In this document: one piece after another, positions 1 to 64,000 of the stretch
Numbering within the stretch: position 1 is the first letter of the stretch
How the letters are laid out: the number at the start of each line of letters is the position of its first letter
Assembly (NCBI GenBank): GCA_014238055.1
Contig: JABABV010000001.1
Location: 120,938 to 184,937 of the forward strand
DNA length: 64,000 nt
DNA from: Mycoplasmatales bacterium
Lineage (GTDB): Bacteria; Bacillota_I; Bacilli_A; Mycoplasmatales; JABABV01
Direction of reading: 5' to 3'
Notes under the pieces: model-generated
What the model saw: the letters and a program-made list of their open reading frames with translations, nothing else
Told to the model about the DNA's origin: nothing
Database searches by the model: none
Program-made: the position numbers and the translations under genes

Positions 1-328
1 TTAAACCAGCTAGTAAACGACAGATTATCAAAGAAGTCATATTACCTTTTGATAGTCCAAATCCCATTTGAAAAAAAGCATATATAAAGATAGTTATGAA
101 TAAAACTTTTTTTCTTCCTATACGGTCAGTTAAGTTTCCTCATATTGGCATACTTAAAGTAGAACCAAGTGACATAACCGCATATAATGCTCCGGTATTA
201 ATTGAATTTTTTGGATAATAATCACTTATAAATTTAGGAGTAACTACGTGGGCCATGTTAAAACCATACATTCCTAAAAAATAAACAATAAATAATAAAC
301 ATATTTTTTTGTTACGTATTTTTTCCAT
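1..328 (-). CDS. MFS-type transporter, N-terminal part (runs off window start)
   Basis: MEKIRNKKICLLFIVYFLGMYGFNMAHVVTPKFISDYYPK...; hydrophobic, continues through in-frame TGA(Trp) to the window edge. Confidence 0.6.
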
Positions 329-1578
329 TATTTTCCTTTTTTAATTTTTTTAGTTAGCTCTTCAACTAAAAAAGTAATTTTTTTATTTTTAATTTTTTTA
401 ACTTTAAATCGATAATTTTGCCATTCTCTTTCAAGACCTTTTTTGATCTTTTTAATTTGGAAAGCTTCTTTAAATCAACTTGACACTGTAATTGAAGAAG
501 TTAGTCCAGTTGGTAATGGTGAAAATTGAAAGTAAATATGAAATAAAGTTTTTATATTAGCGGTTCCCGATACTATTCATTTATGATTACCTAATTCACG
601 AATTAAACCAGTTTCATCAGATTCGTCATAAATTTTTCCAACTAAAAATTCTACAATATCTTCTAAAGTGATAAACCCAATAACGGTTTTTCCTTTAGTT
701 ACTAAAGCGAAATGTTGTTTTTGACTTTGTAATTCTTGTAAAGCTTTATTAAGCGTTAATTTAACGCTTAATCTAATAAGACCATAAGTTTGTGGCAATA
801 TTAACGTATCGTCATCTTTGTAATTAGATAATATTAATTTGTAATTTATTATTCGAGCACTATTAAAATTATTTTTCTCTTTCAAAACTGGCATTCTTGT
901 ATAACCAAATTCTTTAAAAATAGCAATCGCTTCTTTAAAAGTTGTCGTTTGATTCATAAAGATTAAATGTTTTAAATCACTCATTACCGGCTTTAAATTG
1001 ACTGAATCAAATTTTAAAGCATTGGAAGCTAAGATTGATTCTTCACGCTCTAAAATACCTTCTTTTTCAGCAGTATCAATTAAATCAATAATTTCATTTT
1101 CAGTTATCGTTGGTCTATTTTGATAATTGTTATTTTTAACAAAATAAGTTATTGGATAAAATATAGCATTTAAAACTCTTAAAGTTCTCGATAAAAATAG
1201 CGAATAATTAATGGCGTGTTTTTTAGCAATTGTTTTAGGAATAATTTCTCCTAAAATAATTATAATTGGCGCCATTATTAAAGTGGCGATTCCAGCAGCA
1301 AGACCAGAATCGTTAATTAATTTCGTTAATAAAAATGTTGCTAATGCACTGGCGGCAATATTAACAGTATTACTAACGATTAAAATCGTTGATAAAGTAA
1401 CATTAAAATTTTTATATAATTTAATAACAGTACGCGCCTGTCTAGCGCGGTGTCCTGTTGTTTTGCTGATGCTTTTTAGTTTTATAAAATTAATTGACGT
1501 ATATGCTGTTTCAGCAGCAGCAGTTATTGCCGCTATTAAAACTAAGAAGCATAATCCAAAAATAATTATTGTAAGCAT
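328..1578 (-). CDS. CNNM/CBS-domain membrane protein (HlyC/CorC hemolysin-like family)
   Basis: N-terminal TM domain (AAAETAYTSINFIKLK..., ILGEIIPKTIAKKHA) then CBS pair (GYTRMPVLKE, IGFITLEDIVEFLVGKI); TGA at 577-579 read as Trp, true stop TAA at 328. Confidence 0.85.
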
Positions 1579-1775
1579 TTATAAGCTCCTAAATATTGTA
1601 TAATTATAACTAATAGTATATTTTGATTTTTAATTATAGCACAAACCTTTTATAATAGTTATTATAAGATAAAAATAAAATTTAACAAAATAACCTTGCT
1701 TTATTCAATAGAAATATTATAAAATTATATAATACTAAATAAATATTACTTAACTAATAGAGATTTGAGGTTTTC

Positions 1776-2318
1776 ATGAGAGTAATTTCTGGTAAATATC
1801 GAGGTTTAAAATTAGATACTGTTGATTCAAAGACTACTCGACCAACTACAGATCGTACTAAAGAAGGCCTTTTTAACTTATTACAAAATCAAATAAATAA
1901 AAAAATAATTCTAGATTTATTTGCTGGAAGCGGAGCTTTAGGAATTGAAGCTCTTTCTCGCGGAGCTATGAAAGTCATATTTAATGACAACAATTATACG
2001 TCTAACAAAATTTTAAAAGATAATTTATCAAAATTAAAAATTAAAAATTTCGATATTTATAATTTAGAATATATCGATTGTTTAAATAGATTGAGAGGAA
2101 CTAAATACGATTTAATCTTTTTAGACCCTCCTTATCATCAAAAAACTTACTATAGCAAAGTTATTGATTTTTTATTAGAAAATAAAATGCTTAATAAAAA
2201 TGCTTATATAGTTTGTGAATCAAATCAAAATATAACCGAATATAATGATCAACTAGTTATTTGAAAGCATCGTAATTATGGTAAAAGTATTATTACGATT
2301 TTTACTATAAACAATTAA
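1776..2318 (+). CDS. rsmD: 16S rRNA (guanine966-N2)-methyltransferase RsmD
   Basis: [13 protein letters not shown]...[39 protein letters not shown]; extends through TGA at 2262. Confidence 0.93.
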
Positions 2319-2334
2319 TTACCAAGGAGAATCT

Positions 2335-2913
2335 ATGAGTAATAAGCGCGGAAAATTAATTTTATATTCCGGACCTAGTGGTGTCGGCAAAGGAACGATC
2401 AAACAAAAATTTTTACATAATAAAGATTTAAACTTGGTATTTTCTGTTTCGATGACAACACGCGAAAAACGTATTAACGAAATCGAAGGACAAGATTATT
2501 TTTTCGTTTCTAAAGAAATATTTGAAAAAGCAATTAAAAATCATGAATTTTTAGAGTGAGCGGAATTTTTTAATAATTATTACGGTACGCCAATATCTTA
2601 TGTAGAAAAATTATTAAATGAAAATAAAAATGTTTTATTAGAAATTGAAGTTATCGGTGCCGAACAAGTTTTAAAACATTACGTTGGTTCAAAAGATATT
2701 ATCTCAATATTTTTAGTGCCACCTAATATTGAAATTCTTGAAGAACGAATTGTTAATCGTGGTACCGAAAATAGTGAAAAAATTAAAAAACGAATTGCGA
2801 AAGCTAAAGTTGAAATGAAAATAGCTGATAAATATCAATATACTGTTGTCAACAATGTTGTTTCAGAAGCAGCTAATAAAATAATAAAAATAATAAAAGA
2901 TAACATTAGTTAA
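2335..2913 (+). CDS. gmk: guanylate kinase
   Basis: [16 protein letters not shown]-loop, [10 protein letters not shown]; fragments 2335-2559 and 2716-2913 in one frame via TGA=Trp. Confidence 0.95.
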
Positions 2914-3008
2914 AAAATAAACTAAATATTCAATATAATTATTATATATACACTTTAAAAAATCTATTTTAAAAACACTATCAGATAATATTATGGGTGG
3001 TATTTATT

Positions 3009-3755
3009 ATGAAAATCAAATATTTTTTAAAAACTGATATCGGTGTTAAACGGCAAGAAAACCAAGACAATGCCGCTGTATTCAAAAACAAAAATAATGA
3101 ATTAATGGCTTTAATATGCGATGGCATGGGTGGGTATGCTGGTGGATACACAGCTTCAAACGTCACTATGAATAAAATGATTAATAGTTTCCAAAAACAA
3201 AATTTTTCTAATATGAGTTATGATAATTTATCTAAATGAATTAAAAAAAATATTAAAAATGTTAAAGATGAACTATCATTAATTGCTGAGCAAAATAAAA
3301 TTTTAAATCAAATGGGAACTACTTTAGTTTTAGCTTTATTTTTAAAAAATTATATCGCTATTATTAATGTTGGTGATAGTCGTGCTTATACAGTAAGTCA
3401 AGATAACAAGCTAACACAAATTACTAAAGATCAAAACTTAGCTTCTGATATTCAAAAAAAATGAGATATTTCTTATGAAGAAGCTATTAATTTTCCAGAA
3501 GCTACTTTACTAACTAGTGTTGTTGGAGTTGATAAAATCACTAACGTGGATATCTACTTCTTAAAAAATAATACTTTTAAATATTTAATTTTAACTTCTG
3601 ATGGAATTCACGATTATTTAAGTAATCGTGAAATGGAAAATATTTTAAATAATCAAAAAACTTTAGAAACGAAAACTAATAAATTAATTCAAAGAGCTTT
3701 AATTGAAGAATCAACTGATAATTTAACTTCTATTATAGTGAAAGTTATTCAATAA
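3009..3755 (+). CDS. PP2C-family protein serine/threonine phosphatase
   Basis: TDIGVKRQENQDNAAVF, CDGMGGYAGGYTAS, NVGDSRAYTV, SDGIHDYLS motifs. Confidence 0.92.
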
Positions 3756-3767
3756 AAGAGGTGTGAA

Positions 3768-4748
3768 ATGATTGGTTTAATAAAAAATCGCTATGAAATA
3801 ATTAAATCAATTGGTGATGGTTCAACTGGTAAAGTTTATTTAGCTAAAGATGTTATTAATGACAATCATGTCGCTTTAAAGATAATGTCTTATGATTGAG
3901 ATGAAGGTGCCAACAAAATTATTCGTTTTGAAAACGAAATTAGAACCGTTACTAGAATAATTAATAAAAATATTATTTCTATTTATGATATTTTCGAAGA
4001 AAAAAATGCTTTTATTATTGTTATGGAATATGTCGGCGGTAAAAATTTAAAAAAATTTATCGAAGCTCGTGGAACGCTTTCATATCAAGAAGCAATTTTT
4101 ATTATGAAACAAATAATAAATGCTATTAAAGAAACTCATAAATTTAAAATTATTCATCGTGATTTAAAACCGCAAAATATTTTAATAACTCAAGATGGGA
4201 TCGTTAAAATTATTGATTTTGGAATCGCTATAAATCCTAACTCTCATTATTTAACTGCTACTAATAATATTATTGGATCAATTCAATATTTAGCTCCTGA
4301 AATAATTAATGGTGAAAAAGCTAATGAACGATCTGATATTTATGCTTTAGGAATCATTTTTTTCGAAATGGTAACTGGAAATTTACCGTTCAATGATAAG
4401 AATCCTATAAAAATCGCTCATATGCAGATTAACGAAGAGACTCCATCAGTTAAAACTATCATCAAAAATATTCCTCAATCGATCGATAACTTTATTAGAA
4501 TTGCAACTGCTAAAAATCCAATAAACCGTTTTGGAAATGCTTTAGCATTTGAAGAAAATTTAAACTCTTTACTTTCTCCAGAAAGAATTAATGAGAAGAA
4601 AATCACATTAAACAAAGTTAAAGAATTTAATTATTTTGGATATCAAAAAAAATGAACTGATAGTCGATGGTTTTTACCTTTTATATCAGCTTCATTTATA
4701 ACATTGATTGTAATTGTAATTTTTATATTAATTATCTTTCATACTTAA
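3768..4748 (+). CDS. Hanks-type serine/threonine protein kinase with C-terminal TM helix
   Basis: GDGSTGKVYLA, HRDLKPQNILIT, IIDFGIA, APEIINGEKANERSDIYALGIIFFEMVTG; adjacent to PP2C. Confidence 0.93.
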
Positions 4749-4775
4749 ATTATAAAAAGGAGGCCTTTTATTAAT

Positions 4776-5672
4776 ATGAAACAACTAGAATTAAAGCGCG
4801 GTCAAATAATTAATTTGATTGCTGGATTTTATTACGTAAAAATAAAAAATACTATTTTTGAAACACACGCCAGAGGCCTTCTAAGATTAAAAGAAGATTT
4901 GAAAAAACCAATCGTTGGTGATTGAGTTGATGTTCAAATTATCGAAAATACGCCGAAACATAAAGTTGGTTATATTATTAAAGTTTTACCAAGAACTAAC
5001 TTTTTATTACGTCCTAAAGTTGCCAATGTTGATCAAGGAATTATCATTGCTTCATTAGAAGAACCTTTTCTTTCAACGTATTTAATTAATAAATTTATCA
5101 TTACTCTAATGTATAATAAAATTGAACCAATCATCATATTTACTAAACTAGATTTAGTAAAAGAAAAAGATTTTACTAAATTAATAAACATTTATAAATG
5201 ATATAAAAAACATTTTAGATCATTTAAAATTTCTAATGTTGATCATTTAGGTTTTTACGGAATTAAAAAAATCTTTAAAAAGAAGACTAGCGTTTTTATG
5301 GGACAAACTGGAGTCGGAAAATCTTCTACAATTAATAATTTAGATAATAAATTTAAAATTAAAACAGCGGCCATTTCAAAAAAATTAGGTCGCGGGAAAC
5401 ATACTACTAGAGATGCTAAAATATATAAATTTAATGACGGTCAATTAATCGATAGTCCTGGATTCAGTTCTTTCGATTTAACAAAAATAGATAAATTTTG
5501 AATCGCAATGAATTTTTTTGCTTTCGTTAAAATTGAAGGTAATTGTAAATATTTAAATTGTGTTCATATTAAAGAACCGAAATGCCGAATAAAAGATGCA
5601 TTATCAAATAATTTAATTCCAGAGTTTATTTACGAAGATTATTGTAAATTAATTGCGGAATTAAACAACTAA
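4776..5672 (+). CDS. rsgA: ribosome small-subunit-dependent GTPase A
   Basis: MGQTGVGKSSTINNL, GRGKHTTRDAKIYKF, DSPGFSSF; Cys/His C-terminal motif; AGGAGG RBS. Confidence 0.93.
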
Positions 5673-5686
5673 TAAGGTGGGTAAAT

Positions 5687-6388
5687 ATGCTTAAAAAAAA
5701 TCCTAGAGTCATTTTGGCTCCTTCATTACTAGGTGCCGATTATTTAAACATGGAACACGATATTAAAGAAGCGATCAAGCATGGTGCTAAATGATTACAT
5801 TTCGATGTTATGGACGGTCAATTCGTCGACAATTTAGCTCTGGGAGTTGGTTTGTTTAAAAAAGTAAGAGCTCGATTTCCAGAAATATTTATCGATGTTC
5901 ATCTAATGGTTGGTGCTCCCGATAAGTGAACTAATAAATTTGCTCAATTAGGAGCAAACTTAGTAACTTTCCATCACGAAGCTTTAAGATATAAAGCTGC
6001 TAAAAAATTAATTAAATCTTTAAAACTTAATTATCCTAAACTACATATTGGTGTAGCGATAAAACCAAAAACTAATGTTGAACAAATTTATGAATTTTTA
6101 CAAGATATAGATGTTGTTTTAGTAATGTCTGTTGAACCTGGATTAGGCGGTCAAAGTTATATTGATAATAGTGAATTAAAAATTAAAAAAATACGCGATT
6201 ATATTAATAAAAACTTTTTAGATTGTTTTGTTGAAGTTGATGGCGGGATCAATGATAGAACTGTTGATCGTGTTGTTGATGCTGGGGTTGATGTCGTTGT
6301 CGCTGGAAGTTATGTTTTTAGCGGTGCTGGTTCAATTCATAAAGCATGTAATAGAATCATTCATGGCGATAAAAAAAATAGCATTTAA
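5687..6388 (+). CDS. rpe: ribulose-phosphate 3-epimerase
   Basis: APSLLGADYLNMEHDI, HFDVMDGQFVDN, MSVEPGLGGQSYI, EVDGGIND. Confidence 0.95.
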
Positions 6389-6407
6389 ACAATGCTATTT
6401 TTTTTTA
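6371..6407. terminator. bidirectional intrinsic terminator between rpe and rnj
   Basis: aaaaaaaatagcatt-taaac-aatgctattttttttt. Confidence 0.8.
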
Positions 6408-8258
6408 TTTATTTTTGACGTTATTTACATTACTGTTTTTTACATTATTTGAACTACTATTTTTTACATTATTCACACTACGTTTAATTGTAGGTTGGTT
6501 TATTGTAGTTTTATTTAAAATAACAGGTATTAAAATTGGGTCACGTCTTTTAGTACGATGGATGTATGGTAACAATCTTTTTTGAATCGATTGTTTAATA
6601 CCACTGAAAGTAACTTTTTTAGCAGTTGAGAAATAATCATTAACAGCAGCTAAAGATATTTTTTGGGCCGCAATTATAGTTTGCAGTGAATCTTTAACAT
6701 AAAAAGTTCCACGACTAATAATTTTTGGTTTTCCAACAATAGTATTTTTACGAGAATCTATCGTAATAATAACAGCTATTAAACCGTCTTTACCTAATTT
6801 ATCACGATCAGAAATAACACGTTTAGTATGACTAGTTGTATCGTTTCCGTCGATATAGATCGGTTCAGCTGGCACTGATTCGGCTTGAGTTACGTGTCCG
6901 TTAAGTAACTCTAAACGATCACCATTATAAATTAAGAAATTATTTTCTGGTTTAACTCCAGTTGCGATAGCAGTTTTTATATGTTTTGATAACATACGAT
7001 ATTCACCATGCATAGGAGCAAAATATTTAGGCTTAATTAAATTAAATAGTAATTTTTGATCACCTTGAGAAGCATGTCCTGAAGTATGAACAGTATTCAT
7101 AGCACTGTTTTCCAATACATTAGCTCCTAATTTAATTAATTTATTAGTTAGTTTTTCAACTCGAGCATATGATCCTGGAATTGGTGAAGATGAAAATACG
7201 ATAGTATCTCCCTTAGTAACAGATACGTATGGATGAATTCCTTGAGCAATTCTAGAAAGAGCTGCTAAAGGTTCCCCTTGAGAACCAGTTGATAAAATTA
7301 AAACTTCACTTGCTTTATATTTATGTAAATTACGATTTTCAATAAAGACTGACACAGGCGCTTTAATATATTTTATTTTACGAGCGATGTCGATCCCTTT
7401 TTTCATTGAACGACCGAAAATTAAAATCTTACGATTAAATTTAATGGCACAATCAACGATTGTTTTTAAACGATATACATTAGAAGCAAAACTAGCTAAT
7501 ATAATTCTATGATCTATTGATTTACGAAAAATTTCTTCAATTCTTGCAATAACATCTTGTTCCGAAGGAGTTATCCCTGGGATCAATGAATTAGTTGAAT
7601 CAGAAATTAATAAATCAACACCAGCTTGTCCCATACGAGATAATTTTCAAAAATCTGTTTTTTGAGCAATTGGCGTATAATCAAATTTAAAATCACCAGT
7701 AGTTACTAAAGTTCCGTTGATAGTTTGATATCTAGAACCATAAGCATCTGGAATTGAATGATTAATACTGAAAAAATCAATTAAGAAATGTTTAGTTTTA
7801 ATAACTGTGTTACTATCGATTAAATTCAAATCACCTTTAAAAGTAACTTTTTTATCACGTAATTTAGCTTTAATTAATTCTTGAGCGAATTTTGGAGCAT
7901 AAATACATTTTAAATCGATTCTTTTTAATAAGTAAGGAATTCCACCAATATGATCTTCATGACCATGAGTTATTATTAATCCTTGAATACGATTTTTATT
8001 TTCTACTAATCAATCGTAATTAGGAATAATTCCTTCAATACCTGTTCCTCAATCATCAGGAAACTTAACTCCTGAATCAATGATTCAAATTTCATCATCG
8101 TGTTCAACGATATAAGTATTTTTACCAATTTCTTGAATTCCACCTAGTGAAAATATAGCTGTTGGAATTTTATTTTTTAACGGTTTTCTTTTTTGTTTAT
8201 TATCGTTTGTTTTAATAACATTGTTTTTAGTTCCTGTATTATTTTTTTGTTTTTCCAT
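6405..8258 (-). CDS. rnj: ribonuclease J
   Basis: [58 protein letters not shown]; 6405-7634 and 7647-7829 joined through TGA=Trp. Confidence 0.95.
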
Positions 8259-8487
8259 AAAAACCTCTCTTATTCATATTATAAATTAATTTATTATTTG
8301 ATAATAAAAAACATTAAAAAATAATTCGTTTATAGCGAACGTTGTGTTGGAATGAATTTTATTATTTAATAAATATTGTTCTTCAGAAAATTAATTAATA
8401 TTTTTGATATTAACATTATATAAAAATTATTATACCACACAAACTCTAAATTACCTTATTTAAAATGAAAAATAATAATAAAAAAAA

Positions 8488-8514
8488 TAAAAAACAACGT
8501 AATGTTGTTTTTTA
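8488..8514. terminator. intrinsic terminator near the 3' end of def and upstream of the rnj leader
   Basis: aaaaaacaac-gtaat-gttgtttttt. Confidence 0.7.
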
Positions 8515-8522
8515 TTTTAAAA

Positions 8523-9110
8523 CTACTCAATAATTGATAATTCTTTTTCTTCATCTCATGGAAATTTTTTATCAATATGATGATAATATAACTTGCCTTG
8601 CAAGTGATCCATTTCGTGTTGTAGCACAATTGCTAAATAATGATCTGCTTTAATAGTTATCGTTTTTTTCTGCAAATAATCATAAGCTTTTATCGTCACT
8701 TTAGAAGAACGTTTAACTAATCCTTCGTGATCATTATCAACTGATAAACAACCTTCGCCATATTTGATAGCTGATTTATCTTTTGATTTAAACAGCATTT
8801 TTGGATTAATCAAAGCATATTCAACATCAACTTTAGGATTTTCTTTACTAGGTACTTTTATAAAAAACATATTTAATAAAAAACCTACTTGAATAGCAGC
8901 AATGCCGACTGCAGGACGTAATTTATATTCACAATTTTCCATTTCGCTTTGCGATATTCTAACATGGGAAATCATTTTATTAATAATCTCAATATTTAAT
9001 TTACTTAACGGAAATTTAACATCTTTAGATTTTTCGAAAAGAATTTTATTCGTATCTTTAACTAAATCTTTTGATAAAAATAAATTAAACATCTGTTGCA
9101 TCCTCGACAA
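8523..9110 (-). CDS. def: peptide deformylase
   Basis: PAVGIAAIQVG, EGCLSV, LQHEMDHLQGKLY motifs; C-terminus extended through TGA at 8556. Confidence 0.95.
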
Positions 9111-9621
9111 AGTTTTCTAGAAAATCAGCACCTTTTTGAGTTTCAGAAAAACTTAATCCGGGATATCCTAACTGACGCATAACTTCATAAGCAACTGTCA
9201 TTACGCAATTAGATAAATTTAATGATCGTGCACTTGCAACCATCGGAATACGAAAACAAGTTTCTAAATTATTTTTTAAAATCATTTTCGGGATTCCGGC
9301 AGACTCTTTTCCGAAAACTAAAAAAATTTCTTCTTTAATAGCTTTGTAGTCGAAGTCGCTATGCGGTTTTTTACCATATCTAGTAGAGTAAAAGAATTTC
9401 CCTTTATTAGCGTTTTCTTTCATGAAAGCATCTCAATTAGGATAAACTGTATAATTTAAATCTTTCATATAATTAGCACTAGCTCTTTTAACGTATTTAG
9501 CTTCTAACGAGAAACCTAAAGGCTCAATTAAATGTAATTTAATTCCTAATGCTACACAAGTTCTCATAATATTTCCGGTATTTTGCGGTATTTCTGGTTC
9601 ATATAAAACAATATTTAACAA
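9085..9621 (-). CDS. trmL: tRNA (cytidine(34)-2'-O)-methyltransferase (SpoU family)
   Basis: [54 protein letters not shown]. Confidence 0.92.
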
Positions 9622-9707
9622 TGTTCTACTCCTTTGATATAGTATAATTAACTAATAACATTATACTATAAAATAAACGATATTTAGATAGAAAAGAGTT
9701 ATCCCAG

Positions 9708-10469
9708 ATGAATACAACAATTATTTCCTTAACTAACGATATAACGATAGATTTCAAAAAAGCGATAGTTAACAAAAAACTTAAAAATAATGTTTTAGAA
9801 TTTATCGATGTTAAAAATAAATTTCAAGTTTTAACAAACATCAAAATCAAACATCCACTAATTATTGAGTTTGAATTAATTAATGCTCAAAAAAATATTT
9901 CTGTTGATCTGAAATTTTTAAAAAATGCCCAACCATTAACTTTGAACGCAATAAATAATGACGACATTGCAGCTGTCGCTAAATTAATTATTGAATTTCA
10001 AAAAAATTCTAAAACTAATATTAAAAAATGACCTTACAAAAAACTTTATTATTTCTTTAAATCAAAAATAAAAAAACCTTTATGAGATTTAGAAAAATAC
10101 GAAAACTATATCGTAGATTTATCATTACCTACAGAGTGAGTTATGTCTCACAACGATCTTAATGTTGGTAATATTATTAAAGAATATAATCGCTATTATT
10201 TAATTGATTTTGATTTTGCAATGCAAAACGATCCTCTATTCGATGTTGCCTCTTTTATTAGCGAATGTAATTTATCTAAAATTAATGTTGATTTTTTTTA
10301 TAACTTTTTAAATATAAAAACAGATTCTGAAATTAAAAGAATTAATGACTTAATTAATTATCAAAATTTATTATGATGTGCTTGAGCCAATTATATGTTC
10401 GATCAAACTAACGATAAAAATTATTATCAAATCGCTCTCCATAAATATCAAAATTTAAATAAAAAATAA
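9708..10469 (+). CDS. choline/aminoglycoside kinase-like (APH-fold) protein
   Basis: SHNDLNVGNIIKEYNRYYLIDFDFAMQNDPLFDVASFI = HxDxxxxN + IDFD of the APH/choline kinase C-lobe. Confidence 0.7.
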
Positions 10470-10494
10470 AAATTGAATCGCTTCAATTTTTATT
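10463..10494. terminator. intrinsic terminator between convergent genes
   Basis: aaaaattgaa-tcgc-ttcaatttttattttt. Confidence 0.75.
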
Positions 10495-10504
10495 TTTTAT
10501 TATA

Positions 10505-10870
10505 TTATTTGTCTTTTTTAGTAACTCTAATTTCTTTTAAACGAGCTGATTTACCACGTAATTCACGCATGTAATAAATTCTTGATTGACGAACTTTAGC
10601 ATGTTTAACGATTTCAATTTTACTAATCACTGGTGAGTGAACTGGGAAAGAACGTTCTACTCCGATACCATAAGAAATTTTTCTTACAGTAATAGCTAAA
10701 CGAGAACTTCTACCTTGAGTTTTAATAACTAAACCTTCAAATAATTGAATTCTTTCTTTTTGACCTTCACGAACTCTAACATAAACTTTAACTGTATCGC
10801 CAGTATTTACTTCTGGTAAGTCTTGTTTCATTTGATGTTGAGTAACTTTGTTAACTAAATTCATATCCAT
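10505..10870 (-). CDS. rplS: 50S ribosomal protein L19
   Basis: LPEVNTGDTVKVYVRVREGQKERIQLFEGLVI...GVERSFPVHSP...VRQSRIYYMRELRGKSARLKE. Confidence 0.97.
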   Translation of the reverse strand: MDMNLVNKVTQHQMKQDLPEVNTGDTVKVYVRVREGQKERIQLFEGLVIKTQGRSSRLAITVRKISYGIGVERSFPVHSPVISKIEIVKHAKVRQSRIYYMRELRGKSARLKEIRVTKKDK

Positions 10871-10871
10871 A

Positions 10872-11573
10872 TTAGTTACCTCCTTTTGTTTTTTTTAAAA
10901 TTAAATCTGGGCGTTTTTTTAATGTTTTTTCATAAGCTGCTTCATGTCTTCATTCAGCAATTTTTTTATGATTACCACTAAATAACGTTTCCGGTACTAA
11001 ATGACCTTCAAAATCTCTCGGTTTCGTATAACTAGGATGATCTAACAAACCGTTCATGAAAGATTCTTCTTCAAAAGAAGCTTTTTTAATTACTCCTGGA
11101 ATTAATCTTACTAAACTATCTGTGATTGCTAAAGCAGCAATTTCTCCACCAGTTAATACAAAATCTCCTAAAGAAATTTCTAAATCAACATATTCAAAAA
11201 TTCTTTCATCAAAACCTTCATAATGACCACATATAAGAATTAAATCTTTTTCATTATTAGCTAATTCAATCGCTTTAGCTTGTATATAAGGTTCTCCCGA
11301 AGGATTTAAAATTATTACAAGACTATTTTCGGTTTTAAATTTTCTAATAGCGTCCACTATCGGTTGGCACGTTAGAACCATTCCAGGTCCACCACCGTAA
11401 GCGACATCGTCAACATTATGATGTTTGTTATTACTAAAATCTCTAAAATTAACAACTTCTATATTAACTAGATTTGCATCAGTTGCGCGTTTTATAATCG
11501 AATGACTTAAAGCATCTTCAACCATTTTAGGAAATAAACTTAAAATAGTAATTTTTTTTACTTTTGAAATCAT
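10872..11573 (-). CDS. trmD: tRNA (guanine37-N1)-methyltransferase
   Basis: ITILSLFPKMVEDALSHSI, DDVAYGGGPGMVL, ICGHYEGFDER, SLGDFVLTGGEIAALAITDS. Confidence 0.97.
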
Positions 11574-12076
11574 TACTGATCACTACCACTGTTTCAATCA
11601 TCAATAATAATTTTTTTATTTTTGATATCAACTTTTTTAACAAACTCTGGTCGATTAGGAAAATTAAATTTTCCGTTAGGACCGCTTATGAATCAAATAT
11701 CATAAACTGAGGTTTCACTAAAATCAGTTAAAATACCTAAATAATTATCGTTAAGATCGAAAACTTCACAATTAATTAAATCATCGTAATAATATTGATT
11801 AGGCGCTAAAGTTGCTCTGCCTTCAGAAAATATATCTTGACCTTTTAAATAAAGAACATCATTGATATTATTGAAATTATCAATTGTTAGTAATACAAAA
11901 TGTTTATGTAATCTAAACGTTCTTATTTTATGTTCGATCAAAGTATCATTTTCTTTTGTAAAAATTAATTTATTAACAGCAAATCTTTCTTGAACAAAAT
12001 CAGTTGAGGCAATTATTTTTAACTCTCCACGAATACCGTGAGTGTTAACAATCTTACCTATTTGTTGATATTCCAA
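11573..12076 (-). CDS. rimM: ribosome maturation factor RimM
   Basis: YQQIGKIVNTHGIRGELKIIASTDF...; stop overlaps the trmD start; C-terminal half recovered with TGA=Trp. Confidence 0.93.
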
Positions 12077-12078
12077 AA

Positions 12079-12363
12079 TTATTTCTTAGCTGCTTTTTTA
12101 GTTGTTTTGTTTTTTGAATCGTGAAAGATTTTTAAAATTCCTTCTTGTGACATTAAATTTTTAACTGTATCTGTAGCAATAGCTCCATCATTTAATCATT
12201 TAAGTGCTTTTTCTTGGTTAATTTTAACTTCTTTTATATGAGGGTTATATGTTCCAAATTCTTCGATGAAACGACCATCACGAGGCGCACGAGCATCAGC
12301 TGCAACAATTCTGTAAACAGGATAATGCTTTTTACCAACTCTTTTTAAACGTAGTTTTACCAT
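12079..12363 (-). CDS. rpsP: 30S ribosomal protein S16
   Basis: [41 protein letters not shown]; absent from ORF track only because of TGA=Trp. Confidence 0.97.
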
Positions 12364-12410
12364 TAAAATTCCTCCTTTTATTAAAAATATTAAAGTTTTT
12401 TACGAATTTA

Positions 12411-12440
12411 ATTATACATGATTTTAGGTATCTCTGTCAA
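12411..12440 (-). promoter_or_regulatory. canonical sigma-70-type promoter for rpsP-rimM-trmD-rplS
   Basis: minus strand TTGACA-N18-TATAAT, about 50 nt upstream of the rpsP ATG. Confidence 0.75.
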
Positions 12441-12471
12441 GTAAAAGTGCTTGACAATGAAACGAGTAAAG

Positions 12472-12498
12472 AAAAAGCCTATATATTAATAGGCTTTT
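12472..12498. terminator. intrinsic terminator of proS
   Basis: aaaaagcctat-atatt-aataggctttt, overlapping the proS stop codon. Confidence 0.65.
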
Positions 12499-13919
12499 GC
12501 AAAATAAATCATTTTTTTAGCTTTTTTATTACTATAAAAACATTTGGCATCAACTGGTGGTTTAGAAGCATTTCCGATTGGAATACATCTAGTAGTTGCT
12601 TGCGTTTCGATTTTAATTTTCTCTTCGTGAGTAGAATTACATCCAAAAGGAGCTAAAACAATCTTATTATCTTTAATAGCTGCTTTAAATTGATCGTAAT
12701 TAGTTACTTCAACGATATTATCTTCTAAATGCTTAGTTGCTTTAGCTAACATTTGATTATGAATATCTGTTAATAATGGTTTAATGCGATCGCGAACTTC
12801 AGAAATATTTACTTTTTCTTTTTTTAAAGTATCTCTTCGTACGATCGTAACTTCATCATTTGCGATATCTCGTGGTCCAATTTCAATTCTAATTGGTGTT
12901 CCTTTAATCTCGTTAGCAGCAGCTTTATATCCAGGACCTTTATTCGTTAAATCTATTTTCGTACGGAAACGACGTTTTAAAGATTTAAATAATTCTTGTG
13001 ATTTTTCCATTACAAGAGGATGCTTATCTGCAAAAATAGGCATAATAACTACTTCAACAGGGGCAACTTTTGGCGGTAATACTAAACCATAGTTATCACT
13101 ATGACACATAATTAAAGCACCAATTAATCTAGTTGATACTCCTCAAGAAGTTTGATAAACAAATTCTAATTTATTTTTAGAATTTTGGAATTTAATATTG
13201 AAAGCGTGCGCAAAGTTTTGTCCAAGATAATGAGAAGTTCCTGACTGTAATGCTTTTCCATCTTTCATTAAAGCTTCAACTGTGTAAGTTGTTTTCGCTC
13301 CAGCAAATCTTTCCATCGGTGTTTTCTTACCGAATAATGTTGGGATTGCTAAATAATCTTGTAAAAATTTACGATACATTTTAATCATTTTACGAGCAAA
13401 TTGACGAGCTTGTAAAGCGCTTTCATGAACTGTATGACCTTCTTGTCATAGAAATTCTGAAGTTCTTAAAAAAGGTCGTGTAGTTTTTTCTCATCTAACT
13501 ACATTAGCTCATTGATTATATAAAATTGGTAAATCTTTATATGAATTTATTTTATCAGAAAAATAATTACAAAATAAAACTTCCGAAGTTGGACGTACGA
13601 CAATTGCTTCATCTAGTTCAGTATCTCCAACTCGAGTTACTGTTGCTACTTCAGGAGCAAATCCTTCGATATGATCTTTTTCTTTTTCTAAAAATCTTTT
13701 AGGCATGAATAATGGAAAATAAACATTATTAACACCTTGTTTTTTAAATTGACTATCTAATATAGTTTTTATATTATCTCACAATGAAAACCCTAAAGGT
13801 TCAAAAATTATCGTTCCTTTAACAGGCCCATAAGTCATTAGCTCACTTTGTTTAACTACATCAGTATATCATTTAGCAAAATCTTTTTCTAAAGGGGTAA
13901 TTCGTTCATGTTGTTTCAT
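12486..13919 (-). CDS. proS: prolyl-tRNA synthetase
   Basis: MKQHERITPLEKDFAKWYTDVVKQSELMTYGPVKGTIIFEPLGFSLW...VVRPTSEVLFCNYF...HSDNYGLVLPPKVAPVEVVI; four same-frame fragments. Confidence 0.95.
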
Positions 13920-13948
13920 TTGTTAACTCTCCGTTTTTATAATTTTAA

Positions 13949-15655
13949 TTATGATACTAAATTTTTGAAACTATGTTCACTTAAAAATATATTATCTTCA
14001 GGTGTTTTTGGTTTTTCGATTACTAAACAATTTCGATTATTAGATAATGATTTTTGAATCGTTAAAATTTTAATTTGATTCTCAACATTATTATGAATAT
14101 TATTCGTTAATTTACGACTTACAAAGATTAATTCCGGAATTAAAACTCTAAAATATTGTTCTGATACTAAATAATTATCAACATTATATAAAGCAATTTT
14201 ATAATTACAATTACGTAATCGACGTACGATGTCGATCATATGGTTTAATGATAATTTTTCAAAATCATTAATCAAAATAATAATTCGATTATTAATATTA
14301 TGATCTTGATTAATTGCAAAAGCATTAATTTGATTTAAAAGTGTCATACTCGAAATTCTAATAATATAAGTTTCTTTATTTTTGAAATTTATAATTCTTT
14401 TTTTCAGTAATTTAAAAGCAAAAATATCATATTCTTCTTCTAAGCCAACTGCTTTGATTTGCCTACGGACATTTTTTTCTTTAAATACAGAAATGTTTTC
14501 AACTGGTAAAATATCGATTAAATTTCCAATTAAATGATTTTTTTCATAATCAATAATCGGGTTTGAATTAAAAACAAAATTTGCTTTCGAAATTGCTGTT
14601 TTAAAAATTAAATAGCAATTCATAAATTGTTTATAAGTTTCTTCGTTATCCATAACATTAAAAATAATATAGTTAAAATAATTTCCAGACTTCATTAAGT
14701 CTTTAAATCTTTTTTCTTCTAACATACTATAAGCAAACTTAGCTTTTTGACGTAAGCTATTAATAGTATTTACATTTTTTAAATCATGAATGTAAGAAAT
14801 CCCTGCTTTAAAAGGCATATTAATCGATAACGTTTTCGAGATACGTTTAAAAATTATTTTAAAAATATTATTAATAATTTTTCTACTATTAACATTTTTT
14901 AATTTACTGAATTTAAAAATGTAGAACTCTAAATGTTTTTCACTAGTTATTATATAACCGTTTTTACATAAATATTCAAATAAAATGTTTTTTATTATTC
15001 CGATCATACCACTTTTTTTACCGATTAAATTACTTAAAAAATCATTTAAATTAATATAAATTACGACTCCCGTTTTATATTTTTGTAAATGGGACATTTT
15101 CATAATTTTATTATCGATATCATAATTTAAAACTTTATTTTTATAAATCTTAGAAAAATCTTTTTTAAAAAAAGATAAATTAGAAGATAGTTGACCATAT
15201 AAGATTCTTTTATTATCAGAATAACTTAATAATGACATTTTAAATTTTAAATCAAAAGGTTCGTTTTTCGGCTTATGTTTTTCATTATTTAAAATAATAT
15301 TAAACTTTTTTCTTCAATCGATTTTTGGAGCATTGTTATGAAACTTTTTCAAAGTAATTAATAAGCTATTGATAATTGATTTAGAATTAGTTTCGTTATG
15401 TTCTAAAAATTTAATTAAAGGTAAAGAGATCGATCCGTTACTATTGATTTTTTTATCAAACATCATTGCTAATGATTTTAATTTATCATCTGGTTCTTTA
15501 TCTAATAAAGTTCTAATAATCATTTTATTATCATCGATGTCTACTTCAAAAAGAAGGACTCCGACTTTTTGAATATATAAACAATATTTTCAAATCAATA
15601 ATGAACTAGTTAATAAAATAGCAATTATAATAAATCCAATTATTAAGAAAATCAT
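13949..15655 (-). CDS. membrane-anchored protein with degenerate GGDEF-like and EAL-like domains
   Basis: N-terminal TM (MIFLIIGFIIIAILLTSSLLIW); GVVIYINLNDFLSN..GISYIHDLKNVNTINSLRQKAKFAYSMLEEK resembles GGDEF; NPIIDYEKNHLIGNLIDILP...RIIILINDFEKLSLNHMIDIVRRLRNCNYKIALYNVDNYLVSEQYFRVLIPELIFVSRKL resembles EAL; catalytic residues not conserved. Confidence 0.6.
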
Positions 15656-15685
15656 ATTAAAACCCCTTTTTAATATTAAGTAAAC

Positions 15686-17878
15686 TTATTTTATAATTTT
15701 TTTAATACTTTTATGATTTTTTAAAAAACTTTTAATCCCATGATTGTATTTAAAAGAAATAGTAATAATATCATCATCTATTTTAACTATCGTTCCGATT
15801 CCAAAAACTTTATGTTCAACGATATCATCAATTACAAAATCTCGATTATTAGAATGATAATTTTCAACTCTTTTATCAACGAATTCTTTGCTGTCATTGA
15901 TACTAAATTTAGTAACTGGCTCAGCAACTGCAATCGTTAATAAAGGTTTAATTTCATTGATAAAACGTGAAACTGGTAATGGTGTATTAACTTTATCGAA
16001 AGCAAATCGAGTTGCACTAGCGATAAATATTTGTTTTTGTGCTCTCGTAATAGCAACATAAGCAATTCGTCTTTCTTCTTCTAAGTTCAATGGTAATGAT
16101 AATGCATGGGGCATTATTTCTTCATTTAGGCCGATTAAAAAGACATATGGAAATTCTAATCCTTTGGCGTTATGAACTGTCATTAATCTAATACTATCTT
16201 CATTATCACTATCTTCGTTAGTATTACTTAATAAACTGATGTCAGATAAAACATCTTTTAAGTTTTCTAATAATGAATTGCTGTTATGTTCGGCAATAAC
16301 ATTAAAATTATTTTGAAAGAATTGGAATAATTCTTTAACATTATCTTTTCTAGAACCAGTAACTAATTGTTTTTCATCTAAAATTGTTAAATAGTTTTGG
16401 TATCCTGAATCAAGATATAATTTTTCAACGATCGTCATAAACTTTTTAACATCTTTAGTTTCTAAACTTTTCTTAGCAGCGCTAACTACGTCAATCAATT
16501 TTGTAATTTGGTTAACACAATTATTAGATAAACCGATATCAGTTAAATTCTTCATGATCGCTTCAAAATAACTAATGTTTTTTTGGTTAGCAAAGTCAGT
16601 AATTTTCTTTCAACTTTTCGGTCCAATTGAACGACGAGGAACATTGATTATTCTTTCTAAATAAAAATCATGTCCACTAACAACTACTCATAAATAACTA
16701 ATTAAATCTTTAATCTCTTGACGAGCAAAAAAGTTAATATTTCCAATAACTCGATATTTCATATTCGACTTAATTAAAGCTTGTTCTAAATATAAACTTA
16801 AACTATTAACACGGTAAAGAATTACAATGTCTGCTAAAGGAACTCCTTTTTGTTGTAGTTTATTAATTTCATTAATCGTTCATCGCGCTTCGTCTTCAGC
16901 AGAAAAAGCTTGATAATATAAAATTGGTAAATCATTATTTTTACTACTAAATAATTCTTTGTCTAAACGAATTTTATTGTTTTTAATTAGTTTATTAGCT
17001 ACTTCTAAAATCTTTTGTGGTGAACGATAATTTTCTTTTAATGTTATCGTTTCTAAACTAGGATAGTCTTTCGCTAAATTAAGAATGATGTCGACGTTTG
17101 CCCCTCTTCAAGAATAAATAGTTTGGTCTGGGTCACCAACGACACATAAGTTTTGTTTTTTCTGAGAAAGAATTTTTATTATATTATATTGATAATAACT
17201 CGTATCTTGAAATTCATCTACTAAAATATAATCAAAGTAACTTACTCATCGCTGAGCCACTTCATCATATGTTGATAAAATCTTTTCTGTCTTTAAAATT
17301 AAATCATTAAAATCAAGGACGTTATTATCGTTTTTATAAATTAAATATTTTTGATAAATTCCAATAGTATTAGCTGTGAAAGTGTCATCGTCAACGATAC
17401 TATTTTTTAATTCTTCAATTGTCATTTTTTGCATTTGTCAATTTGAAAACATTTTGATTAACTTAACACCACTATATTCATTTCCTAAAAAATTAGATTC
17501 TTTAACAAATTTTTTGATTAATTTTTTTTGATCATCAGTATCTAAAATAATAAAATCTTTTTTAAATCCTAGTTTTAATACTTCGATTTCTCTACGTAAA
17601 AATCAAGAACAAAAACTATGGTAAGTTCTAATAATTGGTAAGCTAGTATCGTGAGAGATTACTTTACCGACACGATTTCGCATTTCTGTGGCAGCTTTAT
17701 TTGTAAAAGTAATTGCCAATATACGTTTAGCATCTAAATGCATATCATTAATTAAATAACTGATTTTTTCAGTTATAACAGTAGTTTTACCAGTTCCGGC
17801 ACCAGCAACAATACGCAAAGGTTTATCGTTTGTTACAACAGCATTTAATTGATCTTGATTTAATTTTTTATTTATCAT
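15686..17878 (-). CDS. pcrA: UvrD/PcrA-type ATP-dependent DNA helicase
   Basis: [96 protein letters not shown]; single frame with TGA=Trp. Confidence 0.95.
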
Positions 17879-18525
17879 TAATTAACAACCTCTACTTTTT
17901 TCTTTTCTTTTGCGGGTATTGGTTTAAGACTTTCTTGTAAGGCGATTCTAACTTCATGAGTTTTTTTAATTACAATAACCATAGTATGAGAATATAAATC
18001 AGCTAAAGTTTTTTTATCTTTACGAACAACCATAATCAAAGCACAAGCAATGATAAAAATTCACCAAAAGCTACTACAGCTTAAAACTAAATTTAACATA
18101 ATTTGTTCACCAGCTGATAATGTATTATTTGTTTTATTTAATTGATATAAAACGTTGCTGCCAACTAATGTAAAAAATAAAACAAATAAAACCATTAATA
18201 AAAATGAATAGAATATTTCGCGTTGTCATATATATTTATTGTTATTATGCTTTTGAATAGCAATAACTTTAATTCCTAATATTTTTTTACCTAAAGTTTG
18301 TCCTGATTTTAAATATAGTGGCATGATGTTGAAAAGATATATCGTTACGATCGTTCCAAGTGCTCCAACAACGCGTAATCATTCAGAACGATATTTAAAA
18401 TCTAACAAAGCACTACTGATAAAAATAACTAAGAATATAACGAAAGCAGCATTATCGATTATTCTAGCTAATAATCTTATTCAAAATCCGGCGGCAACAT
18501 ATACCGTTTCTTTTCTACTTTTCAT
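17878..18525 (-). CDS. RDD family membrane protein
   Basis: GFWIRLLARIIDNAAFVIFLVIF...LYLKSGQTLGKKILGIKVI...QREIFYSFLLMV; visible only with TGA=Trp. Confidence 0.8.
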
Positions 18526-19513
18526 TATAAGAAAAACCTGCTAATAATTTTTTACGTCATTTTACATCAGATTTAATAATTTCTTCTAAGTTGTATTTTG
18601 GTTGTCATTTCAATTCATTAATAGCTTTGTTAGCATCAGCAACTAATATTGGAGGATCTCCAGCACGTCTTTTTACGATGCTATAATTAATTTTTTTATC
18701 AATAATTTTTTCAGTTGCTTTAATAACTTCTAAAACGCTATATCCTGAATTAGAACCTAAGTTATAAATGCTAGATTTTTTCGATAATTGTTTGATCGCT
18801 AAAACGTGAGCTTGCGCTAAATCGCTTACGTGAATATAATCACGAATACAACTACCATCTCTCGTATCTCAATCATCACCATAAACAACCATTTTCGGAC
18901 GAATTCCTAAAGCAGTTTCTACAACGACAGGAATTAAATGAGTTAAAGGGTTTTTATTTGAAAATAAACCAATATTACCAGAACGGTCAGCTCCAGAAAC
19001 GTTAAAATATCTAAAAATAACGTATTTAAAATCAAATGCATCGGCACAATATTGAATTAATTGTTCACTTACTCTTTTAGAAAAACCGTAAGGGTTGATC
19101 GGATTTTTCGGTTCATCTTCTACGACAGGGACGTTTTTTATTTCGCCATAAACTGCAGCAGTTGAAGAAAAAATTATTTTTTTAATATTAAATTGATTCA
19201 TAACTTCAAGTAATATTGAAAAGTTAACTGAATTATTTGAAAAATATTTTAATGGTTTACTTACTGATTCAGCTACCGAAATATCGGCAGCAAAATTCAT
19301 AACCACGTTTATTTTATGATCAGTAAATATTTTTGATAATAACTTTCTATCATTAATATTACCTTCATAAAAAATTACTTCTTTATCTAACGAATTTTTA
19401 AAACCAGTTGATAAATCATCGATTACAACTACTTGATAATTATCTCTTAATAATTCTTTTACAGTATGAGAACCAATATAACCGGCTCCACCAGCTACTA
19501 ATATTTTTTCCAT
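18515..19513 (-). CDS. galE: UDP-glucose 4-epimerase
   Basis: ILVAGGAGYIGSHTVKELL, IDDLSTG, FSSTAAVYGE, NPYGFSKRVSEQL, FRYFNVSGAD. Confidence 0.95.
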
Positions 19514-19541
19514 AACTTAACTCCTTTATTATATTATAATA

Positions 19542-20909
19542 TTAAAATTTTAAATTTCTTGGTGTTCTTGGAAATGGAATAACATCTCTAATATTTGCCA
19601 TACCTGTAAAATACATCACTAATCTTTCGAAACCTAATCCAAAACCACAACTCTTAGAACTACCGAAACGACGCATATTTAAATATCATTCTAGTTCTTT
19701 GTTATCTAAATTTAATTCTTGCATACGTTTTTTAAGTTCGTCGTAGCGTTCTTCTCTTTGTGATCCACCGACTAATTCACCAATTCCAGGAACTAATAAA
19801 TCGAAAGCAGCTACAGTTTCATTATCTTCATTCATTCTCATATAAAAAGCTTTTATTTCTTTTGGATAATTAATTACAAAAACGGGTCCTTCAAAATGTT
19901 TTTCAGATAAATATTTTTCATGTTCTGTTGCCAAATCAATTCCAAAATGAATATCTTTAAATTCAAAATTTACACCATTTTTTTGAGCTTCTTGTAAAAT
20001 TTCAATCGCTTTACGATATTCTAATCTTGGAAATTCGCTCGAAGCAACTTTTTCTAAAGTAAAAATTAATTCATTATTAATTTTATCGTTTAAGAAAACT
20101 AGTTCATCACGACATTCTTTTAAAGTGTTTTTAATTAAATATTTAATTAAATCTTTAGTTAGATTTAAATCATCATTTAAATCTCCGAATGCTAATTCTG
20201 GTTCTAACATTCAAAACTCAGCAGCGTGGCGTAATGTATTAGAGTTTTCGGCACGAAAAGTGGGACCGAAACTATATACTTTACGAAATGCTTGGGCATA
20301 TGCCTCAGCTGTTAATTGTCCTGAAACTGTTAGCGAAGCTTTTTTAGAAAAGAAATCTTTGCTATATTTATCATCTGTTCGAGTTGTTACAGTAAAACTT
20401 TCTCCGGCACCTTCAGCATCATTTTCAGTAATAATTGGAGCATGAACTCATAAATAATCATTTTCTATAAAATATTTATGAATTAATTGACCTAATACTG
20501 ATCTGATTTTAAAGACAGCACGGAACAATTGTGTTTTTGGACGTAAATGAGCAATCTCTCTTAAAAATTCAAAACTATGTTCTTTTGATTGTAAAGGGTA
20601 GTCTGAATCTGAAATTTTAATAATATTGATTTCATTTGCTAATAATTCATAACTTTGCCCTTTAGCTTTTGATTCGATAAACATTCCTTTAACTTCGATT
20701 GAACTAGCAGTTGTTAATTTGCTTATTTCAGCAAAATTACTGATACTGTCTAATTTATAAACAACTTGTAAACTTTCAAATTTAGTTCCATCGTTAATCG
20801 TTAAGAAGCCAATTTTTTTAGAATTACGATTAAACCCAACTCAAGCTTTTATTTTCACTTCTTTATTTATTTTATCTTTAGCTTGCTTTAATAATTCACA
20901 TAAATCCAT
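19542..20909 (-). CDS. asnS: asparaginyl-tRNA synthetase
   Basis: N-terminal OB fold, [79 protein letters not shown]. Confidence 0.93.
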
Positions 20910-21041
20910 CTTCTAAATACCTTCCATTTCTTGAAATAATCTATTTTTATTAAATTATCTCTGTTTTCGCTTTATTTTTAACACAATTATATCATTATAT
21001 TTAAATTTTCAAGTTATTTAATCTAAAAAATAGTTTTTATC

Positions 21042-21893
21042 TTATTTTTTTAGATTGTTTAATAACAATAAATTTTGAATTAAACTAGCAACTGTCATCG
21101 GCCCTATCCCTCCAGGAACTGGCGTTATAGCACTAGCGTGTCCTAAAAACGATTCTAAATTAACATCGCCATAAATTTTTTTACTTTCTCTTTTAGAGAT
21201 TCCGACATCAATCAAAATAACTTTCTCTTTTACTTGATTTTTATTATTTAATATATGTTTTACACCAGTCGAACTAACGATAATATCTGCTTCTTTTAAA
21301 GCTTTTTTAGTTATTTCAAGATCAGTTTCTTTATCTAAACAAATATGTTTAATTCCTAACAAATCTAATTCAACTGCCATCGGTTTACCAACAACGACAC
21401 CTTGACCTAATAAAGCAACATATTTATTCGTTCAATCAAAATTATAATATTTAAATAATTCAAAAATTCCAAACGGAGTTGCTGGAACGATTCCACCAGT
21501 TCGGTTAATTCTTAATGAATTATTAGCTCCACTCAAACCATCAACATCTTTTTTAGGATCGATTAAATTTAAAATTTCTTCTTGATGTTTCACTAAATGT
21601 TGCGGGAAAGGTAATTGTAAAATAAATCCCGTAAGCGTTTTATCATTATTTAAATCTAAAATAAGTTTTTTTAATTCTGCTAAAGAAGTTTTTTCTGTAA
21701 GTGAAATTAATTGACCTTTAATCCCTATTTCTTTACAGACTTTTAATTTATGCGAAACATATATCTTACTAGCGGGATCGTTACCAATGATTACGATTGC
21801 TAATTTTAAAGTTAATTTTTTGTCGGTAATTTCTCGCTTGACACTTTCTATAATGCGCTTAGCTAAAGTTTTACCTTCCATAATTATTGTCAT
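21042..21893 (-). CDS. folD: bifunctional methylenetetrahydrofolate dehydrogenase/cyclohydrolase
   Basis: VIIGNDPASKIYVSHKLKVCKEIGI, GFILQLPFPQHL, PKKDVDGLS, ATPFGIFELF, PVPGGIGPMTVASLIQN. Confidence 0.95.
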
Positions 21894-21913
21894 AATTAAA
21901 CTCCTTTTAACTA

Positions 21914-22525
21914 TTATTCTTTACTAGAAATTAAAATCATTTCTGGGTTTTTATCAAAAATTTCAACTATTATACTTTGGTTTTTTACAAAAGCGTTACT
22001 GACTAAACGAGTATCGTATTTCGCTACTTGATAATTAGTTATATTATAAAGAGCCTTTTCAATATTTATAACAGCTGCCTTAAAAGCAAAAATCGTAAAA
22101 GTACTATTATCTATTAATGGACTAACGATATTTTTACCTTGATGTAGTTTTACGACTAAATGATTTTCGTTGATAATTGCTTTAACGTTATATTTAAGAA
22201 CTAAGTTCATAACGTGAGCGTCCATATCGATACGTGTTCCGCCACAATAAAATAAAATATTTTGATATTTATTTTTAATAGCTCATTTAATAGCGTATTC
22301 GCCATCACTAATAACTTGGTCTTGTTTATGAATAAAATTATTCATATTTTTTATTTCTTGACGTTTTTTCTCATCTTTTACACTATCAAGATCGCACATC
22401 GCTGAAATCATCGCTATATTATTATTTAATAAATAAACGATTCCTTTTTCGACGCCAATATAATCACCAGCTATATTTAAACGTTTTTTTAAGTTGGTTG
22501 CGACAATAATTGCAGTTTTATTCAT
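21914..22525 (-). CDS. probable thiamine pyrophosphokinase
   Basis: GVEKGIVYLLNNNIAMISAMCDLDSVKDEKK...QVISDGEYAIKWAIKNKYQNILFYCGGTRIDMDAHVMNLVL, TPK-like. Confidence 0.75.
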
Positions 22526-22551
22526 AAACAACTCCTTAGTAAATTTATTTT

Positions 22552-22584
22552 AAAACACACAAACTTAATCAATTTGTGTGTTTT
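22552..22584. terminator. intrinsic terminator-like hairpin upstream of the peroxiredoxin stop / downstream of thiN 5' region
   Basis: aaaacacacaaact-taatc-aatttgtgtgtttt. Confidence 0.7.
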
Positions 22585-22605
22585 CAAATAAATTTAGTGA
22601 TATTT

Positions 22606-23169
22606 TTATTTTTTATCTAAAAATTTTCCACTAGGTTTTCAATTACAAGGTACTAATTCACCTGATTTAGCAGCTTTAGAAGCTTTAATTAAACGTAACG
22701 CTTCTTCAGCACTACGACCAACTTCACCATTAGTAACGTATTGAGTTCATAAAATTCCGTCAGGATCGATAATAAATAAACCTCTTCAAGAAATTCCGTT
22801 AACTTCATCATAGACACGATATAATTTAGCGTATTTATGAGTTTTATCAGATGCCATTGGATGATTTATTTTTCCTAAATCACCATTAAATCAATTACGA
22901 TGAGAATGTGTTGAATCTACTGAAACAGCAATTATTTCTGCACCTTCATTGTTAAATTCTGATGTTAAATTTGATAGTTCACGAATTTCAGTCGGACAAA
23001 CGAAAGTAAAGTTTGCTGGATAAAAATATAAAATTGTTCATTTTTTATTTTTCATGTTTTCAGCTAAACTAACTTTACCAAACGTTCCATCTGGTAAGAA
23101 CGCATCCATTTCAAAACTAGGTGCTTTTTTACCGATATAAACTTCTTCTTTAATATGTTTTTTTTCCAT
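22606..23169 (-). CDS. peroxiredoxin (AhpC/Tsa family)
   Basis: KKAPSFEMDAFLPDGTFGKVSLAENMKNKKWTILYFYPANFTFVCPTEIRELSNL...VSVDSTHSHRNW; visible only with TGA=Trp. Confidence 0.93.
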
Positions 23170-23258
23170 TAATAATCTCCTTATTTTAAGCTTTTCGATA
23201 TTTTATTTCGAATAAGTTAATCAATATTATACCAACATTTTTTAAAAATAACTAATTT

Positions 23259-24257
23259 TTACTTCAATTCTTCACTTGAAATACTTTCTTTAAAATAATT
23301 ATTTTCAAAATTATTAGCGCTAAATCGATCTCAAGCAGCTTGAGCAATCATAGCACCGTTATCAGTGCAATATTGTATTTTAGGAATGATTACTTTAGTA
23401 TCGTGTAAATCGTTAAAAACTTTACGTAAATAACTATTTGCACTAACCCCACCAGCAATTACTAAACTTTTAGAAGGGTATTTTTGGAGAGCTCTTTTAG
23501 TCTTTTTTTGCAATATTGTAATAGCACTATATTGCAACGAAGCTGCCAAATCAGCATCATTAATTAATTCATGCGAACGCATTAATTTATTATATAAATT
23601 AATGAATGAAGATTTTAAACCAGAAAAAGAAAAATCTAAACTATCGTCATCTAAAGGCATTGGTAGTTTATATGCTGGATGACCTTCTCTACTTAGAGCA
23701 TCAATTTTAGGACCACCAGGGTAGCCAAGTTTTAAAATACGAGCAACTTTATCATAACATTCACCAACAGCGTCATCACGAGTAGTTCCTACGATATCAT
23801 AAGAAAAAGCTTCTTTCATATAAACTAATTCAGTATGACCACCAGAAACGATTAAAGCCATTGCTGGATAAATAATTTTATCATCGATATTAGCAGCATG
23901 AATATGCCCTTCTAAATGATGAATTGGCATTAAAGGAATATCTAATGATATTGCTAATGTTTTCGCAAAAATGGCACCTATTTGTAGTGCTCCGATTAAT
24001 CCTGGCGCGAAAGTATAAGCGATCATATCAACTTCGTTTAAAGTAATTTTTGCTTCGTTTAAACTTTCTTGTAAAACATAAGGAAAATTATATTCATGTA
24101 ATCGAGCAGCTAATTCTGGAATCACGCCACCATAATGAACGAATAAATCAATTTGTGATATTAATTTATTAGCGATTAACTTACCATCTTTGATAATGGC
24201 AATCCCAGTTTCATCACAACTAGTTTCGATCGCTAAAATTATTTTTGAAGTTTCCAT
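23259..24257 (-). CDS. tsaD: tRNA t6A37 threonylcarbamoyltransferase subunit TsaD
   Basis: LAIETSCDETGIAII, HHLEGHIHA, LIVSGGHTELV, VIAGGVSANSYLR, CTDNGAMIAQAAW. Confidence 0.96.
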
Positions 24258-24808
24258 TATTTCAACTTCCTATAATTTAATTTTTTATGATAATCTAATT
24301 TAAATTTAAAAAAATCTTCTTGAATTTCAAAATGATTTTCTTTAATATGATTAACTAAGTTTGGAAAATTAATTAATAAATTACTATTACTATTTTCTAA
24401 TAACTCACTTAAACGAATCCCTTTGAATTCTCCATTAATAAATTTTGAAGTATAGTAGAATCCACCACGAGCATCAATTTGATGGACACCATCAAATTGA
24501 TAATCTATATAAACTTGAGGACTTTTAATTGTTAAAATAGTTATTTTATCATTTAATAATTTTAATGATTTAGCAAACGCTAAGCTAATTCGCATTCCTG
24601 TATAACTACCAGGACCAATCGCTAAATATAATTTCTTAATTTCACTAACTTTTAAATTACTGCTTTTTAAACATTCATAATAAACTTTAGGGAGCATTTC
24701 GCTATATCGGCGTTCTCCGTTAGTATTTTTTTTAAATAAAAGTTTATAATCGTTATCAAACAAGTATAAACAAAAATTACTATTAGTTGTATCGATAAAA
24801 AGATTCAT
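24257..24808 (-). CDS. tsaB: tRNA t6A37 modification protein TsaB
   Basis: NLFIDTTNSNFCLYL...LYLAIGPGSYTGMRISLAFAKSL; abuts tsaD. Confidence 0.88.
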   Translation of the reverse strand: MNLFIDTTNSNFCLYLFDNDYKLLFKKNTNGERRYSEMLPKVYYECLKSSNLKVSEIKKLYLAIGPGSYTGMRISLAFAKSLKLLNDKITILTIKSPQVYIDYQFDGVHQIDARGGFYYTSKFINGEFKGIRLSELLENSNSNLLINFPNLVNHIKENHFEIQEDFFKFKLDYHKKLNYRKLK

Positions 24809-24826
24809 AATCTTTCTCCTATCAAA

Positions 24827-25255
24827 TTAATGCGCACAAGAACAAATATTGAAAATACGTTGATTTTTATCATTAACTTCAATATCTATGCGGATTGCAT
24901 TTGGAAATTTAACTTCTAAATTACCAGCTCATTCAATTACTGTTAAATTATCAAACATATATTCTAAAAATTCTTCGCCACCACCGTTTAAACGGTAAGC
25001 GTCGATATGAATTAAATATTTAAGTTGAGAATTTGTTAATTCATCTTCATTTATAAGATAACGTTTCATAATATTATAAGTTGGACTTTTGATATATTTT
25101 TTTATATTTAATAATTTACCTAAACATTGTGTAAATGTTGTTTTTCCGCTTCCAAGATCACCATATAGCAAAATTATCTTTCTTTTTTTAAAGGCCGGTA
25201 AGAGTTCTTTTGCTAATTGATAAGTTTCCTTTTCATTTGTAATTATTTTCATCAT
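24827..25255 (-). CDS. tsaE: tRNA t6A37 modification ATPase TsaE
   Basis: IILLYGDLGSGKTTFTQCLGKLL, KSPTYNIMKRY, HIDAYRLNGGGEEF. Confidence 0.93.
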
Positions 25256-25424
25256 TATTATATTTCACCTATATTATTATATCATTATTTAATAAGTCGT
25301 CATAATTAAAATTATCTAAAACCGAATTTTATTTAACTTTTTTATTTATTCATATTCATTGAGTAAATAAAGATAATATGATAAAATTATGTAATTATTT
25401 AAACGTAGTATTTAGGAGGTGTAG

Positions 25425-26429
25425 ATTATCGAAGCAACGATTAACGATCTACTCATTATTGGAGCAGGACCTACAGGACTATATAGTGGGACTTATGCCG
25501 GATTAAGAAATTTAAGCGGTATGATCGTTGAAGCTAATGATAGTTATGGAGGACAACCGAAATATCTTTTTGGCGATAAATACGTTTATGACTTTCCTGG
25601 TTTTGTAAAAATTACAGGATTAGAAATTGCTGAAAATCTTTATCAACAATATCTTTATAACGCTCCTGATTTTAAATTAATCTTAAATCAAGATATCGCT
25701 AATATCGAAAGAGATAAAATTACTAATCATTTTATAGTATCTTTTACAAATCAAGAAACTCATATTTTTAAAAAGATCTTAGTAACTAGTGGTAACGGTA
25801 AATTCTCGCCTCGTAAAATGCCAAAATTAGCAAAACAAACATTCGATAATCTGCATTATAAAATTTCTGACAAAATTGATTGTAAAAATAATTTAATTAT
25901 TTTTGGTGGTGGTGATAGCGCAATTGATTGAGCTAATCATTTCCAAGAAAAACATCCAAATATTAATATTTATGTTATCCATCGTCGCGTAGAATTTCGT
26001 GCTAAAACAGCTAACATTAATAAAGCTAAGAAAAATAACATTAAATTTTATAACGGATATCAAGTAGTAGATTTCGTAACTGATAAAAAAAGTGTTAAAA
26101 GTGTTACTATCAAAAACGAAGATCAAACTTTAACATTAACGGCAGATCATTTCATTGTCCAATATGGACAAATTTGTAATCCTCTTAAGAATCCTATTTT
26201 TGACAATATTATTAAAGGTCATTTAAATAAGTTTAAAGTAGATTCAAGACAAGCTACGAACATAGCTGATATTTATGCAGCCGGGTCTTGTTCTACTTTC
26301 GTTGGTAAAACTCATGTAATCAGTTCTGATTTAGGTGATGCTGTTAATGCTATTACTTCAATCGCCAAAGATTTAAACCCTAAACTAAGCCCAATTTTCT
26401 ATACTTCAGTCCTTAAAAATAAAAAGTAA
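25425..26429 (+). CDS. ferredoxin/flavodoxin-NADP+ reductase (thioredoxin-reductase-like, no CxxC), apparent ATT start
   Basis: DLLIIGAGPTGLYSGTYAGLR ... GGQPKYLFGDKYVYDFPGF ... NGKFSPRKMP ... LIIFGGGDSAIDWANHF ... IYAAGSCS; the FAD motif lies upstream of the first in-frame ATG; TAG directly precedes ATT at 25425. Confidence 0.88.
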
Positions 26430-26458
26430 ATAATCGAAATGATTATTTACTTTTTTTT
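26421..26458. terminator. bidirectional intrinsic terminator
   Basis: aaaaagtaaataatc-gaaa-tgattatttactttttttt. Confidence 0.8.
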
Positions 26459-26634
26459 CCTGCAACATAGTCGTGGTAACGTTGAACAACTTGAGAATGT
26501 TTATTGATTGAATCTATTATACCTTCTATAAAACCTACAGTTAATAAAATAACTAATAATATAATACCAATGATTAGTAATATTTCAACTATTCGTGTTT
26601 GGTTTTTTATAAAAAATAGAGTTTGTTTCATCAA
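26443..26634 (-). CDS. small single-TM membrane protein
   Basis: MMKQTLFFIKNQTRIVEILLIIGIILLVILLTVGFIEGII...; complete ORF. Confidence 0.5.
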   Translation of the reverse strand: MMKQTLFFIKNQTRIVEILLIIGIILLVILLTVGFIEGIIDSINKHSQVVQRYHDYVAGKKSK

Positions 26635-26679
26635 TTATCAAGTTTCCTTTTTCTTTTATTGGCGAATTAAAAATTCAAA

Positions 26680-26757
26680 TGGGGCGAACAACGGGACTCG
26701 AACCCGCGCATGCTGGAACCACAATCCAGTGTGTTAACCGACTTCACCATGCTCGCC
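26680..26757 (-). tRNA. tRNA-His(GTG) with encoded G-1 and CCA
   Basis: cloverleaf GGCGAGCATGGTGAAGTCGGTTAACACACTGGATTGTGGTTCCAG...GGTTCGAGTCCCGTTGTTCGCCCCA; anticodon GTG. Confidence 0.93.
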
Positions 26758-26831
26758 ATTTTATACAATTTTACCGCCAATATTATAAAAGATTAATTTT
26801 ATTAAGTCAATATTTATTTTATATTATTTAA

Positions 26832-28730
26832 TTAGACTACTAATTCAACGATATTTCCGTGATCTTCATTTTCAAAATGTATAATATTTCCAACTGAAGT
26901 TTTATAAATACGATTTTGAAAAAATCAACGACCATCACCATTAAAATTTAAATAGTTATTCCCGTTTCAATTATTATTACCTAGTGCTACTTTTTTAATT
27001 AAATCGTGACTGTTTGGTTCACTAGAATTAGTAGTATTTTTAACAAAATACATGTAGCCACTTTGATCACCAGATAAAAAAGGTTGACTTTGATATGCAA
27101 ATAAATCATCAGTTCGGTGAACTTTATTAATATCAGCATTTTTAGGAGTTGTTGTTTTAGTAGTAGCTTTTAAATTATTTTTAATATTTAAGTTATTAAA
27201 AATATCGCTATAATTTAATTTAGTATAATCTTTATAAGACGTTAAGTGGTCTTTGCCACCTTTGTCAAAAACGACTCAATCATATTTAACGTTAGTGTAA
27301 CCGCCAAAAAAGTAATTGTTGTTATTACGATTTAAAAACGATATTGGTGCTCCATAATTCATTTGTTTTAGCAAATCTCTATATAACTGTAAAGTTTCAG
27401 AATTTTGTTTATAATCAAAATAATTATAGATCGACCCAAGATAATTATACCTTATTGCATAATCTTCGTAAAATCCATTAACTCTACTCGGAACTCCAGC
27501 ATATGAATCAGGAGATATTCCGTTGTTCGATACTGCTAAAGGATCGCATAATGCCATTTGTGTATAATCGCGAACGAGCGCTTCATCATAATCAAGAGCA
27601 TATAACATATTATTTCATGGATAACTAGCGATTGCTGAGTTATCAAAATCACTACTTATTTCTAATTCTGCTGAACTATTATTATTAAATAAATTAGCCA
27701 TTTTATCAACATCAGAAAAAGTTGAATCGGAAGAATTAACCATACTCATTAACGATGAACCCATCAATGATGTCGGCTGATTTGCAAGGGTCATTTTTGG
27801 ATTTAAATCATTAACGTCAGGAATATCATTATTTTTATTTTCTAAATAACCATTAAAAGCATCGTATCAATTACTATATTTATCTTTATTTGCATTTTGA
27901 AAATTAGAAACTATATTATTAGAACTATTAAATTTACGATCATTTAAATATTCATTTATAGATTCTTTATTTCAACCTTCATCGAAAAGGTTTTTAACTT
28001 TTTTACCATCATAATAATAATTTTTACTGTTTATTCTATTGTCAGACTTATTATTATAATTTTTATAATAAGTATTAAATAGATGATGCATATATTCATG
28101 TTGCATCACGTATTCGATATCTTGTTCACGTTCTTGTTGAGTTACAGTATCGATTGAAGTTGCGAATACATTTGTTGGATTTAATCTAATAACATCTTCA
28201 TAAGGAGTATACGTTCCTAAACTATCTGGACCCATATTGGGAGGATCGATATAGATAGTTTTTAAAGTCACTATTTCTGGACCATGAAACATTTCTTTTA
28301 GAAAATAATTTAAATAAAAATCTTTTAAACTATCTTTATTTAAATAAAAACCATCATACTTTATCCCATCACTATCGATATGTTTTTTATATTCTATAAT
28401 TGCAAAATAATTATTTCCTGGAATAGTTAATTCGATCGTTTTACTATTTTCTGTAATCGTTGGTTCGTCTGCTTTCGCATAACTATTAGTATATCTATTT
28501 GGATTTCCATTATTAAAAAAGAAATAGAAAGATAATAAAACAGCAAAAACAATCGCTACAGAAAGTCCTAAAATTATGCCATTATAAAATAAATAATGAC
28601 GTCTTCTTTTTCGAAAGTTATGAGTATCATTATTTAAGCTTTCGATTTTATCATCGATATCGTCGTTTAAATTTATATCTTTTTCTTCTAAATCATTTAC
28701 ATCATTTTTTTTATTATCTTTATTATCCAT
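26832..28730 (-). CDS. membrane-anchored zinc metalloprotease-like protein (possibly the mycoplasmal MYPU_1760-type family)
   Basis: N-terminal TM after a charged cytosolic segment; EREQDIEYVMQHEYMHHLFNTYYKN has the HExxH motif; frame runs to TAA at 26832 with TGA=Trp. Confidence 0.75.
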
Positions 28731-28737
28731 AAATAAA

Positions 28738-28782
28738 ATCACCCCTATTTAACTTAATTATAAACTAAATTAGGGTGATTTC
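28738..28782. terminator. inverted repeat upstream of the metalloprotease gene / near the trmB stop
   Basis: aatcacccctattta...taaattagggtgatt. Confidence 0.55.
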
Positions 28783-28786
28783 GCAA

Positions 28787-29464
28787 TTAGGTAGTGGCAA
28801 CTAATAAGTTGATTTTGATATTTTGTTCCATAAATTTAGCTTCATATTCAGTAATAATATTTTCTTTTGCAAAAGCACTATTCTCTAAATCTAGAGTAAC
28901 TTTTTCAAAATGTCATTTATTATTATTGAAAGTTTCTAAACCGTGGGCAAACAAACTTACATTATCAGTTTTAAAATTAACTTTACCGTTTTCTATTAAT
29001 AAATTTCGATATGTGTCGACGTATCATTGGTCAACTAAACGACGTTTATGATAACGTGATTTCGGTCAAGGATCAGAAAAATTTAAAAAAATGTTAGTAG
29101 CTTTTAAATTTTTTTTAATTAAAAGTTCTGCTACTCAAGAAAAATCGCCAATAAATAAAAAGCAATTTGTTAGATTATTCTCAACGATTCCTTTTAAACA
29201 AAGTGACGCTACTGCTAAATTTTTTTCAAAACCAATAAATAATTTATCACTGTGTTTTTGAGCAAATTGAGTACAAAAGCCTCCCTTACCAGTTCCGATT
29301 TCTAAAACTATCTCTTTAAATTGATTAGCTTTAACTAATAATTTATCGATTACTTCAGCAACTGATTCATCTTTTTCTTTATAAGGATTTTCTAATTGAT
29401 AATGAATTTCTTGATTTTGTTCTAAAAATTTATTAGACCATTTTTTATGACGCATACGCATATT
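28787..29464 (-). CDS. trmB: tRNA (guanosine46-N7)-methyltransferase
   Basis: MRMRHKKWSNKFLEQNQ, LEIGTGKGGFCTQFAQKH, NFSDPWPKSRYHKRRL. Confidence 0.94.
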
Positions 29465-29489
29465 TAAAATCACACCTTTTTATTATATA

Positions 29490-30257
29490 TTATGAAATAA
29501 TTCGTTTAAATAATTCTGTATTACTAGAAGTTACTATAGTAACATGATTTCGTTTTTTCATTGGTACTACTACAATTTCAGTATTTTGTTTTTTTGTTTT
29601 TTTCATGATAAATTTAACATTTTTTTTACTTGAGATCGAAATATCATCTTCACCATAAAAAATTTCTATTTTTTTAAAATTACTTTTTTGTAAATATTTT
29701 TTATTAAAATGTTTTAGTAAAAATATTTTAAAAACTATTTTTCCTAAATATCGCTCTTTAATATTAGAGTTTTTATTATCGCTAGTTGACTTACGCATAC
29801 GAGCATAGCGTTTACGTTGTTGTTTGTTCATACGAAAGAACAATTTTATTTTTTTAGACATAAGTTTTAAATATTTAAATAAAACACTAAAAGCCCCAAC
29901 CGAAAATGCTGGTGCTATAAAAATAACTTTTTTAATATTAGCTTCAGGATGCAATGCTGATAAACGACTAGCCATAACTGCCCCTAAAGAATAGCCGACA
30001 ATAATAATTGGACGATTTAGAGCAATCGTTTCTAAGAATTTTTGTTCAATTATTGCTGTCATTTTTTTTGTATTTAAAGTTTTTTTATCTGCATTATCAA
30101 AATAATCAAAAGTAATTAAGTCTGGTTTTGGGTTTTTTTCTTCTGCTAATCAATCACTGAAATCTTCGTAATTATTTCAAGTAATTGACTTCAAACCATG
30201 AAGAAAGAATATTACTGGTTTTTTATCGTTATTTATATTTAGGTTGTTATTCATCAT
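29490..30257 (-). CDS. alpha/beta hydrolase
   Basis: VIFFLHGLKSITWNN..., IIIVGYSLGAVMASRLSALHP (GxSxG), C-terminal GEDDISISSKK and KKRNHVTIV. Confidence 0.8.
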
Positions 30258-30275
30258 AATTTAAAATTCCTTTAT

Positions 30276-31025
30276 TTAATTATTTTTATTTCCGAAAAAA
30301 TGATACATCCCAATAGCGCAAGCGATCGCTACGTTTAGAGATTCCACAGCATCATTAATCGTAATTTTTAAATGAGTTTCGACAATATCTAAAATTGATT
30401 TACTAATACCGCTACCTTCATTTCCAAATATTAAAGTTGGATTTGTAATTGTATTTTTTTGTAAAGATTGCGCATTACTACGTAAACTAGTAGCTACGTA
30501 ATTACGTTTAGTTTCAATGATTAAAGTTTCTAAATCAGCATTATCATAAATTAATAAATCGATAAAGGCGCCTTGGCTAGAAAGAACGACTTTACTATTA
30601 AAGACGCTACAACAACCAGCTGATAGAATAATTAAATCAATTCCAAAAGCTTTGGCAGTTCGTAAAATAGTTCCTAAATTACCAGGATCTTGAACTCGAT
30701 CTAAAATCAAAACTTTACTATTATGATCATTTAATATTGTTAATGCTTTTTCACGATCAGAAATTATTGGTTTATTAATTAAAGCAATAATTTTTTGCGG
30801 TGATTTAGTAGTGCTTATTTTTTGTAATACAGCTTCACTAATTAGTTCTGATTCGGGAAATTTAGCAATATCAGTAGTATAAGATTTAACTACTAAGTTT
30901 AACTCTTTTGCTTTAAATACTAAATGTTCACCTTCAACAACTAATTGATTATGAAGATCTTGATATTTACGTTGTTTTAATTTAGTTAAATATTTAACTT
31001 GAGCATTATTTACAGACATGATCAT
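30276..31025 (-). CDS. TrmH/SpoU-family RNA 2'-O-methyltransferase
   Basis: LILDRVQDPGNLGTILRTAKAFGIDLIIL, TLIFGNEGSGIS, SLNVAIACAIGMY. Confidence 0.92.
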   Translation of the reverse strand: MIMSVNNAQVKYLTKLKQRKYQDLHNQLVVEGEHLVFKAKELNLVVKSYTTDIAKFPESELISEAVLQKISTTKSPQKIIALINKPIISDREKALTILNDHNSKVLILDRVQDPGNLGTILRTAKAFGIDLIILSAGCCSVFNSKVVLSSQGAFIDLLIYDNADLETLIIETKRNYVATSLRSNAQSLQKNTITNPTLIFGNEGSGISKSILDIVETHLKITINDAVESLNVAIACAIGMYHFFGNKNN

Positions 31026-31044
31026 AATTTCACCTCATAATTTA

Positions 31045-31968
31045 TTATATTCTATTTTTTAGAAATCACGCACGAGCTTGTTCAACATCTAATTTTATCG
31101 CATCTTTTAGTTCATCGATAGAATTAAATTTTTTAGGTAGTCTTAACATAACGATTAATTCAAGTTCTATTTTATAATTATAGATATCTTTATCAAAATC
31201 TAAAATATGACTTTCTAAAGCATTTTCAGTTAAATTTTCTAAAGTTGGTTTATTAGAATTAATAATTAATGAAGGGTATTTTAAATTATCAATAATTGTA
31301 TAACCAATATAAATTCCTTGTGAAAATTCTTGATAGTTATGGTCTGGTTTTAAATTAGCTGTCTTATAACCAAGGACGCGGCCTTGTTGTTTACCATAAA
31401 CAACTTTACCAGTTATCGTAAAAGGTTCTCTCATATAGCTATTAGCAATGTTTACAAAGCCATCTGCCAATAGTTCACGTAATAGTGAAGAAGATAATTT
31501 ACGACCATTAGAAACCGTTAAAAAATCAACTACATCAGTTGGCACAATAGCGTTTAAGTCATTTGCAGAAAGTTTATTTTGTTTTCCGCAACGGAAATCT
31601 TTTCCAACTATTAAATGTTTAATATTATATTTTTCAATCAATTCTTTAATAAAGTCTACTCCAGGAGTATTCATTAATTTATCATCAAATTTAATTACAG
31701 TACAGAAATCAATTTCATCTCAAGCAAAAATATCAATACGACGTTCTAGTGGAGTGATAAAACTTGAATCAATATTGTTAATATAACAATATGGACTACG
31801 ATCAAAAGTAATAATTCCTACTTTTCATTTATGTTCAATCGCTAGTTTTTTAGCTTTTTTAACTAACTCACGATGCCCTAAATGATATCCATCAAAATAA
31901 CCAAGTACAAAAACAGTATCTTGTTTTAATTCGTTTGGTTTAGTATTTTCAAATTTAAATACTTTCAT
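31045..31968 (-). CDS. ribF: bifunctional riboflavin kinase/FAD synthetase
   Basis: VFVLGYFDGYHLGHRELV, VGKDFRCGKQ, ITGKVVYGKQQGRVLGYKTANL, QGIYIGYTII. Confidence 0.93.
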
Positions 31969-32158
31969 TAATTAATCACGTTCTTTCCAATTTTAAATTT
32001 ATTAAATATTAAACAATTATATCACAATGATATTAAAGCAAGAATAAATTACTTAAGCAATCTAAAATTATTAAAAGATATTATTTACAAATTTAGCGAA
32101 GAATTCTATAATATCTAATGTTAAAATATAATAAAATTAATATTTAGGAGATTCATTA

Positions 32159-32884
32159 ATGACTAAAGCAGAATTATTAAAAATTAGAAATGACACTTTA
32201 AAAGTTGTTGATTTCATCGAAGAAACTCATCTATATATAGATAAAGCAGATAAATTTCACTATCAAAGTGTTTCTAGCCAAATTAAAGAATTTAGCGAAG
32301 CAGTATATAGTGGTTTTGATGTTAGCGATGCTGAAAAAGAAATCATTATGAGAAAAGCTGCCAAAATTGGAAATTATATTCATAAAGTTTTTGAAAAATA
32401 TCTTAAAAATGAAACCTTTGAATTACCAAGCGTTAATAAAAAAACTGAGCACGTTGGCTCAGTTGCATTAAATAACTTTAAAAGATGATTAGAAAATAAT
32501 CAAATAGAACCATTAGTTAGTGAATTAATTTTAGTTGATCGCGTTCATAAATTAGCAGGGACGATCGATTTAATTTTTAATCGTAATAATAAAACATATT
32601 TATGCGATTTCAAAACTAGTAATGTTTCTGCAGATAGCATTGTCAAAAAGAAAGCATTATATGCTCTCCAACTGAAATATTATCAAAAATTATCAGAACT
32701 TAACGGTATTAAAATTGATGGTTTAGCTGTTTTATTTATTAATAAACGCAGTGGTTTAATAAACATTGTTATTATTAAAAAAGATCTTTCTAACGATGCT
32801 CAAGAAATCGTTGAAGCTAAATTAGAAAACAAAGATAATCAAAAAGATTTAAATAGCGACTATATTAATAAATATATTAATTAA
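32159..32884 (+). CDS. PD-(D/E)XK nuclease-like protein
   Basis: HKLAGTIDLIFNRNNKTYLCDFKTSN...YALQLKYYQKL: RecB-like G-x-x-D...D-x-K...Q..Y. Confidence 0.7.
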
Positions 32885-32888
32885 AATT

Positions 32889-33746
32889 CTATGCCCACAT
32901 TCCTTTATGAACTTTAACTTCATTGTTAATTTTTTTTAAAATGGCGAACGGTTTTCGATCAACTAAAGCGAGAGCAATTTCATCTTTCAATTTAAGTTTA
33001 ATCGTTAAACCGTTTTTTAGTTTTTTAATTTTTTCTAAATCGTCGATATTAATAATTTCTTTAGTTCAAGCTTTTTCAATTGAAATTAACGATTCTCAAT
33101 TAATTGCTTCTAATTCAGTAGTGTCATTAATTTCAAACGCTCCAGATTCAATTCTCGTTAATTTACTCATAACTGCTCCACATTTTAATTGAGAGCCGAT
33201 ATCATGAATTAAAGATCTAATATAAGTTCCTTTACTAACAGCACAAGTAAATTCTCATGTATTATCATCTACTTTATTAATATTAATAATTTTTTTGATA
33301 GTTACTGGACGAGCTTTAATTTCAACTTCAAGACCTTCTCTAGCGTATTTGTATAAACGTTTTCCATTAACTTTAATAGCACTATATATTGGGGGCATTT
33401 GTTGATAATCACCAACAAATGCCTTTATTGTATCGATAATTTTTTGATCGTTCAACTTCGTTAAATCAATAAGACTATTTGTTTTAACGTCGCCTCAAAT
33501 ATCATAAGTATCGCTAGTGAAACCAAGCTTCATTTCTAATTTATAAGTTTTGGCATCATTTACTAAATATTCAATTATTTTAGTTGCTTTGTTAACTGCC
33601 ACTACTAAAACGCCAGTAGCTTCTGGATCTAACGTACCGCAATGACCTACTTTTTTAATATTCAATAATTTTCGAACACGAGCAACCACTCCAAAACTGC
33701 TCATTCCAGATGGTTTGTTGATTATTAATAATCCATTTTTATTCAT
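32889..33746 (-). CDS. truB: tRNA pseudouridine55 synthase
   Basis: [79 protein letters not shown]. Confidence 0.96.
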
Positions 33747-33928
33747 TAAAATACACCTCTTTAGTTTTTCGTCTTTAGTTTTATATTATATATTATTATT
33801 AAAAGATTGATAAAAAATACTATATATAATAAAATTATTATATATAATATAAAGCAATTTATTAAATACAATAATTCAAAATTTATTAATGTAAAAGAAT
33901 GAAAATCAATTATATTTAAGGCGGAAGA

Positions 33929-34969
33929 ATGAAAAAAATTTTAAAAAGTATTATAGTTAGTACAGCTATAGTCACACCAATAACTTCTGTAGCGCTAAGT
34001 ATAGTTAGTTGTGGCCACAATAGTGCAACTACAAACGATTGAAACTCATTTAAACAATCTGCTAAAAAAGATAGCACTAACCACATTATGAATATTATAA
34101 ATGCATTAAATAAAAAATCATCAAATTTTTCAATACAAAGTTGAGCAGAAAACGGATATTCTGATAGTGATTTTTCAACAACTCTTACAGTTGACGATGC
34201 TAATCAAACGTTATCGCTAACAGTAACGAATGATTATTTAAAAAATAATGGTATTTTAAATATTAAATATAATAAGCAAAAATACGATATTAATTATTGA
34301 AATATTACTAAAGAACCAAAAGCTGGAGAAGCAGTTCAATGATTAAATATTAAACGTCACGTTAAAGACTTGAGCGCTAAAGATTTATTAGGTTATGCTA
34401 AAAGTCAAGGCGTTGCAACTCGTTGAGCCGCTAGTGATAATCCTCATTTTGATATTTATGGTGGCGTCTTTAACGGTGCTATGGATACTGATAACACTAA
34501 CAAAGATTACACCGTAACTGCTATTATTTCAATCGATAAAGGTAATGGTAGTCCAGATAAAAATGCTTATTTAAACGTTCATCCAATTCAAGCTACTTAC
34601 ACGATGGATGTAGGTTTTAATTACAATCTTAAAGAATGAAATTTTAAATCTATTAATCAAAGAACTAGTCTATCATATTTTTACGATAGAATTTCAGATG
34701 TAATCCACGCATCAGTAGATGCTAAAGATTTTACAATTGATCCAGGAATTAAAGCAGCTATAGATGGACATTGAGGTTCTGGGACTTGAGACAAAAATAT
34801 TACTGTAAAACATGCTGATGTCTTACGAAATATAGATCAATGAACAATAATAACAAATGTTAACGGAACTAGTAAAGAAGCCGTCTTAACCGCTGAAGGT
34901 AAAAATTTTAACGAAAAAGAGCAATCAGTCGACGGTTATAGTGATGATATTTGAACTGTAACAATATAG
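33929..34969 (+). CDS. lipoprotein, modular paralogous family (copy 1)
   Basis: MKKILKSIIVSTAIVTPITSVALSIVSCGHN lipobox; repeat modules WNSFKQSAKKDS..., ending YDINYW / YNLKEW. Confidence 0.85.
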
Positions 34970-35002
34970 GAATATAATTAACAAATTTAGTTTGGAGTTA
35001 AT

Positions 35003-36091
35003 ATGAAAAATACTAAAAAAAATTTAAAACTATTATTTTCATCTACTGCATTAGTTGCGATAGTGGGATCGGCCAGTTCGACAGTTGTTAGTTGTGGTCA
35101 TAAAAGTAGTCCTCCTTCTCCTTCAACGTTATGGAAAAATTTTAAATCAGCAGCTAAAAACCAAAGTACTACTGACATCGTTAATAGTATGAAAATAATA
35201 TCTTGAGTAAATAATATATATAGCGATAGTGATTATACTGTTGATTTTGAAGCGAATGATAATTCGAAACAGATTGTTGATACGATAACTAATAATGTTT
35301 TAAAAAACAATGCTGTTATATCAATTAATTTTTCGGCAAATCACCCAACTTATAATATTAAAAATTGATCTATTATAACATTACCTGAAAATTCTAAAGC
35401 AATTCAATGAGCAAATATTAAGCGTCATACTAAAAATATTACTGCTGAAACTTTAGGAAACCAAGCTATTAAAGCTAAAACAGCAGGTTGAAAAACAGGT
35501 GATAAAGCTGTTTTTGATACATTTAGTGATGGTATTATGGGTGATCCCGAAATTAAAATTGACGATACTAACTTCACTTTAACAGGGATAATTTCGATTA
35601 ATAAAGGTAGTGCGGCTCGTAATTCTTACGGTGACGTAAATCCTCTTTACGTAACTTATAGATTCGAAGACCAAATCCCATATAATATAAGTAATTGACT
35701 TTTTGATAGTTCTAAAAAACAACGAGTTTCTTGAAAATTATTTACAAATAATGCTAATAATTATATTAGTGATTCAGCTAATGTAATTAATGGAAATACT
35801 ATTATAAAAGGTCTTATTGATAAATTAAAGGCAAAACACAATTGAACAGATCTTAATTTAATTGATGTTTCTGACAATCAAGGGACTGGCGAGTTCGGAC
35901 CACAACCAGGTAGACCGGGCGTATCTCCTTTTTACGGTTGACTTTTGACTTTTAATAAAGGTCCAAAAAGCGAAAATAGAACAATGACTTTACAAGCAAT
36001 TTTTCACAACTTTAATTATCCTACAAAAGGTGGGACTCCAATAGGAGATGGTTTCGATCCAGCCGATCCAAACACTTGAGAAGTTATTTAA
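35003..36091 (+). CDS. lipoprotein, modular paralogous family (copy 2)
   Basis: MKNTKKNLKLLFSSTALVAIVGSASSTVVSCGHK; LWKNFKSAAKNQSTTDIVNS; YNIKNW/YNISNW. Confidence 0.85.
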
Positions 36092-36097
36092 AACAAT

Positions 36098-36131
36098 AAA
36101 AAATCAGTAATGCGATATTACTGATTTTTTA
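36098..36131. terminator. bidirectional intrinsic terminator
   Basis: aaaaaatcagtaat-gcgat-attactgatttttt. Confidence 0.8.
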
Positions 36132-36132
36132 T

Positions 36133-37266
36133 TTACTTAACCGCTTTAACTGTTTTAACGATTGGATTATTATTTTTTATTTCATCTGAAATAAAATAAT
36201 TGATAACTGGGTTTTTAATTTTTTGTGGACGCGAACTAAATAATCAATAATAAACAATCATACTAAATCCGGTAATTAACATTACGAATACGATTGAAGA
36301 AATTAATAATTGTACGAATCCTAATCAAATAAATACATAACCAGTAAATTCGTTTTTGAAAAATCCTGCTAATAATATTGAAGCAAAAGCTTGTGTTATT
36401 AACGAGAATGCATATGATGCATAATGCGTTTTAAAATTTCCTCTTCAAACTTTAAAGAATGATATGTAAGTTATTAAAGTCGTTACTGAACCAACAGCAT
36501 ATAAGCTATATATTCAGAATCGATGTGCATCGGTGATCGTTGAAGCTGGGAAAGCTACTAAACGAGTTACGAATAATAACGGTAAAGCTGAACAATAAAT
36601 TCCAAAAGAAGAAAAATCAGCTTGTGGAGTTACGAATAAATAACGATAAGTCATTAAACAGAAAGCAATGATTGCTCCAACTAATGCTAAATATCATAAA
36701 AAGTGAATAAAAGCTGGGAATAATTGATAAATGAAACCATTTTGTGCCAGCACTGTTCCTACTGATGGACCTACAACAATAACATACATTGAAGAATCTA
36801 TATCTGATAACTTACCACGTTTTATCATGATAATTATTCATCAAATCATATGGATTAATTGTGAAGCCATTCCGATTAATCATAATGCAAATGCAAAATA
36901 ACCTAATCAATGAGTTGCTCCAAATGTTAATGTTGAAAACTCACCAATTGATAAATTATCTAATACTCCTGAAAACATAATAATCACTAATCCAACTACT
37001 GGAATATGTGAAGAAGTTTTAATCGTATTAGAATGTTTAACGTAATCACTTGGAGTTGATAATGCTCTTGATAATACTAATAAAATAAATACTAGAGCAA
37101 TAAATAACGTTAAGAACGGTACTCAAGTACCATTGAAAGTTAATTTACTATTATAGTCTGCATCGTTATGAGCAAAACTAGTTCAAGCGTTACCTAAAGT
37201 ACCTAACCCTAGTGCAATTGAACTAAGACCATAAGGCATTTTTAATAAACGTTTTTTTAAATTCAT
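36133..37266 (-). CDS. multi-TM transporter, TDT/TehA-like
   Basis: MNLKKRLLKMPYGLSSIALGLGTLGNAW...HIPVVGLVIIMFSGVLDN...HFLWYLALVGAIIAFCLM; roughly 10 TM segments; only readable with TGA=Trp. Confidence 0.65.
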
Positions 37267-37370
37267 ATTTCTTTCCATCTCTTTTCTGAGTCAGTTTATT
37301 TTTGTATAAATAAACTTAATAATAAAAATAAATAATATCAAACTTATAACTTTATTACAATATTTTTTAA

Positions 37371-37413
37371 AAAAATTCAATCTAATAAACATTTATTAGA
37401 TTGAATTTTTGTT
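37371..37413. terminator. intrinsic terminator
   Basis: aaaaaaattcaatctaataaa-ca-tttattagattgaattttt. Confidence 0.8.
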
Positions 37414-37447
37414 TATTATAAAAACTATTAATTATGTAAAAAGTTAA

Positions 37448-38434
37448 CTAATACGTACTTTTTAAAACATCTAAAACAATTTGAGATGAATCATTAAATT
37501 TCAATAATTCTTCAGCATCAATGTTTAATTTATCAGCTTTAACTCAACCTTCACGATTTAAAATAGTTGGCACACTAATATAAAATCCTGAAAATCTATG
37601 ATCGTATTCACCATTAATTTGACTACTGATAATTACTTCTTTATTAGTATCGTGAACAATTTGTTTAACTAAAAATGCAATAGATGCTCCGATTCCGTAA
37701 CAAGTATTTCCTTTATCTTTAACGATATCGTAAGCTTTATTAACTGAATCACTATGAAAATTATCTAAACAAATAGCGCTAATACTATTAGCTAATAGAT
37801 AGTCAAAGATTGGTTTACCTTTAACTTTTGTTTGTGTTCATAAAGGAATTGAAGAATCTCCATGTTCTCCAATAATATAACTTTTAACTTCGCTAGTTTT
37901 AACTTTTAAACCTGCAGCGATTTCATTAACTAGTCGAGATGTATCTAACGTAGTTCCTGAACCAAAAACTCTATTTACTGGAAATCCAGTTAATTTTTGA
38001 TAAACACTAGTGATAACATCAACTGGATTAGAGACTATAATAGAAATCCCTTTAAATCCTGAGCTTTTAATTTGAGTAGCAATGCTTTTAATGATAGCAA
38101 CACTATCAGAAACCATTTCTAAACGATTTTGTCCTGGAATCGGCGCTTTTCCAGCAGTAATAATAACTACATCAGTATCTTTAAGATCACTATAATCACC
38201 ATTTTTTACTTGGTTGAAAGTATCTCCCATTAACATACAAGTGTCTTGGAAGTCATGGGCAATTCCTCGAGTGCGAGTTTTATTAATATCAATTAAAACG
38301 TAGTCGCTAGCTAATCTTTGATTTATCAAAGCATAAGTACAAGCAGAACCTACTGCTCCAGTACCGACAATAGCTATTTTAAAATTCTTACTTGAACTTT
38401 TTTCTTCAACTTTATTTTCTATTTTTTCTTTCAC
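37448..38434 (-). CDS. ldh: L-lactate dehydrogenase
   Basis: KIAIVGTGAVGSACTYALINQRL, DVVIITAGKAPIPGQNRL, SNPVDVITSVYQKLTG, VFGSGTTLDTSRL, IIGEHGDSSIPLW. Confidence 0.96.
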
Positions 38435-38602
38435 AAAAATACCCCCGATTTATCATTTCATATAACATTATTTTTATATATAACTATACTATTTTAATTG
38501 TATACTATTTCTTATAAAAGTAAATATCTATATTTAATGATTGAAAGATTAAATATAATGTTATAATTATCTTAAAATAATGTTTAAAAAGGGGTTTAAA
38601 AT

Positions 38603-38965
38603 ATGACGGACTACACGAAAATTGATATTGATTTATTAAAAATAGAATTAAAAGATGAATTATTAAAAAAACGCGAAACAGATGCTCATAGATATAATAA
38701 AATATTTAAGTTTACAACTTGAATTTGCTTCTTTACTTTTATCACTGAATTAGTAATTAGTTTATCTTATTGAAATTCAAATACGTATGCTAAATCTATA
38801 CATAATTTCACATATAACACATTGATTATATTAATAGCTTTTGTTTTTTTAATAAATATGATTATTGCCACTATTAATTATATTTTTCTACAAGTCATTA
38901 TCCATCATATCAGAGAGAATAAAAGTGAACTTAAACTATTAAAGTCATTAGTTCACAATAAATAA
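38603..38965 (+). CDS. small two-TM membrane protein
   Basis: MTDYTKIDIDLLKIELKDELLKKRET... two hydrophobic segments; RBS; downstream terminator. Confidence 0.6.
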
Positions 38966-38997
38966 AAAAGGTTAAACTTGAAGTTTAACCTTTTTTT
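38963..38997. terminator. bidirectional intrinsic terminator (overlaps rbfA stop)
   Basis: aaaaaaggttaaactt-gaagtttaacctttttt. Confidence 0.8.
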
Positions 38998-39320
38998 ATA
39001 TCGTTTAATATATTTTCGATATTCATTCCTTCTTCGGTTGAATTATCTAATTTAAAAACAATTCTAGGAACAATTCTCGTTTTCATTTTTTTAGCTAAAA
39101 TAGATCTTAGAAAACCTGCGCTATTTTGTAAAGCTTCTAAACCTTTAACGCGATCTCTTAAAAACATCACATATACTTTAACTCAAGAACCATCATTAGT
39201 TAATTGAACTTCAGTAATAGTTGGAAATCCTAAATTAGTATTAGTCAATTCAGTTGTAATCGCAGATGATAACGTTTGACTAATATCTTTTTCTAGTCGT
39301 TTTTGCTTAATTTGATTCAT
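38985..39320 (-). CDS. rbfA: ribosome-binding factor A
   Basis: QKRLEKDISQTLSSAITTELTNTNLGFPTITEVQLTNDGSWVKVYVMF...LRSILAKKMKTRIVPRIVFKLDNS. Confidence 0.92.
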
Positions 39321-41163
39321 GATTAATCACTTCCTCTTTAATGTAAGCTTCTAAAACGTCTCCTTCTTTAATATCATTGAAACGTTTAATAGTTATTCCA
39401 CATTCTTTACCATTTTTAGCTTCTTTAATATCATTTTTTTCAAACTTAAGTGAACCGATAACACCGTCATATACAACTACTCCATCTCGTAAAACACGAA
39501 CGTTAGCATCACGACGAATAAGACCATTACTTACTCGACAACCAGCGATTGTTCCAATTTTAGAAAATTTAAAAATTGCTCTAACTTCAGCTTGTCCAAG
39601 AATTTTCTCTTCAAAAACAGGTTCTAACATTCCTTTTAAAGCTTGCTCAATTTCTTCAGTAACTTTATAGATAATGCTATGTAGACGAATTTCAACTTTT
39701 TCATCAATTGCAATTTTTTTAACTTTTGCTGTTGGTCTAACGTTGAATCCATAAATAATTGCTTTTGACGCTTTTGCTAAAATAACATCAGAATCAGTAA
39801 TTGTTCCAGCACTATGACGTAAAATTTTAATTTTAAAATTAGATACTTTAATTTTATCAATTGATTTAACTAACGCTTCACCAACACCACTAGTATCACT
39901 CTTAATAATTAAATTTAGAGTTTTAATCTGGTTAGTTTCTTTAGTGTGATCATTATTAATATCTGTTAATGAAATCGCATTGTTATCTTTACGTTGATCG
40001 ATAAAACGCTCTTCATTTTTACGTTCAGTAGCAATTGTTTTAGCAAATTTACTATCTTCAAAAACCATAAACTTACTTCCGACACGCGGAACTTCATTTA
40101 AACCAGTAATTTTAACTGGCATTGAAGGTAATGCTTCTTTGAAAGTTTTACCTTCAGCATTATATAAATTACGGACACGACCATAAGTGCTACCGATAAC
40201 GATAAAATCTTTTTGGCGTAAAGTTCCGTTCTTAACAATTAAAGTCGCTACTGGGCCGATTCCTTTATCTAAATGCGATTCTAAAACTACTCCCGTTGCG
40301 AAAGTATGCTTATTTGCACGTAGTTCACATATCTCTGATAATACTAAAATATTATCTAGTAAATTATCGATTCCAGTATTGTTTAAAGCGCTCCCACTAA
40401 CAAAGATAGTTTCGCCACCTCATTCTTCAGGCATTAAATCATAATCCGCTGCGGCTGCTTTAGCTTTTTCAATATCAGCATTAGGTTTATCAGTTTTATT
40501 AATAAAAACAATGATTGGTACTTCGGCTGCTTTAGCATGATCGATAGCTTCTTTAGTTTGTTGTTTTAAACCATCATCAGCAGCGATAACAATAATAACG
40601 ATATCAGTAATACTAGCTCCGCGAGCACGCATTTCCGTAAAGGCAGCATGTCCTGGAGTGTCAATAAAAGTAATTAAATTATTTTTATATTCGATTTGAT
40701 AAGCACCGATATGTTGAGTAATCCCGCCGCTTTCTCCAGCAGCAACATTACTTTTACGAATCGTATCTAATAAAGTTGTTTTACCGTGATCAACGTGTCC
40801 CATAATAGTAATTACTGGTGGTCGATTATGTAATTTTGACTCATCTTCAACGATTTGAACATTATCAATAAAGTTTGCTTTTGAAATTTCTTCTACTTTA
40901 TTGGCGATATATTCAAAAGAATCACAAACAATTTCTATTTGTGTTTTATCTAATAAAGTCCCCACATTGATAATTTGACCTCTTAAAAAGAATATTTTTA
41001 CGATATCGGCAATTCGACATCCTAAAACTTCTGCTAATTCAGAAACTGTCATTGCGTTACTATAAGTTAAAACATCATCTTTTAATTCTGATTTAACAGT
41101 TTTTATTTGTGACTTCAAAACAGCTTGTTGGTCTATCATTTTTTGTTTTTTAGTTTTTGCCAT
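39307..41163 (-). CDS. infB: translation initiation factor IF-2
   Basis: [62 protein letters not shown]-terminal [18 protein letters not shown]. Confidence 0.97.
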
Positions 41164-41197
41164 ATAAACCTCCTGTTGATTTAATTTTTCTTAATTA

Positions 41198-41512
41198 TTA
41201 ATTATCTTCAACTAATAAACTAATAATTTTTTTAGATATTCCTCAATCATTTATCGCAACTACTTTAACATTAGCTTGACCGATTGCTTGAGCAATTTCA
41301 GCACTAGTAAATTTATTAAAATATTTAACTTTATAATGAATGCATTTATTGTTATAGCGTTTTTTTGTATTATCACTAGCATCAACTGTAATAAAAACAA
41401 CTTTAGCGTCATGATTGACGATTTTTTCTATAACAATATTTCCATAATTTAATTTTCCTGCTCGTTTAGCGATACCAAACATATTCATGATTAAAATATT
41501 ATTATTTTTCAT
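41198..41512 (-). CDS. L7Ae-like RNA-binding protein (YlxQ-type)
   Basis: MFGIAKRAGKLNYGNIVIEKIVNHDAKVVFITVDASDNTKKRYNNKC; between rnpM and infB. Confidence 0.85.
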
Positions 41513-41792
41513 TATGATCAACTACATATTTTATTAATTCTTCATAAACAGATAAATCTACTCTAGTTTTAAAAGTTCGATTTAACAATTTATTTTTTTT
41601 AATTAATTCAGCGTTTTTTAAATTAGCTTTAAAATATGCTCCTTTGCCTAGTAATTTTTGATTTTCGTCGATAACGATTCTATAATTTTTTAATCTTGCA
41701 ATGCGTAGCATTTCATTTTTAGGATAACTTTTTTGAGTAGCTATGCAAACTCGAAAATTATTTTGTGATTTTGATTGATTTTTAATAATCAT
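41502..41792 (-). CDS. rnpM: YlxR/RnpM-family protein (DUF448)
   Basis: FRVCIATQKSYPKNEMLRIARLK..GKGAYFKANLKNAELIKKNKLLNRTFKT; nusA-infB operon context. Confidence 0.87.
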   Translation of the reverse strand: MIIKNQSKSQNNFRVCIATQKSYPKNEMLRIARLKNYRIVIDENQKLLGKGAYFKANLKNAELIKKNKLLNRTFKTRVDLSVYEELIKYVVDHNEK

Positions 41793-43443
41793 CATCTTCG
41801 TAATAATTGTCGAAATCGTCATCTGAACTATTTGATTTAAGTTGTTTTTCTATTTCTTTAATAGCTTTAGAATTTTCATTAATATCTATTTCATCAATTA
41901 TTTTAGCTGTTTGTTCAGCTTTAGTTAAATGATCTCTCATATCTTTATGAACTTCTTTAGCGTTTTCTAAAACTTTAATTTTACTATTAAATTTTGGTTT
42001 TGGAGTTCTAGATTTTCTGAAATCGGCTCCAGTAGCAGGATCGATAATTTCTTTCAAAATAGCGATTGCATCGTTATTAGTTTTATCGATTTCTTTTGCT
42101 GTACCTGCTTTAACGATTACTTTTTCTTGAACACCTTCATCTTCACAAAATTCAGTTACCGCTTTTACATTATTAATTTCTTGTACAACTGCAACTTCTT
42201 CGTGACTATTGTCATTTTTAATAAAGTCATTTAGTTCATCAAGATTAATTGTTGGTTCTGGATCGACAGCATTAGCTATTTGGGCTTTAAAATCTGTTCC
42301 AGGTTCGAACGGTGCCAACTTAATAGGTTTAGCTTTATTATATTCTTTAATATTGATTTTATCGAATTTAATATTTGCCGTAAACGCTTCTCCTTTACGC
42401 ATAATATTAATACTGTGTTTTGTTAATTTTGCAGCAATAGCAGCATTTGAACCACGTTTTCCGATTGCAACTAAGTAGTTGTTTTCTTCAACGATAGCAG
42501 TTACACGTTTGCTATCTCTTTCATCAATACTAATCCCATATACTTTAGCAGGTGATAATGCTGATGCAATATATTCTTTAATATCATCAGAATAACGAAC
42601 TATATCAATTGGTTCTCCTGAAAATAATTTACTAATAGCGATAATACGATTACCACGTTCACCGATAATTGAACCAACTGGATCAACGCTCATGTTATTA
42701 GTTTTTACAGATACTTTAGTACGGATTCCAGCTTTACGAGAAATATCGACAACTTCAACAGTTCCATCATAAACTTCAGGTACTTGATCGTGAATCGCTT
42801 CTTTAATTAATTCTCCAGAACTTCTAGAAACAAGAACTTGAGGTCCTTTAGCTTCATGTAATACATCTTCAACAAATACATTCAATTTAGTTCCGTTACG
42901 GAATTTCTCTAAAGGATTACTATGTTCTTCTGACATTACAGCAGTTGTTTTGTTATCACTTAAAGCGAAGAAAACACTATTATTATATCCACGACGCTCA
43001 AGCGTTGCACGAATAATTGTTCCTTTTTTATCAATTCATCTTTCAAATACATTAGCACGTTCTAATTCACGTGTTTTTTGTATTACCATTTGTTTAATAT
43101 GGTTTGCTGCTGTCATAGTAAAAGTATTAATATCTACTAAATCAGCGATGATATCTCCTACTTTAGCATTTTTATCTAATTTTAAAGCATCTTCTAAAGA
43201 TATTTCTATTGCTGTAGTAGAGTCGCGACCTACTGTTTCAACAACTGTTTTTGTATGGTTAATAATTTCAACAATCGCTTCGTGCATGTCAATACGAATA
43301 TCTAATTCTGCTTCAGGATCGAAATTTCTATGAAAAGATTTTTCGAACGCTTCTTTTAAAATATCTATTATTATTTTTTCACTAGTTCCGCGTTCTTTGG
43401 CTAATGCCGCTAATGCTTTAATAAATTCTTGTGTATTTATCAT
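41782..43443 (-). CDS. nusA: transcription termination/antitermination factor NusA
   Basis: S1 and KH segments: RKAGIRTKVSVKTNNMSVDPVGSIIGERGNRIIAISKLFSGEPIDIVRYSDD; acidic C-terminal tail. Confidence 0.95.
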
Positions 43444-43955
43444 TTACTATCAATCTCCTTTTTTACCGATATTGCTTTTCTCATAAATTTAGCTTCATTG
43501 TAATCGAATTTTACTTTACGAAATTGACCTTTAAAATTAACACTTAATGTTATTTCATTATCATTAATATTAATTAGTTTACCTTGGTAGCTATTGTTAT
43601 CTTTTAATTCAACAAAAACATATTTATCTAAATTATCGTTTAGTTCTGTTAAATTATTAATTGTTTTTTCGATTCCGCTACTGCTGATATCTAATCCTAA
43701 TTTAGTCATGTCAAAATTATTGCTATTTTCTAATTTTGTATTTAATAATTTTGAAATTGCTACGATTTTATCTAGGGAAATGTTTTCATCTTTAGTACTA
43801 CTTATTGAAATTTGTAATATTTGATCTGTTGATTCTGGAACAAATTCATTAGTATTAAATACTATTTCTTTCAAAAGCAAGCTTTCTTCCTCTAAATAGT
43901 TTTTTAAAATTGCTGAAATTTCTTGTTTTTGGCTTTCGTTTAATGATTTTTTCAT
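43440..43955 (-). CDS. rimP: ribosome maturation factor RimP
   Basis: ISISSTKDENISLDKIVAISKLLNTKLE...LGLDISSSGIEKTINN, upstream of nusA. Confidence 0.85.
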   Translation of the reverse strand: MKKSLNESQKQEISAILKNYLEEESLLLKEIVFNTNEFVPESTDQILQISISSTKDENISLDKIVAISKLLNTKLENSNNFDMTKLGLDISSSGIEKTINNLTELNDNLDKYVFVELKDNNSYQGKLININDNEITLSVNFKGQFRKVKFDYNEAKFMRKAISVKKEIDSK

Positions 43956-43997
43956 AATTTTACACCTCATATTTAGTTAGTTTATTTAGATTACAAG

Positions 43998-44037
43998 TTT
44001 TAAAATAAAGAGAGGTTCCCCTCTCTTTATTTTAAAA
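43998..44037. terminator. very strong intrinsic hairpin downstream of rimP 5' end / upstream of pgi stop
   Basis: ttttaaaataaagagagg-ttcc-cctctctttattttaaaa: 18-bp perfect stem. Confidence 0.85.
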
Positions 44038-44112
44038 GAAATTATCATTAATTTTTATAAAACTTACAAAATAAATTTTATCATATTATCAATATTAAAT
44101 AAAGCGCTATTT

Positions 44113-45408
44113 TTAATAACCTTTTTTACCTAACAATTTGAACATATTTGTCTTGTAAACTTCGACTCCTGGTTGGTTAAATGGATTTACTTCTAATAAA
44201 TAAGCACTCATAGCACATGCTAATTCAAAGAAATAAACTAAATATCCAAAATGGTAACTATCCATTTTACCAATTTCGATATGAATGTTTTTAACGCCAC
44301 CACTAACGTGAGCATCGATAACACCGTTAAAAGCTTTTTGATTAATTTCTTGCATTGAGAACTTAGTTAAGTAATTAATCTTATTAATGTCACCTTCTGT
44401 TTTAGGAATAATAATATCTTTTTCAGGAGTTGCTACTGTGATTACTGTTTCAAAAAAACAACGACTTCCTTCTTGAATAAATTGTCCTAAAGAATGAAGA
44501 TCAGTTGAAAATGTCGCTGAACTAGTTAATAGACCAGTATGTTCTTTACCTTCTGATTCAGCAAATAATTGTTTTCATCATTCACCAAACATTGCCATTT
44601 GTGGTTCATAAGTAACTAAAAATTCATTACTGTATTTATCATTATTTTTAAATAAGTGGAAACGAGTAGTTGCATAACGATATGCTTCATTCGTTGTTAA
44701 ATCGTCATTTGCTAAATTTTTAGTAAGCGCATCTTGAGCCCCACTAAAAATTGCTTTATAGTCTGCTCCACTACAAATTAATGGAAACATTCCTACTGGT
44801 GTTAATACTGAAAAACGTCCTCCAATATTATCAGGAATTACGAATGCTGGATATTTTTCTTGATGAGCAACTTCGATTAAAGTTCCTTTAGAAGCATCAG
44901 TTGTTACTACAATTCTTTCATTAGCATCTTTAAAACTAGTTTCTAAAGCAGCTTTTAAAACTGTAAAAGCAATTGCTGGTTCTGTTGTTGTCCCTGATTT
45001 AGAAACTACATTAATCGCTCAAGATTTTCCTTTTAAATATTTTTCTAATTGATTTAGATAAGTTGGTGAGATTGAATTACCAGCATATAAAATTTCCATT
45101 CCGTTTTCCGCGCGATCAAAAATACCATTAATCATTTCGTTACCGGCGCGGGCTCCTAAATAAGATCCCCCAATCCCAATAACAACCATAATAGTTACAC
45201 CTTTATTTAAAAGTTTATTAGCTACTTCAACCATTTTATTAACTTCAGCTTTATCATAATCATTAGGTCAATTTAATCAACCTAAAAAATCACTACCTTG
45301 ACCTTGACCTTTTATAATATCTTGATGAATTTTACTAACTTTATTTTGATATCCAACTAACACTTTTTCATTAATTGCTTTCGATATATCTAATTTAAAT
45401 TTATTCAT
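44113..45408 (-). CDS. pgi: glucose-6-phosphate isomerase
   Basis: VIGIGGSYLGARAGNEMI, NVVSKSGTTTEPAIAF, FPLICSGADYKAIFSGAQDAL, FEQEINQKAFNGVIDAHVSGG region; same-frame fragments. Confidence 0.95.
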
Positions 45409-45564
45409 TACTATTTATCCCCTTAGACTTAATTTAAAAATATATTTTATTTATAAAAATTATAACATTTATTTTTATATTATAATTAATATATAGACAA
45501 CTTTAATAATAAAGATAAATTTTTAATTTTTTTAACTAATTATCAGTTCGAAAAGGGGAAAAAT

Positions 45565-46194
45565 ATGTCAATAAAATTTATTTTAAACGCTGATGCAAAA
45601 TTACCTGTTTGAAATTTTGCTTTATTTTTAGGTATTGCAATAATAATTCTTGGTGTTTCAGTATATATATTATGAAGATGATTACACGTTACTAAAATAA
45701 AATACGATATTCATGCAAATAATTCTATCGATATCTTGAACTGTTCTATGAAAAGAGTTCGTGTTTATCAAATATCAAACCATCGTAGTTGTTATTATAA
45801 TTTTAAAAAAGTTATAATTTTTCCTAAAAAACTAGTTTTTGATAAAAAACATTTTACTTTTAAAATTAAAAAAAATATTGCCCACATATCGATGCATCAT
45901 CATCATTTATCTTTTAACGTTAAACATATTATTTGTTTAAAGAAAAAATATGTTAATAGATTAAACCAACAATATTTTGTCTCAACTACTAAAAACTATG
46001 TTCATAAAGAAATCATTTTCTTATATCGTAATCATATTTTTGATTTAGAATTTTTCAACGACGATTATAAAAAAATTCTAAATAATTTTAAAAATAGTAA
46101 AATTTCGCAAGTTAGTTTAAAAAGAATCCGTACTAAATGTTATCTAAGAATAAATAAGCAAGTTAACGAATTCGTAAAAAAAAGTAGCGAGTAG
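45565..46194 (+). CDS. membrane-anchored basic, His-rich protein of unknown function
   Basis: MSIKFILNADAKLPVWNFALFLGIAIIILGVSVYILWRWLH... single TM; HISMHHHHLSFNVKH. Confidence 0.65.
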
Positions 46195-46206
46195 CTACTT
46201 TTTTTA
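46175..46206. terminator. bidirectional intrinsic terminator
   Basis: aaaaaaagtagc-gagta-gctactttttt. Confidence 0.75.
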
Positions 46207-46210
46207 CAAA

Positions 46211-46453
46211 TTATTTTATGATTTGGATATCTAAAACTTCAGGAACTTCATCTAACATAATCATTTTAATACCATCGTTCATAGTGTAATCTATTAAACC
46301 ACAACCAACGCAAGCACCGATCATTTTAACAAATAAAATGCCATCTTCATAACTGACAAATTCAATATCGCCACCATCAGCTTGTAAATAAGGTCTGATT
46401 GTGTCGAGCACTACTTTAATACGTTTCTTGATTTCTGATACGTTTTCTTCCAT
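46211..46453 (-). CDS. NifU C-terminal (NFU) domain Fe-S scaffold protein
   Basis: VLDTIRPYLQADGGDIEFVSYEDGILFVKMIGACVGCGLIDYTMNDGIK (CxxC). Confidence 0.93.
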   Translation of the reverse strand: MEENVSEIKKRIKVVLDTIRPYLQADGGDIEFVSYEDGILFVKMIGACVGCGLIDYTMNDGIKMIMLDEVPEVLDIQIIK

Positions 46454-46454
46454 T

Positions 46455-47069
46455 TTAGACTCCTTTGATAATTTGCTTATCAGTAATTACGTAATCCATT
46501 AAAATATCGTGGGCTTCAGTTGGAAGTCCGTAATTAAAAATTTGTTCTTCGAAAGCAATTCCGTAAATATGGGTTTTTTTATTATTTTTTAAATAGCGAT
46601 CGTAATATCCAGCACCAAATCCTATTCGACAACCGTGATTGTCAAAAACGATCCCAGGAACTAAAATAATATCGATATCTTTTAATTCATATTTAGCAGT
46701 ATTTTTAAGAGGCATCTTTAATCCTTTTCATAATTCAAATTCAAATTTTAAAGATTTGATTTCATGAAAAATCATTTTTTTACCTTCAATACGCGGAAGA
46801 AGAATAGTTTGCTTATTTTTTAAAGCTTTTTTAATAAACAACTTAATATCTACTTCTTTTTCTAGAGGTAAATAAACTGCTATTATTTGACTATTTTTAA
46901 TTTCCGTAATATTGAATAACTCTTTACTGATAGTTCTGCTCTTAACAATTTTTTTAACAGTTGTTAAATTATTACGAACAGTTAAATATTCTTGACGTAA
47001 TTGCGATTTATTACTAACTACTTTCGAAATGTGACGTTTAGGTTCTCTATATTTAACCGTTTTAACCAA
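46455..47069 (-). CDS. 5-formyltetrahydrofolate cyclo-ligase
   Basis: [15 protein letters not shown]...[32 protein letters not shown]...[28 protein letters not shown]. Confidence 0.92.
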
Positions 47070-48465
47070 GATCTCCCTCGATCTCTAAAGCAATTAAATG
47101 ATTTAATTCGACCGCATATTCCATCGGTAATTCTCTAGCGAAAGGTTCGATGAATCCCATAATAATCATTTCACGAGCATCGCCTTCACTTAAACCACGA
47201 CTCATTAAATAAAATAATTCTTCATCAGATATTTTAGAAACAGTTGCTTCATGTTCAATCGTTGAATTATTATTTTTAACAACGTTTGTTGGAATTGTAT
47301 CTGATTTTGAAATATCATCAAGTAGCATCGTGTCACATTCTATTTTAGAACGTGAATTAAAAGCATTAGGCATATGTTGAACTAAACCACGATAATTAAC
47401 TTCACCACCATTAGAGGCGATTGATTTAGAAACTATTTGTGATTGAGTATTATCAGCTAAATGAATCATTTTAGCACCAGCATCTTGCTTAATGTTTTGA
47501 CCATTAGCAACTGCTATTGAAATACAAGATGCACGCGCACCTTCACCAGCTAATAAAACAGCTGGGTATTTCATATTAATTTTTGAACCAATATTACCAT
47601 CAATTCATTCCATATTAGAATTACGTAAAATTTTAGCTCGTTTCGTCACTAAATTATAAACGTTATCTGATCAGTTTTGAATTGTTGTATAACGCATTTT
47701 TGCATCATCTTTAACAAAGACTTCAACAACGGCAGCGTGTAAAGAATCTTTAGCATATATTGGAGCTGTACAACCTTCAACATAATGAAGATCAGAACCT
47801 TCTTCAACGATAATTAAAGTTCTTTCGAATTGACCAGCGTTCTCAGCATTAATACGAAAATAAGATTGTAACGGTTTATCTAATTTTACTCCCTTAGGAA
47901 CATAAATAAATGAACCTCCAGATCAAACAGCTGTATTTAAAGCAGCGTATTTATTATCGCTATAAGGCACAATTTTTCCAAAATAACGTTTTACTATTTC
48001 GGGATAATGTTGAACTGCTTGATCAGTTGAAGTGAAGATGACACCTTTTTTAGTAAATTCATCTAACATATTATGATAAACCATTTCACTATCATATTGT
48101 GCAGCGGCACCACTTAATCATTTTGCTTCTGCTTCGGGAATCCCTAGACGCGAGAAAGTATTTTTAATTTTTGGAGGTACTTCATCTCAAGAAGTTACTT
48201 CTTTATCAGCTGTTTTAATATAATAAATAATTTTATCAAAATTAATAGCACTTAAATCTGGTCCTCATACCGGGTTTTCTTTACTCATAAAAAAATGAAA
48301 TGCTTTTAAACGAATATCTAACATCCATTGAGGTTCGTTTTTAATTTTTGAAATTTCTCGAATAACATTTTCGTTAATTCCTTGCTTAGTTGAATGCAAA
48401 GAATGTTTTCCATCATTAAATCCAAATTTGTAATCTTTTACTGGGGCAGTATTTTTGTTACTCAT
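47062..48465 (-). CDS. sufB: Fe-S cluster assembly protein SufB
   Basis: [80 protein letters not shown]. Confidence 0.95.
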
Positions 48466-48469
48466 TTGC

Positions 48470-48919
48470 TTAACTCCTTTCAAGAGAATTGATAATTTTT
48501 AAAAATCCATTAACACCAATTATAGCACATTTGATTCTCGCCATTTGTTTATAAGTATTTTTAAAAACATTAGCGATCGTAATTAATTCTTCATCGTAAT
48601 TTTGTTGTTTAATCATTAATAAATAATTATTAATGATTGCTTTTGCTTCTCCGATATCTTGACCTTTAATTAAAGAGGCGATTATATCAGTTGACGCAGT
48701 TGATATCGCACAACCGATACCATCAAAATTAGCATCTATAATTCGTTGTTCAATAATTTTTAAACCAACTGTTAAGTTGTCGATACAAGTTGATGATTTT
48801 TGATTAATATTAATATAATCTTGACTATCTTCAACTATTCCTTTATTTTCCGGATTTTGATAATGCTCAACGATAATTTGACGCATTATCATTGGGTCAT
48901 TAAACTGTGAAGAATCCAT
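48470..48919 (-). CDS. sufU: Fe-S scaffold/sulfur-transfer protein SufU
   Basis: RQIIVEHYQNPENKGIVEDSQDYININQKSSTCIDN, FDGIGCAISTASTDI, RIKCAIIGV. Confidence 0.92.
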   Translation of the reverse strand: MDSSQFNDPMIMRQIIVEHYQNPENKGIVEDSQDYININQKSSTCIDNLTVGLKIIEQRIIDANFDGIGCAISTASTDIIASLIKGQDIGEAKAIINNYLLMIKQQNYDEELITIANVFKNTYKQMARIKCAIIGVNGFLKIINSLERS

Positions 48920-50129
48920 CTAAAAAATCGCCTCCATTAGCAATTGCTTTAACTACTTTATCAATATCTGATTTTGTATTATAAACATAAGTTGATAAAC
49001 GTAAATAAGCTTTTTCTTTAATTATTAATGGTAATGTTTTAGCGCAATGATCACCAGAACGAATACAAATACCTTCATTCGATAATTGACTAGCGACGTC
49101 TTGCGGAAAAACTTTTTCAACATTAAATAAAATAATTCCTGATAAGTTATCAGGATTGTAAATTTTTACTTTTTTTAACTTTGTTAATTGTTCGATAGTA
49201 TAACGTTTCAATTCTTGGTCATGTTCTCAAATTGAACTCATCCCAATTTCAGTTAAATATTTTACGGCCGTTGCAAAACCAATAATACCAGCAATGTTTG
49301 GTGTTCCTGCTTCAAAACAATAAGGACTATCTTTAAAAGTTATTAAATCACCTTTAATTTGATAAACAGCTCCGCCACCAAGATTACTAATTTTTAATTT
49401 TGGAAATAGTTTTTGATTATAGTAAGTTGCTCCGATCCCAGTAGGACCAAGCATTTTATGGGCACTAAAGACAAAAAAATCAACCATTAAATCTTTAACA
49501 TCAACTTTCATATGAGGCGCTGATTGAGTTCCATCAATTAAAGTCATAATCTTGTTTTTGCGAGCAAAATCACAAATTTCTTTAATTGGACGAATATCGC
49601 CAATCGTATTAGTCATCTGAGCTATAGCAATTAATTTAGTTTTTTCATTAGTTGCTGCTTGTACAGTTTTTAGATTAACACGAAAGTTGTCGTCGAGTTT
49701 AAGATAACGCATTTTTAAATTACGACGATTACTTAAAGCGATTAGAGGTGCTACTAGCGAAGAATGTTCGCTGTAAGTGGTAATAATTTCATCACCTTCA
49801 TGAAATTGTTCTTCTAACATATTAACGATCTGATTAACGCTAGCAGTTGCTCCGCTAGTGAAAAATAATTCTTCAAAATCAGCATTAATAAATTCGGCTA
49901 TCGTGATTCGCGCTGCTTTAAATAATAAATCAGTTTTATAGGCAATTTTATAATCACCACGATGAACATTAGCGCTATAGCTATTATAATATTTAGTAAT
50001 AGCATCGATAACTACTTGTGGTTTTAAAGTTGTTGCACTATTATCTAAATATAATAATTCTTTACCAGGATATTTTTTAACGTAGTTAAGAAATATTGGA
50101 AAATCATTTTTAATATTCTTTTTTATCAT
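48900..50129 (-). CDS. sufS: cysteine desulfurase SufS
   Basis: LLYLDNSATTLKPQVVIDAI, NVHRGDYKIA, FTSGATASVNQI, LIDGTQSAPHMKVDVKDL, FFVFSAHKMLGPTGIGATYY, GICIRSGDHCAKTL. Confidence 0.95.
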
Positions 50130-50254
50130 TTTATCACCTTTATTTTATTATATAATTATTTAAATCATATTGTATATATTATCATTAATTATATAATTAT
50201 GTAATAAATATGCTAATATAATAAACTATAGTAAATGAAAGCAGGTCTGATAAT

Positions 50255-51253
50255 ATGGCTAAATGTAATAGTAGATTTTGTAAAAATGTAATTCTAGAAA
50301 AAGTTCGTGATGATATTAAATTAAAACCGCGAGAAATTAAGCAATTAAATGCTCTTGTTTTGAAAATAGAAGACTATTTTCAAAAAGCAATTAGTCCTAA
50401 TATTAAATTATCAAAAATTAATATCGGTGCTTTAGATAGTGCTATTTATTTAAACGAAAATAATAAACAAACTATTAAACGTATTAGTGCTAATTTAAAT
50501 ATTGCAATCGCTGGATTTAAGACTTTAAAAACGCGTGATGGTTCTTTCAAAATTCGTCTCGACAAACAAAGTCCTTTAAATTACTTTAAAATCGATAAAT
50601 ACGAACGCGATGTCATGCCGAAAAGAATTATTGATTTCTTAATTAGCGAAATTAATTATCCGCCAAAAAACAGTCCTGTTATTGCTGAAATAGTTCGTGC
50701 TGAAAGAATTAAAGATAGTCATAAAGGCATGATCAAAATAAAAATTAAAAAAGAAATTTTTGATTTCGATACTTGAATTAATTTTGATATCGGCGTATTT
50801 TTAAAAACTGATGAAAAAGAATTTATCAGTAGCGAAAATAACGAATGAACGATATCATCTATTAGTGAAAACCGCTTTTTAAGTCGTGATCTTTTCGTTA
50901 ATTGTAAAGAAGTAACTGTTGAAGTATTTTGATATTTATTATCTTATTTAAACGATGACAAAGGTTATCCTTTATCACACGATTGACAAGCTCCTTTAGT
51001 AAAAGCGATCGTCAAAGAATTCCAAGATAGTAAAAAGTGAATTGTTAAATGTCCCAATATTAAATTTCTAAAATTAGTAGAGTTGCTTTATAAAAACTTA
51101 ACACAAGATAAAACACCAACTAATAAGATCATTCTAAATAAAGTAAATAAATTATTTAAATTAACGATTAATAAACGTACTTTATGTAGCGATGTCCATT
51201 TATGAAATAATTTAATAAATAATATTAAAGGCTTACAAAGATTTAGTAAATAA
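50255..51253 (+). CDS. hypothetical protein embedded in the suf cluster
   Basis: continuous frame with several TGA(Trp); RBS aaagcagg; own terminator; no family recognised. Confidence 0.65.
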
Positions 51254-51256
51254 ATA

Positions 51257-51286
51257 AAAAAAGCAATCTAAGTTGCTTTTTTTTAT
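51257..51286. terminator. intrinsic terminator between convergent genes
   Basis: aaaaaaagcaatct-aagttgctttttttt. Confidence 0.7.
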
Positions 51287-52072
51287 TTACGCTTCAGCGA
51301 TAAGGTTAGTGATTTTTTCTTTAATGTCTTCTGAAAAAGTTTCTAAGACTGGTGAAAAATATCCCATAACAATTAATTTAGTAGCGTCTTCTTTATTAAT
51401 TCCACGAGCATTTAAATAATAAATGTGGTCAGGTGAAATTTGGCCAATTGAATTAGCATGTGATGCTTTAACATCGTAATTATCGATTACTAAACTAGGA
51501 TGCGCTTCTGTTTTCGCTTGATCCATAACGATGACAGCAATTTTTTGATGAGCTTCACTTTTGTTCATATGAGGAGCAATTGTTGAAGTTGCGTTCAGTC
51601 CTAAAAAGGCTTTGTTTTTAGCAATCCCATAAAAAGCATAATCTGAAAAACTCGATTTATGAAAATGATTGATATTAACAATTTCATCATAATGATTCTG
51701 ATTATTAACTAAAGCTGAATCATATACATCTAAAGTAGCTTGATAACTACATAAATTAAAATTAATAATATTTTTAGATTTAAAAGTTGGAATAATTAAT
51801 GAATTAATCTTTAAAGTTCCATCAATTTTAAAAGTAACTTCACAATTATAAAATTCTTTAAATATTTTAATTTTCTTTTTTGGCGGAACATTTAAAGTTA
51901 CTTTACTATCATTAATAATAATATGGATTTTATTTTCGCACAATAATGTGATTTCTAAATTTTTAGAATTAGTTTCGGAAATGACTAAATATTGACTTTC
52001 TTTAATTAAATTAGTTTTTATTTGTTGATTTTCGATGATTAAATAATCATCGTAAACAATAATATTTTTCAT
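51287..52072 (-). CDS. sufD: Fe-S cluster assembly protein SufD
   Basis: IAKNKAFLGLNATSTIAPHMNKSEAHQKIAVIVMDQAKTEAHPSLVIDNYDVKASHANSIGQISPDHIYYLNARGINKEDATKLIVMGYFSPV. Confidence 0.9.
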   Translation of the reverse strand: MKNIIVYDDYLIIENQQIKTNLIKESQYLVISETNSKNLEITLLCENKIHIIINDSKVTLNVPPKKKIKIFKEFYNCEVTFKIDGTLKINSLIIPTFKSKNIINFNLCSYQATLDVYDSALVNNQNHYDEIVNINHFHKSSFSDYAFYGIAKNKAFLGLNATSTIAPHMNKSEAHQKIAVIVMDQAKTEAHPSLVIDNYDVKASHANSIGQISPDHIYYLNARGINKEDATKLIVMGYFSPVLETFSEDIKEKITNLIAEA

Positions 52073-52902
52073 TATTTCTTATTGCTTTCAGTTTCTGATT
52101 TTAGGTTGGCACCACATAATCCTAAACTAGTAACACTTTGACGTTTTTTGTTCGTCGCTTTAAAATCTAATTTTAAGAAGTCGTAACCTTCACTATCAAT
52201 TTTATTAATTAATGAACTATCACCAGATTTAACAATTTTTCCATCTAATAAAATATGTACGAAATCTGGTTTAACGATATCGAAAATACGTTGGTAATGT
52301 GAAACGATAATTCCACAAAAATCATCATTGCGTGATTCGTTAATTTGTTTTCCTACTAAACGTAGTGCATCTACATCTAGACCAGAATCGATTTCATCGA
52401 ATAATGCTAGTTCTGGTTTTAATAATTTCATTTGTAAAATTTCATTACGTTTTTTCTCTCCACCAGAAAAACCTTCATTTAAGAAACGATGTGATAGTTG
52501 AGGATCCATTTTTAAATTAGTAACTTCTTTCTTTAAACGATTAAAGAAATCATAAAAACTAATTGTTTTTTCTAATCTAGCATTTAAAGCCGCTTTTAAG
52601 AAGTCACTATTCGTCACTCCAGCGATTTCTTGTGGATATTGCATTGCTAAAAATATTCCAGCACGACTACGTTCGTCAACGGGCATTTCTAAAATTGATT
52701 GACCTTTATATAAAATATCACCTTTAGTTATTTGATAACGAGGATGTCCCATGATCGCTGATAGTAAAGTTGATTTACCATTACCGTTAGGCCCCATAAT
52801 AGCATGAATTTTACCGCTATAAAAAGTTAAATCCATTCCTTTTAGGATCTCTTTATTATCAACAGCTACGTGTAAATTTTTAACTTCTAAAATTACTTTC
52901 AT
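52072..52902 (-). CDS. sufC: Fe-S cluster assembly ATPase SufC
   Basis: IHAIMGPNGNGKSTLLSAIMGHPRYQITKGDILYKG, IFLAMQYPQEIAGVT, GFSGGEKKRNEILQMKLLKPELALFDEIDSGLDVDALR. Confidence 0.97.
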   Translation of the reverse strand: MKVILEVKNLHVAVDNKEILKGMDLTFYSGKIHAIMGPNGNGKSTLLSAIMGHPRYQITKGDILYKGQSILEMPVDERSRAGIFLAMQYPQEIAGVTNSDFLKAALNARLEKTISFYDFFNRLKKEVTNLKMDPQLSHRFLNEGFSGGEKKRNEILQMKLLKPELALFDEIDSGLDVDALRLVGKQINESRNDDFCGIIVSHYQRIFDIVKPDFVHILLDGKIVKSGDSSLINKIDSEGYDFLKLDFKATNKKRQSVTSLGLCGANLKSETESNKK

Positions 52903-53079
52903 ATTAATTAAATCTTCCCTTTCGTATATAAATTTTATTAATTTTTGAATTAATTAATATTATATCTTAAAGAACAATAATTAAAAAGTAAAATGATAAT
53001 TTTTAATTATTTAGATTATAATTTTAATATATGCTATCTCTATTTGTTATTAATATACATATATTAAAGGGAGATCGAT

Positions 53080-53421
53080 ATGGGTAAAGCTACTAAAAAA
53101 ATAATTAAAATTTTATACGCTTTTTTATTTTTTTGAACTGCAGCTGAAGTATTAGTTGCATATCAATTAAAATGAATGAATTTTAAAGATTCGTTTCAAT
53201 CTATAGTTGATAACCGTGATCAAGTTTTATTAAATAAAGCGAAAAACATTAAAGTTAATGATAATTTAAATTTTATTAAAGAAACTTCACACCATACAGT
53301 TGTTTATATGTTAAAGAATATAAAAGTCGATGGTAAATTAAAAAATTTATATTGAAGTGAGCATTATGCATTTTCTGAATTTAACGTTAATCAAATTTCT
53401 TTTAATATAAATCGAAAATAG
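53080..53421 (+). CDS. small membrane protein, unknown
   Basis: MGKATKKIIKILYAFLFFWTAAEVLVAYQLKWMNFKDSF...; AGGGAG RBS; several TGA(Trp). Confidence 0.6.
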
Positions 53422-53549
53422 TAATTATTAATTTATTTATGACTTAAAATTCATTTATTAATATTTATAAATATGTTATTATTAAAAATACAATATAAAT
53501 ACTAATTTATTATATAAGTTGAATTTTTATTATAAGAAATGAGGTACTG

Positions 53550-53711
53550 ATGCAGACTAATAAAAAATTGAAAACTATTTTAGTTTGTGAGCATTGTTTG
53601 AACCGTAATTACCGACTAAATAAAGGCGTTCTTAACCAAAAGTCGAAATTAATTATCAATAAACATTGTCCTCATTGTCAAAGACATACGAAACATTACG
53701 AAACCCGTTAA
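53550..53711 (+). CDS. rpmG: 50S ribosomal protein L33
   Basis: KTILVCEHCLNRNYRLNKGVLNQKSKLIINKHCPHCQRHTKHYETR; zinc-ribbon, upstream of secE-nusG. Confidence 0.9.
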   Translation: MQTNKKLKTILVCEHCLNRNYRLNKGVLNQKSKLIINKHCPHCQRHTKHYETR

Positions 53712-53737
53712 ATTTTAGAAAGCGATATGAAAAATTT

Positions 53738-53917
53738 ATGAAGAAATTATATTGAATTATTAAACGAGAATATCTAAGAGTTCGCTGACCTGAAGGTAAA
53801 CCACTAAGAAATATCTTTATCGCCTCAGTTGTGATGATGGTTATTTGTTCGGCAATATTTTTTGGATTCGGATACGGTATTGGCCAATTATGAAAAGCAT
53901 GAGGAATAAAAAACTAA
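53738..53917 (+). CDS. secE: preprotein translocase subunit SecE
   Basis: MKKLYWIIKREYLRVRWPEGKPLRNIFIASVVMMVICSAIFFGFGYGIGQLW; between rpmG and nusG; TGA=Trp. Confidence 0.87.
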
Positions 53918-53974
53918 ATATTATTAAAAGTCTAAAATAATATTTAGATAATATTAAAAACAGGAGCATTAATT

Positions 53975-54547
53975 ATGACAGACATCAAAAAATCAGAAAC
54001 TACAGAAACAGTTAAAGCTAAACAAGACGATATGAAATGATATATGGTTACTACAATTAGTGGTAAAGAATGAAAAGTTCAAGAGTCATTAGAAAATCGT
54101 ATCGTTTCAGAATCGCTAGAAGAAAATATCGGAAAAATATTTATCGCCACTAACGAAAGCGTTAATAGCGCTGGTAAAGTTAAAGTTAAAAATATTTATC
54201 CTGGATATATTTTTATGGAAATGCATATGAGTGATCGCGCATGATTTATCGTCCGTAATACACAATATGTTACCGGTTTAGTTGGTTCAAGTGGGCAACG
54301 TACCCAACCAACACCAGTAAGTAAAGAAGAAATTGCTCGAATCTTTAAACAAGCAGATAACACACAAACACAAGAAGTGAAAATTAATTTCAAAATCGAT
54401 GATGCAATCAAGATTATCGCTGGTCCTTTAGCTGGTAATACTGGTATCGTAAAAGATATTTCGAAAAATCACTGTATCGTTGATATTGAAATATTTGGTC
54501 GCTTAACACCATCAGAAATTCGCATCAATGATGTTGAAAAAATCTAA
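53975..54547 (+). CDS. nusG: transcription termination/antitermination factor NusG
   Basis: KWYMVTTISGKEWKVQESLENRI...KVKNIYPGYIFMEMHMSDRAWFIVRNTQYVTGLVGSSGQRTQPTPVSKEE...AGPLAGNTGIV. Confidence 0.95.
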
Positions 54548-54571
54548 AATAATTAAAGAAGGTTCCTTAAT

Positions 54572-55990
54572 ATGAATAATATAACTATTAATCAAAATAA
54601 TGATTATTTAAAATTAATCGCTATTTATGAAGAAGATAATAAAAATACTTTAATTACTAAAAAACCATTCAGCACGATTATTAGTGATCGTGATAATGCC
54701 GTATATCTTTACTTAGGTAAAAAATCAACATGATTAAAAACTTATAAAGGATGTTTAAATAAACGTAAAAAAGTTGCTCTTTATTTCAAATTACAAGAAA
54801 CTTTAAACGTTTTATTTAAAAAATATAAATATAACTTAAACGTTGATTTAACTAATTTTAAAAGTAATTTATTAACTGATAGTGAATTAGTTACATTATT
54901 TATCGAAACGATGAATAATGCTAATTATAACTTCAGTTATAAAACTACTATAAAAGCTGAAGATAAACCAAAAACTTTTAAATACAATTTAAATTTAGAT
55001 GAAACGAACGAAGTAAAAATTAGTGTTGAAAAAGCGTTCATTATTGCTAAAGCAGTTAATGATACGCGTACTTTACAAGACATGGCCCCTAATAAATTAA
55101 ATTCTGAAGTAATGGCTACTAAAGTAGTGGAACTTTTAAAACCTTATAATAATTTAAAAGTAACTGTTTTAAATCGTCAAGAATTAGAACATTTAGGTGC
55201 TGGTCTATTATTAGCTGTTAATGCCGCTAGTGCTTATGAACCACAATTAGTAATCGTTGAATATCAAGGTGATAATAATCCAGAAGCTGAAACTATTGGT
55301 TTAGTCGGTAAAGGAATTACTTTTGATAGTGGAGGATATAACGTTAAACCAGCCCAATATATGTTAAATATGAAGTTTGATATGTCAGGTGCTGCTATCA
55401 TGGCTAATACGATGGCTGTATTAGCGCAATTTAAAGCGAAACGTAACGTCGTTGCTGCTTTAGCAATAACTGATAATATGATTGGTTCTCGCGGAACTAT
55501 TCCTGATTCAGTAGTAACTTCAATGAGTGGAAAAACTGTTGAAATTACAAACACTGATGCTGAAGGTCGTTTAGTTATGGCAGATGCGATCACTTACTTA
55601 ATCAAACATAAAAAAGCTGATAAAATTATCGATGCCGCTACTTTAACTGGTGCAGTTTTAGTTGCTGCCGGTTCTAAATTAACGGGTGTATTTTCAAGTT
55701 GTAATTGTTTATTTAAAAAATTCGCCGAATCAGCAGATGCTGTTTTTGAAGAAGTTTGACGTTTACCATTTCACCGATCATTTACTAAAGAAATGCAAAG
55801 CTCACCAATCGCTGATTTAATTAATGCTAGTTATAAACGTGAAGGTGGCGCTAGTTGTGCTGCAACGTTCTTGCGCGAATTCTGTGAAGATAAAAAAATC
55901 ATCCATTTAGATGTTGCTGGAACGGCTACTAATAAAAACCGTGGGACTGGGGTAATGATTAAAACGTTATCACATTTCTTATCTAAATAG
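54572..55990 (+). CDS. pepA: leucyl aminopeptidase (M17 family)
   Basis: GLVGKGITFDSGGYNVKP, MKFDMSGAAIM, NTDAEGRLVMADAITY, DAATLTGA; N-terminal part in the same frame with TGA=Trp. Confidence 0.95.
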
Positions 55991-55996
55991 ATTATT

Positions 55997-56533
55997 ATGA
56001 AATATAATAATCTAGAAAGCACTATTAATAAATTAATTGCTTTAGAGTTTTTAGAAATCAATAATAATGATTTCACTAACATCGAAATGATCGCTAAATA
56101 TTTAAAAAAATATTTAAAGATCTGACGTAAGCAAGTTAAAAAAAATTATCATGTTAAAAAAATTGTTAAAGTTAAAAAATATTATTTACCAAAATTAACT
56201 TATAGTAGTTTTATCGATATTGATAAAAATTTAGAATTAATAAATTTAGAATTTTCAATAAACTTTTTAAATATTATTCGTCTAAATTACAAAAATACTA
56301 AAATTAATAGTGATTTTGAAAATATGAAAAAGATTTATAGACAAAAAATTATGACTAATAAATCTAGTCTTGAAAGCAAAGATATTTGAACGAGCTTAAT
56401 TAAAGAAAATAAGATTATTTTATTATTAGTTGCTACTAATATTAATAATAAAGTTAAAAACTTTAAAAAAGAACGTAAAATTGAAAACAAAATATTAAAA
56501 GCGGCGGCTAAAGGTCAAATTAGAAATTTATAA
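55997..56533 (+). CDS. Lys-rich hypothetical protein
   Basis: MKYNNLESTINKLIALEFLEINNNDFTNIEMIAKYLKKYLKIWRKQVKK...; immediately downstream of pepA. Confidence 0.6.
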
Positions 56534-56545
56534 TAATAATTTATT

Positions 56546-56584
56546 AAAAAACTAGCTCTATTCATTAGAACTAGTTTTTTTTAA
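56546..56584 (+). terminator. intrinsic terminator
   Basis: aaaaaactag...ctagtttttttt. Confidence 0.7.
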
Positions 56585-56671
56585 ATAAATAGCTTAACAA
56601 ATATAAAAATTAATATCAAAAAGTTATTGACTTTGATATCAAAATATTATAAAATATTAGAGCAAATTAAC

Positions 56672-56755
56672 GGAGGGGTAGCGAAGTGGCTAAACGCGGT
56701 TGACTGTAACTCAATTCCTTCGGGTTCAGGGGTTCGAATCCCTTCCCCTCCACCA
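56672..56755 (+). tRNA. tRNA-Tyr(GTA), CCA encoded
   Basis: GGAGGGGTAGCGAAGTGGCTAAACGCGGTTGACTGTAACTCAATTCCTTCGGGTTCAGGGGTTCGAATCCCTTCCCCTCCACCA; long variable arm. Confidence 0.95.
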
Positions 56756-56761
56756 TTTGTT

Positions 56762-56836
56762 TGGGGTATAGCCAAGCGGTAAGGCACACGGTTTTGATCC
56801 GTGTATGCGTTGGTTCAAATCCAGCTACCCCAGCCA
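56762..56836 (+). tRNA. tRNA-Gln(TTG), CCA encoded
   Basis: TGGGGTATAGCCAAGCGGTAAGGCACACGGTTTTGATCCGTGTATGCGTTGGTTCAAATCCAGCTACCCCAGCCA. Confidence 0.95.
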
Positions 56837-56976
56837 TATCATTTTATTAATGACTACTAAAAACTAAGAAATTAGTTTTTTTATTTTTTATAAATAAAGA
56901 ATAAACATCCTACTCAAAAAAGTTTAAAATTAATGGAAAGTATAATTAAAATACATACAAATTCTAGAGATATTAA

Positions 56977-57153
56977 TTAGATCCTTTTATGGGTAGTGGA
57001 ACAATTGAGGCTGTAGCAATTAAACACAAAAGAAAATTTATAGGTATAGAAAAAGATAACACTTATTTCAAAATAACACAAGATAGATTCGATGATATAA
57101 AAAAACAACTTAATATAAGTTGTTTTTTTATTATTATTTTTTATTTTAATTAA
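56977..57153 (+). pseudogene. C-terminal remnant of an N6-adenine/N4-cytosine DNA methyltransferase
   Basis: LDPFMGSGTIEAVAIKHKRKFIGIEKDNTYFKITQDRFDDIKKQL = SAM-binding motif I end of a beta-class MTase; TAA immediately upstream in frame, no DPPY half. Confidence 0.85.
57099..57130. terminator. intrinsic terminator after MTase remnant
   Basis: aaaaaaacaactt-aata-taagttgttttttt. Confidence 0.75.
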
Positions 57154-57157
57154 CCGA

Positions 57158-58291
57158 TTATACCATGTCGCGTGTTACTATCATTTCAAAATATGCATCA
57201 GGCGCTGAAGTAGTAGGTATTTTTGGCGCAAATACTTTTTGTTCAGCATTCTGTCAACGAAATTGAAACTCTCCACCGCGACCTACCGGGGTTTTTCCTT
57301 GAAAAAGACTAACATCTGTAAATGTAATTGTTCCTTTTGCTAGATCTGAAGAAATTGTTATGTCTTTTTTAAAATGAACTGTTATATTACTTGATGAACT
57401 ACCAGCTTTATTAAGAATTGCCGCTATTTTTTTTAAATGATAATGCGATAGATTTTTAGCAGTAGTTTCAATGTCTACTAAATGGTGTAATGCTGTTATA
57501 GCATCTTTTGTAGTATCAAATAAATTTTTTGCACTGTCTACTCAATTTTGAAAAGCAGGTTCTTCATTTTCAACATTAACAATTTTGAAAGAGCTATTGT
57601 AGTTGAAAGGCATGTTCTCTGTCATTGTCGCAGAGATATCTAAAGTATCTGTGCTATCTGATGTTGTTTTCTTTGCTGGATTTAGCTTGATTGTATAGAA
57701 AACTGTATGAGTTTCATCATCTGGTTTTTTAGTTTGAGTGGCTACAAAAGGTCCTTTAACTTCACCATTAGTTATTCAAGCTTTAGGAACTACAAAGTGG
57801 CCGTAAAAACTTTGATTTTGAGTTAAAATCTTATAAATTCCTCCAGTATTAGAAACTTGATTATGGGCGGCGGTTTTAAAATTAGCTCAAGCTTTAACGC
57901 TTGGATCTACTGGTTGTGTTGTACATTGTCAATTACTAATAGAATATGCCGTATTAGCTACATAAGTAGCTGTAAATACTGCTTCTTCTTTTTTAGACGC
58001 TGACTTAATCGTTGCTTGAACGGTAGAGTTAGGTGTTTTAACTCCTGGATGTCCGCTTGTAGTAAAACTAAAATCAGTAGTTGTGGCAACGTCTCATCCC
58101 GTTGGTTTAGTTTGGGCTACGATTGATGATGCTGATTCTGCTTTTGCTTTTTTAACAAAGTCATCAAATGAATTTTGAGTTGGTGATCCACCTCCGCCAC
58201 CTTTGCTCCCACAACTAACAGTTGTAACAGCTAAAGAAGCTGGCGCAAGGATTGCTCCACTAACTAGTAATATTTTTGTAAATTTTTTCAT
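57158..58291 (-). CDS. lipoprotein, modular paralogous family (copy A)
   Basis: MKKFTKILLVSGAILAPASLAVTTVSCGSKGGGGGSPTQNSFDDFVKKAKAESASSIVAQTKPTGW...; lipobox; continues to TAA at 57158 with TGA=Trp. Confidence 0.87.
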
Positions 58292-58371
58292 TATATCTCC
58301 TCTTCTTAATTTATTTATATACATTTATATATTACCAAAATAATATTAAATCATATATCTTTTTTTTATTG

Positions 58372-58440
58372 ATAATCTATATCTATAACAAAGTCATTAA
58401 TGTTGAATGGTTTATTATCGACTTGAACTCCTTGGTACTT
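58372..58440 (-). pseudogene. residual C-terminal tail of a lipoprotein gene
   Basis: KYQGVQVDNKPFNINDFVIDIDYQ* matches the tail QVNNKPFNINDFVPDTDS* of the intact gene at 59679-60956. Confidence 0.75.
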
Positions 58441-58452
58441 TAAATATTAATA

Positions 58453-59616
58453 TTATTCATTATTTAAGTTTTTGTTAAAGTTTAGTTTCGTTAGGGTAGG
58501 TGTTTTTGCTATCATTTCTTTCATAGATTGTATTTCGTATTTATCAGGGTTTGGGTCTGTTGATGTTCTTGCTACTGTCGGGTTAAATTCTGTAGGCAGT
58601 GTATAAGTTCAACGAAATAGAAAAATTCCGTCTGTTGCGTATGTTTTTAATCCGTCGTTAGAAACAATATCAACTCCACTAAATGTAATTGTTCCTTTAG
58701 CTAAATCTGCTTTAAAAAGTTTAGGATCTGATTTTAATTTAACTTTTATATCTCCAAATTTACTCCCCGAAAGAGTTAATACTTTATCTATAGTAGTTAG
58801 ATTTGGACTTTTTGTTTTATTATCTAAACGTCCCATAACATCTACTAAATTTTGTAAAGCTATTATAGCAACTCCGTTTTGTGTTGAGATTAAGTTTGTG
58901 GCGCTCGTTACTCATGCATTAAAATTGGAACTTTCATCTGCTACACCTTGAATTTTTAAATCTGAATTTTTAAATGTTAGATTTTTTAAAGTCATCGTTG
59001 CTTTAACAGTAACAGTATTGGCTGCGTCACCTTTCATTGATATTTTGAATGAAATAATATATTCAACTTCATCTTTAGAAAGTTCTTTAGCAGAAAATAC
59101 TTTGTTATCTTTTATTGCTAAAGCTGTTATTCATGAGTCGACAACAATAAAATGACCATATACACTTTGATTTAACTCTAAAATAGTTTTAACACCTTCT
59201 GATGTTGACATTATATCTTCAGCTGCTTTTGAATAATTGACTCAAGCTTCAATGTGTGGATCTGTTGGAGGTGTTGTGTTACGTCATTGATGGACACTAT
59301 AAACTTTACCGATATAGTCAATTTCAAAAGTACCCACTTTATGGTCCATTGAATTAGTAATATGTACAAATATTTTATGATCATCATCATATGCTTTATA
59401 TTTAGTAATACTTAAATTGGTTTTGTCTTTTCAAGCAGTTTGAGTAGTTGCTTTAGCTATTTCTCAAGCACTTTCTTTATGTGCTTTAGCTTCAAAAGTT
59501 TTTCAATCAGTTTTTTGACTTCCACCTTTATGACCGCAACTAACTGTTGTAACGGCTAAAGAAGCTGGCGTAAAGATCGCTCCACTAACTAATAATATTT
59601 TTCTAAATTTTTTCAT
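58453..59616 (-). CDS. lipoprotein, modular paralogous family (copy B)
   Basis: MKKFRKILLVSGAIFTPASLAVTTVSCGHKGGSQKTDWKTFEAKAHKESAWEIAKATTQTAW; leader nearly identical to copy A. Confidence 0.87.
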
Positions 59617-59678
59617 TTTATCTCCTTTTTAACTAATGATATATTTCAAAAATAATATTAACTTATACATCTTTTTTA

Positions 59679-60956
59679 TTAAGAATCTGTATCTGGAACA
59701 AAATCATTAATGTTGAATGGTTTATTATTAACTTGGGGCGACTTTACTTTAAAGTCAGTTTTTAAAAGATCATTATCAAATACACAATAAATAGTTTGTG
59801 CAGTTCGGTTAATGCTAAAAGCGGATAAATGGAAATGTTCTCTAGCTTTTTCACTTATATTAATATAAGCGTATCATTTATCAGGTAATTTATATCCTAA
59901 TTTATGGATGTTTAATAATACATCGATAACTCCACTATTAGTACTAGTTTGATTATGAGCATCTCTGTAATATTGATTTCAAGTTGATTCAACTTGACCG
60001 CCATTAGTTCATTCGTTTTCGAATCCGGCATAAGCGAATAAGCGGACTACAGATTTGCCTGATTTATTTTTAAAAATGCGCAATTTAGTATCGAAACGCA
60101 CAAAATAATTGGCGGTTCAATTGTTAATTCTAAAGTTAGCGCTATCGTTTGAAAAATTGATAGGTCCCACTTCAGAATAACTCTTTGAAAATTTCGACTG
60201 ACTAATAGACCATTCTTTAAAAAACTCTTTATTGTAAAGTTCATTTACTTCTGATTTTCAATTATTAAAACTATAATTATAAATTCATTGTGAATAAATA
60301 TCATATTTTTTAACTTTATTTCATAATATTTTTAAAGTGATTGTGTAACTAAAATCTTTTGAATTATCTTTTAATCCCAAGACGATATGCATATCAATTT
60401 CATTTTTTTTATCATCTGTGAAATTAGAACTAGGTTTTGCTACTAGTGAACTTTGATCATAATATCTAAAATCAATATTAATATTTTTTAAAACATGATT
60501 ATGCGCAGCTGCACTACTCAATAATTGTCAAGTTGCAACAGGATCGTTAGCTTCAGTTTCGTCTTTAAATTCATTAAAGTTTTTATCGACATAATCAGAA
60601 ACATCATTAAATTTTTTTCAATTTTTTATATTATAGTCAACTCCTGTACTATATTGCGCAGTAGCAGTTACTTTTTCTTCTCTAGTGATGTTTTTAATTA
60701 CATATCTGACGTAATTAACACCAATCACCATATCGCTTTTACTATACATTGAATCATCTTTTGTTGACCAAGTATCGATTCCTAATTGATCAACAATTTT
60801 TTTAACAGCTTCATCTTTAGCATGTCTTTTAAAATCAACAAATGTTGGTTCATCGAAAATTCCAAAAAAAGAACAACTAACTGCTTGAGATGAAGCAGCT
60901 ACTACCGCTGAAGAAACTACCAAACTTTTAAAACAAGTTTTTCAAATTTTATTCAT
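59679..60956 (-). CDS. lipoprotein, modular paralogous family (copy C)
   Basis: MNKIWKTCFKSLVVSSAVVAASSQAVSCSFFGIFDEPTFVDFKRHAKDEAVKKIVDQLGIDTW... PQVNNKPFNINDFVPDTDS*. Confidence 0.85.
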
Positions 60957-61049
60957 TATTAAACACTTCCTTTATTTCAAAAAATAAAAAAATAATATTA
61001 ATACAGAATTTTAGTATATCTATATTAATATTATATCAAAATTGAATTG

Positions 61050-62039
61050 TTAAGATTTAAGTTTTTCAACTTCAGTTATATAATTTTTCAATTTATTTTT
61101 AAGTTTATTTACTTCGTTAACGTTATCTCAATGATCTATTTTACGATGGCAATTAGGACACAATCCTACTGTATTAGTAATATTATCTTTACCGCCTTCT
61201 TTAAGAGCTATGATGTGAGCTACCTCTAAAAATGAGAAGTTTTTAAACCCTACTTTATTTTGAAAAGGACCACAGTTTTTACATAATCCACAAATACCTT
61301 TTTCTCTTTTAATAACATATTCTTTAACTTTATTACTGCGTTTATAACTATTTACATTTTTATTAATTTGTTTTGGAACTTCTTGGCTATTAAGTTCTTG
61401 TTTATCTTCATTTGAATATATATAATTATTATTAGATAATTTAGTTTTAATTAATTCTATTCCAAATTTATTTTTCAATATTAATGTGTTTCTTAAAAAT
61501 ATAGTAATATAATTAAATAAATTTTTTTCATCAATTGGCCCAGAAAAAATTTTATAAGTTATAACGTTAGGAGTATATCCTTTAGCAGTTCCTGTGGTAC
61601 CTAAAACTAAATCACTTTCATCTTTTACGAATGAAAATTTATCTTTTAAGTTGTTAAACCAGTTTGTTCTTTTTGATAAATAATTTTGCTTAGTTAATTT
61701 AGGAACTGAGCTTTTGTAATACTTGCTACCTTCCATAATCACTAACGCTAACTTTTCTGAATAATAACCTGATTTTTCTTTTGTGCCAAAAAATAGCAGA
61801 GCTGTGAACAGTCCTTTTGATGCTTTATCTTCAGGATTAGCAAAGAAACATATTCAAGGAACATTAGCATGGTTTCCAGCACCAGTAGAACCTTCTATTC
61901 TTGGCACTTCTGGAAAAACTTCTTTTAATTTATTGATATATAATTTATTGGTCCCATTCATTATCTGTTTTAATTCTTCCATTTTATTTTCTTTTCTTAA
62001 TCTAAAAATATCATTAATGTTTAAATTTTGTAATTCCAT
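61050..62039 (-). CDS. putative restriction endonuclease: MrcB_N(DUF3578)-like domain + HNH nuclease
   Basis: EGSTGAGNHANVPWICFFANPEDKASKGLFTALLFFGTKEKSGYYSEKLALV resembles the McrB N-terminal fold; CGLCKNCGPFQNKVGFKNFSFLEVAHIIALKEGGKDNITNTVGLCPNCHRKIDHW is an HNH/McrA-type nuclease. Confidence 0.82.
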
Positions 62040-62078
62040 TTTTTCTATATCTCCATTTTTTCACATTTTTTTAAGTTT

Positions 62079-63524
62079 TTAAGCCGGTGTAATATCTGCC
62101 TCTCAAATATTATTAAAACATTTAGTCCCATTAACTATTACTGGAAGTTTTCCAAAAGTAGCAACAAATCTTAAAACCATTTTATAACCTTTTCCATTAA
62201 CTGAAAAAGAGAAGTTAATTTCTGCTATGCGAGCAGTTGGTGTCGCTCCTTTAAAATCATTATCTGATATATATACAGGTTGAGTATGATTTCTATAACT
62301 ATTTACACTTAGAACATAACTAATAGTATTTGATGCTGCATGGCGAATAGATTGTGTATTAGATGATTCATTACCTTTAGGAATTGTAATTCAGTTTTGT
62401 GATTCAAATTTCGATCAATTAGTTTTTGCTAAATCTCGCGCTTTAGCAAACTGATCGTAACCACGTTTAATTGATTGTTGTTGTGTCATCATGCTAAATT
62501 TTCAATCTGATATTTGATATTTTTGACCTATTTTAGTATAGCTAATAATCGCTTTAAATGGATCTCTAGCATAATCAGCGATATTTCCTGCTTTACAGAT
62601 TATTGCACTAATAGTATGGTTTTTATCATCAGCAGTTGGGTTACCTAACATACCTTTAAATTTTTCATCACTAGTTGAATTACTTCCGATAGTCTCGTCA
62701 AACATAGCACTATCGTTTTCACTTCAAAATCTTTCTGCTATAGTTCCAAAAGTTCAATTTAGTTTATGAATATCATTAGTAGCTTTGAATTCATTGAATA
62801 AAGCTGCCGGCGTTGCATTCATAGCCGATGATTTAAAAGCGCTTCAACCATTATAAGGTTGAACTACACAATTTCAATCTTTTAAACTATAATCATTATC
62901 TTTATAGTCGATTCTAAAAGAAGCTACATTTGAATCTGCTTTATTACTAATATCTAACGTTATGATTTGAATATTATCATTAACTTTTTCATTAATAATT
63001 GATAGATCACTTTCGTTAGGTAAAGGATTGTTTCATTTTTCAGGAGCAGTATCTTGAACGATATTTAATGCTGTTTCTGCTTCGGCACTAATTTTGAACT
63101 TAGCTCAACCTTTTATTGGTGGTGGTGGGACTGGAGTTGGCCCACTAGTGCATACTCAATAGCCAACTTGATAATCTTGACCTTTAACATAATCAATTTC
63201 AAAACTAGCTTTGGTCGAATTACTACCAACTGTTCTAACGATAAATTCACTAATTTTTTTAGTAGTTTCATCGGCTTTAAAATTAATGATGTTTAACTGA
63301 CTTGGTGTAGCATCGCTTCAACCATTCGGTTTTGTTTGGGCAATAATATTTATTGGTGTTTCTGCTTGAGCAGCTGCTTTAAACGGAGCTCAATTAGGAT
63401 CTTTAGTAGGTCCAGTTGATTTATGGCCACAACTTATCATCGACATTCCTGTAGCACTAATAGTAACTATACTAAGAGAACTAGAAAATATCTTAAATCA
63501 ATTTAATTTTTTTATTTTAAACAT
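62079..63524 (-). CDS. lipoprotein, modular paralogous family (copy D, several modules)
   Basis: MFKIKKLNWFKIFSSSLSIVTISATGMSMISCGHKSTGPTKDPNWAPFKAAAQAETPINIIAQTKPNGW ... GWAKFKISAEAETALNIVQDTAPEKW ... YSLKDW ... GWSAFKSSAMNATPAALF. Confidence 0.87.
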
Positions 63525-63577
63525 ATTCCACCTAACTTTCTTCACAATTGAATCGATAAAACAATTTTATAAAATTA

Positions 63578-64000
63578 TTAATGTTTAAATATATTATTTA
63601 TGTATCATACGTTTGCAAAAGGATTCCCGCCACCACTATTATTATTACCATTAGCATACATATAATTAAATTTTAGAAACATTTCAAAAGAACCGTTACT
63701 TGCTTGAAAACTTAAAACTAATTCTGCAAAGATACCGACTTGCTTAGCACCATTTTTAATATTACCGTTAAAATAATTTCAACTAACACATACTCAATTA
63801 TGAACATTTTTATAACCATTAGCTTCTAAAACGCTTTTCATATTATTCGTTGGATCGTGATGGTTTGAAGCTGTGTTTGCTGCCTTGTTGCCATTAGGTT
63901 TAGTAATTCAATTACTTTTTTCAAAAGCTTCTAAACCAGCTGTTGTATTTATTTTTGGAGCTTTATCAATAGCATATACAATTCCGCTATTATAAGCTTT
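63578..64000 (-). CDS. lipoprotein-family protein, C-terminal part (continues past window)
   Basis: ...WITKPNGNKAANTASNHHDPTNNMKSVLEANGYKNVHNWVCVSWNYFNGNIKNGAKQVGIFAELVLSFQASNGSFEMFLKFNYMYANGNNNSGGGNPFANVWYINNIFKH*; similar to the C-terminal module of copy D. Confidence 0.75.

Follow-up and report, generated by a model that had tools for sequence, protein, structure and literature searches.

Restriction-modification (R-M) systems are a common defense against phages. In mollicutes, their genes are gained and lost rapidly, and gene fragments such as the one described here mark the sites of former systems. In the HpyAV/Hin4II plan, C5 and N6A methyltransferases jointly cover both strands of an asymmetric site and are accompanied by an HNH restriction endonuclease (REase); M.HpyAV itself is a C5+N6A fusion encoded beside its HNH REase (PMC2816704). 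Key AdoMet-binding residues of the related enzyme M1.HpyAVI are D29 and E216, and F195 is located in its FMGSG motif (PMC5173035). In Metamycoplasma hominis, the presence of DCM3, a 592-aa C5+beta fusion, goes together with CCTC methylation, while deletions and pseudogene fragments of the gene dam2 accompany the loss of an REase gene, with intermediate decay states in several strains (PMC10305163).

Here, we describe a comparable fragment in a stretch of 64,000 nucleotides (the window) from a mollicute-like organism with a draft genome of 845 kb. It is best read as the dead 3' remnant of a type II beta-class DNA adenine methyltransferase gene, the rest of which has been deleted or rearranged away, and we estimate the probability of this reading as a whole at roughly 0.88. 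That the fragment is a dead methyltransferase remnant is close to certain, and it is an ordinary pseudogene fragment of a known methyltransferase kind. Descent from an R-M system rather than from an orphan or phage enzyme is probable; descent from an HpyAV/Hin4II-type C5+N6A enzyme is favored somewhat less strongly.

A methyltransferase gene end in two reading frames

The genes around the remnant read through TGA codons, i.e., TGA encodes Trp in this organism; one tRNA with the anticodon tca is present, which ARAGORN labels tRNA-SeC. tRNA-Tyr and tRNA-Gln come first, followed by a weak hairpin that has a T run; next is the remnant, then a strong hairpin, and finally, encoded on the opposite strand, a lipoprotein (Table 1). 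The first hairpin, although weak on energy alone, is probably the terminator of the tRNA-Tyr/tRNA-Gln pair, and the remnant starts within about 10 bases of it.

Table 1. Features at and near the methyltransferase remnant (positions in the window).
Feature	Position	Strand	Basis
Promoter-like TTGACT-17-TAAAAT 5' of tRNA-Tyr	56627-56655		Promoter scan, consensus match only
tRNA-Tyr (gta)	56672..56755	+	ARAGORN
tRNA-Gln (ttg)	56762..56836	+	ARAGORN
Weak hairpin and T run behind tRNA-Gln; 5' limit of remnant	56859..56890	+	Fold -5.7 kcal/mol, z -1.2
Remnant piece 1: motif X, IKNKHPTQKSLKLMESIIKIHTNSRDIN	56894..56977	+	PF01555 positions 160-184; 35.3 bits to relatives' profile
One-base frameshift between pieces	56974..56980	+	Sequence; relatives uninterrupted here
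Remnant piece 2: AdoMet-binding motif I (DPFMGSG) to C-terminal end	56977..57117	+	PF01555 positions 186-220; 51.0 bits
Strong two-way terminator-like hairpin; remnant end and lipoprotein-gene end	57097..57131	both	Fold z -6.9
MrcB_N + HNH endonuclease gene, intact, 338 aa (code 4)	61050..62066	-	Pfam; PADLOC mREase_IV

Judged by its sequence, the segment 56894-57117 stems from a beta-class (N6A/N4C) DNA methyltransferase gene and represents its 3' end, about the last eighth (about 220 bp, about 72 codons). It consists of two pieces in different frames. Piece 1 carries motif X, which reads KHPTQKSLKLMESIIKIHTNSRDI, and its frame is closed by TAG at 56978-56980. Piece 2, with the peptide LDPFMGSGTIEAVAIKHKRKFIGIEKDNTYFKITQDRF that includes LDPFMGSGT, lies in a frame that is open from 56977 to 57153 and has no start codon ahead of motif I, the first ATG being located inside DPFMGSG. 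The frameshift thus separates motif X from motif I, and no single open reading frame covers both; the alignment of the intact relatives has no break at this point. The order and spacing of the two motifs are nevertheless those found at the C-terminal end of PF01555 enzymes. Against Pfam N6_N4_Mtase (PF01555, 221 positions), piece 2 gives an E value of 6e-11, and piece 1 alone gives 1e-4, just under the curated cut-off; joined, the two pieces match positions 160-220 with an E value of 1.5e-19. In a profile built from 11 intact relatives, both pieces score far above eight shuffled windows (at most 8.9 bits), and the next-best real match is the RsmD gene with 15 bits. Over both pieces, 22 of the 24 columns that are invariant among the relatives are kept; changes are confined to T39 and G40, which adjoin motif I.

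The initial annotation had recognized the C-terminal AdoMet-binding motif of an N6A/N4C methyltransferase at 56977, the upstream closure of its frame by TAA (56974-56976, a stop under both code 4 and code 11), and the lack of the DPPY catalytic half, and all of this is borne out. It had overlooked the motif X piece, and the remnant is therefore somewhat larger than noted. The terminator hairpin that it took to remain from the methyltransferase locus is real, but an origin from the methyltransferase gene is not required: the lipoprotein gene on the minus strand ends at 57158, the hairpin (AAAAAAACAACTTA...TAAGTTGTTTTTTT) reads as its terminator too, and hairpins of similar form occur at about a dozen places in the genome, on both strands. 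This is probably a common terminator type of the genome. The adjoining lipoprotein gene belongs to an array of related lipoproteins with a lipobox ending in SCG (57158-63841, 33929-36091, and L136:16-2559). None of the four members scanned has a Pfam match, and the array is probably a lineage-specific surface family.

The remainder of the gene is present neither in the window nor elsewhere in the genome as assembled. Profile searches of the window and of two more stretches of the same contig revealed neither a further piece of the N6 domain nor any C5 domain, and no C5 methyltransferase domain or gene is found directly 5' of the remnant; any such part was either lost or absent from the outset. 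Likewise, the whole assembled genome contains no other trace of PF01555 and no match to PF00145; the DPPY catalytic block and the target-recognition region are absent from both, so that the segment is a remnant and not a functional PF01555 member. With motif X and motif I in separate frames and without the DPPY part, it can have no enzymatic function now. A search with four Pfam types (PF01555, PF00145, D12, and N6_Mtase) found no intact DNA methyltransferase in the genome. The single D12 match was considered as a Dam gene and rejected, as its sequence is that of RsmD. The two N6_Mtase matches lie in genes that, judged by eye, are housekeeping-like methyltransferases, one in a setting of thymidylate-synthase- and DNA-polymerase-III-like genes, the other beside a prfA-like gene. 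The remnant suggests that a lineage in which these four types detect no intact DNA methyltransferase once had one.

Intact relatives and the question of origin

An order-wide search gave matches in 127 of 320 genomes. In nine of the 11 best genomes, which share 54-63% identity over the remnant, the relative is a C5+N6A fusion of 590-633 aa; in the other two, the C5 and N6A enzymes are separate adjoining genes (G151) or the N6A gene stands alone (G149). The fused and paired relatives have HPTQKSL...IHTN...DPFMGSG in common with the remnant. At one locus (L083), PADLOC MTase_II PDLC03279 matches the fused gene from end to end, and the adjoining ~400-aa protein matches PADLOC REase_II PDLC03514. 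An HNH REase of this latter family lies beside the fused gene at seven loci in all (at one of them, L084, a C-terminal fragment), whereas L096 has an REase of a different family and the neighbor at L097 gave no match. Because most of the closest intact relatives adjoin a restriction enzyme, a type II R-M origin of the remnant is the most likely one, and to this extent the earlier view of the segment as a decayed R-M locus holds: the decayed methyltransferase is seen directly, and its former membership in an R-M system is likely from the REase neighbors of its relatives. At one of the best-matching loci (L082:3730-4975), an HpyAV-type REase is apparently broken into several short frames beside an intact fused C5+N6A methyltransferase, a state of decay opposite to that of the window.

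The partner REase family PDLC03514 has no match in the genome, a negative that is weak evidence because the same search was silent in all control genomes too; locally, its absence is supported by a profile search of the window alone.

A possible though clearly less likely alternative is that the remnant derives from a solitary beta-class methyltransferase, e.g., one borne by a phage or prophage, which never was part of an R-M system here. Solitary relatives do exist: two members of the clade are unfused, and one of these, with 275 aa, has no recognized C5 or REase neighbor (L095). Moreover, many relatives are found in phages and on viral contigs, one of which (L139) encodes an unfused relative with 60% identity over the remnant, the highest among them, and a Mycoplasma anserisalpingitidis prophage (MW353169.1, 5445-7247) carries a C5+N6A fusion of 600 aa without a recognized REase adjoining. 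However, among the best matches in genomes, fused or paired enzymes next to an REase predominate, and no phage genes were recognized around the remnant. Since some close relatives are unfused or solitary, descent from a fused enzyme is no more than likely. In the tree, the remnant falls into none of the well-supported sets that comprise at most half of the rows; with only about 72 residues left, support for its position within the clade is weak. A search for relatives of the locus via the aminopeptidase gene led to one distant locus only.

The tRNA pair and the proposed loss of the gene

The position of the remnant directly behind tRNA-Gln can be compared with the tRNA clusters of the related genomes examined, which have the order Val-Thr-Tyr-Gln-Lys-Leu (three genomes), Thr-Tyr-Gln-Lys-Leu (one), or Tyr-Gln-Lys-Leu (four). 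In the present genome, Tyr-Gln stands alone, and the same contig carries a cluster Asn-Glu-Val-Thr-Lys-Leu at a distance of about 49 kb (G000:C76:226969-227540), in which Thr and Lys are separated by only a few bases. The pair has therefore been split from the cluster, and the stretch behind tRNA-Gln is a point of rearrangement. Of the two processes that had been proposed for this tRNA-linked site, integration and deletion, rearrangement or deletion fits the tRNA pair better.

The rest of the gene would have been removed by a deletion or rearrangement that on one side ended just behind tRNA-Gln. The lost part would measure about 500 bp if the gene encoded a solitary N6A methyltransferase, or about 1.6 kb if it encoded a C5+N6A fusion, which is the more frequent of the two in the nearest relatives. 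The restriction enzyme would probably have been lost in the same event. The frameshift and the two substitutions beside motif I would have arisen, in whatever order, once selection was gone.

It is improbable that the draft assembly has produced this picture, the frameshift being an indel error or the remnant being joined to tRNA-Gln in a chimera. The assembly comprises 164 contigs and has 2% contamination, and the frameshift lies within a short AT-rich run, but a base error is insufficient to account for the missing rest of the gene, because the remnant follows immediately upon the tRNA terminator. In addition, other parts of the gene are found on no other contig, and the contig of the remnant is 286 kb long.

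A mobile element that integrated at the tRNA gene, brought in the methyltransferase, and then decayed is a very unlikely cause as well. Apart from the location behind tRNA-Gln, such a scenario might draw on one genus of another family, in which an R-M-like gene set lies 4-5 kb from tRNA-Tyr/Gln. Yet no repeat of either tRNA of 14 bases or more, and hence no att-like repeat, is present in the window, and no integrase or recombinase was recognized among the neighboring genes scanned. In about 55 comparable genomes, a methyltransferase and tRNA-Tyr/Gln occur within 6 kb in only four, three of them in that one genus (counted by eye), and its methyltransferase (361 aa) belongs to another subfamily. 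In the literature, nothing was found on R-M remnants at mycoplasma tRNA genes. As to the gene set of the three genomes (L086, L087, and L107), it comprises a beta-class methyltransferase and genes without assigned function near a tRNA-Tyr/Gln/Lys/Leu cluster, joined by an HNH gene in two of the three; as an intact orthologous cassette it was rejected, its methyltransferases measuring 361-368 aa and being only 44-49% identical to the remnant. The remnant itself sits at a breakpoint of a tRNA cluster; it leaves the general picture unchanged.

A nuclease gene with MrcB_N and HNH domains is embedded among the lipoprotein genes, 4 kb from the remnant. By PADLOC, the HNH part of this nuclease resembles type IV (methyl-directed) nucleases. 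It was considered as a candidate for the partner REase because HNH and methyltransferase matches are found near each other in several genomes. Although it scores 31 bits with the partner REase profile, it was rejected: the partners in those genomes are of another HNH family, and it has only the HNH core of about 33 residues in common with HpyAV-type REases. It is therefore not counted as the lost partner. We consider it very unlikely that the nuclease is left over from the system that was lost here and has outlived the methyltransferase as a modification-dependent or inactive protein; if true, its gene would represent a frozen step from an R-M system to a solitary nuclease.

Finally, there is next to no room for a reuse of the methyltransferase end as a small conserved functional open reading frame (58 codons) or as a regulatory RNA. 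In spite of the many invariant residues kept, the conservation spans both frames and cannot be that of a single product; moreover, two residues adjoining motif I differ, and piece 2 lacks an upstream start.

Comparison with known systems

With the HpyAV/Hin4II type (C5+N6A, type IIS), the remnant shares the motif series given above within the C-terminal 70 residues, at 51-61% identity by alignment and up to 64% in the tree set. It differs from this type in the lack of a C5 domain, a DPPY block, and an REase, and in the frameshift between motifs X and I. The best match among solved structures is M1.HpyAVI (PDB 5hek/5hfj, E 5e-17). M1.HpyAVI (HP0050) is a beta-class N6A methyltransferase acting on GAGG/GGAG/GAAG, whereas the remnant is not an enzyme: in the alignment, equivalents of F195 and E216 are kept, but the N-terminal part, including D29 and DPPY, has no equivalent.

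Published parallels are also offered by M. hominis. In its domain plan, DCM3 agrees with the nearest intact relatives of the remnant. The dam2 fragments differ in that they derive from another methyltransferase gene with another motif order, and intermediate states are seen in several M. hominis strains, whereas the remnant is known from one genome. Like the remnant, however, the dam2 fragments are methyltransferase pieces without an REase.
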